Below the pieces are notes generated by a model, which ran no database searches, was not told where the DNA came from, and saw nothing but the letters and a program-made list of their open reading frames with translations. From positions 1 to 53,281 of the forward strand of contig DYDE01000012.1 in assembly GCA_020718065.1 (NCBI GenBank): 53,281 bases of DNA, read 5' to 3'. Made by a program: the position numbers and the translations under genes. Below are positions 1 through 53,281 of the stretch, in pieces (within the stretch, counting starts at the first letter, position 1; each line of letters starts with the position of its first letter). This stretch comes from Marinifilum sp. GTDB lineage: Bacteria > Bacteroidota > Bacteroidia > Bacteroidales > CG2-30-32-10.

Positions 1-2
1 GG

Positions 3-143
3 ACATGGATTGGAGTTAGCGTTCAGGCCAATTATACAATTAAATATCTGGAAAGCGGAGATAAGATTTGGTTTCGTGTTGCAGCAATTACAAGAAGCGG
101 TCAACTCCCATGGAGCGAACCCATTATGAAAGTGGCTCCTTAA
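3..143 (+). CDS. C-terminal end of a secreted protein, fibronectin type III-like (partial, starts before window)
   Basis: Frame 3 reads TWIGVSVQANYTIKYLESGDKIWFRVAAITRSGQLPWSEPIMKVAP* and is followed by a terminator hairpin; Fn3-like strand pattern (KIWFRVAAI...G...WSEP). Confidence 0.6.
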   Translation, partial: TWIGVSVQANYTIKYLESGDKIWFRVAAITRSGQLPWSEPIMKVAP

Positions 144-171
144 TTTTTGTTTTTATATTGGATTGGTTTAT

Positions 172-206
172 AAGCCCCGCTCAGTATGTATGAGTGGGGC
201 TTTTTT
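172..206 (+). terminator. Rho-independent terminator
   Basis: AAGCCCCGCTCA-gtatgta-TGAGTGGGGCTTTTTT hairpin with T-run just after the partial CDS stop. Confidence 0.85.
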
Positions 207-273
207 GTTTGCTTATTCCGGCTGAGCTGGATTAAAATGGATTGTTATTTTTGTAATATTGTTTTACAAAATC

Positions 274-293
274 AATCCCGAAGATTCGGGATT
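274..293. repeat. Perfect short inverted repeat AATCCCGAA-GA-TTCGGGATT
   Basis: 9-bp arms separated by 2 nt in an intergenic region. Confidence 0.6.
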
Positions 294-329
294 TCAAGCG
301 GCATTTGTAATACCGTTTAATGGGTGGTT

Positions 330-821
330 CTATTGAATTATAATTTCAACATATCGCTTTCCAAACAGATTTTGTTTACATTTGATTGAAACTAACTGCT
401 CTGATTTTATCTCACTTAAATAATAATCATATAAATTAGATTTTAGTTTTTCACCATTTAACCAAATTGGTATTCCTAAATTTATATATAAATTTATAGA
501 TTCAATGCATTTATTATCATCATTTCTGAAATTTAAAGTATAATAAACTTCATCATCATGAACATCCCTTTGATTTAATTTCAGTTTTAAAAATACTTCT
601 TCGGACAATTCAAGACCATTTATAAAATAAATATATCTTATATTATTAGAATTCTTTATTAAATCAAAATAAATATTACTTTCTTTGTTTTTAGGGAAGA
701 ACCCAAATTTATTATAAGCTATAGTATAAATAGGATCTATATTTACAGGAGTTTTTAAGTTTTGTGCATTAATATTTACTACTATACAAAAACTAATAAA
801 AAGTACAACTATTGATTTCAT
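330..821 (-). CDS. Hypothetical secreted protein
   Basis: ORF of 163 aa with N-terminal signal peptide (MKSIVVLFISFCIVVNINAQ). Confidence 0.65.
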   Translation of the reverse strand: MKSIVVLFISFCIVVNINAQNLKTPVNIDPIYTIAYNKFGFFPKNKESNIYFDLIKNSNNIRYIYFINGLELSEEVFLKLKLNQRDVHDDEVYYTLNFRNDDNKCIESINLYINLGIPIWLNGEKLKSNLYDYYLSEIKSEQLVSIKCKQNLFGKRYVEIIIQ

Positions 822-946
822 TTTTTGATTTTTTATTAAATTAATTAAAATTTTAAATTCATTAATTATTTTTTAACTATGCCAATGGAGCTCTTTTTCT
901 TGCTCCATTAGCATTACAATATCACTATTTCTTATTAACAATAATT

Positions 947-1648
947 TCATTTTCTTTTTTTATTCTTTTTAAGGTTATCCATATACTCAACCCAATCACT
1001 TTCATCTTTCCACAGCCATTTTTCTTCTTTTAGCCAGCAATTAGGGGAAGGTAATGAATCTGCTTTCATAAAGCGAATGGGTGATAAATTTTTAATCTCT
1101 TCTTCATAATTTTTATTTCCATAAGTATCTATATCTTGCTTAAGTAATCGTTTCATTTTAATACATTTTAATGTATTTCTATCCAAAACCTTATACCATT
1201 CTTCAAAAAAATCCCATGGTATTAATTTACCAGCATGATTTAAATATTGAACAATAATTGTATCACCTTTTAATCTGTATATACCCCAACAACCTACATC
1301 AAATGATTCTTGTTTATATATAACATTTTTTTTAAAATTCTTACTTATTTCTTTTTCATTTGATCCTTCTTTAAAAAAAAAACTACCAGCAAATGTTCCA
1401 TCATTATAAAACAACATATTAACCGGTATAGAGTCTAACACTTTCGTATATCTACTTGAATCATAATAGACTTTACCTATACTATAACATTGATAATATC
1501 CATTAATATCTATCAAATCTTGAATATTAGAAGTTTTACTGTCAAATCTTCCAGTTAATTTTTGCTTTATTTCATAAGAAATTGGCTTGTATGGCGAACA
1601 ACTCCAAAAAATTATAAAAGCTGCAATTATAATAACAAAAATTCTCAT
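947..1648 (-). CDS. Hypothetical lipoprotein
   Basis: 233 aa, hydrophobic N-terminus with lipobox-like IIFWSC. Confidence 0.65.
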   Translation of the reverse strand: MRIFVIIIAAFIIFWSCSPYKPISYEIKQKLTGRFDSKTSNIQDLIDINGYYQCYSIGKVYYDSSRYTKVLDSIPVNMLFYNDGTFAGSFFFKEGSNEKEISKNFKKNVIYKQESFDVGCWGIYRLKGDTIIVQYLNHAGKLIPWDFFEEWYKVLDRNTLKCIKMKRLLKQDIDTYGNKNYEEEIKNLSPIRFMKADSLPSPNCWLKEEKWLWKDESDWVEYMDNLKKNKKRK

Positions 1649-1873
1649 TTTTCTTGTTCTTAAAAAATTCTTTAATAAAAATTAATAAAGCAAAGATAAA
1701 AAAATAAGTAAGGGGTTAAATTCACTTTTATTTTCTTTATTATGATTGTCCAACTCCTATAAAATAACATATATGAATATTTATTTGGATATGATGAATC
1801 TTAATTATATTTTTGTTTTTAACAAGCGTTTTAAATGCTTAGAAACAATTTAAATTATCAGCATTATGTTATT

Positions 1874-1967
1874 TAGAGAGGACGGGACTGGTGTTCCATC
1901 TGGTCTTCAAAACCAGTAACAGACGGATAAAACCGGCTGTGGCAGGTTCGATCCCTGCCTTCTCTGC
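1874..1967 (+). tRNA. selC: tRNA-Sec (anticodon UCA)
   Basis: Anticodon arm CTGGT-CTTCAAA-ACCAG (TCA anticodon), long variable arm ACAGaCGG-ataaaa-CCGgCTGT, T arm GCAGG-TTCGATC-CCTGC, acceptor AGAGAGG/CTTCTCT; directly upstream of selA. Confidence 0.93.
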
Positions 1968-2001
1968 AAATTAAACTTATGATATATCATTATAATAAAA
2001 T

Positions 2002-3411
2002 ATGACCACAAACAAGGAGGTTTTTAAAAACCTTCCAGCTGTTGACAAGCTACTTTGTTTACCCGAAGTACGTCTTCTTATAGATAATTATGGAAAAGAA
2101 TTAGTAATTTTTTCCATCCGAAACACTATTGAATTATTCAGAACTGCCATCCACAAAGGCAGTCAGCCACCAACCCACAACCAAATCCTTGATAAAATAA
2201 ATTCGCTCATCAATTTGTGTGGCAACAGAAGCCTCAAAAGAGTTATAAATACTACAGGTATTATCATTCATACAAATTTAGGTCGTTCTCCTTTCGGAGA
2301 ATCTATGATAAATGATTCTATCGAAACATTAAAAGGATACAACAACCTGGAGTTTAATCTCGAAACCGCTAATAGAGGAAACAGAAACGATCATGCATCC
2401 GACCTACTGAAGTTTCTGACTGGTGCAGAAGATATTCTTATTGTAAACAACAATGCCGCTGCTGTAATGATGATCTTGAGAACTTTTGCCAAAAACAAAG
2501 AAGTAATAGTTTCAAGAGGTGAATTAATAGAAATTGGTGGTTCTTTCAGAGTCCCTGAAATAATGGCTGCTTCTGATTGCAAAATGGTTGAGGTAGGCAC
2601 TACAAACAAAACCAATCTTGAAGATTATAAAAAGGCAATTACTAAAAAAACAGGAATCCTTTTCAAAGCCCATAAATCTAATTATGTCATCAAGGGATTC
2701 ACAAAAGAAGTTGAACTAAAAGAATTATCAGATCTGGGAAAACAGCATAATATTCCTGTGCTTTACGACTTGGGTTCAGGTTTATTAAGAAAAAACAACA
2801 ATAAACTTTTAAAAGATGAACCTGATGTGAGAAAATCGCTTGAAAGCGGTGTTGACCTGCTTTGTTTTAGTGGAGATAAATTACTTGGAGGACCTCAGGC
2901 GGGTATCATTGCTGGTAAAAAAGCTTATATTGATAAATTAAAGAAAGAACCAATGTTACGTGCTTTAAGAGTGTGTAAGTTAACATTGGCTTTTCTTGAA
3001 ACAGCTTGTATGTATTATTTGAATGAAAGAGACCTGAATGAAAAGAATTTAACTTACAAAACATTCAACAGAAAACCGGAAGAAATAAAAAAAATCGCAG
3101 AAATACTAAAAACAGAACTTGATAAAAATGGCATTTCTACTGAAATAGTTAAAAGCACAGGTCAATGTGGCGGAGGAACCCTGCCTGATGCAGAAATAGA
3201 AAGTTATTCAGTAATGATAAAGAAGGCTTCTTCAAATAAAATAAGGTCTGAGTATGCAGAAAAAATGTTTTCCGGCTTTTTAAGTCACCCCCAACCAATA
3301 TTAGCGATCTTAAAAAAAGGGAACATCTATTTTGATGTTTTAACGATATATGAAAAAGATATAGAGGAATTGGTCAAAATAATTATTGAAGTAATCAATA
3401 AAACAAAGTAG
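2002..3411 (+). CDS. selA: L-seryl-tRNA(Sec) selenium transferase
   Basis: 469 aa; motifs RVINTTGIIIHTNLGRSP, NNNAAAVMMIL, FSGDKLLGGPQAGII typical of SelA. Confidence 0.96.
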   Translation: MTTNKEVFKNLPAVDKLLCLPEVRLLIDNYGKELVIFSIRNTIELFRTAIHKGSQPPTHNQILDKINSLINLCGNRSLKRVINTTGIIIHTNLGRSPFGESMINDSIETLKGYNNLEFNLETANRGNRNDHASDLLKFLTGAEDILIVNNNAAAVMMILRTFAKNKEVIVSRGELIEIGGSFRVPEIMAASDCKMVEVGTTNKTNLEDYKKAITKKTGILFKAHKSNYVIKGFTKEVELKELSDLGKQHNIPVLYDLGSGLLRKNNNKLLKDEPDVRKSLESGVDLLCFSGDKLLGGPQAGIIAGKKAYIDKLKKEPMLRALRVCKLTLAFLETACMYYLNERDLNEKNLTYKTFNRKPEEIKKIAEILKTELDKNGISTEIVKSTGQCGGGTLPDAEIESYSVMIKKASSNKIRSEYAEKMFSGFLSHPQPILAILKKGNIYFDVLTIYEKDIEELVKIIIEVINKTK

Positions 3412-3412
3412 G

Positions 3413-5383
3413 ATGAAGCATTTAATAATGGGTACTGCTGGTCATGTGGACCATGGAAAAACTTCTCTTGTAAAACTATTAACCGATATTGATTGCGATA
3501 CCCATAAAGAGGAAAAACTAAGAGGAATAACTATAAATTTAGGTTTTTCTTATTTAAACCTTCCCAATGGCGAGTCTGTTGGAATTGTAGATGTCCCTGG
3601 ACATAAGGACTTTATTAACACAATGGTTGGTGGTGCTTGTGGAATTGATTTTGTGATGCTGGTTATTGCTGCTGATAGTGGAATTATGCCTCAAACTGTA
3701 GAACATTTAAATATTATCAATGCTCTTGGAATAACAAAAGGAGTGGTTGCACTTACTAAAATTGATTTGGTGGATGAAGAATTAATGGAAATTGCAAAAT
3801 ATGAAATAATGGAGTTTCTCGAAAACACAACGCTAAAAGATGTTTCAATTGTTGGAGTTTCTTCTTATACAGGTCAAGGAAAAGATGAATTGATTAAAGC
3901 AATAGAAAATGTGGTTTCTGGAATTGAAGTATCAGAAAAAAATCATCTATATAGAATGTACATAGATAGAATATTTAGTGTAAAAGGTTTTGGAAGTGTT
4001 GTAACAGGCTCCGTAATGGGAGGATCTGTTGAAATTGGCAATGAAGTTTTTCTGCTTCCGGGAAATAATCAAAAATTAAGAATTCGTTCTATTGAAAGGC
4101 ACGGGAAACCTGTTGATAAAGTTTTAGCTGGCGATAGAGCAGCAATAAACCTTATTGGACTCAAAAATGAAGATTTTAGCAGGGGAATGATTATTTCTGA
4201 TAAAAATCTAAAGGAAACACAAATGATCGATGCAAGTTTGAAGTTGTTCGAAAAAGATACTTCTCTCTCTCTATGGTCAACAGTTAATTTTCTGACAGGA
4301 ACATTTGAATGCCTTGCTAAAATGCATGCCATTAACAAAGATGTTGTTAACCCTGATGAAGATGTAATTGTCCAGATACATTTATCAAAAGCTGCTGTAT
4401 TAATCAATAAGGATAAATTTATAATCAGAAATTCATCCGGAGACAAAACACTTGGAGGTGGTTATATCATAGACGCCTCTCCCCTCCATCATAAAAAAAG
4501 AACAGCTAAATTAATTGAAAACCTGTCACAACTTTCAGAGACAATTTTAAATGATAATGCCACACACGAAATAATTAAAATAGAACTAAAAAAAGAATTC
4601 AGACCTTTCTCTTTAGAAGAAATAGCCGAAAAGCTTAATATCAAACCTGCCCGTTTACGCGAAGATATTGAAAAAGGGGTTCATAGTTTTTATATTTATC
4701 ATTCCACTGATTCGGAAATACTGATTGATAAGAATTATAATGAAGCTTATAAAAGCAAAATTATTAAAATCCTGGAAGACTATCATAAAGAATTTCCATT
4801 ATTGGCTGATGGTTACGAAGCAAATGAACTAGCAGGAAAATTGGGATTTTCTAAAATAAAAATTGGCAAAATATACCTTAATTTGATTTTAAATGAGATA
4901 GAAAACAATGGTCAGATTGAGAAAAACAAAAACACCTGGATAATTAAAGGTCACAAACCATTATTTGATGCAAAATCAAAAGAAGAACTCGATTGGTTGG
5001 AAAATGAAATACTAAACTATGGGCTTGTTAAGCCAGTTCTTAGCGAAATTGAAGAAAAAGCAATTCCTTTAAAAATACAGAAGAACAAATTAAAAATGTA
5101 TTTAACGTGTTTATCAAGAGAAGGAAAAATATACTTTTGGCAGAATGAATTTATTCACACAGAAATTGTTAATAAATATAGAAATATTTTACTGCAAGAA
5201 CTTACAAAGAAAGAAGGCATTCTAGACATTAATGAATTTAAAACATTAATAAATGCCACTAAACGTTTTGTGGCTGTACTTGCTGGTATCTTTGAAAATG
5301 AAAAAATCATTACCATACAGGGATTAGAGATAGCACAAAAGATTGCAATAACTGAATTAGGAAAAAAAATGTTAAAAAAATAA
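3413..5383 (+). CDS. selB: Selenocysteine-specific translation elongation factor SelB
   Basis: 656 aa; GTAGHVDHGKTSLVKLLTDIDCDTHKEEKLRGITINLGF GTPase motifs and C-terminal winged-helix region. Confidence 0.96.
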   Translation: MKHLIMGTAGHVDHGKTSLVKLLTDIDCDTHKEEKLRGITINLGFSYLNLPNGESVGIVDVPGHKDFINTMVGGACGIDFVMLVIAADSGIMPQTVEHLNIINALGITKGVVALTKIDLVDEELMEIAKYEIMEFLENTTLKDVSIVGVSSYTGQGKDELIKAIENVVSGIEVSEKNHLYRMYIDRIFSVKGFGSVVTGSVMGGSVEIGNEVFLLPGNNQKLRIRSIERHGKPVDKVLAGDRAAINLIGLKNEDFSRGMIISDKNLKETQMIDASLKLFEKDTSLSLWSTVNFLTGTFECLAKMHAINKDVVNPDEDVIVQIHLSKAAVLINKDKFIIRNSSGDKTLGGGYIIDASPLHHKKRTAKLIENLSQLSETILNDNATHEIIKIELKKEFRPFSLEEIAEKLNIKPARLREDIEKGVHSFYIYHSTDSEILIDKNYNEAYKSKIIKILEDYHKEFPLLADGYEANELAGKLGFSKIKIGKIYLNLILNEIENNGQIEKNKNTWIIKGHKPLFDAKSKEELDWLENEILNYGLVKPVLSEIEEKAIPLKIQKNKLKMYLTCLSREGKIYFWQNEFIHTEIVNKYRNILLQELTKKEGILDINEFKTLINATKRFVAVLAGIFENEKIITIQGLEIAQKIAITELGKKMLKK

Positions 5384-5394
5384 AGAATTCCATC

Positions 5395-6540
5395 ATGCAA
5401 GTATATCTGGATAATTCTGCAACTTCCTGGCCTAAGCCAACATCAGTTATTGAAGCCATGGCAAATTATTTAAATAATTTTGGAGGAAGTCCGGGGCGTT
5501 CAGGTCATAAATTTTCACTTTTAGCAGCAAGAGAAATATTTGAAATAAGAGAGATAATTGCTGAGCTTTTTAATCTTGCTGATTCAGAAAATGTAATATT
5601 TACATCCAATGCCACACATGCTATAAACATTGCCTTAAAAGGATTTCTTAAAAAAGGATCCCATGTTATTATCAGCAGTATGGAGCATAATTCTGTTTAT
5701 AGACCAATATGGTTTTTGAAAGAGCAGGGTATCATTGATTTTACTGTTGTTGGATGCGATAATAATGGAAAATTTAATCTTGATGAACTAAAGAATAGTT
5801 TTAGACCGAATACTAAGCTTGTTGTTTCTATTCATGGTTCCAATGTATTCGGAACAATAACTCAATTAAAAGAAATTGGTTTTATATGTAAAGAAAAAGG
5901 AGTAGCATTTATGGTAGATGCAGCACAAACGGCTGGGTTTATTCCTATTGATATGCAAAAAGCAAACATCTCTATCTTAGCATTCACAGGTCATAAAAAG
6001 TTATTTGGCCCCTCAGGAATTGGGGGTTTATGTATTGATGGAAATATTGATATTGCAACTTCAATTCATGGTGGCACAGGAAGTAAATCCGAATTGGATG
6101 CTCATCCTGATTTTTATCCTGACAAGTTGGAAGCTGGAACTCCTAATACTGTTGGAATTGTTGGACTTAAAGCAGGGATATTATATATATTAAATAAAGG
6201 TATTGATAATTTAAGAAAACAGCAAACACAATTAACCGAATATTTTATTAATCAATTAAATGAAATAGATGAAGTAATTCTATATAGACCTGATACGAAC
6301 GGAGAAAGATTATCTCTTGTTTCTCTAAATATAAAAAATATGATTTCCAGCGATTTGGCTTATAAACTAGATAAAAATTATAATATTATGGTAAGAGCAG
6401 GATTGCATTGTACTCCACAAGCCCATAAAACCATGGGTACATTCCCCTTGGGAACTGTTAGGTTTAGTATTGGGTGTTTCAATACAGAAGAAGAAATTAA
6501 ATATACCATCGAATCATTAAAAAAGATTGTTCTAATTTAA
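5395..6540 (+). CDS. Cysteine desulfurase / selenocysteine lyase-like class V aminotransferase
   Basis: 381 aa; YLDNSATSWPKP, GGSPGRSGHKFS, FMVDAAQTAG, FTGHKKLFGPSGIGGL (PLP lysine); inside selenium cluster. Confidence 0.9.
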   Translation: MQVYLDNSATSWPKPTSVIEAMANYLNNFGGSPGRSGHKFSLLAAREIFEIREIIAELFNLADSENVIFTSNATHAINIALKGFLKKGSHVIISSMEHNSVYRPIWFLKEQGIIDFTVVGCDNNGKFNLDELKNSFRPNTKLVVSIHGSNVFGTITQLKEIGFICKEKGVAFMVDAAQTAGFIPIDMQKANISILAFTGHKKLFGPSGIGGLCIDGNIDIATSIHGGTGSKSELDAHPDFYPDKLEAGTPNTVGIVGLKAGILYILNKGIDNLRKQQTQLTEYFINQLNEIDEVILYRPDTNGERLSLVSLNIKNMISSDLAYKLDKNYNIMVRAGLHCTPQAHKTMGTFPLGTVRFSIGCFNTEEEIKYTIESLKKIVLI

Positions 6541-6541
6541 A

Positions 6542-7159
6542 ATGAAATATATGAAAATAATTGATGCAAAAGGAAAACTTTGCCCATTGCCACTTATTAT
6601 GACAAAAAAAGCACTCAGCGAAATCAACGAGAACGAAACATTGAAGGTGCTTATTGATAACGATATTTCTGTAAAAAATGTTACCCGTTTCCTAGAAGAT
6701 AATGGACTAAAGGCCAATGTTGAAAAGAAAGGTGATATATATGAATTAACAGTTAACAAAACAGGAAATATCCCCGAAAGTGTTAAAGCTGAAGATTATT
6801 GTTCCATCGATAATGCGAAAGTTGGCAATTTTGTTATTGCAATCTTAAAAAATAAACTTGGCGAAGGCTCAGATGAGCTTGGTGAATTGCTGATAAAAGG
6901 ATTTATTAATACATTGCCCGAAGCCACTTTAAAACCTAAAACAATTGTATTTATGAATGGAGGAATACATTTGGCAGTGAAAGATTCACCTGTAATTGAT
7001 GCTTTAAAAAAACTTGAATTGCTTGGTGTTGAATTATTAATTTGCGGTGCCTGTCTTGATTATTTTAAAAAGAAAGATGAATTAGTCATAGGAAGAGTTT
7101 CCAATATGTACGAGATTATCGAGAAATTAACTCAGACAGCCAAAGTGATTTACCCGTAA
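6542..7159 (+). CDS. yedF: Selenium metabolism protein YedF (TusA-like + DsrE-like domains)
   Basis: 205 aa; N-terminal GKLCPLPLIMTKKAL (TusA CPxP) and C-terminal DsrE-like VFMNGGIHLAV...LLICGACLDYF. Confidence 0.92.
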   Translation: MKYMKIIDAKGKLCPLPLIMTKKALSEINENETLKVLIDNDISVKNVTRFLEDNGLKANVEKKGDIYELTVNKTGNIPESVKAEDYCSIDNAKVGNFVIAILKNKLGEGSDELGELLIKGFINTLPEATLKPKTIVFMNGGIHLAVKDSPVIDALKKLELLGVELLICGACLDYFKKKDELVIGRVSNMYEIIEKLTQTAKVIYP

Positions 7160-7165
7160 AATTGT

Positions 7166-7420
7166 GTGTTTTTTGATTCACCTGAATATATGAAATACAA
7201 AATATTAATATTCGAATCTATACATAAAGTATTGAAAGCAGAAAAGATTCTTTTGAAGAACAACATAAAACATGAAATAGTTCCAACTCCAAAAGAAATA
7301 ACATCAGATTGTGGAATGTCAATTAGAATTAACCCTGAAATAGTCAATTTGCAAGATATAACAACAATGTTACTAAATAATAAATTTGAATTTAAAGTTA
7401 GCGATAAAGAAATAGTATGA
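7166..7420 (+). CDS. DUF3343 family protein
   Basis: 84 aa; KVLKAEKILLKNNIKHEIVPTPKEITSDCGMSIRI is typical of DUF3343; between yedF and selD. Real start may be at the later ATG (MKYKILIF). Confidence 0.88.
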   Translation: MFFDSPEYMKYKILIFESIHKVLKAEKILLKNNIKHEIVPTPKEITSDCGMSIRINPEIVNLQDITTMLLNNKFEFKVSDKEIV

Positions 7421-8454
7421 AAACTTTTGATTTGCTAAGTACCATAGAATATGGAGGTTGTTCAGCAAAGCTTCCTGCAAAAGAATTAAATGAAGCATTA
7501 GCTGATTTACCAAAAACAAAACATAAAAATCTGTTAGTTGATATAGACACCCATGATGATGCAGGTGTATATAAGATCAACGATGAAATTGCATTGATTC
7601 AAACTACAGATTTTTTCCCTCCTGTTTGTTCAGATCCGTACGAATTCGGCCAGATTGCTGCTGCAAACTCATTAAGTGATGTTTATGCTATGGGGGGAGA
7701 AGTTCTTACAGCACTTAATCTTGTTATGTTTCCTGCAAAAGTTTCTTTAAATATTTTAAAAGAAATATTAAAAGGAGGTACTGATAAGGTAATTGAAGCA
7801 GGTGGAGTAATAGTTGGAGGACATACAATTGTTGATATTACTCCAAAATATGGACTTGCAGTTACTGGAGTTGTTCATCCAAATAGAATAATTACAAATG
7901 CTGCTGCAAAACCTGGTGATTTATTGTTACTCACCAAACCAATTGGTGCTGGAATTATTATGGCTGGTAAAAGAATTGGAGAAATTGACATTGAAACATA
8001 TCAATCTGTCCTTGATAGTATGAAACAACTAAATAAAGCAGGTTCACAGATAATGCAAAATTATAATGTAAAATGTGCAACTGACATTACTGGTTTTGGA
8101 CTTATGGGTCATGCTTTAAAAATGGCATTGGGGAGCAATGTTTCCATAAAAATAGAATCGCAAAAAGTTCCATATTTTAAAGGTTCTTTAAAACTCATTG
8201 AGCTTGGTTGCATTCCTGGTGCTTGTTTTCGAAATCAGGAATATGTTGAAATTAGTTGTAAACTAGAAAAATCATTGGAATACAATAACAAAATGTTGTT
8301 GTTCGACGCGCAAACATCAGGTGGCTTGCTTATTTGCTGTTCTAAAGACAATGTAGAGAAAATAAAAAAAGATCTTATTGAAGCTGGATATTATCATACA
8401 GCAATTGTCGGAGAAGTTTTAGATAAAGAAAATAAACCCATAGTGATTTGTTAA
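7417..8454 (+). CDS. selD: Selenide, water dikinase (Cys form)
   Basis: 345 aa; EYGGCSAKLP, DDAGVYKINDEIALIQTTDFFPP, ANSLSDVYAMGG, DITGFGLMGHA. Overlaps DUF3343 stop by 4 nt. Confidence 0.96.
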   Translation: MKTFDLLSTIEYGGCSAKLPAKELNEALADLPKTKHKNLLVDIDTHDDAGVYKINDEIALIQTTDFFPPVCSDPYEFGQIAAANSLSDVYAMGGEVLTALNLVMFPAKVSLNILKEILKGGTDKVIEAGGVIVGGHTIVDITPKYGLAVTGVVHPNRIITNAAAKPGDLLLLTKPIGAGIIMAGKRIGEIDIETYQSVLDSMKQLNKAGSQIMQNYNVKCATDITGFGLMGHALKMALGSNVSIKIESQKVPYFKGSLKLIELGCIPGACFRNQEYVEISCKLEKSLEYNNKMLLFDAQTSGGLLICCSKDNVEKIKKDLIEAGYYHTAIVGEVLDKENKPIVIC

Positions 8455-8472
8455 AGAATTGTCAATACAAAA

Positions 8473-8712
8473 ATGGAAGAAAACTATAAGAAAATATGGA
8501 AATATGATGATGAATACAATGGTAAAGAAGAAGGTTGTGGAGAACTAATCCTAAATCTGTTTATTTTTTTCAAAACAGTAAAGCCAGGAATGGTCGTTTG
8601 TGTTACAGCATATGATATAGGTGCATCACATGAAATCGAATCATGGTGTCGCTCTACAAATAAGATTTTACATGAATCAAAACATCCCTATTATTTAATA
8701 GAGAAAAAATAA
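8473..8712 (+). CDS. TusA-like small protein with CGEL instead of CPxP
   Basis: 79 aa; GCGELILNLFIFFKTVKPGMVVCVTAYDIGASHEIESWCRSTNKIL resembles the TusA/SirA fold. Confidence 0.7.
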   Translation: MEENYKKIWKYDDEYNGKEEGCGELILNLFIFFKTVKPGMVVCVTAYDIGASHEIESWCRSTNKILHESKHPYYLIEKK

Positions 8713-8714
8713 AT

Positions 8715-8736
8715 AGAAGATTTTTGAAAATCTTCT
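8715..8736 (+). terminator. Small hairpin downstream of TusA-like gene (weak terminator or processing site)
   Basis: AGAAGATTTT-tg-AAAATCTTCT inverted repeat, no clear T-run. Confidence 0.35.
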
Positions 8737-8784
8737 GAATTACTTACACAATTAAATTAATTATTAACTTAAAAAAGAAAAATT

Positions 8785-9150
8785 ATGAATGGAAAATTTT
8801 GCGTGTCAATAACAAATTGTCACAAAAACCCGGATGCAATCACAGTAGGATTTGTAGTAGCAGGTGCTGCTTTGGGTTCTGAAAAAGATACTACTGTATT
8901 TTTAAGCACAGATGCTGTATGGGCTGCCGTAAAAGGTGAAGCAGAAAAGATTAGTATTGGTGAACCTTTCAAACCTTTGAAAGAGTTAATTTCTACTTTT
9001 GTTGAAAATGGTGGAAAAATTTTAGCTTGTACCCCTTGTTTGAAAACCCGTGGAATTACAGAAGATATGTTAATAGAAGGCGTGATACCTGCTGGTGGAG
9101 CTGTTCTTGTTGAATTATTAGAACAAGGAACACCTTGCATTACTTACTAA
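8785..9150 (+). CDS. DsrE family sulfur/selenium relay-like protein
   Basis: 121 aa; MNGKFCVSITNCHKNPDAITVGFVVAGAALGSEKDTTVFLSTDAVW...ILACTPCLKTRGI. Confidence 0.85.
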   Translation: MNGKFCVSITNCHKNPDAITVGFVVAGAALGSEKDTTVFLSTDAVWAAVKGEAEKISIGEPFKPLKELISTFVENGGKILACTPCLKTRGITEDMLIEGVIPAGGAVLVELLEQGTPCITY

Positions 9151-9153
9151 TAT

Positions 9154-9897
9154 ATGAGTGAAGATTTAAATCTTGAATTAATAGTCCCAGATCATATTTT
9201 TGAAGGTGGCGATTTAGATTGTGGCTCTGGTTTGGTATTATTGATTCGTGAAAGCATGAAGAAAGTTCCTGTTGGCGGCATCATGGAAATGCGTAGCTGC
9301 GAACCTTCTGTTTGTGACGACTTGCCTCCTTGGTGTCGGATGGTCGGACATGACTATCTTGGCATATTAGGGACACCAAAACAAGCCAGATATTTTATAA
9401 GAAAAAATGCAACCGTACAAGATGATGAAAAAAATCTGGAAAAAGACAAAAACAAAGCAAAAGAATATGAATGGCGAGCAAGAACAAGATCAACCGGACA
9501 TCTGAAAAGCACAGTTTATTGCCGGAACTTCTCTTTTGATGTTGGTCAACCAGCCAGCTTTGAAGAAAAAGATAGGTACCCATCAGCATTGGAATATCTG
9601 ATAGGCGCTCTTTCAGCATCGCTTTCTACTGCTTTTTCAACAGAAAGTGCTAAAGCAGGAATGAATATAGATGATGTAGAAATTTCTATTCGCTGCAAAC
9701 TGGTAAACATTTTGGCTCATTTGGGTTTAGAACAAGGCGATCCTAGTATTTCATCTGTTGAAATCAAATGCTTTATTTCTTCTATGGATGATGAAAACAA
9801 AATAAAAGAAATATGGGAACGGACATTAAACTGCTCTCCTATATATGCAACATTGAGAAAGTCAACTGAAATTAAGGTAAAAATGACTATTGTATAA
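9154..9897 (+). CDS. TusA-like / OsmC-like fusion protein
   Basis: 247 aa; N-terminal LIVPDHIFEGGDLDCGSGLVLLIRESMKKVPVGGIMEM..PWCRMVGHDYLG, C-terminal OsmC-like YPSALEYLIGALSASLSTAFSTESAKAGMNIDDVEISI...NCSPIYATLRKSTEI. Confidence 0.82.
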   Translation: MSEDLNLELIVPDHIFEGGDLDCGSGLVLLIRESMKKVPVGGIMEMRSCEPSVCDDLPPWCRMVGHDYLGILGTPKQARYFIRKNATVQDDEKNLEKDKNKAKEYEWRARTRSTGHLKSTVYCRNFSFDVGQPASFEEKDRYPSALEYLIGALSASLSTAFSTESAKAGMNIDDVEISIRCKLVNILAHLGLEQGDPSISSVEIKCFISSMDDENKIKEIWERTLNCSPIYATLRKSTEIKVKMTIV

Positions 9898-9966
9898 GTT
9901 ATAACCTTAATAAAAATAATAAAATCAATATATTATTGATAGTTTTTATAATTAATAACTTTTTAT

Positions 9967-11136
9967 ATGTATAAAAGCGATATACTATTCCCTGTTACTC
10001 AGGTTGGAAGCTGGCCTCGTTCAAAAGTATTACTGAAGGCACTACGAGATAAACAAAAACAACGTATTACAAGAGAAGAATTTGATACTATTGCTAACAA
10101 AGAAGCAGAGCGATGCATAAAGTATCAATTAGATGCTGGGGTTGATATTCTTGTTGAAGGGGAGCATCATAGGGATAATTTTTATTCATTTATTACTGAT
10201 AAGATTGAAGGTACAAAGTTGATGTCTCTTGCTGAAATGCTCGATACAGTTGAGAACAAAGAAAGTTTTGAAGAAATGCTCGATACTCTTGACGTACCAG
10301 CTTCTGCAATAAAAAACCCGACATGTATTGGGAAACTGAAGCGAAAAGAATCATTAACTTTAAATGAATTTAAATTTGTTAAAAGTTTTACTGATAAACC
10401 AGTTAAAATAACCCTTCCAGGACCTTATTTGTTAACCAGAGCGATGTGGGTTGGCTCCTATTCAAAAATGGGTTATAATAATAAATTAGAAATGGCAGAA
10501 GATGTAATTGAAATTCTTCGTCAGGAATTATCTGACTTGCAAGCTGCCGAATGTGAGTTCGTCCAGTTTGACGAACCAGTTCTCACTGAAATTGTGATGT
10601 CAGATGATTGCGGTAGACGAACATTCATGTGAGCTACTCTTGCTACCCGATCTGATTCGGGCACGGAATTAAATTATGCAGCTGAATTAATCAATAAAGT
10701 TGTTGCTGGTTTCGAAAATATTAGAACAGGAATCCATGTATGCAGAGGAAACTGGAGCAGAAAAGAAGAAACTTTATTGACTGGCGACTATTTGCCTTTA
10801 CTTCCTGCATTCACACAAATGAATGTGAACCAATTTGTTTTGGAATATGCCACTCCGAGAGCTGGTGAAATAGAAATTATTGGCAAAGCTCTTGGTAATA
10901 AAGAATTGGGGTTAGGTGTAATTAATCCCAGAACTGATGATGTTGAATCTACTGAATTTATTATAAGTAAAGTAGAAAAAGTTTTAGAATTTTATTCTCC
11001 AGAAAAAATATTTCTCAATACAGATTGTGGTTTTGGTTGTTTTGCTGAAAGATGTGTAAACGATGAAGAAAAGGCATATAGGAAAATTAAACAAATGGTT
11101 ATTGCAGCTAAAATTCTCAGAGAAAAATACAAATAA
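9967..11136 (+). CDS. Candidate selenoprotein: MetE-like (cobalamin-independent methionine synthase C-terminal family) methyltransferase with in-frame UGA at 10630-10632
   Basis: Two track ORFs (9967..10632 and 10777..11136) are in the same frame; the single TGA joins GRRTFM-[U]-ATLATRSDSGTELNYAAELINKV...GIHVCRGNWSRKEE. Zn-ligand motifs HVC, EYATPR and TDCGFG are conserved. Adjacent to sel genes. Confidence 0.88.
10641..10663 (+). promoter_or_regulatory. Putative bacterial SECIS hairpin
   Basis: CCCGA(10646-10650)-TCTGAT-TCGGG(10657-10661), apical loop 18 nt after the UGA. Loop G is not in the first two positions, so not a textbook bSECIS. Confidence 0.5.
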
Positions 11137-11521
11137 TTAAAACCTATTAAAAAAGGTTATTTCTAATTTGAACATCCTGTATTGATAATTAATATCTGAA
11201 ACAAACTATACACAAAATACTTCAAAACTATATTATTATTAAAATACAAATTCTTTACACTTTTACACTAAATAAAATTCATTTAATCTGATTTTTATTT
11301 GCTTTTTTTTTTTTCACGCCTTAGCTTGATTTCAATATTTCATTTATCAAAAAAAAGATTTATTTATTTTTTTTTTACTCTATATTTTTCATAAAAACTA
11401 TTGAAATTATATAAAAAACAGCTTTGTTAATAATTTTATTTGTTAGAATAAATAAATGATATTACATTTGAACGCTATATATAAAATATAATTAAAAAAT
11501 AAGTTATTGCTAAAACAGGAA

Positions 11522-11908
11522 ATGGAAGTTCAGAAGCCAAAAACCATTCTAGTTGCTGAAGACGATTGTTTAAATCAACGTTATATAAAAAACTTATTAG
11601 AAAGTAATGGTTGGCAAGTTGAATCTGTTTTCAATGGAAGTCAGGCTATCGAAAGACTATCTACTCACAAAATAGATGTTGTTTTAATGGATGGACGAAT
11701 GCCTAAAATGGATGGATTTGAAGCCGCTACTCAAATCAGAGAAAATGAAAAAAATACAGGAAATAGAGTTCCAATAATTGCACTTACTGGTTATGCTTAT
11801 GAAGAAGATAAGGAAAAGTTCTTCAAATCAGGAATGGATGATTATGTAATCAAACCTATTGACGAAAATGTATTGTTAAATTTGATAAAAAAACATTTGC
11901 CAGATTAA
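11522..11908 (+). CDS. Single-domain response regulator (CheY-like receiver)
   Basis: ILVAEDDCLNQRYIKNLLESNGW..DVVLMDGRMPKMDGFEA..PIIALTGYA..KSGMDDYVIKPI. ATG at 11522 preferred over TTG at 11507. Confidence 0.93.
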   Translation: MEVQKPKTILVAEDDCLNQRYIKNLLESNGWQVESVFNGSQAIERLSTHKIDVVLMDGRMPKMDGFEAATQIRENEKNTGNRVPIIALTGYAYEEDKEKFFKSGMDDYVIKPIDENVLLNLIKKHLPD

Positions 11909-12804
11909 TTTTCACCCTCTTCCTTATCTTTAAAAATATTAAGTAATAATTCAAGTTCCTTCACTTTGGTTGAATAACCTAATTTTTCGTAAGCATGAAT
12001 AAGATTATATAGCAATCTTTTTATAATTTCTTCATTTGCAGTAGGTTTAAAATAAGTTTGATTTGGTTTAAGTTTAAGTTGTTTTAAAAATAATTCAATT
12101 TCGTTTTTAGTAAAAACAGCTCCTTTATTGAATGGATTAATATAAAAAAGAACTTCATTCTCATTAATAAAAGAAATATTATTTTCAGAAAATTGATTGG
12201 TAAACGCCAAAATAAAATGTTCAGGAAGATTAACACCAAAAACAGGTAAATTATTTTTCTGGGCAATAATAATATATAGTATTGCTAATGAAATAGGATT
12301 TCCTTTCTTTGTTTCCAGTAAAGTGTTAATATATGAGTTTTGTGGAGAATGAAAATTTATAGTATTGGCACTAAAACAATGAACATCAAAAAGAATGTGA
12401 TTGATAATTCGAACTTTTTCAAGAAAAGTAAGATTATCATTTAACTCAAGCCACACATCTTTAGCAATAGCATCAATTTGCGATTTAATATGATCTTCAT
12501 TTAAATCCGGATACTGAAATTTTGTTAAAAGCATATGCCCCAAGAACAAATTTCTAGCACCAAAATGATACCAACTATTCAATTCCATATATACATTATC
12601 GAATTGAATTTTGTGTATTATTTCCTCAATTCGGGCTTGCAAAATACCATCAAATGAGTTTTCCCATGTTTTCTCGAGGTAAGGAATTGCATCAACTCCA
12701 TAAGAATATATTTTTTGCTGAATTTGCTCAAAACAAACCTCATCAGGCTCGTCAAGTAAGCTTATTAATGCTTTTAATTCATCACTAATTGATTTATCAT
12801 CCAT
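11905..12804 (-). CDS. Transglutaminase-like / SirB1-N domain protein
   Basis: 299 aa; NSYINTLLETKKGNPISLAILYIIIAQKNNLPVFGVNLPEHFILAF. Confidence 0.85.
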   Translation of the reverse strand: MDDKSISDELKALISLLDEPDEVCFEQIQQKIYSYGVDAIPYLEKTWENSFDGILQARIEEIIHKIQFDNVYMELNSWYHFGARNLFLGHMLLTKFQYPDLNEDHIKSQIDAIAKDVWLELNDNLTFLEKVRIINHILFDVHCFSANTINFHSPQNSYINTLLETKKGNPISLAILYIIIAQKNNLPVFGVNLPEHFILAFTNQFSENNISFINENEVLFYINPFNKGAVFTKNEIELFLKQLKLKPNQTYFKPTANEEIIKRLLYNLIHAYEKLGYSTKVKELELLLNIFKDKEEGEN

Positions 12805-13023
12805 CTTGGCATTAATTTTTTACAAAATACTTTATGCAAAAATAATCAATTTAAATAAAAAATATCTATAAAACTTATAATACACAATTAACCAGTATCT
12901 TTTATTAAATATAATAATCCATATACAAACTCTTTTCATACATTTAGAAATATATACATATAAAATAAAACTAAATATTAATTTTGCAAAACAACACAAG
13001 AATCTGCTTTTAAGCCAAGAATA

Positions 13024-14862
13024 ATGAAAACAACTTTTTCTGCCAGAAAATTTACCATTTTTGCAATTTTTGCCTTTGTTGGGTTAATATACATAGCAAG
13101 GTTGTTTTATATTCAATTGATAGATCAATCATTCAAATTGTCAGCAAACAACAATGTATTACGCTATATTACCGAGTATCCTGCAAGAGGGCTGATTTAT
13201 GACCGCAATGGCAAACTTTTAGTTTATAATGAAGCAGTTTATGATTTGATGGTTGTGCCAAAATTAGTTAAATCAATGGATACTTCCGATTTATGTAAAC
13301 TAATTGGAATTGATGATTCGACTTTTAAATCCAGACTTGATAAAGCCCGTCAGTTTTCTATTTACAAACCATCTTTTTTCGAAAAACAATTAACTGTCGA
13401 AACTTATGGTTTTATACAGGAAAAATTATATAAATTTCCTGGATTTTATGTACAAGCCCGTACTGTTAGGAAGTATCCTACTCCTATTGCTGCACATACT
13501 ATGGGTTATATAGGTGAAGTCAGCCCCGAAACAACTTTAAAAAACAGTTATTATAAATCTGGTGATTATGTAGGCATTAGCGGAATTGAAAAATCCTACG
13601 AGGAAATCTTACGTGGCAAAAAGGGTGTTAAAATTAAAATGTATGATGTTTTCAATAGAGAAAAAGGAAGTTTTCAGAATGGAAAATACGACACCCTTGC
13701 TGTACCAGGAAAAAATCTTTACACTTCTCTCGATGCAGATCTACAAACCTATGGTGAAAAATTAATGGTCAATAAAATTGGCAGTATTGTTGCTATAGAG
13801 CCTTCAACTGGAGAAATACTCGCTTTGGTATCAAGTCCCACTTACAATCCAAATTTATTAGTAGGAAGAATACGTTCTGAAAACTATAGCAAACTGTTGG
13901 CCGATGAATTTATCCCACTATTCGACAGAGCATTAATGGCACAGTATCCTCCTGGATCTGTTTTTAAATTAGTTAATGGATTAATTGGGTTGCAAGAAAA
14001 AGTCATTACACCAGAAACACGATTTGGTTGTGGTGGTGGTTTTAGTCTTGGGGGTGGAAAATCAGTTGGCTGCCATGGTCATTTTTCCCCAACAGATCTT
14101 TCTCAAGCTATAGCCATTTCCTGTAATACTTATTTTTGTAATGTTTTCAGAGCTATAATGAACGACAATGATTATAACAATACTCGAGAAAGTTATCTTA
14201 ATTGGAGAAAAGATGTGATGAGCTTTGGATTTGGGAAAAAATTCAAAAATGATTTACCAAATGAACTTAATGGCAATATCCCATCTGCAGAATATTATGA
14301 TAAATTTTTTGGCAAAAATAAATGGCATGCTTTAAATATAATTTCATTGTCTATAGGTCAGGGAGAAATCGGCATTACACCTTTACAACTTGCAAATTTG
14401 GCTGCTCTTATAGCAAACAAAGGTTATTACTATACCCCCCATATTGTAAAAGCTGTTGACAAAAAGAATTATGTATTAAATAAATATATAAATAAAAATT
14501 ACACAATGGTTGATCCTATCTACTTTCCAACAATTATAGAGGCAATGTATCAGGTTGTTGAAATGGGAACCGCTACAATTGCTAAAATGGAAAATTTACA
14601 AATTTGTGGAAAAACAGGAACTGCACAAAATCCTCATGGCGAAAACCATTCTGTATTTATTGCCTTTGCACCTAAAGATAATCCCAAAATTGCAATATCT
14701 GTAATTATAGAAAATGCAGGTTATGGTGCTACATATGCTGCTCCAATTGCAAGTTTAATGATTGAAAAATATCTTTATAGAAAAGTGAAACGACTAGATG
14801 TAGAAGCTTCAATGATCAATGCAGATTTAATGACCAAACTCAAGAAAAAAATTAAAAAATAA
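13024..14862 (+). CDS. mrdA: Penicillin-binding protein 2
   Basis: 612 aa; YPARGLIYDRNGKLL, YPPGSVFKL, SCNTYF, CGKTGTAQNPHGENHSVFIAFAP. Confidence 0.95.
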   Translation: MKTTFSARKFTIFAIFAFVGLIYIARLFYIQLIDQSFKLSANNNVLRYITEYPARGLIYDRNGKLLVYNEAVYDLMVVPKLVKSMDTSDLCKLIGIDDSTFKSRLDKARQFSIYKPSFFEKQLTVETYGFIQEKLYKFPGFYVQARTVRKYPTPIAAHTMGYIGEVSPETTLKNSYYKSGDYVGISGIEKSYEEILRGKKGVKIKMYDVFNREKGSFQNGKYDTLAVPGKNLYTSLDADLQTYGEKLMVNKIGSIVAIEPSTGEILALVSSPTYNPNLLVGRIRSENYSKLLADEFIPLFDRALMAQYPPGSVFKLVNGLIGLQEKVITPETRFGCGGGFSLGGGKSVGCHGHFSPTDLSQAIAISCNTYFCNVFRAIMNDNDYNNTRESYLNWRKDVMSFGFGKKFKNDLPNELNGNIPSAEYYDKFFGKNKWHALNIISLSIGQGEIGITPLQLANLAALIANKGYYYTPHIVKAVDKKNYVLNKYINKNYTMVDPIYFPTIIEAMYQVVEMGTATIAKMENLQICGKTGTAQNPHGENHSVFIAFAPKDNPKIAISVIIENAGYGATYAAPIASLMIEKYLYRKVKRLDVEASMINADLMTKLKKKIKK

Positions 14863-16121
14863 TGGCAGGTAGAAAAAATTTACTTTCTAATACTGACTGG
14901 ATTTTAGTAAGTCTTTATCTCATTTTTGTTTTAATGGGGTGGCTCAACATATATGCTGCTGTTTACAACGAAAATCATAACAGCATATTAGATATGAGTC
15001 AGGCTTACGGTAAACAACTTATATGGATAGGCACAGCTTTTATAATAGCTCTGGCAATATTAATTACTGACCAAAAATTCTTTACTGCTTTTGCATATCC
15101 AATATATGGAACCTCCTTATTATTATTAATTATTGTTTTGATATTTGGAAAAGAAGTTTCTGGATCAAGATCCTGGTTTCGTATAGGCGATTTAGCTATT
15201 CAACCTGCAGAATTTGTCAAATTCGCTACAGCATTAGTGTTAGCAAAGTATCTTGGGACTATTAACATTCGTATTCAGGATTTTAAAACTAAATTAAATG
15301 TATTTGCACTTTTACTTTGCCCTGTATTACTGATCCTTTTACAAAACGACACTGGTTCAGCTATGGTTTTTATAGCTTTTATTTTTGTATTATATAGAGA
15401 AGGCTTATCCGGTAATGTATTAATATTTGGGTTATTAATATGCGTCTTGTTCTTTCTTCCATTATTATTTGATAAATTGATAATAATAATAATATTGCTG
15501 GGCATTGGTGGCATCTTGTTCTATTTAGTGAGAAAAAACAAAAAAGACATTATTGCCTTAGTAACAATTGTAGTGCTTTCAATAGGATTTATATACAGTG
15601 TTGATTATTTATACTCCAAGGTTCTCCAACCCCATCAAAAACAAAGAATAGATGTACTTATTGGGAAACAAACCGATTTAAAAGGTGCTGGATATAATGT
15701 AAATCAATCAAAAATTGCTATCGGTTCTGGGGGGCTAATTGGTAAAGGATACTTACAGGGGACACAAACAAAGTATGACTTTGTTCCAAAACAAAGTACA
15801 GATTTTATTTTCTCAACTATAGGCGAAGAATGGGGGTTTGTTGGGAGCTCGGTAGTAATTCTGTTATTTATCTTACTATTTTTTAGGATATTATTTGTTG
15901 CAGAACGACAACGATCCTCACTTACCAGAATATATGGCTATGGGGTAGCTTCTTTATTCTTTTTCCATTTTATGGTTAATATTGGAATGACCATTGGATT
16001 TTTCCCAGTTGTTGGAATCCCATTACCTTTCTTTAGTTACGGCGGTTCTTCTTTATGGGCTTTTACTCTTTTGTTGTTTGTACTGATAAAATTCGATTCT
16101 AATCGGCTATATACATACTAA
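14862..16121 (+). CDS. rodA: Rod shape-determining protein RodA
   Basis: 419 aa; GSRSWFRIGDLAIQPAEFVK, QNDTGSAMVFIAF, DFVPKQSTDFIFSTIGEEWGF, GIPLPFFSYGGSS. Confidence 0.95.
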   Translation: MAGRKNLLSNTDWILVSLYLIFVLMGWLNIYAAVYNENHNSILDMSQAYGKQLIWIGTAFIIALAILITDQKFFTAFAYPIYGTSLLLLIIVLIFGKEVSGSRSWFRIGDLAIQPAEFVKFATALVLAKYLGTINIRIQDFKTKLNVFALLLCPVLLILLQNDTGSAMVFIAFIFVLYREGLSGNVLIFGLLICVLFFLPLLFDKLIIIIILLGIGGILFYLVRKNKKDIIALVTIVVLSIGFIYSVDYLYSKVLQPHQKQRIDVLIGKQTDLKGAGYNVNQSKIAIGSGGLIGKGYLQGTQTKYDFVPKQSTDFIFSTIGEEWGFVGSSVVILLFILLFFRILFVAERQRSSLTRIYGYGVASLFFFHFMVNIGMTIGFFPVVGIPLPFFSYGGSSLWAFTLLLFVLIKFDSNRLYTY

Positions 16122-16134
16122 ACAATATTCTTCC

Positions 16135-16656
16135 TTAAAACAATTGTCTTATTTCGGTTTTTAAATGTTCTGATGCTATAGTAACAGGAAACTTGTTAAT
16201 AAGTACAGATTTTTCAAATATTTTTTTTGATAAATCAGATGCAGTGGCATTATCATTAAGTTCTCCCATAGATGTATTGATAAGTTTTAGCATTTCTTCC
16301 TTTGCGTTTTTTACTAATTCCCAAGCCTGTGAAGAAACATAAACCTGTTGCGACAGATTATGTTCAAATTCTTCTCGGATAGTTTTAATAAGCAACATTT
16401 GATATTGAGAAGCAGAATAATTTGAATTAAAAACTCTAACTAATAAGCTGCTAGGCGAAACACGTTCTAAAAAAAGAACCAATCGTTCATATGCCTGCAG
16501 TCGTATTGGAATAGTTATATTACCAGATAACTTTATAAATTCTAATTGCTTTTTTTTGTTTTCATTTTCAAAAAAAAGTTTAATAACAAAGAAAGATGTT
16601 AAAAAAACTACTATAGATGGTAGTACATATTTTAATATTTCGAATAATTCTGACAT
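16135..16656 (-). CDS. Hypothetical protein with N-terminal membrane anchor
   Basis: 173 aa ORF; one TM segment and conserved-looking IRLQAYERLVLFLERV. Confidence 0.75.
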   Translation of the reverse strand: MSELFEILKYVLPSIVVFLTSFFVIKLFFENENKKKQLEFIKLSGNITIPIRLQAYERLVLFLERVSPSSLLVRVFNSNYSASQYQMLLIKTIREEFEHNLSQQVYVSSQAWELVKNAKEEMLKLINTSMGELNDNATASDLSKKIFEKSVLINKFPVTIASEHLKTEIRQLF

Positions 16657-16838
16657 AAATTTTAGTACTTAGTATTACAAATAAATTGAAACAGATATTG
16701 TTTAAATTAATTAATCGCAAATATCGGAATTTATAAGAAAACTTATTAAAATTAATTTGATTGGTACGTATTTATTTTATTAATTTTGTTGCATACTCAG
16801 TAAAATTAACATATTTATAATAATTCTTTTTTAGCAAA

Positions 16839-18035
16839 ATGGAACATATTTTATCAAACAGAATCAACAATCTTTCCGAATCAGCTACATTAGCAATGGC
16901 TTGTCTTTGCAGAGAACTTAAATTACAAGGACATAATGTTATTGATTTAAGTCTTGGAGAACCCGATTTTAACACCCCAGACATTGTTAAAAATGCAGCT
17001 AAAGCTGCCATCGATAACAATTTTACATTCTATACCCCTGTTTCTGGTTATTTGGATTTGAGAAAAGCTATTTGCAATAAACTTAAAAGAGATAACAACC
17101 TCGATTATGCACCTGATCAGATTGTAGTTTCAAACGGAGCAAAACATTCTATTGCAAATGCGGTTTTGTGTCTTGTTAATCCTGGTGATGAAGTAATTGT
17201 TCCTGCTCCTTACTGGGTATCATATTCCGAAATTATTAAATTAGCTGAAGGGGTTCCGGTTTATATTGAAGCAAAAATAGATTCTGATTTTAAAGTAACA
17301 CCCGAACAAGTTGAAGCTGCTATAACACCGAAAACAAAATTATTTTTATTCAGCTCACCCTGCAATCCCACTGGATCTGTATATTCAAGAGAAGAATTAA
17401 AAAAACTGGCTGATGTATTTGCTAAACATAAAAATATCTACATCATTTCTGATGAAATTTATGAACATATTAATTTTAATGGGGGACATCAAAGTCTTGC
17501 TCAATTCGATTTCATAAAAGAAAACGTAATAACGATCAATGGTGTATCAAAAGGATTTGCAATGACAGGATGGAGAATTGGATATATGGCTGCTCCTAAA
17601 TTTATTGCTAAAGCATGCGATAAACTACAAGGACAAATTACATCTGCGCCAAGTTCTATTGCACAAAAAGCAGCACTTATGGCTATGAATACCGATTTAT
17701 CTGTTGTAAGAGAAATGGTTAAAGTTTTTAAAGAAAGAAGAGACTTGGTATTAAGTCTTCTAAAAGAAATTCCAGGTTTAAAAACAAATACACCTGAAGG
17801 TGCTTTTTATGTTTACCCCGAAATTTCCTATTATATCGGAAAGTCTGATGGTAAAACTACAATAAAAACTGATGATGACTTTTGTATGTATATTTTAAAA
17901 TCTGTTCAGGTAGCAATTGTTCCTGGTTCTGCATTTGGAACACCCAATTACATAAGAATTTCCTATGCAACATCTAACGATTTACTAATTGAAGCAATCA
18001 AACGCATTAAAAAAGCCTTATCAGAACTCAAATAA
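16839..18035 (+). CDS. Pyridoxal phosphate-dependent aminotransferase (aspartate aminotransferase-like)
   Basis: 398 aa; LSLGEPDFNTP, SPCNPTGSVYSREEL, ISDEIYEHINF, VSKGFAMTGWRIGYMAAP. Confidence 0.94.
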   Translation: MEHILSNRINNLSESATLAMACLCRELKLQGHNVIDLSLGEPDFNTPDIVKNAAKAAIDNNFTFYTPVSGYLDLRKAICNKLKRDNNLDYAPDQIVVSNGAKHSIANAVLCLVNPGDEVIVPAPYWVSYSEIIKLAEGVPVYIEAKIDSDFKVTPEQVEAAITPKTKLFLFSSPCNPTGSVYSREELKKLADVFAKHKNIYIISDEIYEHINFNGGHQSLAQFDFIKENVITINGVSKGFAMTGWRIGYMAAPKFIAKACDKLQGQITSAPSSIAQKAALMAMNTDLSVVREMVKVFKERRDLVLSLLKEIPGLKTNTPEGAFYVYPEISYYIGKSDGKTTIKTDDDFCMYILKSVQVAIVPGSAFGTPNYIRISYATSNDLLIEAIKRIKKALSELK

Positions 18036-18061
18036 CAACTATTATTATTCAATCTTAATAA

Positions 18062-18101
18062 AAAAGGGAGTATCGATTTAACGATACTCCCTTTTCTTTT
18101 T
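18062..18101. terminator. Bidirectional terminator between convergent genes
   Basis: AAAAGGGAGTATCG-atttaa-CGATACTCCCTTTTcttttt hairpin. Confidence 0.88.
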
Positions 18102-18116
18102 TGAAAATCTACTAAA

Positions 18117-18455
18117 TTAAATCTTTTCAAGTTTGAAAACAATTTTCATGTCAAATGTTTTATCAGATTTAAAATCTTTAACAACCATGTTTTCCAGTTC
18201 TTGTTTAACATAAACTGTTAATTCTATGTTACGAGAGTAAATATCATTTACTTTGATTTTACCTTTTTTATCAACAACTAAATTAACAAAAACATAGTCT
18301 TCAATTTGCTTGTCTTTTGCAAATGCAGGATATTGTAATTCTCTTTGTATCACTTTTACAATTTTGTTGGTACTTACTTTATCAGGACTATTTCCTGCAA
18401 ATGTTAAACTTACCATAAATATTGTGGCAATTGTCATTAATACTAATTTTTTCAT
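18117..18455 (-). CDS. Small secreted protein, TonB C-terminal-like
   Basis: 112 aa; signal peptide MKKLVLMTIATIFMVSLTFAGN; IQRELQYPAFAKDKQIEDYVFVNLVVDKKGKIKV. Confidence 0.65.
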   Translation of the reverse strand: MKKLVLMTIATIFMVSLTFAGNSPDKVSTNKIVKVIQRELQYPAFAKDKQIEDYVFVNLVVDKKGKIKVNDIYSRNIELTVYVKQELENMVVKDFKSDKTFDMKIVFKLEKI

Positions 18456-18742
18456 AATGTATAAGATTTAAGATTAATTTTTAATTTACAAATTGAGCAT
18501 AGAAATTCCATTGAACTAAATTCAAATTTTAACAATTTAAAATAATTATTGAATTTTTTAACGCTTTAGAACAATTGTTCGTATGCTATTTGTTATTTTA
18601 AACATAAGACGGTCTATTGCATAAATAAGTTACAAAAAAATTTAATTTATTTTCAAAATATACATAAACCCATTATTTATAAAGGAATTCAATATAAAAA
18701 AAAATAACAAAATCTTATTTTGAAATGAATCAAAAGAAAAAA

Positions 18743-19474
18743 TTATTTATTGAAAGATGAAATATTCTTCTCAGCTTTCTCTATATTTTCAATCGTTCCC
18801 AGATCGAACCAATAGGAACCGGAGTGATTATATGCAGCTATTTTATGATTTTCAGCTAAACGAATATAAACATTGGTAATAGAAAACACAGCGTCTTCAT
18901 CTAGATATTGAAAAATGGACGGATTAATTACATGAATTCCACTAAACGCCAGAGGTATTAATTCTTCTGATGTATTATTGCTTTTAATGATTGTATTATT
19001 CTTCAGGTTTTGCCATCCACATAGTTTATTATCTTTATCGAAAAGAAAATAGCGTGAAGTTTCCCGTGGCATTACCGCCAATGTTGCCAAAGATTGTGAT
19101 TGAATATGGCTCTCAATTAAACCATGTAAATTAATATCCGAAAGAACATCCACATTGTGAACAAGAAAAGGTTGATTGTCATTAAAAAACCAGGAGGCTT
19201 TTTTTAACCCACCTCCAGTATCGAGTAACAATGAAGATTCATCTGAGGTCGTTATATTAATGTCAAAATTGTTGTTTTTGTTGAGAAAGTCAATGATTTG
19301 TTCAGCAAAATGATGAATATTAATAATTATATCATTAAATCCATTCCTTTTCAATTTATTAATTAGTATTTCAAGTAGAGGAGTGTTATTAATCTTCACC
19401 AAAGCTTTTGGAATATGATTGGTTAATGGTTGCAGTCTGGTTCCCTTACCTGCAGCAAAAATCATTGCCTTCAT
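18743..19474 (-). CDS. Nucleotidyltransferase (MurU-like sugar-1-phosphate NTase)
   Basis: 243 aa; MKAMIFAAGKGTRLQPLTNHIPKALVKINNTPLLE..VHNVDVLSDI; ends with SGSYWFDLGTIENIEKAE. Confidence 0.9.
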   Translation of the reverse strand: MKAMIFAAGKGTRLQPLTNHIPKALVKINNTPLLEILINKLKRNGFNDIIINIHHFAEQIIDFLNKNNNFDINITTSDESSLLLDTGGGLKKASWFFNDNQPFLVHNVDVLSDINLHGLIESHIQSQSLATLAVMPRETSRYFLFDKDNKLCGWQNLKNNTIIKSNNTSEELIPLAFSGIHVINPSIFQYLDEDAVFSITNVYIRLAENHKIAAYNHSGSYWFDLGTIENIEKAEKNISSFNK

Positions 19475-19599
19475 TTCTTTATCTCTTTGGGTTTACACAA
19501 ATGCTTTTCTTTCTTTGCCGTACTTCCACATTTTTTGCAAATATAATTTGCAATCTCTGAATCTGATTTAATATTATCTTTACAGTTCTTTTTAGTCAT
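19471..19599 (-). CDS. Small (42 aa) zinc-ribbon-like protein
   Basis: MTKKNCKDNIKSDSEIANYICKKCGSTAKKEKHLCKPKEIKK*; overlaps the NTase start by ATGA. Below the ORF-track length cutoff. Confidence 0.6.
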   Translation of the reverse strand: MTKKNCKDNIKSDSEIANYICKKCGSTAKKEKHLCKPKEIKK

Positions 19600-19628
19600 A
19601 GAAATTTAACATTTTTCATCATTATTAT

Positions 19629-21047
19629 CTACCAGTTTCTTTTTTCGCAATGATTAAGCTCAATTGTAATATTATATTTCTCCATTAAATGTTTATATAA
19701 ATTTTCAGCACAATAAACCGAACGATGTCTTCCGCCAGTGCAACCAAAACTAACCATTAAATTTGAAAAATCCCGTTCAATATACCTTTCTACAGATTTA
19801 TCAACTAATGCATAAATGTGTGAAAGAAATTCATCTGTTTCTTTCTGGTTTTTTAAAAAATCAATTACTGTTTTATCTTTTCCTGTATAGTTTTTGTATT
19901 CATTATATTTTCCAGGATTATGCAGTGCACGGCAATCAAATACAAAACCACCACCATTACCGCTATTATCTTGCGGAATTCCTTTGCAATAGGAAAAACT
20001 ATTGATTTTAACATTGAGATTATGAGTGACCTTAAATGTTGATTTGCTATTCTCCTTATCAATAAGATGTTCAATAACTTTAGTTAACTCAGGTATCGGA
20101 ATAGTAATATGCTTGGACAACAGCAACCATTTAAGATTATTAACAGCATAAGGAATACTTTGAAGAAAGTGTTCTTTTTTTTCATACAATCCCCTAAATC
20201 CATAAGCTCCCATTGCTTGCAAAATTCTTATTAATACATACCCATAATAGAATCTTATAAATTTGTTTTTATCAACTTTTATATACTTACTAATTGTTTC
20301 TATATAATATTCGAGCAATTCATCTCTTAATGATTGAGAAAGATTTGCTTTAGCATCAAACAGCAAAGAGGCAATATCGTATTGCAAAGCACCTTTACGT
20401 CCACCCTGATAATCTATAAAATAGGGTACATTATCATAAATCATTATATTTCGCGATTGCATATCGCGGTATAAAAAATAACTACAGTCTGCTTCAAGCA
20501 GAAAATCAGAAAAAGTATTGAAGTCATCTTCTAATTTCTGTTCATCAAAAGGAGTATTAGAAAGTTTTAGATAATAATATTTGAAATAGCTCAAATCCCA
20601 CATCATCGACTGTTTATCGAATGCTGCACGGGGATAACACTTATTGTAATCAAGCTCCTTCCCTCCTATTATCTGAAATTCAGGAAGATTTTCTATAATC
20701 TTCTTATATAAATTTTTTATCTCATTTTCTGTTTTATCAGAATTTAATAAAGAAAAGAGCGTAATGTCTCCCAGGTCTTTTTGAAGATATGAATTATTAT
20801 CAATGTCTGAAACATATATCTCAGGAACATTAAGTTTTTGGGTTAAGAAGTGATTCGAAAAACTAAGAAAAGCTTCATTTTCTTTACGATCAAGATTATA
20901 AACCCCAATTACTGTTTTGGTATTCCCAAATATTCTATAATAAGACCGACTCGAACCAGATTGAGGCAAAGGTTTTATTTGCACTACTGTCTCATTAGCC
21001 CACTTTTCAAATAAATCTGAAACTATTTTTTTTTGATTTGTTTTCAA
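19629..21047 (-). CDS. Aminoglycoside phosphotransferase-like (AmgK-like) kinase fused to RapZ C-terminal domain
   Basis: 472 aa; kinase part FLYRDMQSRNIMIYDNVPYFIDYQGGRKGALQYDIASLL; C-terminal INSFSYCKGIP..GGGFVFDCRALHNPGKY..LMVSFGCTGGRHRSVYCAENL. Confidence 0.92.
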   Translation of the reverse strand: MKTNQKKIVSDLFEKWANETVVQIKPLPQSGSSRSYYRIFGNTKTVIGVYNLDRKENEAFLSFSNHFLTQKLNVPEIYVSDIDNNSYLQKDLGDITLFSLLNSDKTENEIKNLYKKIIENLPEFQIIGGKELDYNKCYPRAAFDKQSMMWDLSYFKYYYLKLSNTPFDEQKLEDDFNTFSDFLLEADCSYFLYRDMQSRNIMIYDNVPYFIDYQGGRKGALQYDIASLLFDAKANLSQSLRDELLEYYIETISKYIKVDKNKFIRFYYGYVLIRILQAMGAYGFRGLYEKKEHFLQSIPYAVNNLKWLLLSKHITIPIPELTKVIEHLIDKENSKSTFKVTHNLNVKINSFSYCKGIPQDNSGNGGGFVFDCRALHNPGKYNEYKNYTGKDKTVIDFLKNQKETDEFLSHIYALVDKSVERYIERDFSNLMVSFGCTGGRHRSVYCAENLYKHLMEKYNITIELNHCEKRNW

Positions 21048-21065
21048 TACAATTAAATTATTTCA

Positions 21066-21548
21066 TTATTCATAGGGTACAGGACGATAAATCATAACTT
21101 TACCTTTTACAATATGATTTATATTCAGTTTTCCTATGGTTACTTTCTTTCCGCCATAGCCTGTATTTTGTTCTGCAACTTCATACACACCCTTGCTTAT
21201 AACTTTGTAAACAATGGAAGTATGTTGTTTCATTGTTTCGGTGTATTTTGTATTGCCTTCTGTATATTTTACAACTACGTCTTTATATTGAATGATATCA
21301 CCAGGATAAATACTATCCTTTTTGGGGTTTAACAATTTACCATAAACTAATTTCCCTTCCCAGTCTGCTTTAACCTTAATCAATGCTTTATTTGCCAAAT
21401 CCCAGCACTCTCCCCTGTCAACTTTTTTACCCATTACCGAATTTACATATTCTATAATTTGTTTATTCATTTCAGGAATTTGCGAATGAGATTTCCCATT
21501 AATAAACAAACAAAATATAATGACAGGCAATAATAATTTTTTTATCAT
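21066..21548 (-). CDS. Secreted hypothetical protein, CHAP-like
   Basis: 160 aa; signal peptide; GECWDLANKALIKV...YPGDIIQYKD...QHTSIVYKV suggests a Cys/His hydrolase-like fold. Confidence 0.6.
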   Translation of the reverse strand: MIKKLLLPVIIFCLFINGKSHSQIPEMNKQIIEYVNSVMGKKVDRGECWDLANKALIKVKADWEGKLVYGKLLNPKKDSIYPGDIIQYKDVVVKYTEGNTKYTETMKQHTSIVYKVISKGVYEVAEQNTGYGGKKVTIGKLNINHIVKGKVMIYRPVPYE

Positions 21549-21593
21549 ATTTCTATTACTTTTTAAATTTTAAACCAAATTTAGTGATAAAAT

Positions 21594-22577
21594 TTAAAGT
21601 GAAACTTTATATATTTTTCCTTTTTCAGATGTTATTAACAATAATTTATTTGTAAGAATGGTAATAGAAAATAAGTTATCATCACAAAACTTTTTGGCAA
21701 GTTTCCAATTATTTCCTCCATCTTCAGTAATCATTAGCAAACCATCAGAACCAACAGCATAGCCAATATTGGTATCTCCAAATTTTATATCATTAAAATG
21801 GGTTCTTTTCTCAAATGCTTTGTTGGGTTTAACAATCGTTTTCCAATTATTACCTGCATTTTGGGTTTTATATATCCCGCCATTATAACCTACTGCAACT
21901 CCATTATCCTTATCTCCAAAATAAACAGAAGTAAAAAAATCTCCCTTAATTGAACATAATTGATAACTCAGTCCCCCATCATTGGTTTTGTATATAACAC
22001 CATAACCTGAAAGGTAACCATTAAGCTCATCTATAAAGTAGATTCCTTTTAATTCATTTTCAAATGTTTTGAAAATCCAATTGTTACCAGCATCTGTTGT
22101 TTTATAGATCAATCCCGAATCATAGTTTTGTCCTCCAACCATTAAAAATTCATTCTCATTAAAAAAGAAAAAGTTTTTAAATGCTGTTCTTTGATATTTA
22201 TCTCGTGGTATGGTGTCAAACCAAAATTCATTCCAGTTCTCACCCCTATCATTGGTAGTGAGCAACAACATACTATCTCCTCCTGCATAACCTTTGCTAT
22301 CATCTACAAAATGCAGGTTATAAACACTTCGCAAGTTGCTCGAATAAACCTTTTTCCAGTTGTTTCCATTATTCGTTGTTTTGAAAATCGCTCCATAATC
22401 AAATTGCCTGCCTCCACATGCAAAACCAACCGAATCGCTTAGAAATATTATTTTATGTATATTGATATTTTCGTTTACCGACAATACTTCAAAACTAACG
22501 CTTATCGTTTCTTCTTTCCTACAAGCACCAAACAGAAATAATAAACAAACCAATAAAACACTATACTTTTGCAGCAT
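21594..22577 (-). CDS. YCF48/BNR-repeat lipoprotein
   Basis: 327 aa; lipobox LFLFGAC; repeats [46 protein letters not shown]. Confidence 0.85.
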
Positions 22578-23331
22578 AATTTGTAATTTTTATAAAATCG
22601 CTCACATTCAATTGCTCTGCACGTTTATTGAACAACTCCTCAGAAGTGTATTTATTATCAATACCTATACATTTCAAAGCATTTCTTAATGTTTTTCTAC
22701 GCTGATTAAACGCTGTTTTCACGATCAACTTAAAAAGTTTTTCATCGCAATCAAGCGATACAACATCATTTCTTCTTAACCTTATAACTGCTGATTTCAC
22801 TTTTGGAGGAGGAATAAATACTGTTTCATTAACTATGAACAAATACTCAATATTATAAAACGCTTGCAAAAGCACACTCAGTATCCCATATGTTTTTGAA
22901 CCTGGTTTTGCAGCAATTCTGAGCGCAACCTCATTCTGAAACATCCCAACAACCTCTGGTATCTGATTTCTATAATTTAACACCTTAAATAAAATCTGTG
23001 AAGATATATTATATGGAAAATTTCCGATTATACTAAAGTTGTCTGTAAAAAGCATACCTAGATCATACTTCAAAAAATCTCCCAAGATCAAGCGATCGCC
23101 CAATTGAGGATAGTGTTGCTTCATATATTCAATAGACTCCCTGTCAATATCAATTATATACAGGTTTTTATCAGGTTTCTGAATAAGGTATTTAGTAAGA
23201 ACACCCATCCCCGCTCCTATTTCGATAATATTAGAAGATTTATCATCCAGTGAATCAACAATTTTAGCGGCAATATCTTCATCTTTCAGAAAATGTTGAC
23301 CAAGATGTTTTTTAGGTTTTACGAAAGTCAT
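22561..23331 (-). CDS. rsmA: 16S rRNA (adenine1518-N6/adenine1519-N6)-dimethyltransferase
   Basis: 256 aa; [51 protein letters not shown]. Confidence 0.96.
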
Positions 23332-23490
23332 ATCAATAAAGGGGTTGTTCCAATAATGCTAAGTTAATACTATTTAATTTGGTTGTTTTTGAAATGAAAT
23401 TGTTAAATTGTTTTATTGCTTTATTGTTATTAATTAAAAGTATAAATAAAGAATAGCAATTTAACAATCAATATAAACAATTTAACCATT

Positions 23491-24354
23491 TTATATATTA
23501 TTTAAAAATATACTTTCTCCTATTTTGCCTGTAATACCCGCCTGGTATATCCTTTCAAAATAATTGACAATACCTTTTTTTCCTTCAGTACCCAAATCTC
23601 TGGTATAATTATTTACATACAATTGAATATGTTTATTTATCACCTCCTCATCCATTTCCTGTGCAAGTTTTTTAATAAACGCTGACGAGGAAGCTGGATT
23701 ATTCATTGCAAAGTCTATACTTTTCCTTAGTAATCTATTTATTTTTTGCTTATCCTCTACCGGAATATCTTTTCTAATAGCAATTCCACCAAGAGGTATT
23801 GGCATATGTGTTAAAGTTTCCCAATACTCACCTAGATCAATGATCTTTTTCAATCCTTTTGCCTGATAGGTGAATCTGTTTTCATGAATAATAACGCCCG
23901 CCTCTACCCTACCAATTATTATTGCTTCTTCAATTTCCGAAAAGAGCATTTCTTTCTTATTTTTTGCATTAGGAAAAGCAATACCAAGTAAACTATTGGC
24001 TGTTGTGTTCTTTCCGGGAATGGCAATGCTCAAATTTTCGACATCGCTCAAAGTATATTCATTTTTACTTATAAGAATAGGACCACAATTTTTACCCAAC
24101 GCACTTCCGGAATCCAGCAACTCATAATCACTTGCAACATTTGCAAATGCAAAAAAACTTAGTTTTGTAATATCAAGTTCTTTATTAAAAGCTTTGTTGT
24201 TCAATTCTTCCACATCTGCAATCACAGGAATAAATTCAATTCCATCAGCAGCTATCTTGTTATTTATCAATGCATCGAAAATAAAAGTATCATTAGGACA
24301 AGGAGAAAAACCAAGGGTATATTTTACAGACAACATATTAAAAATAAAAAACAA
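23491..24354 (-). CDS. mqnD: 1,4-dihydroxy-6-naphthoate synthase (futalosine pathway)
   Basis: 287 aa; YTLGFSPCPNDTFIFDALINNKI, LDSGSALGKNCGPILIS, HENRFTYQAKGLKKIIDLGEYWE. Confidence 0.9.
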   Translation of the reverse strand: MFFIFNMLSVKYTLGFSPCPNDTFIFDALINNKIAADGIEFIPVIADVEELNNKAFNKELDITKLSFFAFANVASDYELLDSGSALGKNCGPILISKNEYTLSDVENLSIAIPGKNTTANSLLGIAFPNAKNKKEMLFSEIEEAIIIGRVEAGVIIHENRFTYQAKGLKKIIDLGEYWETLTHMPIPLGGIAIRKDIPVEDKQKINRLLRKSIDFAMNNPASSSAFIKKLAQEMDEEVINKHIQLYVNNYTRDLGTEGKKGIVNYFERIYQAGITGKIGESIFLNNI

Positions 24355-24486
24355 AGATAATCATATCCATTTTAAATTAGAAAATTAGATGATGAATGAT
24401 GGGATAATTAGATAATGAGATGATTAAAAGATGGAATGATAAAATAAAAAAGGAATTCTTTGAAGTAGGCATATATCAATAGAAAA

Positions 24487-24514
24487 CCTGCCAGGTTCTA
24501 AAAACATGGCAGGT
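24487..24514. repeat. Imperfect-loop inverted repeat ACCTGCCA...TGGCAGGT
   Basis: acctgccaggttctaaaaacatggcaggt: 8-bp arms in an intergenic region. Confidence 0.5.
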
Positions 24515-24660
24515 AAAGCAAATTTAATTATATTGCTATTTTAATGATTGATGATAACTTTTCAAAACTTAATATCCACTCCATTTTCAGATCAATTAAA
24601 AAATAAATGGATATATACTACTCCATTTTTTCCATTCCTTAAAATATTTTTCATCATAAT

Positions 24661-24973
24661 CACTCCAATTTTGGAGTAGTATAAAATATTTTTCAAACAT
24701 CATACTCCAATTTTGGAGTAACATAAAATATTTTTCAAACCTCGTACTCCAATTTTGGAGTAGCATAAAATATTTTTCAAACATCATACTCCAATTTTGG
24801 AGTAGCATAAAATATTTTTCAAACATCGTACTCCAATTTTGGAGTAACATAAAATATTTTTCAAACATCGTACTCCAATTTTGGAGTAGTATAAAATATT
24901 TTTCAAACATCATACTCCAATTTTGGAGTAACATAAAATATTTTTCAAACATCATACTCCAATTTTGGAGTAC
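24661..24973. repeat. 42-bp tandem repeat array of palindromes
   Basis: Eight (a/c)ACTCCAATTTTGGAGTA palindromes spaced by seven 24-bp near-identical spacers (RYATAAAATATTTTTCAAACMTCR), constant period 42 bp; a degenerate unit on the left. Confidence 0.95.
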
Positions 24974-25212
24974 TAACCATGAAGTCAATTATCAAAGGTT
25001 TCGATTTTTTACTCTTTTAAAAACATTTTTTTCGAAATGCTCTAAAAATAAAATACAGACCCTAAAATATTTTTTTATTATGGCGTTTTTATAATAAACA
25101 ATATCAATTAAAAATATCTGTAATAATCTGTAAAATCTCTACTACCTGTAGTAATTTTAGTTATAGTAAATTATCAGAGTGCCCTCTTTTTTTTAAAATT
25201 TATGTAAAATAT

Positions 25213-25246
25213 ATTTGACATGATGTAAAATATGTTTATCTTTGTG
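25213..25246 (+). promoter_or_regulatory. Putative Bacteroidetes-type promoter (-33 TTTG / -7 TATCTTTG)
   Basis: atTTGacatgatgtaaaatatgtttaTCTTTG upstream of the 25292 gene. Confidence 0.5.
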
Positions 25247-25291
25247 TCGAAATTGTTTTACAATAATAAAAAAAATTAAAGAGGAATTTAA

Positions 25292-25739
25292 AATGTATCG
25301 AAGAGAAAAACAAATACTTGTATCATTAATCAGTACCATCCTCATTCTGGGATTCTATTCCCTATTTGTATATCAAAAATATATAGCTGGAAATATGGAG
25401 ATTATTAATGACTTTAAATTCTGGGGAAAAGCATTCCTGATCTTGATACCAGTTACAATTGTAGCACAAATCATCATTCATATTGTGTTTTTCATCATCA
25501 ACAAAATTGTTACAAATGAAGATATACCCATGATTAATGATGAACGTGACAAATTAATTGAACTAAAAGCCATAAGGATCTCTCACTGGGTGTTCATTGT
25601 TGGCTTTTTGCTGTCAATGGGGTCACAAGCTATTGGGATGCAGCCCTGGGTGATGTTCATTACGCTTATATATTCTGGCTTTTTTGCAGCCATAGCTTCA
25701 GAAATTGCAAAGATTTATTTTTATCGGAAGGGATTTTAA
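25292..25739 (+). CDS. Hypothetical multi-pass membrane protein
   Basis: ORF 25242..25739, internal ATG at 25292 (MYRREKQILVSL) preferred; four hydrophobic segments, NDERDKLIELKA motif; paired with HTH gene. Confidence 0.75.
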
Positions 25740-25740
25740 T

Positions 25741-25974
25741 ATGAGCAAGTGTAGAATAATTAACAATATACGCAAGTTACGCTTTCATAACAGCGAAATG
25801 ACCCAACAGGAATTGGCTGATAAAACAGGTGTAACCCGACAAACAATAGTAGCCATCGAAAATGAGAAATACTTTCCTACGCTCGAACTGGCATTTCGTA
25901 TTGCCCTTGTTTTCAACACCCCACTCGAAGAAGTGTTTTCATTTCAGATTGAAGACGAACCTAAGAAAAATTAA
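25741..25974 (+). CDS. XRE-family HTH transcriptional regulator
   Basis: MSKCRIINNIRKLRFHNSEMTQQELADKTGVTRQTIVAIENEKYFPTLELAFRIALVFNTPLEEVFSF. Confidence 0.92.
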   Translation: MSKCRIINNIRKLRFHNSEMTQQELADKTGVTRQTIVAIENEKYFPTLELAFRIALVFNTPLEEVFSFQIEDEPKKN

Positions 25975-26018
25975 ACTCTAATTTATGTTTTTTATAAAAA
26001 TAAATACAAACAAATAAA

Positions 26019-26681
26019 ATGAAAAAGTCAAAACAATTTGGAGAAACCGTAATCGGTTATAACATTCCAGTATTAAATGAACGTGAAATAAGGGCTTCGG
26101 CAGGAATACTTTTTTTATTTACCTTTCTGTCATTATTACTCATTCTCTTTAAAGGAAATTTTCTGCTGATAAAGTATGTAATTACTTTATTTGTAACAGA
26201 CTTTGCAATCCGTGTTTTTATTAATCCTAAATTTTCACCGACATTAATAATCGGACGATTGATTGTTAGCAGACAAAACCCCGAATATGTTGGTGCTGCA
26301 CAAAAAAAGTTTGCTTGGATAATAGGCTTTATTTTGTCAGCAGTTATGTTCATTCTAATGGTAATAGTTAATTCATACAGCATTATTACCGGTATCATCT
26401 GTTTAATTTGCTTGATATTCTTATTCTTCGAATCTGCCTTTGGTATCTGTTTAGGATGTTTGTTTTATGGTTGGTTTTACAAAAAGAAAGCACAATATTG
26501 CCCTGGTGAAATTTGTGTTTTAAAAACAAAACAAGAAATTCAGAAAATATCACTATTACAAATTGCGATTATTATTGCGTTCATTGCATTTATTATTCTT
26601 ATAGCATATTTATTTAATGATAATTTTAGTATAAAACCAAATGATTTGTGGGTAATAATCAATTCTTCATTACCAAAATAA
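26019..26681 (+). CDS. DUF4395 family membrane protein
   Basis: 220 aa; VLNEREIRASAGI, DFAIRVFINPKFSP, ESAFGICLGCLFYGWFYKK. Confidence 0.8.
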   Translation: MKKSKQFGETVIGYNIPVLNEREIRASAGILFLFTFLSLLLILFKGNFLLIKYVITLFVTDFAIRVFINPKFSPTLIIGRLIVSRQNPEYVGAAQKKFAWIIGFILSAVMFILMVIVNSYSIITGIICLICLIFLFFESAFGICLGCLFYGWFYKKKAQYCPGEICVLKTKQEIQKISLLQIAIIIAFIAFIILIAYLFNDNFSIKPNDLWVIINSSLPK

Positions 26682-26712
26682 TTAAAATTCTACATAAAAC
26701 AGCGAAGCACTT

Positions 26713-28668
26713 ATGAAAACAACTGAAAGCACAAATTATAAGCAAACAGAAGCCTCTGTAGAACTAGAACGGGGAGTGTATGCAGCCTTAGAAACTTATT
26801 CTAATGTTCACCGAGGTAGTGGGCACAACTCAATGGTAACAACACATTTATTCGAACAGGCAAGAGACATTATTTTGGAATACATGGGTCTGAACAAAAA
26901 CAAATACACGCTTATCTTTTGCACACCCAGAAGAGCAGCAATACTTAAGATGAAGCTTGAACCAGAAAGTTATCAAATTGTTTCAAGTCAGGATATTGGT
27001 CTGTCAATTGGTGTAAGTGCAATCGCTATCAAAAGAAAAGCACTGCCAAAAGGTGTTCCTTTTCAGACTGGTGGTGGAACAACCAGACTTATTTCTAAAG
27101 ATTGGGTAATTTGGGCAGATGCACCAGATAAATTCGAAGCAGGCACTCCTGCTATTATTAACATTATCACTTATGCTAAGGCGCTTCGTTTGATACAGCA
27201 AAATGGAAAAGACATCTTCAAAAATCCTTTTGACGAAAAACACTCAGCAACAAATATACTTTATCAGGATGAATTAGAGAAATACACTGGCCAGGAACTA
27301 TTGTCTGAACTCAGGCAAACTTTAATTGGAAAAAACGCTCTTGTTCCAACAATAGAAGGTGCAAAACCATTTATAAACCTTGACAACAGTGCCAGCACTC
27401 CAACATTCATACCTATATGGAATACTTTTTGTCAAACATACCGACAATCAGAGGAAGTGAAAGTAGCGATTATAAATGAAGTAAAGATCATTATTGCCAA
27501 AATGCTTAACGCACGTTTAACTGACTATGATGTGGTATTTACTTCCAATACTACCGAAGCTATTAATCTTGTTGCTGAAAGTTTAGGCAATGAATCCGAT
27601 AAAAGTAACAAAACCGTTGTAGTAAACACTTTTCTAGAACACTCCTCAAACGATCTGCCCTGGCGCATGATTCCTGATAGCTCACTGATAAGGCTATCAA
27701 TAGATGCTGACGGCATATTTGATTTAAATGAACTGGAAAAGTTGTTGAATGAATATAACAATAAATGTCTTTATGGAAGTAAACGAATAAAACTTGTTGC
27801 CGTGAGCGGAGCCTCGAACGTACTCGGCATATGCAACAATTTAAAAGAAATATGTAGGATTGTTCATCAATATGGCGCTAAATTACTAATAGATGCAGCA
27901 CAGTTAGTAGCTCATCGAAAAATAAATGTTGAAGAAGCTGGAATTGACTATCTTGCGTTCTCTGCACATAAAGTGTATGCACCATTCGGATGTGGAGTGC
28001 TTTTGGTTAGAAAAGGACTTCTTAATTTTAATACCAATGAATTGGAATTGATTAAATCATCTGGCGAAGAAAACGTAGGAGGTATTGCTGCATTAGGGAA
28101 AGCACTTGTACTTTTACAACGAATAGGGATGGAAATAATTGAAAAGGAAGAACAGGTTTTAACAGGGCTTGCATTAAACAGTTTTGGAAAAATAGCAGGT
28201 CTCAGTATGTATGGTATAAAAGATCCGAATTCACCCATGTTTGTCAATAAATTAGGTGTAATTACATTTAGTTTAAAAAATATAATGCCAAACAATGTAG
28301 CCAAAGAACTTGCCTTGCAACGTGGAATAGGAGTGCGATATGGTTGTCATTGTGCCCATATAATAATCAAGCACCTACTACATGTTGGTCCTTTTCTTGA
28401 ACGATTTCAGAAGTTGATTTCGACTCTTTTCCCAAAGTTAAGATTCCCAGGAGTGGTTCGTGTGAGTTTTGGGATTGAAAACAGCATAGAAGATGTTCAC
28501 ACACTGATTAATGTTTTGGATAAAATTACCAGAAAAACGCATACTTCAGCGGAAGAGCATTCAACTTATGTAGATAACAAAAAAACTATCTTGACTAAGT
28601 CGTTAGTAAAACAGCAAATGAATGATTTTACAAAAGCAGTAGCTTTGAAAGTATATTCTCAGCATTAG
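26713..28668 (+). CDS. Class V aminotransferase (cysteine desulfurase-like) with partial N-terminal duplicate domain
   Basis: 651 aa; C-terminal FINLDNSASTP, LLIDAAQLVAHRKI, LAFSAHKVYAPFGCGVL; N-terminal ALETYSNVHRGSGHNS and KFEAGTPAIIN are second copies of family motifs. Confidence 0.88.
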   Translation: MKTTESTNYKQTEASVELERGVYAALETYSNVHRGSGHNSMVTTHLFEQARDIILEYMGLNKNKYTLIFCTPRRAAILKMKLEPESYQIVSSQDIGLSIGVSAIAIKRKALPKGVPFQTGGGTTRLISKDWVIWADAPDKFEAGTPAIINIITYAKALRLIQQNGKDIFKNPFDEKHSATNILYQDELEKYTGQELLSELRQTLIGKNALVPTIEGAKPFINLDNSASTPTFIPIWNTFCQTYRQSEEVKVAIINEVKIIIAKMLNARLTDYDVVFTSNTTEAINLVAESLGNESDKSNKTVVVNTFLEHSSNDLPWRMIPDSSLIRLSIDADGIFDLNELEKLLNEYNNKCLYGSKRIKLVAVSGASNVLGICNNLKEICRIVHQYGAKLLIDAAQLVAHRKINVEEAGIDYLAFSAHKVYAPFGCGVLLVRKGLLNFNTNELELIKSSGEENVGGIAALGKALVLLQRIGMEIIEKEEQVLTGLALNSFGKIAGLSMYGIKDPNSPMFVNKLGVITFSLKNIMPNNVAKELALQRGIGVRYGCHCAHIIIKHLLHVGPFLERFQKLISTLFPKLRFPGVVRVSFGIENSIEDVHTLINVLDKITRKTHTSAEEHSTYVDNKKTILTKSLVKQQMNDFTKAVALKVYSQH

Positions 28669-28888
28669 CAGCGTAAAATAAATGGTTTTTTTGCTATTAT
28701 AAGCAAAACTTAGTTGAATTAAATCTGCAATAAGAGGAGCGTAGGAAATACATAATTAATTCGCCTGTTATTTAATAAGATTGATAATTTGATTTTGAAA
28801 TTTGTTATTCTCCTTTTGTTTTTATAGTTTTGGGGTTTAGGCAAATTGATATTGCAAGCAAATATTATGAACAATAAATTAAAATAAA

Positions 28889-29797
28889 ATGTCCAATCAA
28901 AATGCATCTGTAAAATCAATTCTTTTTGCTTTATTGGCAAATTTTGGAATTGCAATAACTAAAACTATTGCAGCATTTATAACTGGTTCTGGCGCTATGT
29001 TGGCAGAATCTATTCACTCTTATGCCGATTGTGGTAATCAGGTACTTTTGTTTCGTGGGTTAAAAGCAATGAAGAAAAAACCAGACGCAGAACATCCTTT
29101 GGGATATGGAAAAGAAATTTATTTTTGGTCATTTATCGTTGCTCTTATTTTGTTTAGTGTAGGTGGTTTGTTTTCAATTTATGAAGGCATTCATAAAATC
29201 AATTCACATGAAGGATTAAAAAATCCTATGATTGCTATTGTGGTTTTAGTTGTTAGTTTGGTTCTTGAAGCAGCATCGCTTTACGGTTGCCTGATCCAAA
29301 TAAAAAAAGTGCGACGCAAGCTTAGTCTGTGGGCTTGGTTTAAAAGCACCCGCCAAAGTGAATTGATGGTGGTAATGGGAGAAGATATTGCGGCACTATT
29401 AGGTCTGCTTTTTGCACTTATTTCAGTTACACTAACCATGTTAACTGGGAACCCCATTTTTGATGCTATTGGAAGCATTGGAATTGGTGTTATATTGATC
29501 ACTGTTTCGATTGTACTTGGTATTAAAATCAAAAGTTTATTAATTGGTCAAAGTGCTGATGATGAAACTCGTTATGATATAAAAATGTTGTTGGAAGCCA
29601 GACCCGAAATTGAGCAAGTACTTAATATGATCACACTACAATTGGGTTCTCATTTAATGGTTGCAGTTAAGGCAAAAATGACAAGTGTAAATTCTGCAAA
29701 TCAATTGATTGACAACATAAATACTTGCGAATTAGAACTTAAAAAAAGAATTCCCTGCATTCAGTGGATTTTCTTCGAACCTGATTTTGATGAATAA
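28889..29797 (+). CDS. Cation diffusion facilitator transporter
   Basis: 302 aa; ALLANFGIAITKTIAAFITGSGAMLAESIHSYADCGNQVLL, KKPDAEHPLGYGKEIYFW. Confidence 0.93.
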   Translation: MSNQNASVKSILFALLANFGIAITKTIAAFITGSGAMLAESIHSYADCGNQVLLFRGLKAMKKKPDAEHPLGYGKEIYFWSFIVALILFSVGGLFSIYEGIHKINSHEGLKNPMIAIVVLVVSLVLEAASLYGCLIQIKKVRRKLSLWAWFKSTRQSELMVVMGEDIAALLGLLFALISVTLTMLTGNPIFDAIGSIGIGVILITVSIVLGIKIKSLLIGQSADDETRYDIKMLLEARPEIEQVLNMITLQLGSHLMVAVKAKMTSVNSANQLIDNINTCELELKKRIPCIQWIFFEPDFDE

Positions 29798-29839
29798 TCT
29801 TTTTCTACTTATTTCTGTCTTACACAACATCTATTTGCC

Positions 29840-31045
29840 CTAATTTTTTATTAATTTTACCATTTCAATGGTATTATTGCTTTCAATTTTTATCATATAT
29901 AAACCTTGTAATAGAAAGCTAATATCTATTTCCTTTTTATTACGATTCGGGTATTTGTCTGTAAACACTTCTTGTCCTGTAGAATTATAAATACGAACAT
30001 GCATTTCGTCACCAATGGCTATGTTATTTGTAATTACAATCTTATCATTTGCAGGATTGGGATAAACCTGAACCCTTGATCCAGATTTTAAATGTTCATC
30101 TACCGAAACATTTACACCGCCATTGGTCGTTTTTAATATTGATCCGTTAGCACCCACCGCATAACCATTATTTGTATCAGTAAAATAAATGGCATTTATA
30201 GGAACAGGAGTTCCACTCGTTTGTTCTGACCAATTTGCTCCCCCATTGGTTGTTTTTAAAATCTTCCCTCCATTTCCAGCAATATATCCAATATTTGTAT
30301 CTACAAAATAGACAGAAAACAAATCATTACTTGTTCCGCTTGATTGTGGAGTCCAATTTGCTCCGGCATCAGTGGTATGCAGGATAGCGCCATTTCTACC
30401 AACAGCATATCCCTTGTTGGCATTGGTAAAACAAATGGCATGCATAAAATATGAAGTACCGTTGGTTTGCGAAGTCCAGTTTATTCCTCCATCAGTTGTT
30501 TTTAGGATTGTTTCTGTGTTATTATTATAGTTTCCACCAACGGTATAACCGACATTAACATCTATGAAATAAATTGATCTTAAATGGTTGGTAGTGCCTG
30601 ATGTAAGATATGTCCAATTGCTTCCACTATCAGTCGTTTTTAGAATTAAGCCTCCATTTCCGGCAATGTATCCATTGTTGTCATTAGTAAAAAACACATT
30701 GTTTAAACAAGCAAATGTTCCACTTGGATAGGGATTCCAATTTACCCCGGTGTTCGTGGTTTTTAGTATAGAACCATCACAACCTACTGCGTATCCATTA
30801 TTGGCATTGGTGAAAAATACAGTTGTTAGGGTTATTGTTACTCCGCTTGTTTGTGGCATCCAGTCGATTCCTCCATTGGTAGTATGTATGATTCCCCCAC
30901 CATCTCTTACAATGTATCCATTATTGGAATTGGTAAAAAAAACAGAATTTAACTGATCTCCCTGTGGAAGGTTTTGTAGTGTCCATTGTGCAAATGTTAC
31001 CAGAGACATGATTATCAATGCTGATAAAATGAATAATTTTTTCAT
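29840..31045 (-). CDS. Secreted YCF48/BNR-repeat protein with T9SS C-terminal sorting domain
   Basis: 401 aa; repeated NNGYAVGxxGxILKTTNGGxNWxxQTSGT; C-terminal VQVYPNPANDKIVI...GLYMIKIE. Confidence 0.92.
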   Translation of the reverse strand: MKKLFILSALIIMSLVTFAQWTLQNLPQGDQLNSVFFTNSNNGYIVRDGGGIIHTTNGGIDWMPQTSGVTITLTTVFFTNANNGYAVGCDGSILKTTNTGVNWNPYPSGTFACLNNVFFTNDNNGYIAGNGGLILKTTDSGSNWTYLTSGTTNHLRSIYFIDVNVGYTVGGNYNNNTETILKTTDGGINWTSQTNGTSYFMHAICFTNANKGYAVGRNGAILHTTDAGANWTPQSSGTSNDLFSVYFVDTNIGYIAGNGGKILKTTNGGANWSEQTSGTPVPINAIYFTDTNNGYAVGANGSILKTTNGGVNVSVDEHLKSGSRVQVYPNPANDKIVITNNIAIGDEMHVRIYNSTGQEVFTDKYPNRNKKEIDISFLLQGLYMIKIESNNTIEMVKLIKN

Positions 31046-31280
31046 GATTTTGTAATTTGTTTTAATTAATACTATTATTGATGTTCATAAATATTTTATT
31101 TGTTAATTAATTTAAAAAGACTTGTTGGCTATACCATTTGAATAGGTACAAAAAACGAATTTGCATCATTCAATATGCAGGGGCAAAATTATTTTTAAGG
31201 GAGCATACCCACAATACCCATTTTCTGGTATTTTTCTTTTCATAATTTCTTGTAGTTTTGTTGGGTAAATTTTTCGATTA

Positions 31281-33230
31281 ATGAGACCATACTATATCAT
31301 ATTGCTTCTTGGTGTTTTGCTTGGTAACCAACGCTTGATGGCTCAAAGCGACAGAATCGATTCGCTGGAAAACATCTTAAAAACTTCAGCTTCGGAAATG
31401 GCAAAGGTGAAGGCATTGAATATCTTATCATACGAATATCTTTTTACAGATACGGTGAAGGCAAATAATTGTGTGAAACAATTATTTGAAATGAGCCAAA
31501 CAACCATGGATAGTGCTGTGAAAGCAGCAGCATATAAATCCTTGGCTGATCAATATACCGATCTTGAAGACTATACGCTTGCCTTAAGCTATTATAACAC
31601 AGCCATCGAATTGTATAAGAATCTTAATACAAAAGAAAGCAGGATTGCATATGCAAAAACGCTCGTAAATAAAGGGATCATACCTCATATTCATGGCGAT
31701 TTCAACGAAGCACTGATATTATATTCCGAGGCCGAACCCATTCTAATGAAAGAAGGTGAAAAACGATACCTGATCAACCTATACAATAAAAAATGTGATG
31801 TATATGAACAGATGAACCTCAAGGAAAAGGCATTGGAATATGCACTTAAGGCAGTTCAGCTTTCGGAACAAGAAGGTGATGCCGAAAATATGGCGAGAAG
31901 TTATTTAACTTTTATTGCCAATGCTACAGATGTAAAGCAGAAAATGGAGTATTTGAAGAAAGCGAAGCAATTGATTGAGAAGGCAAAACTCCCCGACTGG
32001 CATTTGTTTTATTATTATTTGAATTATGGAGGCGAATTGTACAAACAAAAATTATTTGTTGAAGCTTTGAACTCCTATTTAATGGCCGATAAATATGCCT
32101 TTGATGAAAGAGAGAAATTAACCAACCGGCTTTCTATAACCCAAATATATATTGATCTCAAACAATATGAAAAAGCAGAGAAAGAATTGCTCCAAGCATA
32201 TGAAGAGGCAAACAAACAGGAATTAAAACTGCAAATACGCGATATCCTCCTGCAAATGATCGTATGCGATTCCGTGAAAGGCGATTTCAAAAAGGCTTTT
32301 GTTCATCTTAAAAAGTCAGTGCAATTAAACAATGAAATATTAAGCAATGAAACCCAAAAACGATTTGATTTTTTGAATGCCAAATACGATGTTACTCGCC
32401 GCGAAGCAGAAATACAAAAGCTCAAGGACGATAAAAAACTGCAGCAACTCCAAATACATCAGAAAAATATATTGAATGTTGTGTTTGGGGTAGGTATCCT
32501 TTTCTTTTTCATTACATCGATTTTGATTTATCGCAATCAAAAGCAAAGAAGGAACATTGCCGAACAAAAAGTAAAAACCCTTGAAAGTGAAAAACAATTG
32601 ATTGCTACACGTGCTGTATTGAAAGGTGAAACAGATGAACGTATGCGTATTGCCCGCGATTTACACGATGGCCTCGGTGGTTTATTATCTGGTACAAAGT
32701 TAATTTTAAACAATATGAAAGAAAATGTAATTTTAAGCCCCACAAGTGTGAATGATTATAACAATGCCCTTCAACTGCTCGATTCTTCCATTAATGAATT
32801 GCGACGTGTTGCTTATAACATGATGCCCGAAACTTTATTTAATAATGGATTGGAAAAGACATTGGGTGAATTTTGTAACGCACTAAATAACCAAGCAAGT
32901 GTGGTGGTAAAGTTTTCATTTTTTGGCAGTTTTAAAAGGCTAGATAACAACCTTGAAATTGTTGTCTTCAGGGTAATACAAGAGTTGACAAACAATGCCC
33001 TCAAACATTCTAAAGCCGAAGCTATACATGTACAATTGATACAAGAAGATAACAGAATCAGCGCCTCGGTGCAAGACAATGGCTTTGGTTTTGATTTATC
33101 CCGGGTGGATGAAAGCAAAAGTTCGGGATTGAGAAATATACGATCGCGGGTGATGTCCATGGGTGGACAATTTCATTTAGACACCTCCGTTGGCAAAGGA
33201 ACCGAAGCCATCATCGAATTTGTTGTTTAA
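31281..33230 (+). CDS. TPR-containing sensor histidine kinase (NarX/LiaS type)
   Basis: 649 aa; TPR region, one TM, ERMRIARDLHDGLGGLLSGTK, VIQELTNNALKHSKA. Confidence 0.94.
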   Translation: MRPYYIILLLGVLLGNQRLMAQSDRIDSLENILKTSASEMAKVKALNILSYEYLFTDTVKANNCVKQLFEMSQTTMDSAVKAAAYKSLADQYTDLEDYTLALSYYNTAIELYKNLNTKESRIAYAKTLVNKGIIPHIHGDFNEALILYSEAEPILMKEGEKRYLINLYNKKCDVYEQMNLKEKALEYALKAVQLSEQEGDAENMARSYLTFIANATDVKQKMEYLKKAKQLIEKAKLPDWHLFYYYLNYGGELYKQKLFVEALNSYLMADKYAFDEREKLTNRLSITQIYIDLKQYEKAEKELLQAYEEANKQELKLQIRDILLQMIVCDSVKGDFKKAFVHLKKSVQLNNEILSNETQKRFDFLNAKYDVTRREAEIQKLKDDKKLQQLQIHQKNILNVVFGVGILFFFITSILIYRNQKQRRNIAEQKVKTLESEKQLIATRAVLKGETDERMRIARDLHDGLGGLLSGTKLILNNMKENVILSPTSVNDYNNALQLLDSSINELRRVAYNMMPETLFNNGLEKTLGEFCNALNNQASVVVKFSFFGSFKRLDNNLEIVVFRVIQELTNNALKHSKAEAIHVQLIQEDNRISASVQDNGFGFDLSRVDESKSSGLRNIRSRVMSMGGQFHLDTSVGKGTEAIIEFVV

Positions 33231-33295
33231 TATATCCACTTCACCTTTTCAGACATAAATGCACGCATATTGTTAAAGAGAGTAAATCAAAAAAA

Positions 33296-33907
33296 ATGAT
33301 ACAAATTCTGATAGTAGAAGACCATCCCATCGTAATAAACGGTTTATTGAAGCTGTTTGAAACTTCATCGGAAATGAAAGTGATAGGTGCCGTGCAAAGT
33401 GGAAAAGAATGCATGCATTTTTTGGAAACACAGCAAGCGGATGTCGTATTGCTTGATATTAATTTACCCGATGCCAATGGGGTAGATATTTGTAAATTGG
33501 TCAAAACAGCCTTTCCACAGATTAAAGTGCTTGCACTTACCACTTTCATGCAACGTGACTACGTGAACAAAATGATAAAAAGCGGTGCTTCGGGCTATGT
33601 GCTTAAAAATGCTCAAGCAGATGAAATCACAGAAGGTATCACAAGGGTGATGGAGGGTGAAATATTCCTGTGTGAAGAAATTACACGTATGATGAAAAAG
33701 CAGGAAAGAGACAATATGTTTCTTTCTAATCGCGAAACAGAAGTATTATCGCTCATCGCCGAAGGAATGACCACTCAGGAAATATCAGATAAGCTTTTTT
33801 TAAGCGTTTTCACAATAGAAACCCACCGCAAAAACTTACTTACTAAATTGAATGCAAGAAATATGGTTTCACTTATCAAAATAGCAACAGATAATAAATT
33901 GATTTGA
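33296..33907 (+). CDS. LuxR/NarL-family response regulator
   Basis: 203 aa; IQILIVEDHPIVINGL, DVVLLDINLPDANG, LSNRETEVLSLIAEGMTTQEISDKLFLSVFTIETHRKNLLTKL. Confidence 0.95.
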   Translation: MIQILIVEDHPIVINGLLKLFETSSEMKVIGAVQSGKECMHFLETQQADVVLLDINLPDANGVDICKLVKTAFPQIKVLALTTFMQRDYVNKMIKSGASGYVLKNAQADEITEGITRVMEGEIFLCEEITRMMKKQERDNMFLSNRETEVLSLIAEGMTTQEISDKLFLSVFTIETHRKNLLTKLNARNMVSLIKIATDNKLI

Positions 33908-34051
33908 AATTAGAGTTTGATTTCAAAGTTATAAGTATAAAAAATGGCTGATAATTATTATCTTTTCAGAAAATCAAATTATAAAAGCGAAATTTGTTCA
34001 TTCATCCAATTATTTTTTTTTAAATTTGTATGATACGCTTTAATCAATCAA

Positions 34052-35587
34052 ATGAATATTCAAAACCAAAACACAAGCAATATAAAACCTGTTGAAGATA
34101 TTTCAACTTTTCCTTTTCCAATCTTTCTGGATAAATTAAAGTCAAAGATGCATGAGGTATTTGGCGAATTGACCAATGCCGATCCTTTTACATCAAAACG
34201 CGGTGTCCCAAAAATAGTTTTAGATGAAATTATGTCATTAAGCCCATTTTCCGTTGTAATTCCAACAGAGTTTGGTGGTAGAGGATTGAATATTAAAGAA
34301 AATTTATTAATGACTTCTGCTGCATCCTACGAATCACTTGCATTTTCACTTACACTTGGTATCAATACAGCTTTATTTTTACAACCTGTTGTTAAATATG
34401 CCAAACAAGAGGTTAAAAAAGATATACTTAAAAAGTTTATTAATGAACGAAAAATGGGTGGTTTAATGATTACGGAGCCTGATTTTGGGAGTGATGCATT
34501 GAATATGCAAACTTTTTTTACTAAAAACAATGATCTATTTCATTTAAAGGGAACCAAACATTGGGCTGGCTTAACTGGTTCTGCTGATTATTGGCTGCTA
34601 ACAGCACGTGAAAAACATAAAAATGGTCAATTAAAACGAGATATTGATTTTTTTATTTGTGATGTAAACGCCCCAAACCAAAAAATAGTTGTTGAAGAAA
34701 TGTTTGACAACTTGGGTTTACATCATATTCCTTATGGTAGAAATCGCATTGATGTTCAAATCCCCAAATTACAGCGATTAGAACCAATAAGCTCTGGTAT
34801 TAATATTTTACTTGATATACTTCATCGTAGTCGTTTGCAATTTCCTGCAATGGGCTTAGGATTCATTCAACGTATGATGGATGAAGCAATCATTCATTGC
34901 AAACAAAGGTCAGTTGGTGGCAAGAACCTTATTCATTACGATCAGATACAAAAACGGCTAGCAAGGCTACAAGCATCATTCACCATATGCTCGGCAATGT
35001 GTTCGTATAGTAGCGAAAAATCCGGAATAGAAAACAACCTTTCTTCCTGTGGATTTGAAGCCAATGTATTTAAAACTATTACTACAGACATGATGCAGGA
35101 TGCTGCTCAATCGCTTGTACAATTGGTTGGAGCGAAAGCCTTTCGTTTTAGCCATATTGGTGGTAGAGGAATTGTTGATAGCAGACCTTTTCAGATATTC
35201 GAAGGCTCGAACGATATTCTTTATGCTCAAATATCTGAAAGTTTAATAAAACAGATGAAACAAGGTAAAGAAAATAACTTTTACCAGTTTCTTAAAAGCT
35301 TTATATTTACACGAAATGCTGTAATAACGATAAAAGAACTGCTTAATTTTAATATAAATACGCAGTTACCTCAAAGGAAACTTGTGGAACTTGGGAAGAT
35401 AATAAGCCTTATAGTTGCAATTGAAATGATTATTGAACTTGGGAAAAAAGGATTCAGAGGAGATCTTATAAACAATGCAATATCTGTATTGCGTTCAGAA
35501 ATTTCCGGCTTAATGGGGCAATTTAGACAAGTAGAAAACACACAAGTAATTGAAGAATACAGAAAGAATAGTTCTTGGCTTATATAA
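34052..35587 (+). CDS. Acyl-CoA dehydrogenase family protein
   Basis: 511 aa; MITEPDFGSDALNMQTFF, KGTKHWAGLTGSADYWLLTA, GGRGIVDSRPFQIFEGSNDILYAQISESL. Confidence 0.88.
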   Translation: MNIQNQNTSNIKPVEDISTFPFPIFLDKLKSKMHEVFGELTNADPFTSKRGVPKIVLDEIMSLSPFSVVIPTEFGGRGLNIKENLLMTSAASYESLAFSLTLGINTALFLQPVVKYAKQEVKKDILKKFINERKMGGLMITEPDFGSDALNMQTFFTKNNDLFHLKGTKHWAGLTGSADYWLLTAREKHKNGQLKRDIDFFICDVNAPNQKIVVEEMFDNLGLHHIPYGRNRIDVQIPKLQRLEPISSGINILLDILHRSRLQFPAMGLGFIQRMMDEAIIHCKQRSVGGKNLIHYDQIQKRLARLQASFTICSAMCSYSSEKSGIENNLSSCGFEANVFKTITTDMMQDAAQSLVQLVGAKAFRFSHIGGRGIVDSRPFQIFEGSNDILYAQISESLIKQMKQGKENNFYQFLKSFIFTRNAVITIKELLNFNINTQLPQRKLVELGKIISLIVAIEMIIELGKKGFRGDLINNAISVLRSEISGLMGQFRQVENTQVIEEYRKNSSWLI

Positions 35588-35715
35588 GCAATTTTACAAT
35601 AGTTCGTATATAACTGAAATACAAAAGTGATAAAAGTAAATTACTTTAAAACAATAAATTATAAATTTTGATTTTCTATAATTATTAAAGAAAAATCAAA
35701 AGGAAATAAGTTACA

Positions 35716-35943
35716 CTATTGGACTATAGCTAAAGAAGCTTTAGCAAAAACACCATCTTTAAGTTGATTGGTTTCAAACCATTGACAAATAACATCACCT
35801 TCTTTATATCCTTTCATTTTATAATATTCATCTATTGCTTTTACACCAATGTGATCGTTGCCTTGGCCAATAAAACGTTGGACTGTCATTTTGGGACTAC
35901 CAGACTTTAGTTGTACGATGTCCCCAATTTTAATTTCTTCCAT
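35716..35943 (-). CDS. DUF2158/YodC-like small protein
   Basis: MEEIKIGDIVQLKSGSPKMTVQRF...VICQWFETNQLKDGVF; start taken at internal ATG rather than 35976. Confidence 0.82.
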   Translation of the reverse strand: MEEIKIGDIVQLKSGSPKMTVQRFIGQGNDHIGVKAIDEYYKMKGYKEGDVICQWFETNQLKDGVFAKASLAIVQ

Positions 35944-36003
35944 ATTTATAAAAATTAAGGCTTTGTAAGAAAACACTTACCAAGCCTGATTTGTAATAAG
36001 CAA

Positions 36004-37197
36004 TTACTTCAATTTAGCAATAATAGCTTCAGCCATTTGTTTGGTTGAAGCAGCGCCTTTATTTATTACATCAGGAGAACCTGATAATTTTAACATATCA
36101 TATGCTTTCACTTTACCTTCTGCAACAACTTCAGCAACCGCAGCCTGAATTTTTTCAGAAAGTTTGTTTTCGCCAATATGGTCAAGCATCATGCAAGCAG
36201 ATAAAACCATAGCAATAGGATTTACAATAGAAGTTTCGTAATCAGCATATTTTGGGGCAGAACCATGAGTAGGTTCAAAAACTGCTATTTCAGGTCCAAT
36301 ATTTGCACTGCAAGCAAAACCTAAACCGCCAACCAAACCAGCAAAACCATCAGAAACAATGTCGCCAAACATATTACCTGCAACAATAACATTGTATATT
36401 TCCGGATTTTTAGTAAGCCACATCATCATTGCATCAATGTTAACATCATTAACTCTGATATCAGGATATTCGTTTTTACTCATTTCCTGTGCAACTTTAA
36501 GCATCATACCAGATGTTTCTCTGATAACATTTGGTTTTTCACAGACATAAAGCGATTTTAATCCTTGTTTTTTAGCATATTCGAAAGCCGCTTTAACAAT
36601 ACGAGTGGTATATTTCTTTGTGAATATTCTGGTAGAAACAGCTAATTCAGGACGAGGACACCATGCAAAGTTTTCTTTAAATTTTGGATGTGTCATTAAA
36701 GCATCATAAACCTGATCAGAAGGATTTGTCCATTCAACTCCACCATACAAACCTTCGGTGTTTTGACGGAAAATCATTGTATTTACAGTAGGTTCTTCAA
36801 CTGTATTGCCAGCACCTCTACGAATAAAGTTTAAAGGATTTCCTTTAAAAGCTTTGCAAGGACGCATACAAATATCCAAACTAAAACGTTGACGCATAGA
36901 TACGATCGGGCTGTAATAGATATACCCTTTTCCTTTTAATTCAGGCGATAATTCAGCTTCAGCTTTATCTTTTGGTTTGGAGGTAATAGCTCCAAATAAA
37001 GCTATTTTGTGTTGTTCCAAAAGCTTAAGTGTTCTGTCAGGAAGTGGATTTCCTTCTTTACACCAAAATTCCCAACCAATATCACCATGAACATATTCTG
37101 CATCAAAACCAGCAGCGTTTAATACATCTATAGCAGCATCACATACTGCTTTTCCAATGCCATCACCAGGCATTACAACTATTGTTCTTTTTGCCAT
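36004..37197 (-). CDS. icd: Isocitrate/isopropylmalate dehydrogenase family protein (isocitrate dehydrogenase)
   Basis: 397 aa; VVMPGDGIGKAVCDAA, FRQNTEGLYGGVEW, NMFGDIVSDGFAGLVGGLG, EPTHGSAPKYA. Confidence 0.88.
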   Translation of the reverse strand: MAKRTIVVMPGDGIGKAVCDAAIDVLNAAGFDAEYVHGDIGWEFWCKEGNPLPDRTLKLLEQHKIALFGAITSKPKDKAEAELSPELKGKGYIYYSPIVSMRQRFSLDICMRPCKAFKGNPLNFIRRGAGNTVEEPTVNTMIFRQNTEGLYGGVEWTNPSDQVYDALMTHPKFKENFAWCPRPELAVSTRIFTKKYTTRIVKAAFEYAKKQGLKSLYVCEKPNVIRETSGMMLKVAQEMSKNEYPDIRVNDVNIDAMMMWLTKNPEIYNVIVAGNMFGDIVSDGFAGLVGGLGFACSANIGPEIAVFEPTHGSAPKYADYETSIVNPIAMVLSACMMLDHIGENKLSEKIQAAVAEVVAEGKVKAYDMLKLSGSPDVINKGAASTKQMAEAIIAKLK

Positions 37198-37284
37198 AAA
37201 TAAAGATTTATTTGTATTTTTAAATTATGTCCTCAAAAATACAAACAAAGTTGAAATAAAAATATTTTTAAAGAAAATTTCAAT

Positions 37285-38106
37285 TTATTTTTGTTTGTAA
37301 TCGGTAATATTGTTACTCACAAATACTGTTTGAAATACTTTTTTGTCTATATCCAAAACAGGATAAATAATATTGTCGAAATACTCATCGTCAAATTGTG
37401 TTTCATATCTAAGAATTTCACCACTAGAATAAACCCATTCTATTTTTGTTATCAGATCTGAAGTGATATTTTTGTTTATACAATTGGAAATATGTTTACC
37501 TATAATATTTGGATGGTTATCCGCAAATAATTGGCGGCAATTTTTATTACAATCTAGTATATTGCCTTTGTGGTCAATTAAAAGAATTGATTGATGTGGG
37601 GTGTTTAATAAAGTTCTGGCTTTTGCTTCGCTTTCAATTAAATCTCTTTCTAACTTCTTTTTGTCTGAAATATCTCGAATAGTAAGAACAATATATAGAT
37701 TTGTTTTTCCTCTGCCAACTGCAAAAGAAGTTTCACCTTCAAAATAGGTGCCGTCTCTACGTTTGAATAAAACTTCTGTAGTCTTATTTAATATGTCTCT
37801 TTCGAAAATACCTTCATTTAAAAACTTTATTAGTTTATTGTGGTATTCTTCTTCAACTTCCTCTTTAAATAAAATTTCTACAGGTTTAAACAACACCTCT
37901 TTTTCTACATATTGAAACATATCTTCAGCAGCAGGATTGAAAAGTATTATACAACAATTATTGTCAATTCCTATAATTGAATCTAAGTTTGATTCAACAA
38001 CAATTCTAAATGCTTCTCTGGCCGAAAACATCTCATAGTCCAGTTCTTCTTTTAAACGATAATTCTCGTCTTCTAAGTTTCTTATTTTATTTTCAATTTC
38101 CGCCAT
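37285..38106 (-). CDS. Two-PAS-domain protein without output domain
   Basis: 273 aa; SIIGIDNNCCIILFNPAAEDMF...IVLTIRDISDKKKLERDL...SILLIDHKGNILDCNKNC. Confidence 0.85.
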   Translation of the reverse strand: MAEIENKIRNLEDENYRLKEELDYEMFSAREAFRIVVESNLDSIIGIDNNCCIILFNPAAEDMFQYVEKEVLFKPVEILFKEEVEEEYHNKLIKFLNEGIFERDILNKTTEVLFKRRDGTYFEGETSFAVGRGKTNLYIVLTIRDISDKKKLERDLIESEAKARTLLNTPHQSILLIDHKGNILDCNKNCRQLFADNHPNIIGKHISNCINKNITSDLITKIEWVYSSGEILRYETQFDDEYFDNIIYPVLDIDKKVFQTVFVSNNITDYKQK

Positions 38107-38228
38107 AAAAAAAACAAATCAAGCTAATGATTATAATTACAGAGAATAAAGATAATATTTATATTTATAAATCCAAAATTTATTCAAAATCTATATCTTT
38201 GATAATTGAAAATGAATAATCAATAATA

Positions 38229-38519
38229 ATGGTAAGAACTAATGAACAAACACTAAAAGCAGTTATTGAGGAGCTGCTCGAGGTTTATAAACTTGCTGAT
38301 AAGCTAAACGAAGTTGATATTATTCAATCATGGAATAAAATAATGGGAAATGTTATTGCAAAACACACAACAAGTCTTTATATTTCAAATAAAATATTGT
38401 TTGTTTCACTCGATTCAGCAGCTTTGAGAGTTGAATTAGCGTATGCAAAAAAGAAAATAATAAAAATGCTTACAAAAGAATATAACAAGATAGTAATTAC
38501 AGATATCGTTTTTAGATAG
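38229..38519 (+). CDS. DUF721 (DciA-like) domain protein
   Basis: 96 aa; LKAVIEELLEVYKLADKLNEVDIIQSWNKIMGNVIAKHT...LFVSLDSAALRVELAYAKKKI. Confidence 0.85.
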   Translation: MVRTNEQTLKAVIEELLEVYKLADKLNEVDIIQSWNKIMGNVIAKHTTSLYISNKILFVSLDSAALRVELAYAKKKIIKMLTKEYNKIVITDIVFR

Positions 38520-38568
38520 AAAACAGAAGACCGCCATTTACTTCGGACTTCGAGCTTCTGACTGTTTT

Positions 38569-39840
38569 TCAATACTTATATTTATCTTTCCACATGTTTT
38601 TTAGTTTAATCCTGATTTCATTTTCTTTACTATTATTACCAGGAACATAAAAAGTACTCCCTGAGATTTTATCAGGAAGAAATTCTTGAATAACAAAGTT
38701 GTTTTCATAATTATGCGCATACTTATAATCTTTACCATATCCAATGTTTTTCATAAGTTTTGTAGGTGCATTTCTAATATGTAATGGTACGGGTAAATTT
38801 CCTTCAGCTTCAACCATTGCCATTGCTTTATTAATAGCAATGCATGAGGCATTGCTTTTTACAGATGTTGCTAAATATAACGCTGTTTGAGAAAGAATTA
38901 GTTGGCATTCAGGGTAACCAATAACATCTATTGCCTGAAAACAGTTATTTGCGAGAAGGAGTGCATTGGGGTTCGCATTACCAATATCTTCGGAAGCAAA
39001 TATTAACATACGACGTGCAATGAATTTAGGATCTTCTCCTGCTGAAATCATTCTTGCCAGCCAATATACAGCTGCATTGGGATCGCTTCCACGCATAGAT
39101 TTGATAAATGCTGATATTATATCATAATGCATCTCCCCTTTTTTATCATATAGAGCAAGATTTTGTTGAATTACATTTAATACCATTTCATTATTAATAC
39201 TAATTTTTTCTCCTTTTTCTGCAATAACAACCAATTCTATAGCATTAAGCAATTTTCGTGCATCACCACCAGAAATGCGTAAAAGAGCTTCTGTCTCTTC
39301 AATAGTTATTGATATGGAAAGAGCTTCTTCGAGTTTTTGTTTGGCTTTTTCCAATAGTTTCAGAAGATCTTCCACTTCAAGTGGTTTAAGAATATAAACT
39401 TGACATCTGGAAAGTAAAGGAGCGATAACTTCGAAAGAAGGATTTTCTGTTGATGCTCCAATTAAAGTTACAATGCCTTTTTCAACTGCTCCCAATAGCG
39501 AATCCTGCTGCGATTTGCTGAAACGATGAATTTCATCAATAAATAGAATTGCATTGCTATTGTCTGATTTCGCTTTTTCAATTACCTCTCTAACATCTTT
39601 TACTCCAGAATTTATTGCACTAAGGCTATAAAAAGGGCGAGACAATTGTTTAGAAATAATGAATGCCAAAGTAGTTTTTCCAACTCCCGGTGAACCCCAT
39701 AAAATCAAAGAAGGAATATTGCCAGATTCAATTGATTTTCTTAGTATCGCTGATTTTCCAACAAGATGTTGCTGCCCAAGATATTCATCAAGTGTATTGG
39801 GGCGTAATATTTCGGCAAGAGGAATGTTAGAGGAAGACAT
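38569..39840 (-). CDS. rarA: Replication-associated recombination protein A (MgsA/RarA AAA+ ATPase)
   Basis: 423 aa; PLAEILRPNTLDEYLGQQHLVG, LWGSPGVGKTTLAFII, LFIDEIHRFSKSQQDSLLGAVE, GSDPNAAVYWLARMI. Confidence 0.96.
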   Translation of the reverse strand: MSSSNIPLAEILRPNTLDEYLGQQHLVGKSAILRKSIESGNIPSLILWGSPGVGKTTLAFIISKQLSRPFYSLSAINSGVKDVREVIEKAKSDNSNAILFIDEIHRFSKSQQDSLLGAVEKGIVTLIGASTENPSFEVIAPLLSRCQVYILKPLEVEDLLKLLEKAKQKLEEALSISITIEETEALLRISGGDARKLLNAIELVVIAEKGEKISINNEMVLNVIQQNLALYDKKGEMHYDIISAFIKSMRGSDPNAAVYWLARMISAGEDPKFIARRMLIFASEDIGNANPNALLLANNCFQAIDVIGYPECQLILSQTALYLATSVKSNASCIAINKAMAMVEAEGNLPVPLHIRNAPTKLMKNIGYGKDYKYAHNYENNFVIQEFLPDKISGSTFYVPGNNSKENEIRIKLKNMWKDKYKY

Positions 39841-39874
39841 AATATTGAATTTTAAAAATAAAAAAAAGTATATT

Positions 39875-40816
39875 TTACCTTCGTATTTGTAACAAATAAA
39901 ATTGAATGAAACCCATCATTTCCATTAAAAATGCAATTCCAATGTGGACAATGCATCCTCCCCAAATATGTTTTGTTCTAAAAGCAATAACTCCAAGTAT
40001 ATATCCACCAAAAATTGAACTTATTGCTTCACCCATAGGTTTTCCAAAATGGATAAATGCATAAGTAGAAACCATTGGCAAAATGCACTCTTTTCCCATA
40101 ATTGTTGCCATTCCAATTACAAGTGCACCCCTAAATAGCAGTTCAACCATAACAAAATCCAGGGCATAAAATGTTTCATATATTCCTGCCATTGAAAGTT
40201 TACTTAATCCAAAGACATTTCCAACAATCCAGGGTTTAAACCGCGGATAAGCTTTTAAAAAATCCGGAGTAAAAGACGCTCCAATAATCAAAGGACTAAC
40301 AATTAATAGTAATATAAAATATATTTTAAGATCTTGTTTTTTAAAGCTCAGACCATATAAACCCGATACATTAGAGTCGTATATTTTCTTTAGAATTAAC
40401 AGGGGAACTACATATATCAAAGTGCACTTAAGCTGATTTAAAAGTCTAAATGCAAATACATATTCATTAATTAATTTAGGATCTTTAGCTCTTGAAATAA
40501 AATAAACAGCTCCTGCTATTGATAAAAGAGTCAGAAAACTAACACTTTTAATCCAAAATGATGGATTTTTTAGAATTTCCTTTTGTTTTTGTATTAGTAG
40601 TTTTGGAATAGCTATACTATAATAAGCCAGTGAATAAAAAAGAAAATAACATAATACTCCCAGAACATTATGCTTGCCAGCAAGAAAACGGTTTTCAAAA
40701 TTAAAATAGTAGTTTAAAAAAAGGGTAGTAGATATAAAAGCAATGAAATAAATATAAACAACAGTATTAAAGTCATTTCGAATGTGATCTTTTAAATAAT
40801 TAATGATTATTTTCAC
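39875..40816 (-). CDS. CPBP-family intramembrane metalloprotease
   Basis: 313 aa; VMVELLFRGALVIG, FIHFGKPMGEAISSIFGGYILGV. Confidence 0.85.
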   Translation of the reverse strand: MKIIINYLKDHIRNDFNTVVYIYFIAFISTTLFLNYYFNFENRFLAGKHNVLGVLCYFLFYSLAYYSIAIPKLLIQKQKEILKNPSFWIKSVSFLTLLSIAGAVYFISRAKDPKLINEYVFAFRLLNQLKCTLIYVVPLLILKKIYDSNVSGLYGLSFKKQDLKIYFILLLIVSPLIIGASFTPDFLKAYPRFKPWIVGNVFGLSKLSMAGIYETFYALDFVMVELLFRGALVIGMATIMGKECILPMVSTYAFIHFGKPMGEAISSIFGGYILGVIAFRTKHIWGGCIVHIGIAFLMEMMGFIQFYLLQIRR

Positions 40817-40825
40817 AAGTAAATC

Positions 40826-41695
40826 TTATATGATTCTGTAGTTTTTGTATTCAAAAAGCCTTTTACCGGTATATTTTTCTATAAAACATAGTATTCTGTT
40901 TTTTAAGTCATATCGCTTTATAGATATATCAAATTCAAAATCCCAATCTAACCGTGAAATTCTATCTTTCATTACAGCAGGATGACTTTCTGTGAAAAGC
41001 TTTAATGAATCAATATTTGAATAATCAAAATTGTCAGCTTCTTTTACCATTTTCTTAACTACTTCATCGGGATGCCATAGTTTATGGAAATTTTTTTGTT
41101 TTTCATTTTGATTAAATGGGTTTTTAACCCAACCATAATGATATATTTGAGCATTAATAGGTTTTACTTTCATCAATTGTCCATTTTTTCTAAAACCCTG
41201 AGCATCTCTAAAGGATCTGATTTGTTTATCGTTGCGAATTATTCTTATTTCATTTCTATACCATTTTCTGGAATCACCAATGTATTTGTAACTGCCGTAG
41301 AAATGCGAATATTTAAATAAGAGTCCTTCAACCTTTGGGAAATCTTTATATTTATTCATTGATGTATATATTTCATCAAGGTATTTTTCATGTACAACTT
41401 CATCACCCTGAATGTAGAAAGCCCAGTCAGAATCTTCATTTATAGCATCAAAAGACTTATCTGTTTCTTTAGCCAAAACAACTCCACCTTTTCTTAAACT
41501 ATCATCCCAAACAGAATGAATGATTTTTATTTTTTCATTTTCTAATGATTTTATGAGATCTAAAGTGGAATCTTCAGAATTTCCAACACAAACAATAAGT
41601 TCATCACAAAGTGGCAGAATGGAACTAATTGATTCAACAATCGGATAATCATATTTTATTGCATTTCTAACAAAAGTAAATCCGCTAACCTTCAT
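40826..41695 (-). CDS. Glycosyltransferase family 2-like protein
   Basis: 289 aa; VSGFTFVRNAIKYDYPIVESISSILPLCDELIVCVGNSEDSTLDLI. Confidence 0.85.
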   Translation of the reverse strand: MKVSGFTFVRNAIKYDYPIVESISSILPLCDELIVCVGNSEDSTLDLIKSLENEKIKIIHSVWDDSLRKGGVVLAKETDKSFDAINEDSDWAFYIQGDEVVHEKYLDEIYTSMNKYKDFPKVEGLLFKYSHFYGSYKYIGDSRKWYRNEIRIIRNDKQIRSFRDAQGFRKNGQLMKVKPINAQIYHYGWVKNPFNQNEKQKNFHKLWHPDEVVKKMVKEADNFDYSNIDSLKLFTESHPAVMKDRISRLDWDFEFDISIKRYDLKNRILCFIEKYTGKRLFEYKNYRII

Positions 41696-41707
41696 CTGTT
41701 TGTATAT

Positions 41708-42787
41708 TTATTTTTTATTTGCAAAATGTTTAGAATCACCCCATTCTCCATAACCAATTTCATCACCTGCAATTTTTATTCGGGCTTCAAGGCAGTTTTT
41801 ACATTCGCTGGCTTCCTCATCAATACAAGGTTTGTCTTCATATAGTAAATAATTTTCTCTGTATTTAACCGGTGTTAAATTGGGCATTATAATATTTGCA
41901 CCAACCTTCAATGCTTTTTCTCTTCCGGCAGGGTCAAGAGTTTGCATAGCAGTTGTTGCAGCAATATTAATATCCTTCATCATAATACGAAGAATAGCTA
42001 TCATTTTAAGAGACAAATTAAATCTGTTTGTTTTATTTATAAGCTGGTCTTTGTATTGATATAAGGGAGTTTGCTCGTGTTCTATGTAGGGCCCCATTCC
42101 AACCATATCCACATCAAATTCTTTGAAAAAGAGCAAGTCGTCAGCAAGATGTTCTATTGTTTGAAATGGCAAACCAATCATAACACCAGTTCCAACCTGA
42201 TAGCCAATTTTTTTTAGTAATTGTAAACATTCCAAGCGAATTTCAAAACGGTGACCATCATCATCGGGATGCAACTTTTTATATAGATCAGGATTTGATG
42301 TTTCAATTCGAAGCAAATAGCGGTGTGCTCCGTTTTCCATCCATTTCCTATAAGTTTTTTCTGTTTGCTCTCCAAGTGACAAAGTAATACCTAGTTTGCC
42401 ATTTGCTATTTTCTTGATTTTCTTAAGAATATTTGAAATTGTTTCAACAAATTGTCTGTCGTTTCGTTCACCTGCTTGTAATACTATAGAGCCATAATTA
42501 TTTTCATAAGCATACTTAACAGCATCAATTACTTCCTCTTCGGAAACTTCGTAACGATTAATTATATTGTTTCCGGCTCTAATGCCACAATAAAAACAAT
42601 TCTTTCTACACTTGTTAGAGAATTCAATTAATCCACGAAAATAAACTTTTCTGCCAACGTATTCTGCTTTAATTTCTGTGGCCTTAGAAAAAATTAATTG
42701 CTTGTCTTCTTTTTCTGAAGAAAGAAGTAGAATCAATTCTTCTTTTGTGAATATAGGTTTGTCAATTATATCTTTAATTGTATTCAT
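41708..42787 (-). CDS. hydE: [FeFe] hydrogenase H-cluster radical SAM maturase HydE
   Basis: 359 aa; FRGLIEFSNKCRKNCFYCGIRAGN, C-terminal ECKNCLEARIKIAGDEIGYGEWGDSKHF. Confidence 0.93.
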   Translation of the reverse strand: MNTIKDIIDKPIFTKEELILLLSSEKEDKQLIFSKATEIKAEYVGRKVYFRGLIEFSNKCRKNCFYCGIRAGNNIINRYEVSEEEVIDAVKYAYENNYGSIVLQAGERNDRQFVETISNILKKIKKIANGKLGITLSLGEQTEKTYRKWMENGAHRYLLRIETSNPDLYKKLHPDDDGHRFEIRLECLQLLKKIGYQVGTGVMIGLPFQTIEHLADDLLFFKEFDVDMVGMGPYIEHEQTPLYQYKDQLINKTNRFNLSLKMIAILRIMMKDINIAATTAMQTLDPAGREKALKVGANIIMPNLTPVKYRENYLLYEDKPCIDEEASECKNCLEARIKIAGDEIGYGEWGDSKHFANKK

Positions 42788-42802
42788 TAATTTGTTTTAA
42801 AA

Positions 42803-43243
42803 TCATCTGGTCCATCTTTCTAATATAATAATTCCTAAAATTAAAAGAGGGATTACAAAAATAAAATATGCTAAAAAAGCCCAAAGAACAATTAATATAA
42901 CAGTTCCTGTCCCTTCGCTAAATATTGATATTCCGCTATGTGATAACATAGCTACAAATATTGATAACAAATAAATTAAAATACCAGTTAATAATAGGAT
43001 TATTAAACGTCTTTTTTTTAACTTACCAGCCATCCATCCTAAAATCAAACTAAAAGGGATAATAACTAACAAAGCTGGCAATACAGTAATTAAAGATTCA
43101 TAAATAATTCTTTTTAAACTTATACCTTTATTAATTAGAGAGCCAAATGCAGGAAATACTACAATCAATATAAAAAATAACACATATGCTGAAAACAATA
43201 TTGTGGTGGCTTTTAATGTGTTTCTTAAAAATATATTTTTCAT
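42803..43243 (-). CDS. Hypothetical four-TM membrane protein between hydE and hydF
   Basis: 146 aa, strongly hydrophobic. Confidence 0.7.
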   Translation of the reverse strand: MKNIFLRNTLKATTILFSAYVLFFILIVVFPAFGSLINKGISLKRIIYESLITVLPALLVIIPFSLILGWMAGKLKKRRLIILLLTGILIYLLSIFVAMLSHSGISIFSEGTGTVILIVLWAFLAYFIFVIPLLILGIIILERWTR

Positions 43244-43335
43244 AAGCGTTTTTTTTTTACTTTATGGTCATATGGAATGCCCATTAAATAATTATTTCAT
43301 TTGGTTTTTATTGTTTATGGGCATTTCATAATTAA

Positions 43336-44565
43336 TTACAAATAATCGTATGAATTATTATCATTGTTTATAAAAGGAGCAATTGCTCTGTTGTATATGC
43401 CATGAATATATGCAATTGCCATGCCATAGTTGGTAACAGGAATGCCTGCATCAACGGCTGGTTTTAAGCGATTGATAATTTGTTTTTTTGTCAAAACACA
43501 ACCGCCGCATTGTATAACCATTGTATATTCTTTTATATCTCTTGGTAATTTGGATAAACCAGAAACCACTTCGTATTCCAATTGTTTTCCACTGAAGTTG
43601 CTTAACCATCTGGGAATTTTCATTCTTCCAATATCATCACATGAAGTTTGGTGAGTACATGATTCGAGAATTAATATTCTGTCTCCATTTTTAAGCTTGG
43701 ATAAATGAGGTGTTCCTTTAATGTAATTGGCAAAATCGCCTTTTTGTCTGGCCAGTATTATACTAAAACTTGTTAAAGGAATATCTTTAGGGGTAGCTGC
43801 ATCTGCTTTTAAAAACACCTGGCTGTCGGTAATTACCAGTTTCGGTTTTATTTGCATAGTGCGCATAAAAGTATCAATTTCTCTTTCTTTTACCACTATT
43901 GCAATACAATCATTATCTAAAATATCACGAATGGTCTGCACTTGGGGTAAAATTAAACGACCTTCGGGTGCTTCTATATCAATAGGAGTAATAAGCAATA
44001 CAATATCTCCGTAGCTGACTAAATCGCCAATAAGCGATTTAGAAGTATATGCTGTTTCGGGTAATGATTTTTTAATTTCAGTTATTATTTCCGAAATATT
44101 ATATTTTTTGATAGAGCTGCAATCAACAATATTTGTTTTATAGGTATTTTCAAGAGTCATTTTTGTTTTTGGATCAAGAGATTCAATATCAGATTTATTG
44201 TGAACTATTATAAAAGCAACGTTTAATTCATTTAATTGATTGACGATGTCTTTTTCAATTTCATTAAAAGTATTGTTGGTAATAACAATTATTGCTAAGT
44301 CAATTGTTCTTAATATTTCTTTTGTTTTTGAGACACGTTTCAGTCCAACTTCTCCGATATCATCAAACCCAGCAGTATCAATTAGGATTACAGGACCTAT
44401 CCCCTGAATTTCCATAGATTTTTTTACAGGATCAGTAGTTGTGCCTGCTACTTCAGAAACAATAGCAATTTCTTGATCAGCCAAAGCATTAATCAGAGAA
44501 CTTTTTCCGTTATTTCTTCTGCCAAATATGCCAATATGTGGTTTTGAATCTTTACCTTTATTCAT
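43336..44565 (-). CDS. hydF: [FeFe] hydrogenase H-cluster maturation GTPase HydF
   Basis: 409 aa; HIGIFGRRNNGKSSLINALADQEIAIVSEVAGTTTDPV, cluster motif ESCTHQTSCDDIGRMKIPRWL and IQCGGCVLT. Confidence 0.95.
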   Translation of the reverse strand: MNKGKDSKPHIGIFGRRNNGKSSLINALADQEIAIVSEVAGTTTDPVKKSMEIQGIGPVILIDTAGFDDIGEVGLKRVSKTKEILRTIDLAIIVITNNTFNEIEKDIVNQLNELNVAFIIVHNKSDIESLDPKTKMTLENTYKTNIVDCSSIKKYNISEIITEIKKSLPETAYTSKSLIGDLVSYGDIVLLITPIDIEAPEGRLILPQVQTIRDILDNDCIAIVVKEREIDTFMRTMQIKPKLVITDSQVFLKADAATPKDIPLTSFSIILARQKGDFANYIKGTPHLSKLKNGDRILILESCTHQTSCDDIGRMKIPRWLSNFSGKQLEYEVVSGLSKLPRDIKEYTMVIQCGGCVLTKKQIINRLKPAVDAGIPVTNYGMAIAYIHGIYNRAIAPFINNDNNSYDYL

Positions 44566-44575
44566 ATTTGTTAAA

Positions 44576-46012
44576 CTATAAATCCTGAACTGTAAATCCT
44601 GTTTTTAAAAGATTTTCAGATGTAAGGATTTTTTCTAATTTTTCCTTTGAAACAAGTTTTAATTTTTCATTGGCTGCAAAAATACTAATATTATTTGTTT
44701 TCATCTCTTTTGAGATAAGCGAGGCTTTGTTGTATCCGATATAAGGTACTAAAGCTGTTGCAACAGAAGGACTGTTTAACAGTTTTTCTAAAGCTAATTC
44801 TGAATTAATAATTAAGCCTGAAAATAGGTTTTCGCTAAGTGTTTGGTTGCATGCAATCAATAATTTTAAACTATCAATCAAAGAATAACCGATAATTGGA
44901 ATATATGCGTTTAAATCGAGACAACCAGCAGCTGATAATGATGTAATAACTGAATCGTTAGCATATATTTTGTGACTACAACTGATAACAAATTCAGGTA
45001 TTACCGGATTAACTTTACCTGGCATAATAGAGCTGCCAAGTTGTTTTTTAGGAATGCTAATTTCATTATTTTTTATTAAGTCTGAAGAAAGTAAACGCAT
45101 ATCCGAAACCATTTTCTCAAGATTAACAGCATGAGCTTTTATAATAGCATGAACTTCAACAAATGTATCTAAATTATTTGTAGCATCAGAAAGGTTTTCA
45201 CTTCGTGTAATAGGAAGGTTCGTTAGTTTCTGAAGCTGCTCTACCACATTCATTATAAAATATTGAGGAACAGTAATCCCTGTTCCTACTGCACTTCCCC
45301 CCAGATTAACTATTTTTATTCTTTCGAAACATTTAGATACTCGCCACCAATCTCTTGAAAGAGCTTCGTTGTATGTACTGAAAAGCTTTCCATAAGATGA
45401 TGGAACAGCCTCTTGCATTTGTGTATAAGCAATTCTTAATTTATTAAAATTTTGTTTTTCAATATTTTCAATTATTGCTCTTAATTGATTTATAGATTTT
45501 TCAAGAAGATTTAAAAGATTTAATATAGTTAGTTTAAGAGAAGTGGGAATTACATCATTGGTAGATTGAAAGACATTCGCATGTTCAATTGGGTCAATAA
45601 TATCGTACTGTCCGGGATTCTTGTCTTGTTTTATAAGAGAAGCATTTGCAATAATTTCATTCATATTCATATTGATGCTTGTGCCAGCACCTCCTGTGAT
45701 TGCAGGAATAATAAAATCTTCAAAATATTTTCCTTCACTTATTTCTTCAGCAACTAAAGAAAGGGTTTCTAATATTCTATTATCAATAAGTTGAAATGGA
45801 AGGTTGTTTATTAGTTGCTTGTTTTCAAGAGCTTTCTTGTAATTTGCATATGTTTTGAAACAAGCTAATTTTACGATACCTAAAGCTTTATACCATTCAA
45901 TAGGAAAAGGTGTATTATCTGGAAAATTCTCTTTAGCTCTCCATGAATGAATGCCATATAAAGCATTTTCATCAATAAACTTTTCACCAATAAAATCTTC
46001 TTCGCGACGCAT
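44576..46012 (-). CDS. aspA: Aspartate ammonia-lyase-like (fumarase/aspartase superfamily)
   Basis: 478 aa; GIHSWRAKENFP, GGAGTSINMNMNEIIANAS, QSTNDVIPTSLKL, GSSIMPGKVNPVIPE. Confidence 0.9.
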   Translation of the reverse strand: MRREEDFIGEKFIDENALYGIHSWRAKENFPDNTPFPIEWYKALGIVKLACFKTYANYKKALENKQLINNLPFQLIDNRILETLSLVAEEISEGKYFEDFIIPAITGGAGTSINMNMNEIIANASLIKQDKNPGQYDIIDPIEHANVFQSTNDVIPTSLKLTILNLLNLLEKSINQLRAIIENIEKQNFNKLRIAYTQMQEAVPSSYGKLFSTYNEALSRDWWRVSKCFERIKIVNLGGSAVGTGITVPQYFIMNVVEQLQKLTNLPITRSENLSDATNNLDTFVEVHAIIKAHAVNLEKMVSDMRLLSSDLIKNNEISIPKKQLGSSIMPGKVNPVIPEFVISCSHKIYANDSVITSLSAAGCLDLNAYIPIIGYSLIDSLKLLIACNQTLSENLFSGLIINSELALEKLLNSPSVATALVPYIGYNKASLISKEMKTNNISIFAANEKLKLVSKEKLEKILTSENLLKTGFTVQDL

Positions 46013-46049
46013 AATTTAGATTACATTTATTTTAAAATTAAGAAGTTAG

Positions 46050-48125
46050 TTAATAATATTCTTGAATATGAATATCATCAAAATAAACGACATCATTTCC
46101 ATTATTCCAAACATAAATATGAATTTCATTATCAGGAATATCTTTTGAAATATCAAAAGTTAATTCAACAAGTTCCCAGCCATTAGATTTACTCTCAATT
46201 ACATTAGTGCTATTTTTATAAAATGTTGGATCATTGGAACAAGCAACAATTACTCCATTTTTACTTTGTGATTTTCGCCAAACAGTTATCTTAAAGAAAG
46301 TGTTTTGAATTAATTTTAATCTTATGTCCAGACCATAAGGTAAATCTTTAGTTAATTTAATGGAGTATTTTCCAGAATATGGGTTTTCAGAACTTTGCAA
46401 ATTGCCTTTTTCAAATAAATATTTTCTGGTTGAATCTACAAAAGATGTTTTATTTGAATCTAATTGTTCTAAATTGCAAAAAATATCAAGTTTTAAACTC
46501 GTAAGATTCTTAATTTTGTTAGTATCAGATATTAATAAATATATTGTTTCCTCATTTATCGGATTTGTATATATTTCGGATAAACTTAATAGGTTTTCAT
46601 TAGAATTGATATCAAGTAGCGCTTTTATATTCTCTTTTAAAGCCAATTTATCGCTACCTTTTGTGTAAATAATAAATTGATTATATTTTGAAAACAATTC
46701 ATTCTTCATAATATTTTTCTGCCAATCAAATATACCCCTATCTTTTAAAAAAAAATAAGTATCAGGGTATTTCTTTTTCAATAATTGAGCATATTTTGTT
46801 TTTTGGTTTCCACTATATACCATACCAAAATAAAGAGCAGATTCTTTAAGTGCGCAACCATATACTAATGGTATAATAATTTTTGGAGTGTTATTATACT
46901 TTTCTAAAAATGTTTTTGTATTATACATTGGATTGTAAAGGTTAGGATAGAAATGATATCTAACATACAATCTTGTAGTAAATCCAGACAGAACAATGGA
47001 TGCAATAATAACTAATAAGTAGGTTTTGATTTTAATTGGATAATTTTTAAATAATGGTAAATATAGTTTAATGATGGCATACAAACCCAATATAACAAAA
47101 CTGTAAACAGGAATTAAATAATGAAAACTATAATGTTTGGCAACAATGATAATTTGTATAACAAACATTATAAAAATTCCCCAAACAAGTTTTTTTTGTT
47201 TTTTATCAATATTAATAAACCATTTCTTTTTTATAGTAATTAATAAGCAAGTAATTAATAAACCAAAGAAAGTGATTGTAAAAGGAAACTCCTCACTAAG
47301 GATATTTAGAATATTACTAATAAATAGATGATACTCTATGATACCTTTTGCACCAGCACCATATCTGCCAGTATGAGTAAGGATGTTGTTTAAAAAATTA
47401 AAATGATTGGCATACTGAGGAATAATGGGTAGAATAAACACAAAGAATAATAGAATTGTACTAAAAAAATATAATATTTTGTTTTTAACTCCTTTTAATA
47501 AAAACAATGGAATAATAATTAAAGGAAAAGATGATATTTTTATAGCCAATAATAAACCGGATATAAAAGAAAACCATAATATATAAGATCTTGGTTTTAA
47601 TGTATTTTCTGTATAAGTATAAAGAAAAGTAATCAAAACCAGGTACACTCCACAAAAAACCAAAAATGATTCACAAGCAATTATAGGCATAAAAAACATA
47701 GAAACCATTGAAATAATTGGCGTAAACTGGAGAAAAAAAGCAGTTTTTATGTTGTTTGTTCTTTTTAAAATAACAAACCCAAGAACAAAAACAGCTAAAA
47801 CATTTAAAGATATCAATATTAAGCTTATTACTTGCAAATAATGCTCAGGATTGTATAATACATCTTCAACCAAAGAGCTATTATCTTGAAAAAAGAATGT
47901 AATTCTTATAATGATAGCACATAAAATTTGCAAAGGTGTGCCTGGATGATCGATATGTCCAATATCAAATATGCCCTGAGCAAGATTAGTGCCATTAAAT
48001 AAATACGCATAAACCGGATCGAACCAGGACATATAAAAGTTTGCAATGTCTTTCAAAAAAAGAAAACATAAAACAAACATGATAACAGGTATTATTGTTA
48101 ATAAAATGATCTCTTTAATTTTCAT
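46050..48125 (-). CDS. Large multi-pass membrane protein, glycosyltransferase family 39-like, with C-terminal carbohydrate-binding-like domain
   Basis: 691 aa; many TM helices; C-terminal region YSGKYSIKLTKDLPYG...DNEIHIYVWNNGNDVVYFDDIHIQEYY resembles a beta-sandwich. Confidence 0.65.
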   Translation of the reverse strand: MKIKEIILLTIIPVIMFVLCFLFLKDIANFYMSWFDPVYAYLFNGTNLAQGIFDIGHIDHPGTPLQILCAIIIRITFFFQDNSSLVEDVLYNPEHYLQVISLILISLNVLAVFVLGFVILKRTNNIKTAFFLQFTPIISMVSMFFMPIIACESFLVFCGVYLVLITFLYTYTENTLKPRSYILWFSFISGLLLAIKISSFPLIIIPLFLLKGVKNKILYFFSTILLFFVFILPIIPQYANHFNFLNNILTHTGRYGAGAKGIIEYHLFISNILNILSEEFPFTITFFGLLITCLLITIKKKWFINIDKKQKKLVWGIFIMFVIQIIIVAKHYSFHYLIPVYSFVILGLYAIIKLYLPLFKNYPIKIKTYLLVIIASIVLSGFTTRLYVRYHFYPNLYNPMYNTKTFLEKYNNTPKIIIPLVYGCALKESALYFGMVYSGNQKTKYAQLLKKKYPDTYFFLKDRGIFDWQKNIMKNELFSKYNQFIIYTKGSDKLALKENIKALLDINSNENLLSLSEIYTNPINEETIYLLISDTNKIKNLTSLKLDIFCNLEQLDSNKTSFVDSTRKYLFEKGNLQSSENPYSGKYSIKLTKDLPYGLDIRLKLIQNTFFKITVWRKSQSKNGVIVACSNDPTFYKNSTNVIESKSNGWELVELTFDISKDIPDNEIHIYVWNNGNDVVYFDDIHIQEYY

Positions 48126-48143
48126 AATTTTTTTTTTACTTTT

Positions 48144-48905
48144 TTACCTGCTATTCCTAACGTCAATAAGTTTTGCTATAATACAAACCGCAATTTCCTG
48201 TGGTGTGTTGGCTGCTAATTTAATGCCTATCGGCGTATCTATTTTATTAAATTGTTCTTCTGTCAATATTTTTTCATTAATGAATTGTTTTTTTACTTCA
48301 GCTACTTTTACCTTGCTGCCAATCATACCTAAATAAGCATACTTCTTTTTACAAACCAATTTCAATACATCTGCATCGTGCATATGTTTATGTGTAACAA
48401 TAACAATATAACTATTATCATCAAATTCTATTTCTTCAATAGCTTCGTTGTAGTTTTTATTGTATTTTTCACAATATTCGAAAGCAGCGTCGTTCATTAT
48501 TCCAGGGCGTTCGTCAACAAGAGCTACTTTAAACCCAAGTTCGATTGAAAATTTTGCTAATGTTCGGCAAATATGTCCTGCTCCAAAAACTATCAGTTTT
48601 TGTTGTTTAGAGATGGGTTCAATATAAACTTCCATACTTCCACCGCAAAGCATTCCGACATCATTCTTAAGTTTATATTCTCTTGAAAAAGGTGTTTTTA
48701 GTTTAATTACTTTTTGTGCTTCTTCAATAACTTCGTTTTCAATGCTTCCACCACCAATAGTGCCAATTATGCTTCCATCTTCAAAAACGATCATTTTTGA
48801 GCCTGCTTTTCTGGGGGAAGAACCTTGAGTTGAAATAACGATACATAATGCAGCAGGCTTATTGGTATTTTCAATATTTGAAATTTCCTGATAAATAGAT
48901 TTCAT
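48144..48905 (-). CDS. xdhC: XdhC/CoxI family protein
   Basis: 253 aa; VISTQGSSPRKAGSKMIVFEDGSIIGTIGGGSIENEV, MLCGGSMEVYIEP, LIVFGAGHICRTLAKF, YLGMIGSKVKV. Confidence 0.92.
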   Translation of the reverse strand: MKSIYQEISNIENTNKPAALCIVISTQGSSPRKAGSKMIVFEDGSIIGTIGGGSIENEVIEEAQKVIKLKTPFSREYKLKNDVGMLCGGSMEVYIEPISKQQKLIVFGAGHICRTLAKFSIELGFKVALVDERPGIMNDAAFEYCEKYNKNYNEAIEEIEFDDNSYIVIVTHKHMHDADVLKLVCKKKYAYLGMIGSKVKVAEVKKQFINEKILTEEQFNKIDTPIGIKLAANTPQEIAVCIIAKLIDVRNSR

Positions 48906-48931
48906 ATTTTCAATTGTTTGTTAAAATTTAA

Positions 48932-49408
48932 TTAATATTCAACTTTGTCTGTTTTGTTTGCCCATGTTTCAAAAGATTCTTTTGCTTCATTACTCATGAG
49001 CTGTTTCATTTGTATTTTTCTTAATTTAATAGGTGTATCTATTTCGTTATAAATAAATGAATCGTCAAATCCAATTTCGGCTGCATCTTGTTTGGTGTTT
49101 CCAAAATAAACACTTTTGGGACGCGCCCAATATATAGCTCCCAAACACATAGGGCAGGGTTCGCAACTTGTATATAAATCACAATTATCAAGCTGAAAAG
49201 AATTCAACTCTTTACAGGCATTGCGAATTGCTGTTACTTCAGCATGTGCTGTTGGGTCATTGGTTGTAGTAACCATATTTACTCCTGTTGCAATAATTTT
49301 GTTATTCTTTACAATTACTGCTGCAAAAGGACCTCCATTGCCCGACTTCACATTTTCTGTTGCCAATCTAATTGCTTCAGCCATAAAAGGATTGTATTCT
49401 TTTTCCAT
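48932..49408 (-). CDS. Guanine deaminase-like nucleoside deaminase
   Basis: 158 aa; NGGPFAAVIVKNNKIIA, DPTAHAEVTAIRNAC, YTSCEPCPMCLGAIYWA. Confidence 0.92.
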   Translation of the reverse strand: MEKEYNPFMAEAIRLATENVKSGNGGPFAAVIVKNNKIIATGVNMVTTTNDPTAHAEVTAIRNACKELNSFQLDNCDLYTSCEPCPMCLGAIYWARPKSVYFGNTKQDAAEIGFDDSFIYNEIDTPIKLRKIQMKQLMSNEAKESFETWANKTDKVEY

Positions 49409-49517
49409 AGTATCAAAATAATTTAAGCTTTCACAAACCTACCTATATTTTAGTTTATTCTTTAATTACAATCAAAATTAATATAAGTTTAAAAATTTAA
49501 GTAATTTATTTGTAGTA

Positions 49518-50360
49518 TTAACCAAAATATCCCAAATGCCATATTGCAGTTAAATCCATAGTAATAGCCACCGAATAATGAATGGCAACTCCTAACCAAA
49601 TGGAATTGCTTTTTAAGCTTAAAGTACCTAAAACTATTCCTGCAAAAATAGCTGAGATTGTTTCGGGCATTGGTTTTCCAAAATGTATCATACAATAAGG
49701 AATGGTCATAATAAATACCGAATAGTATCCGAATCTTTGTTTCAAACCATGAAGTAAGAAACCCCTAAAAAAGAATTCGACACAAATAAATTGCACAAAG
49801 TATAATATTTGCCATATCCAGAAGTTTGGGTATAAGGATTCTCCTATTGACAATCTATAAAACGGATAGCGAGCCTGAAAACTTTTGGTGCCAGAAAAAA
49901 ATAACACCAGTGGTATCATTACCACCAACATTATTAAATAAATTTTATAATGTTTAAATACTTGTCCTCGCTGAAGTCCGAAATTTTTGAATTTATCTTT
50001 TAATAAAATCTTTATAATCAATAAAGGAAATAATATATAGAATACCAGAATAATGCTGACCCAATAAAATAGTTGATGAATTTGTGGGTTTGATGATTTT
50101 TCCATAAAATTTTTAAATGAAATGGAAAAAGAATCAAGGTTTAAAAATTTAATAAAATCAAGCATTAAAGGGAAACCCGGACTTCTTCCGAAATACTCAA
50201 CAAAAAGCAATGAAAAAGCTGCTGTAATTAATACAACAGGAATTTTCCATTTGAATAGTGATGATTTATTTTCATTAACAACCTCTTCTGATTGATGAAA
50301 AGTAGAGGAAAATATATATTTTATTTCTCGAAACAGCATATAAAGCTTTGTATATATCAC
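49518..50360 (-). CDS. CPBP-family intramembrane metalloprotease (paralog of 39875..40816)
   Basis: 280 aa; ICVEFFFRGFLLHG, MIHFGKPMPETISAIFAGIVLGTL. Confidence 0.85.
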   Translation of the reverse strand: MIYTKLYMLFREIKYIFSSTFHQSEEVVNENKSSLFKWKIPVVLITAAFSLLFVEYFGRSPGFPLMLDFIKFLNLDSFSISFKNFMEKSSNPQIHQLFYWVSIILVFYILFPLLIIKILLKDKFKNFGLQRGQVFKHYKIYLIMLVVMIPLVLFFSGTKSFQARYPFYRLSIGESLYPNFWIWQILYFVQFICVEFFFRGFLLHGLKQRFGYYSVFIMTIPYCMIHFGKPMPETISAIFAGIVLGTLSLKSNSIWLGVAIHYSVAITMDLTAIWHLGYFG

Positions 50361-50391
50361 AACAGCCTGTAAGTATTATTTACAGGCTGTT
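50361..50391 (-). terminator. Strong hairpin downstream of tRNA-Arg
   Basis: AACAGCCTGTAA...TTACAGGCTGTT inverted repeat; no T-run. Confidence 0.45.
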
Positions 50392-50398
50392 GCTGTTG

Positions 50399-50470
50399 TA
50401 GCCCCACCAGGAATCGAACCTGAATTTAAAGTTTAGGAAACTTCCGTTCTATCCGTTGAACTATAGGGCC
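50399..50470 (-). tRNA. tRNA-Arg (anticodon CCU)
   Basis: Minus strand GGCCCTATAGTTCAACGGATAGAACGGAAGTTTCCTAAACTTTAAATTCAGGTTCGATTCCTGGTGGGGCTA; D arm GTTC/GAAC, anticodon loop TTCCTAA, T arm, acceptor pairing. Confidence 0.93.
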
Positions 50471-50717
50471 TATTATTTTTATGCAAAAATAGTTTTAATT
50501 TTTCTTTTCCAATACCACTTTTCCAATATTTTTCTCTTATTCTTGCATGTTCTCTATTTTCGCATATTTCATGAAAAAATAATTTCCAGGGAATGTAACC
50601 TTTGGTAGAAGTTGTTGAACCACTATTATGTTCCTTTAATCTTTTTTCAATGTCTTGCGTCTGACCAACATAAATCCTTCCATCAACTAAACTTACTATG
50701 GCATATACAAAAATCAT
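50433..50717 (-). CDS. GIY-YIG nuclease domain protein whose C-terminus is encoded by the tRNA-Arg 5' half
   Basis: 94 aa; MIFVYAIVSLVDGRIYVGQTQDIEKRLKEHNSGSTTSTKGYIPWKLFF; tail RPYSSTDRTEVS is the translation of the tRNA sequence. Confidence 0.85.
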   Translation of the reverse strand: MIFVYAIVSLVDGRIYVGQTQDIEKRLKEHNSGSTTSTKGYIPWKLFFHEICENREHARIREKYWKSGIGKEKLKLFLHKNNRPYSSTDRTEVS

Positions 50718-50731
50718 ATTCTTATGTGATT

Positions 50732-50812
50732 AGTTTAGGAAACTTCCGTTCCCTGCCTGCCATGCGCACATGCCAACAGGCGGCAGGCAGGTATCCGTTG
50801 AACTATATGGCC
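50732..50812 (-). pseudogene. Truncated 5'-half duplicate of tRNA-Arg(CCU), interrupted by a palindromic element
   Basis: GGCCATATAGTTCAACGGATA-[40 nt]-GAACGGAAGTTTCCTAAACT matches 40/41 nt of the intact tRNA 5' half once the insert is removed. Confidence 0.92.
50752..50791 (-). repeat. 40-nt palindromic mini-element inserted in tRNA remnant
   Basis: CCTGCCTGCC-gcctgttggcatgtgcgcat-GGCAGGCAGG: perfect 10-bp terminal inverted repeat; absent from the intact tRNA copy. Confidence 0.9.
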
Positions 50813-50817
50813 ATATT

Positions 50818-52920
50818 TTACTTTACCTCGGATCCAGGTATGACATCCTTTATCGGTGATACAAATACCAATTCTCCATTGTGATTTTCGGCCATCAGTA
50901 TCATTCCTTGCGATTGAATGCCTTTTATTTCTTTCGCCTGCAAATTTACTAAAATACTTACTTTCTGCCCAATTATTTTTTCAGGTTCATAATATTCAGC
51001 AATTCCTGAGACAACAGTTCGTTTGTCAATACCTGTATCAATGGTCAATTTAAGTAGTTTTTTTGTTTTAGCTACTTTCTCCGCTGTTAAAATTATTCCA
51101 GTTCTGATATCGAGTTTGGCGAAATCTTCAAATTCAATGTTTTGTTTGGCTGCTTTAACTGTAGCGGCTTTTGTTTCGTTTAAAGCTTTTGAATTGGCTA
51201 ATTTTTTAACCTGAGCTTCAATTGCTGCATCTTCTATTTGTTCAAACAGCAAAGAAGGTTTGTTTAACTGAAAACCTGGTTTAAGAAGATCGATACAACC
51301 TGCATCATTCCAGTTCAGTTCTTTAAAATTTAACATTTTTGCCAGTTTGTCAGCTGTGAAAGGCAGAAAAGGCTGTGCTAATATTGCTAAATTGGCAGTA
51401 ATCTGCAATGATAAATTCATGATGGTCTTAACCCTTGTTTCATCTGTTTTAACAAGCTTCCATGGCTCATTGTCTGCAAGGTATTTATTGCCAAGCCTGG
51501 CTAAATTCATTAACTCTGATAAGGCTTCCCTGAAACGATAACTATTAATGCTACCACTAATTGACTGACGATATTTAGCCATCTCATTAATGATTGTTTT
51601 ATCGTTTTCATTTAATTCAGCTCTTTCGGGAACTATCCCATTATAATATTTGTCAGTTAAGACCAATGTTCTGTTTACAAAATTCCCCAGAATTGCAACC
51701 AGTTCGCTGTTGTTCTTTAGCTGGAAATCCTTCCAGGTAAAGTCGTTGTCCTTTGTTTCCGGCGCATTGGAAGTGAGAACATATCTTAATACATCCTGTT
51801 TGTCAGGAAATTCAAGTAAATATTCGTGCAACCATACTGCCCAGTTGCGCGAAGTTGATATTTTGTCTCCTTCGAGATTTAAAAATTCATTTGCAGGAAC
51901 ATTATCTGGTAAGATGTAGGAACCTTCTGCGTGAAGCATTGTAGGAAAAACAATACAATGAAAAACAATATTATCTTTTCCGATAAAATGGACCAACTTG
52001 GTTTCTTTTTCCCTGCCTGCCACCAATGTACCATCAGCATTCCGGGCAGGTTTCCAATATATTTCCCAGTTTTTTTTCTTTTCTATTGCCCACTCTTTGG
52101 TAGCTGAAATATAGCCAATAGGAGCATCGAACCACACATATAGTACTTTCCCATCAGCTCCTGAAATAGGAACTTTAACACCCCAGTCGAGGTCGCGTGT
52201 AACAGCCCTTGGTTGTAATCCCTGATCTATCCAAGATTTACATTGCCCCAAAACATTTGTTTTCCAATCATCTTTATGACCAATGACTATCCATTCTTTT
52301 AACCAATCGGAATACTGGTCTAAAGGTAAAAACCAATGTTTTGTTTCCTTTAAAACAGGAACATTGCCACTTAAAACAGATTTTGGGTTAATCAAATCTG
52401 TTGCATTCAGAGAAGCACCACACTTTTCGCATTGATCTCCATATGCTTTTTCATTATTGCAATGCGGGCAGGTTCCGGTAATATAACGATCAGCAAGAAA
52501 TTGAGAAGCTTCTACATCATAATATTGTTCAGTTGTTTTTTCAATAAACTTATTGTCATCATACATCTTCTTGAAAAATTCAGAAGCTGTTTCATGATGA
52601 ATTTTTGCAGAAGTACGCGAATAAACGTCAAATGAAATACCGAAATCCTCGAAAGATTTTTTAATAATAGCATGGTATTTGTCAACAATATCTTGTGGAG
52701 ATACGCCTTCTTGTTTTGCTTTAATCGTAATTGGTACACCATGCTCATCTGAACCACCAATAAAAAGGACATCTTCTCCTTTTAATCTCAAATAACGCGC
52801 ATAAATATCTGCAGGAACATATACTCCTGCAAGATGTCCAATATGTACAGGTCCATTGGCATAAGGCAAAGCAGATGTAATCGTATATCTTTTGGGTTTT
52901 GCTATTATATTATTTTCCAT
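50818..52920 (-). CDS. metG: Methionyl-tRNA synthetase
   Basis: 700 aa; [68 protein letters not shown]-terminal tRNA-binding domain [31 protein letters not shown]. Confidence 0.97.
52012..52050 (-). repeat. 39-nt in-frame palindromic mini-element inside metG (encodes [13 protein letters not shown])
   Basis: CCTGCCCGGAATGCTGATGGTACATTGGTGGCAGGCAGG; ends match the tRNA-remnant element; removal leaves [12 protein letters not shown] in frame. Confidence 0.82.
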
Positions 52921-53213
52921 ATAGGTTAAAACAATTAATTTTTTTAATCAAAATCATTTAAAGTCAAGCTTTTTAAAACGTTGCAAAGATAAAAAATAAT
53001 ATAATTGTTTTATTTATATTTTATCCTTAATGAAATAGCACAAATAACTTGTAAGAGGTATATAATTTATTTATTTTTGATTTTTATATAATTCGTTTAT
53101 TCAAAAAAAATACTATATATAAAATGTTCATTGAAAAATGCAGTTTGGCTTATGCTTTGATATGGATTACATTTGGAAAAAAAATGAAGTTTTTTTAAGG
53201 TATTTTAAATAAG

Positions 53214-53281
53214 ATGAAAAAAGTTATTAACAATGGGTTTGCATGTAACTCTTGTAAAATGAAGGGAAAGCAAATTTTATT
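53214..53281 (+). CDS. Possible start of a gene running off the window (Cys-rich N-terminus, perhaps Crp/Fnr-like)
   Basis: ATG AAA AAA GTT... = MKKVINNGFACNSCKMKGKQIL; open to the window end. Confidence 0.3.
   Translation, partial: MKKVINNGFACNSCKMKGKQIL

Follow-up and report, generated by a model that had tools for sequence, protein, structure and literature searches.

The window analysed here, the whole 53,281-nucleotide stretch of contig DYDE01000012.1 of Marinifilum sp. (Bacteroidales; assembly GCA_020718065.1), contains a complete selC-selA-selB-selD cluster and, after selD on the same strand, four further genes (8473-11136), the last of which encodes a MetE-like protein with an in-frame TGA codon (Table 1). 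This protein is referred to below as MetE(U).

Table 1. Genes, codons and RNA features of the selenium cluster and the downstream cassette, in window positions
Feature	Position	Strand	Evidence
tRNA-Sec (selC)	1875..1967	+	ARAGORN, Rfam RF01852
selA	2002..3411	+	TIGR00474, 525 bits
selB	3413..5383	+	TIGR00475, 315 bits
Cysteine desulfurase / selenocysteine lyase-like	5395..6540	+	TIGR01977, 468 bits; SclA model 371 bits, below its cut-off
YedF (TusA-DsrE) selenium metabolism protein	6542..7159	+	TIGR03527, 210 bits
Putative Se/S carrier (PF11823)	7166..7420	+	E=3e-18
selD (Cys form)	7417..8454	+	TIGR00476, 377 bits
TusA1, small TusA-like carrier, CG motif	8473..8712	+	Weak Pfam TusA match
DsrE-family protein, CxxC	8785..9150	+	Pfam DsrE, E=3e-13
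TusA2-OsmC fusion protein	9154..9897	+	Pfam OsmC E=4e-10, TusA E=8e-4
MetE-like (Meth_synt_2) zinc methyltransferase, predicted selenoprotein	9967..11136	+	PF01717 across TGA; pN/pS both sides
Asp202 codon, equivalent of the homocysteine amino-binding Asp (T. maritima D577)	10570..10572	+	Invariant in A4; role PMC539065
TGA codon 222, predicted Sec222, context TFM-U-ATL; Cys in Paracoccus	10630..10632	+	TGA in L003, L004, L005; Cys aligned in L008, L017
SECIS-like hairpin, CCCGA/UCGGG stem, 6-nt loop starting 18 nt after TGA	10646..10661	+	Fold MFE -10.5 kcal/mol, z -1.2
H257-V-C259 zinc ligands (H618/C620 in PMC539065)	10735..10743	+	Invariant in A4
E293 zinc ligand codon	10843..10845	+	Invariant in A4
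C354 zinc ligand codon	11026..11028	+	Invariant in A4

A TusA-DsrE-TusA/OsmC-MetE cassette

The MetE-like gene lies about 1.5 kb downstream of the sel cluster, outside the sel operon. SelD of this cluster is apparently the Cys form (GGCSAK) and not a selenoprotein, despite the Sec-decoding genes around it. The carrier proteins that precede MetE(U) have counterparts in three related Bacteroidales loci (L003-L005) and in Paracoccus: TusA1 aligns with the TusA proteins of both groups, with Cys22 and Cys59 invariant, the DsrE protein is 50% identical to Paracoccus DsrE and keeps the CxxC motif, and the TusA2 domain is homologous to the N-terminal domain of a Paracoccus TusA-MetE fusion (tblastn, 49% identity; alignment A7). 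The fusion partner of TusA2 is thus OsmC in Bacteroidales and MetE in Paracoccus, and TusA1 and TusA2 both retain their Cys residues. OsmC proteins usually contain a reactive Cys, and known OsmC-like selenoproteins have Sec at this position. In the OsmC domain of the window, inspection by eye places SxxS (STAFSTE region) at the usual reactive-Cys site, and peroxidase chemistry may therefore have been lost.

The order TusA1-DsrE-TusA2/OsmC-MetE(U) is identical in the four Bacteroidales loci, and the order TusA1-DsrE-TusA2-MetE is also found in Paracoccus. The sequence-only reading had placed the MetE-like gene at the end of the sel cluster; in the three relatives the cassette is separate from sel genes, none of which lies nearby, and selB, scoring above its model cut-off in each of these genomes, is sited elsewhere. 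Judged by gene order, the MetE-like gene is better described as a member of this cassette than as a member of the sel operon.

A very probable selenocysteine codon

With TGA translated as Sec, the MetE-like gene forms one frame of 389 codons, giving 389 residues with U222 as the single recoded codon. This joined frame, proposed in the sequence-only reading, was confirmed by translation and by a Pfam Meth_synt_2 (PF01717) match that spans residues 8-382, including the TGA, and that at 111 bits (E=7e-32) passes the gathering cut-off of 21 bits for membership of the MetE superfamily. Nine ORFs of at least 100 aa in the window end in TGA. Beyond it the MetE-like frame stays open for 167 codons, whereas none of the other eight extends for more than 41, which argues against a chance extension of the frame.

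Three further Bacteroidales genomes, all selB-positive as noted above, contain the same gene (81% identical in L003 and L005, 77% in L004); TGA recurs at the corresponding codon in each, and the frame contains no further stop. Synonymous differences among these copies are near saturation (pS 0.66-0.91) and pN/pS is about 0.15 (0.13-0.17) in each part of the frame, before the TGA and after it. Such equal purifying selection on either side of the codon, at near-saturated synonymous divergence, indicates that the downstream half is translated. Homologues in Paracoccus ferrooxidans and P. versutus (loci L008 and L017) are 34-35% identical, and the residue that aligns precisely with the TGA is Cys (RSFM-C-GAL against RTFM-U-ATL of the window). 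As aligned, this column is a classical Sec/Cys exchange between Bacteroidales (Sec in four of four genomes) and Paracoccus, as the sequence-only reading had anticipated. Three hallmarks of a selenoprotein gene are found here, namely a conserved frame with downstream homology, Sec/Cys exchange and Sec machinery in the host; selB also scores above its cut-off on all three Paracoccus plasmids. In total, four members with Sec and three with Cys were found, two of the latter belonging to one species. From these comparisons, it is close to certain that the MetE-like gene encodes a real selenoprotein in which TGA222 specifies Sec.

Two other explanations of the TGA were considered and rejected. If the gene were a pseudogene or contained a sequencing error, the TGA would either terminate translation or stem from faulty assembly, leaving the downstream half as a relic. 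Standard gene calling does formally break the frame in two at this codon, which is why the Sec form escapes it. The same single TGA, though, is present in four separately assembled genomes with neither a sense codon nor additional disruptions, either of which the sequence-only reading had named as grounds for abandoning the idea. Sequencing error is therefore very unlikely and, together with the equal selection on both halves and the Cys in Paracoccus, this makes a pseudogene or error exceedingly improbable. Even less credible is a genome-wide alternative code in which TGA stands for another amino acid, which has nothing in its favour beyond the in-frame TGA itself and is contradicted by the other window genes that stop at TGA without extension (no in-frame TGA was seen in other conserved genes of the window), by the presence of selB and tRNA-Sec, and by a homologue with Cys, not Trp or Gly, at this column.

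The sequence immediately 3' of the TGA provides a further signal. In the comparison of L003-L005, the first 14 codons after the TGA include 13 that can be compared, 10 of them identical, whereas over the whole gene the identical share is 25% (hypergeometric P=1e-4); only three of 285 windows along the gene, all of them overlapping this segment, are this high. This peak of synonymous conservation is as expected of a bacterial SECIS, to judge from its position. The window sequence and those of the relatives can fold into a hairpin some 18-20 nt 3' of the TGA, but its predicted stability does not stand out (z -0.2 to -2.6), covariation is absent and the window hairpin differs from those of the relatives. 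A SECIS element is therefore better supported by the synonymous constraint than by the fold.

Active site, Cys form and distribution

As the sequence-only reading had expected, the residues of the MetE zinc site are intact downstream of the TGA: H257, C259, E293 and C354 fall on the zinc ligand positions of MetE. S15, E66 and D202, which precede the TGA, fall on those of the homocysteine residues, and all seven are invariant among ten MetE-like proteins (alignment A4; for the roles of these residues in MetE see PMC539065). In T. maritima MetE, D577 belongs to the DEP motif of beta4 and H618, 41 residues on, ends beta5. The equivalent D202-H257 spacing is 55 residues here, so that the beta4-alpha4 loop is about 14 residues longer, and it is this loop that holds U222. 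The insertion with Sec or Cys was found only in this subfamily, other MetE-like proteins having no such segment or no Cys in it. The statement in the sequence-only reading that related MetE-like proteins have Cys near this position is thus borne out in Paracoccus but fails for MetE and core-MetE proteins in general, and Cys at the U222 column as a general feature of MetE was rejected.

The beta-alpha loops of TIM barrels line the active site, and U222 should therefore be near zinc and substrate. In the alignment U222 falls between D202 and the zinc motif HxC, and by the geometry extrapolated from this order it should sit where the active site opens. An AlphaFold model built from four sequences has a pLDDT of 55, and below 50 around residues 204-232, which is too poor for a U222-zinc distance; where U222 lies with respect to zinc is therefore taken from the sequence alignment. 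The best matches of this model (pLDDT 55) among solved structures are MetE entries. Given the conserved ligands, the MetE-like selenoprotein very probably has a zinc methyltransferase active site.

In Paracoccus, the Cys form is encoded in the order SufS-type desulfurase, TusA, DsrE, two unknown proteins, TusA2-MetE(Cys) fusion, selA and trxB. The two proteins between DsrE and the fusion (L008:7505-8011 and 8021-9589) have no Pfam match; by eye, one is apparently membrane-bound and one has a signal peptide. In P. versutus, selB is whole and lies within about 12 kb of these genes, and among the Paracoccus loci tRNA-Sec was found at that of P. ferrooxidans only. In the latter species selB appears broken, with its main part (model positions 1-535) and the final winged-helix stretch (546-580) about 20 kb apart (CP038202.1, near 1314888-1314992 and 1334378-1336093), the winged-helix piece near an IS5 element. 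The region of the P. ferrooxidans Cys-form fusion also contains a UGSC-family selenoprotein gene (CP038202.1; L008:3148-3717, minus strand) with an NUGSC motif and TGA at codon 96, which is annotated as two hypothetical proteins. A search for UGSC in the Bacteroidales genomes gave no signal, but its control was silent too.

A wider sampling of Bacteroidota returned only the window genome and one other of the same order, apparently that of L003, which indicates that the MetE(U) family is rare in this phylum; no close relatives were found among the viral contigs and phages searched. In the host genome MetE(U) is the only PF01717 protein. A complete MetH is encoded elsewhere in it, so MetE(U) is not the sole methionine synthase of the host and another role is possible. 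None of the FdhA-like proteins of the four Bacteroidales genomes contains a TGA, and Sec-containing FdhA is thus not what maintains the Sec trait in them, although other selenoproteins may contribute to this. The FdhA gene of the host, of the non-TGA form, is split across two contig ends (G000:C99 and C100).

Possible function and comparison with known systems

In the most likely interpretation of the locus, MetE(U) acts as a zinc-dependent methyltransferase on thiols or selenols, in partnership with a chalcogen relay of the TusA/DsrE type. The association with this relay, suggested by gene order and domain fusion, is itself likely, and for the joint reading as a selenoprotein, a zinc methyltransferase and a TusA partner we estimate a probability of about 0.78 from the sequence comparisons. 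According to the proposed mechanism, UGA222 would be decoded by the neighbouring SelA, SelB, SelD and tRNA-Sec to produce a single-domain zinc methyltransferase of the MetE superfamily. The TusA1-DsrE-TusA2 carriers would hand over sulfane sulfur or selenium, and a methyl group would be transferred in either direction. One partner would be a thiol or selenol bound to zinc (homocysteine or an amino-acid thiol related to it), the other a sulfur or selenium species that is methylated or attached to a carrier, with the Sec selenolate possibly serving as the reactive or redox-sensitive group in this step. The specific methyl-chalcogen chemistry, including substrates, direction and the part played by Sec, is put forward tentatively. 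More speculative still, and rather doubtful, is the idea that the cassette constitutes a hitherto undescribed route by which methylated compounds of sulfur or selenium are processed, in which a TusA-borne chalcogen would be methylated or demethylated by the Zn/Sec enzyme, with Sec directly catalytic and the enzyme a main reason for the retention of the Sec machinery in these Bacteroidales.

The main rival concerns the role of Sec, which could be a redox switch or a metal or metalloid sensor on an ordinary homocysteine methyltransferase, outside methyl transfer. Known selenoproteins are mostly redox enzymes (PMC13188914), the homocysteine-site residues are intact, and Sec lies in a loop insertion away from the canonical MetE catalytic positions, all of which would suit such a role. 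Against this, the need for a second methionine synthase is not evident in a genome with MetH, and partners of the TusA/DsrE type suggest that the substrates contain sulfur or selenium. We consider a switch or sensor less likely than not. Lower still is the probability that MetE(U) is a core methionine synthase of the MesA-D type, which would take its methyl group from a corrinoid or another donor and turn over better with Sec. In favour of this are its one domain of the MetE C-terminal type, the HCEC set of zinc ligands and the S/E/D residues for homocysteine, in which it resembles the MesA-D families (PMC7857596). MetE(U), on the other hand, is 23-28% identical to the other sampled MetE-like proteins, scores over no cut-off, and far below them, in the curated NCBIfam methionine synthase models, and is linked to TusA/DsrE and sel genes in place of the corrinoid proteins of MesA-C or the MesX of MesD; no corrinoid or folate partner was identified for it.

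MetE(U) is a new selenoprotein family within a known enzyme superfamily, none having been found in the literature searched. The 2026 review PMC13188914, which counts over 110 prokaryotic selenoprotein families, includes no MetE, PF01717 or cobalamin-independent methionine synthase among them, the family list of an earlier review (PMC9312934) has no MetE-family member, and among the models of NCBIfam release 20 none describes a selenoprotein of this family. The impression in the sequence-only reading that no MetE-family selenoprotein is well described thus agrees with the models and the published work covered, outside which most subscription literature lay. The family extends selenoproteins, beyond the usual thiol-redox enzymes, to the MetE-type zinc methyltransferase fold, where none was found reported, and, on the evidence of gene order and a domain fusion, connects the use of selenium with carriers of the TusA/DsrE type. 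Because a cultured Paracoccus carries the Cys form, the pathway is testable.

MetE(U) shares with MetE (T. maritima 1T7L/1XDJ, Candida 3PPC) the PF01717 TIM barrel, the H/C/E/C zinc ligands, the S/E/D homocysteine residues and the DEP motif. It differs from MetE in being without the N-terminal folate barrel, in its identity of about 20% and in its longer beta4-alpha4 loop with Sec or Cys; with its one barrel it does not match the two-barrel MetE equivalog TIGR01371 (109 bits against a cut-off of 930). With MesA, MesB, MesC and MesD (PMC7857596) it shares a single domain of the MetE C-terminal type and the conserved zinc and homocysteine residues, but it is less than 30% identical to the sampled relatives and is distinguished by the Sec/Cys insertion and by TusA/DsrE partners in place of a corrinoid or MesX context. 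Sec likewise occurs in a methyltransferase-type protein in the ArsM, MGMT and MduS selenoproteins (PMC13188914), whose folds are unrelated (SAM-dependent or alkylguanine transferase), none being MetE/Meth_synt_2. Another close system is the TusA-MetE fusion of P. versutus and P. ferrooxidans (WGR63586.1), which is 34-35% identical over the MetE domain, has TusA and DsrE neighbours and adjoins selA, and which differs in having Cys and not Sec, TusA fused to MetE and not to OsmC, and two extra proteins after DsrE. Finally, TusA and DsrE are likewise encoded together as sulfur carriers in the relay of sulfur oxidisers (PMC4175335), whereas in the cassette described here they are linked to a MetE-like methyltransferase and to selenium genes.
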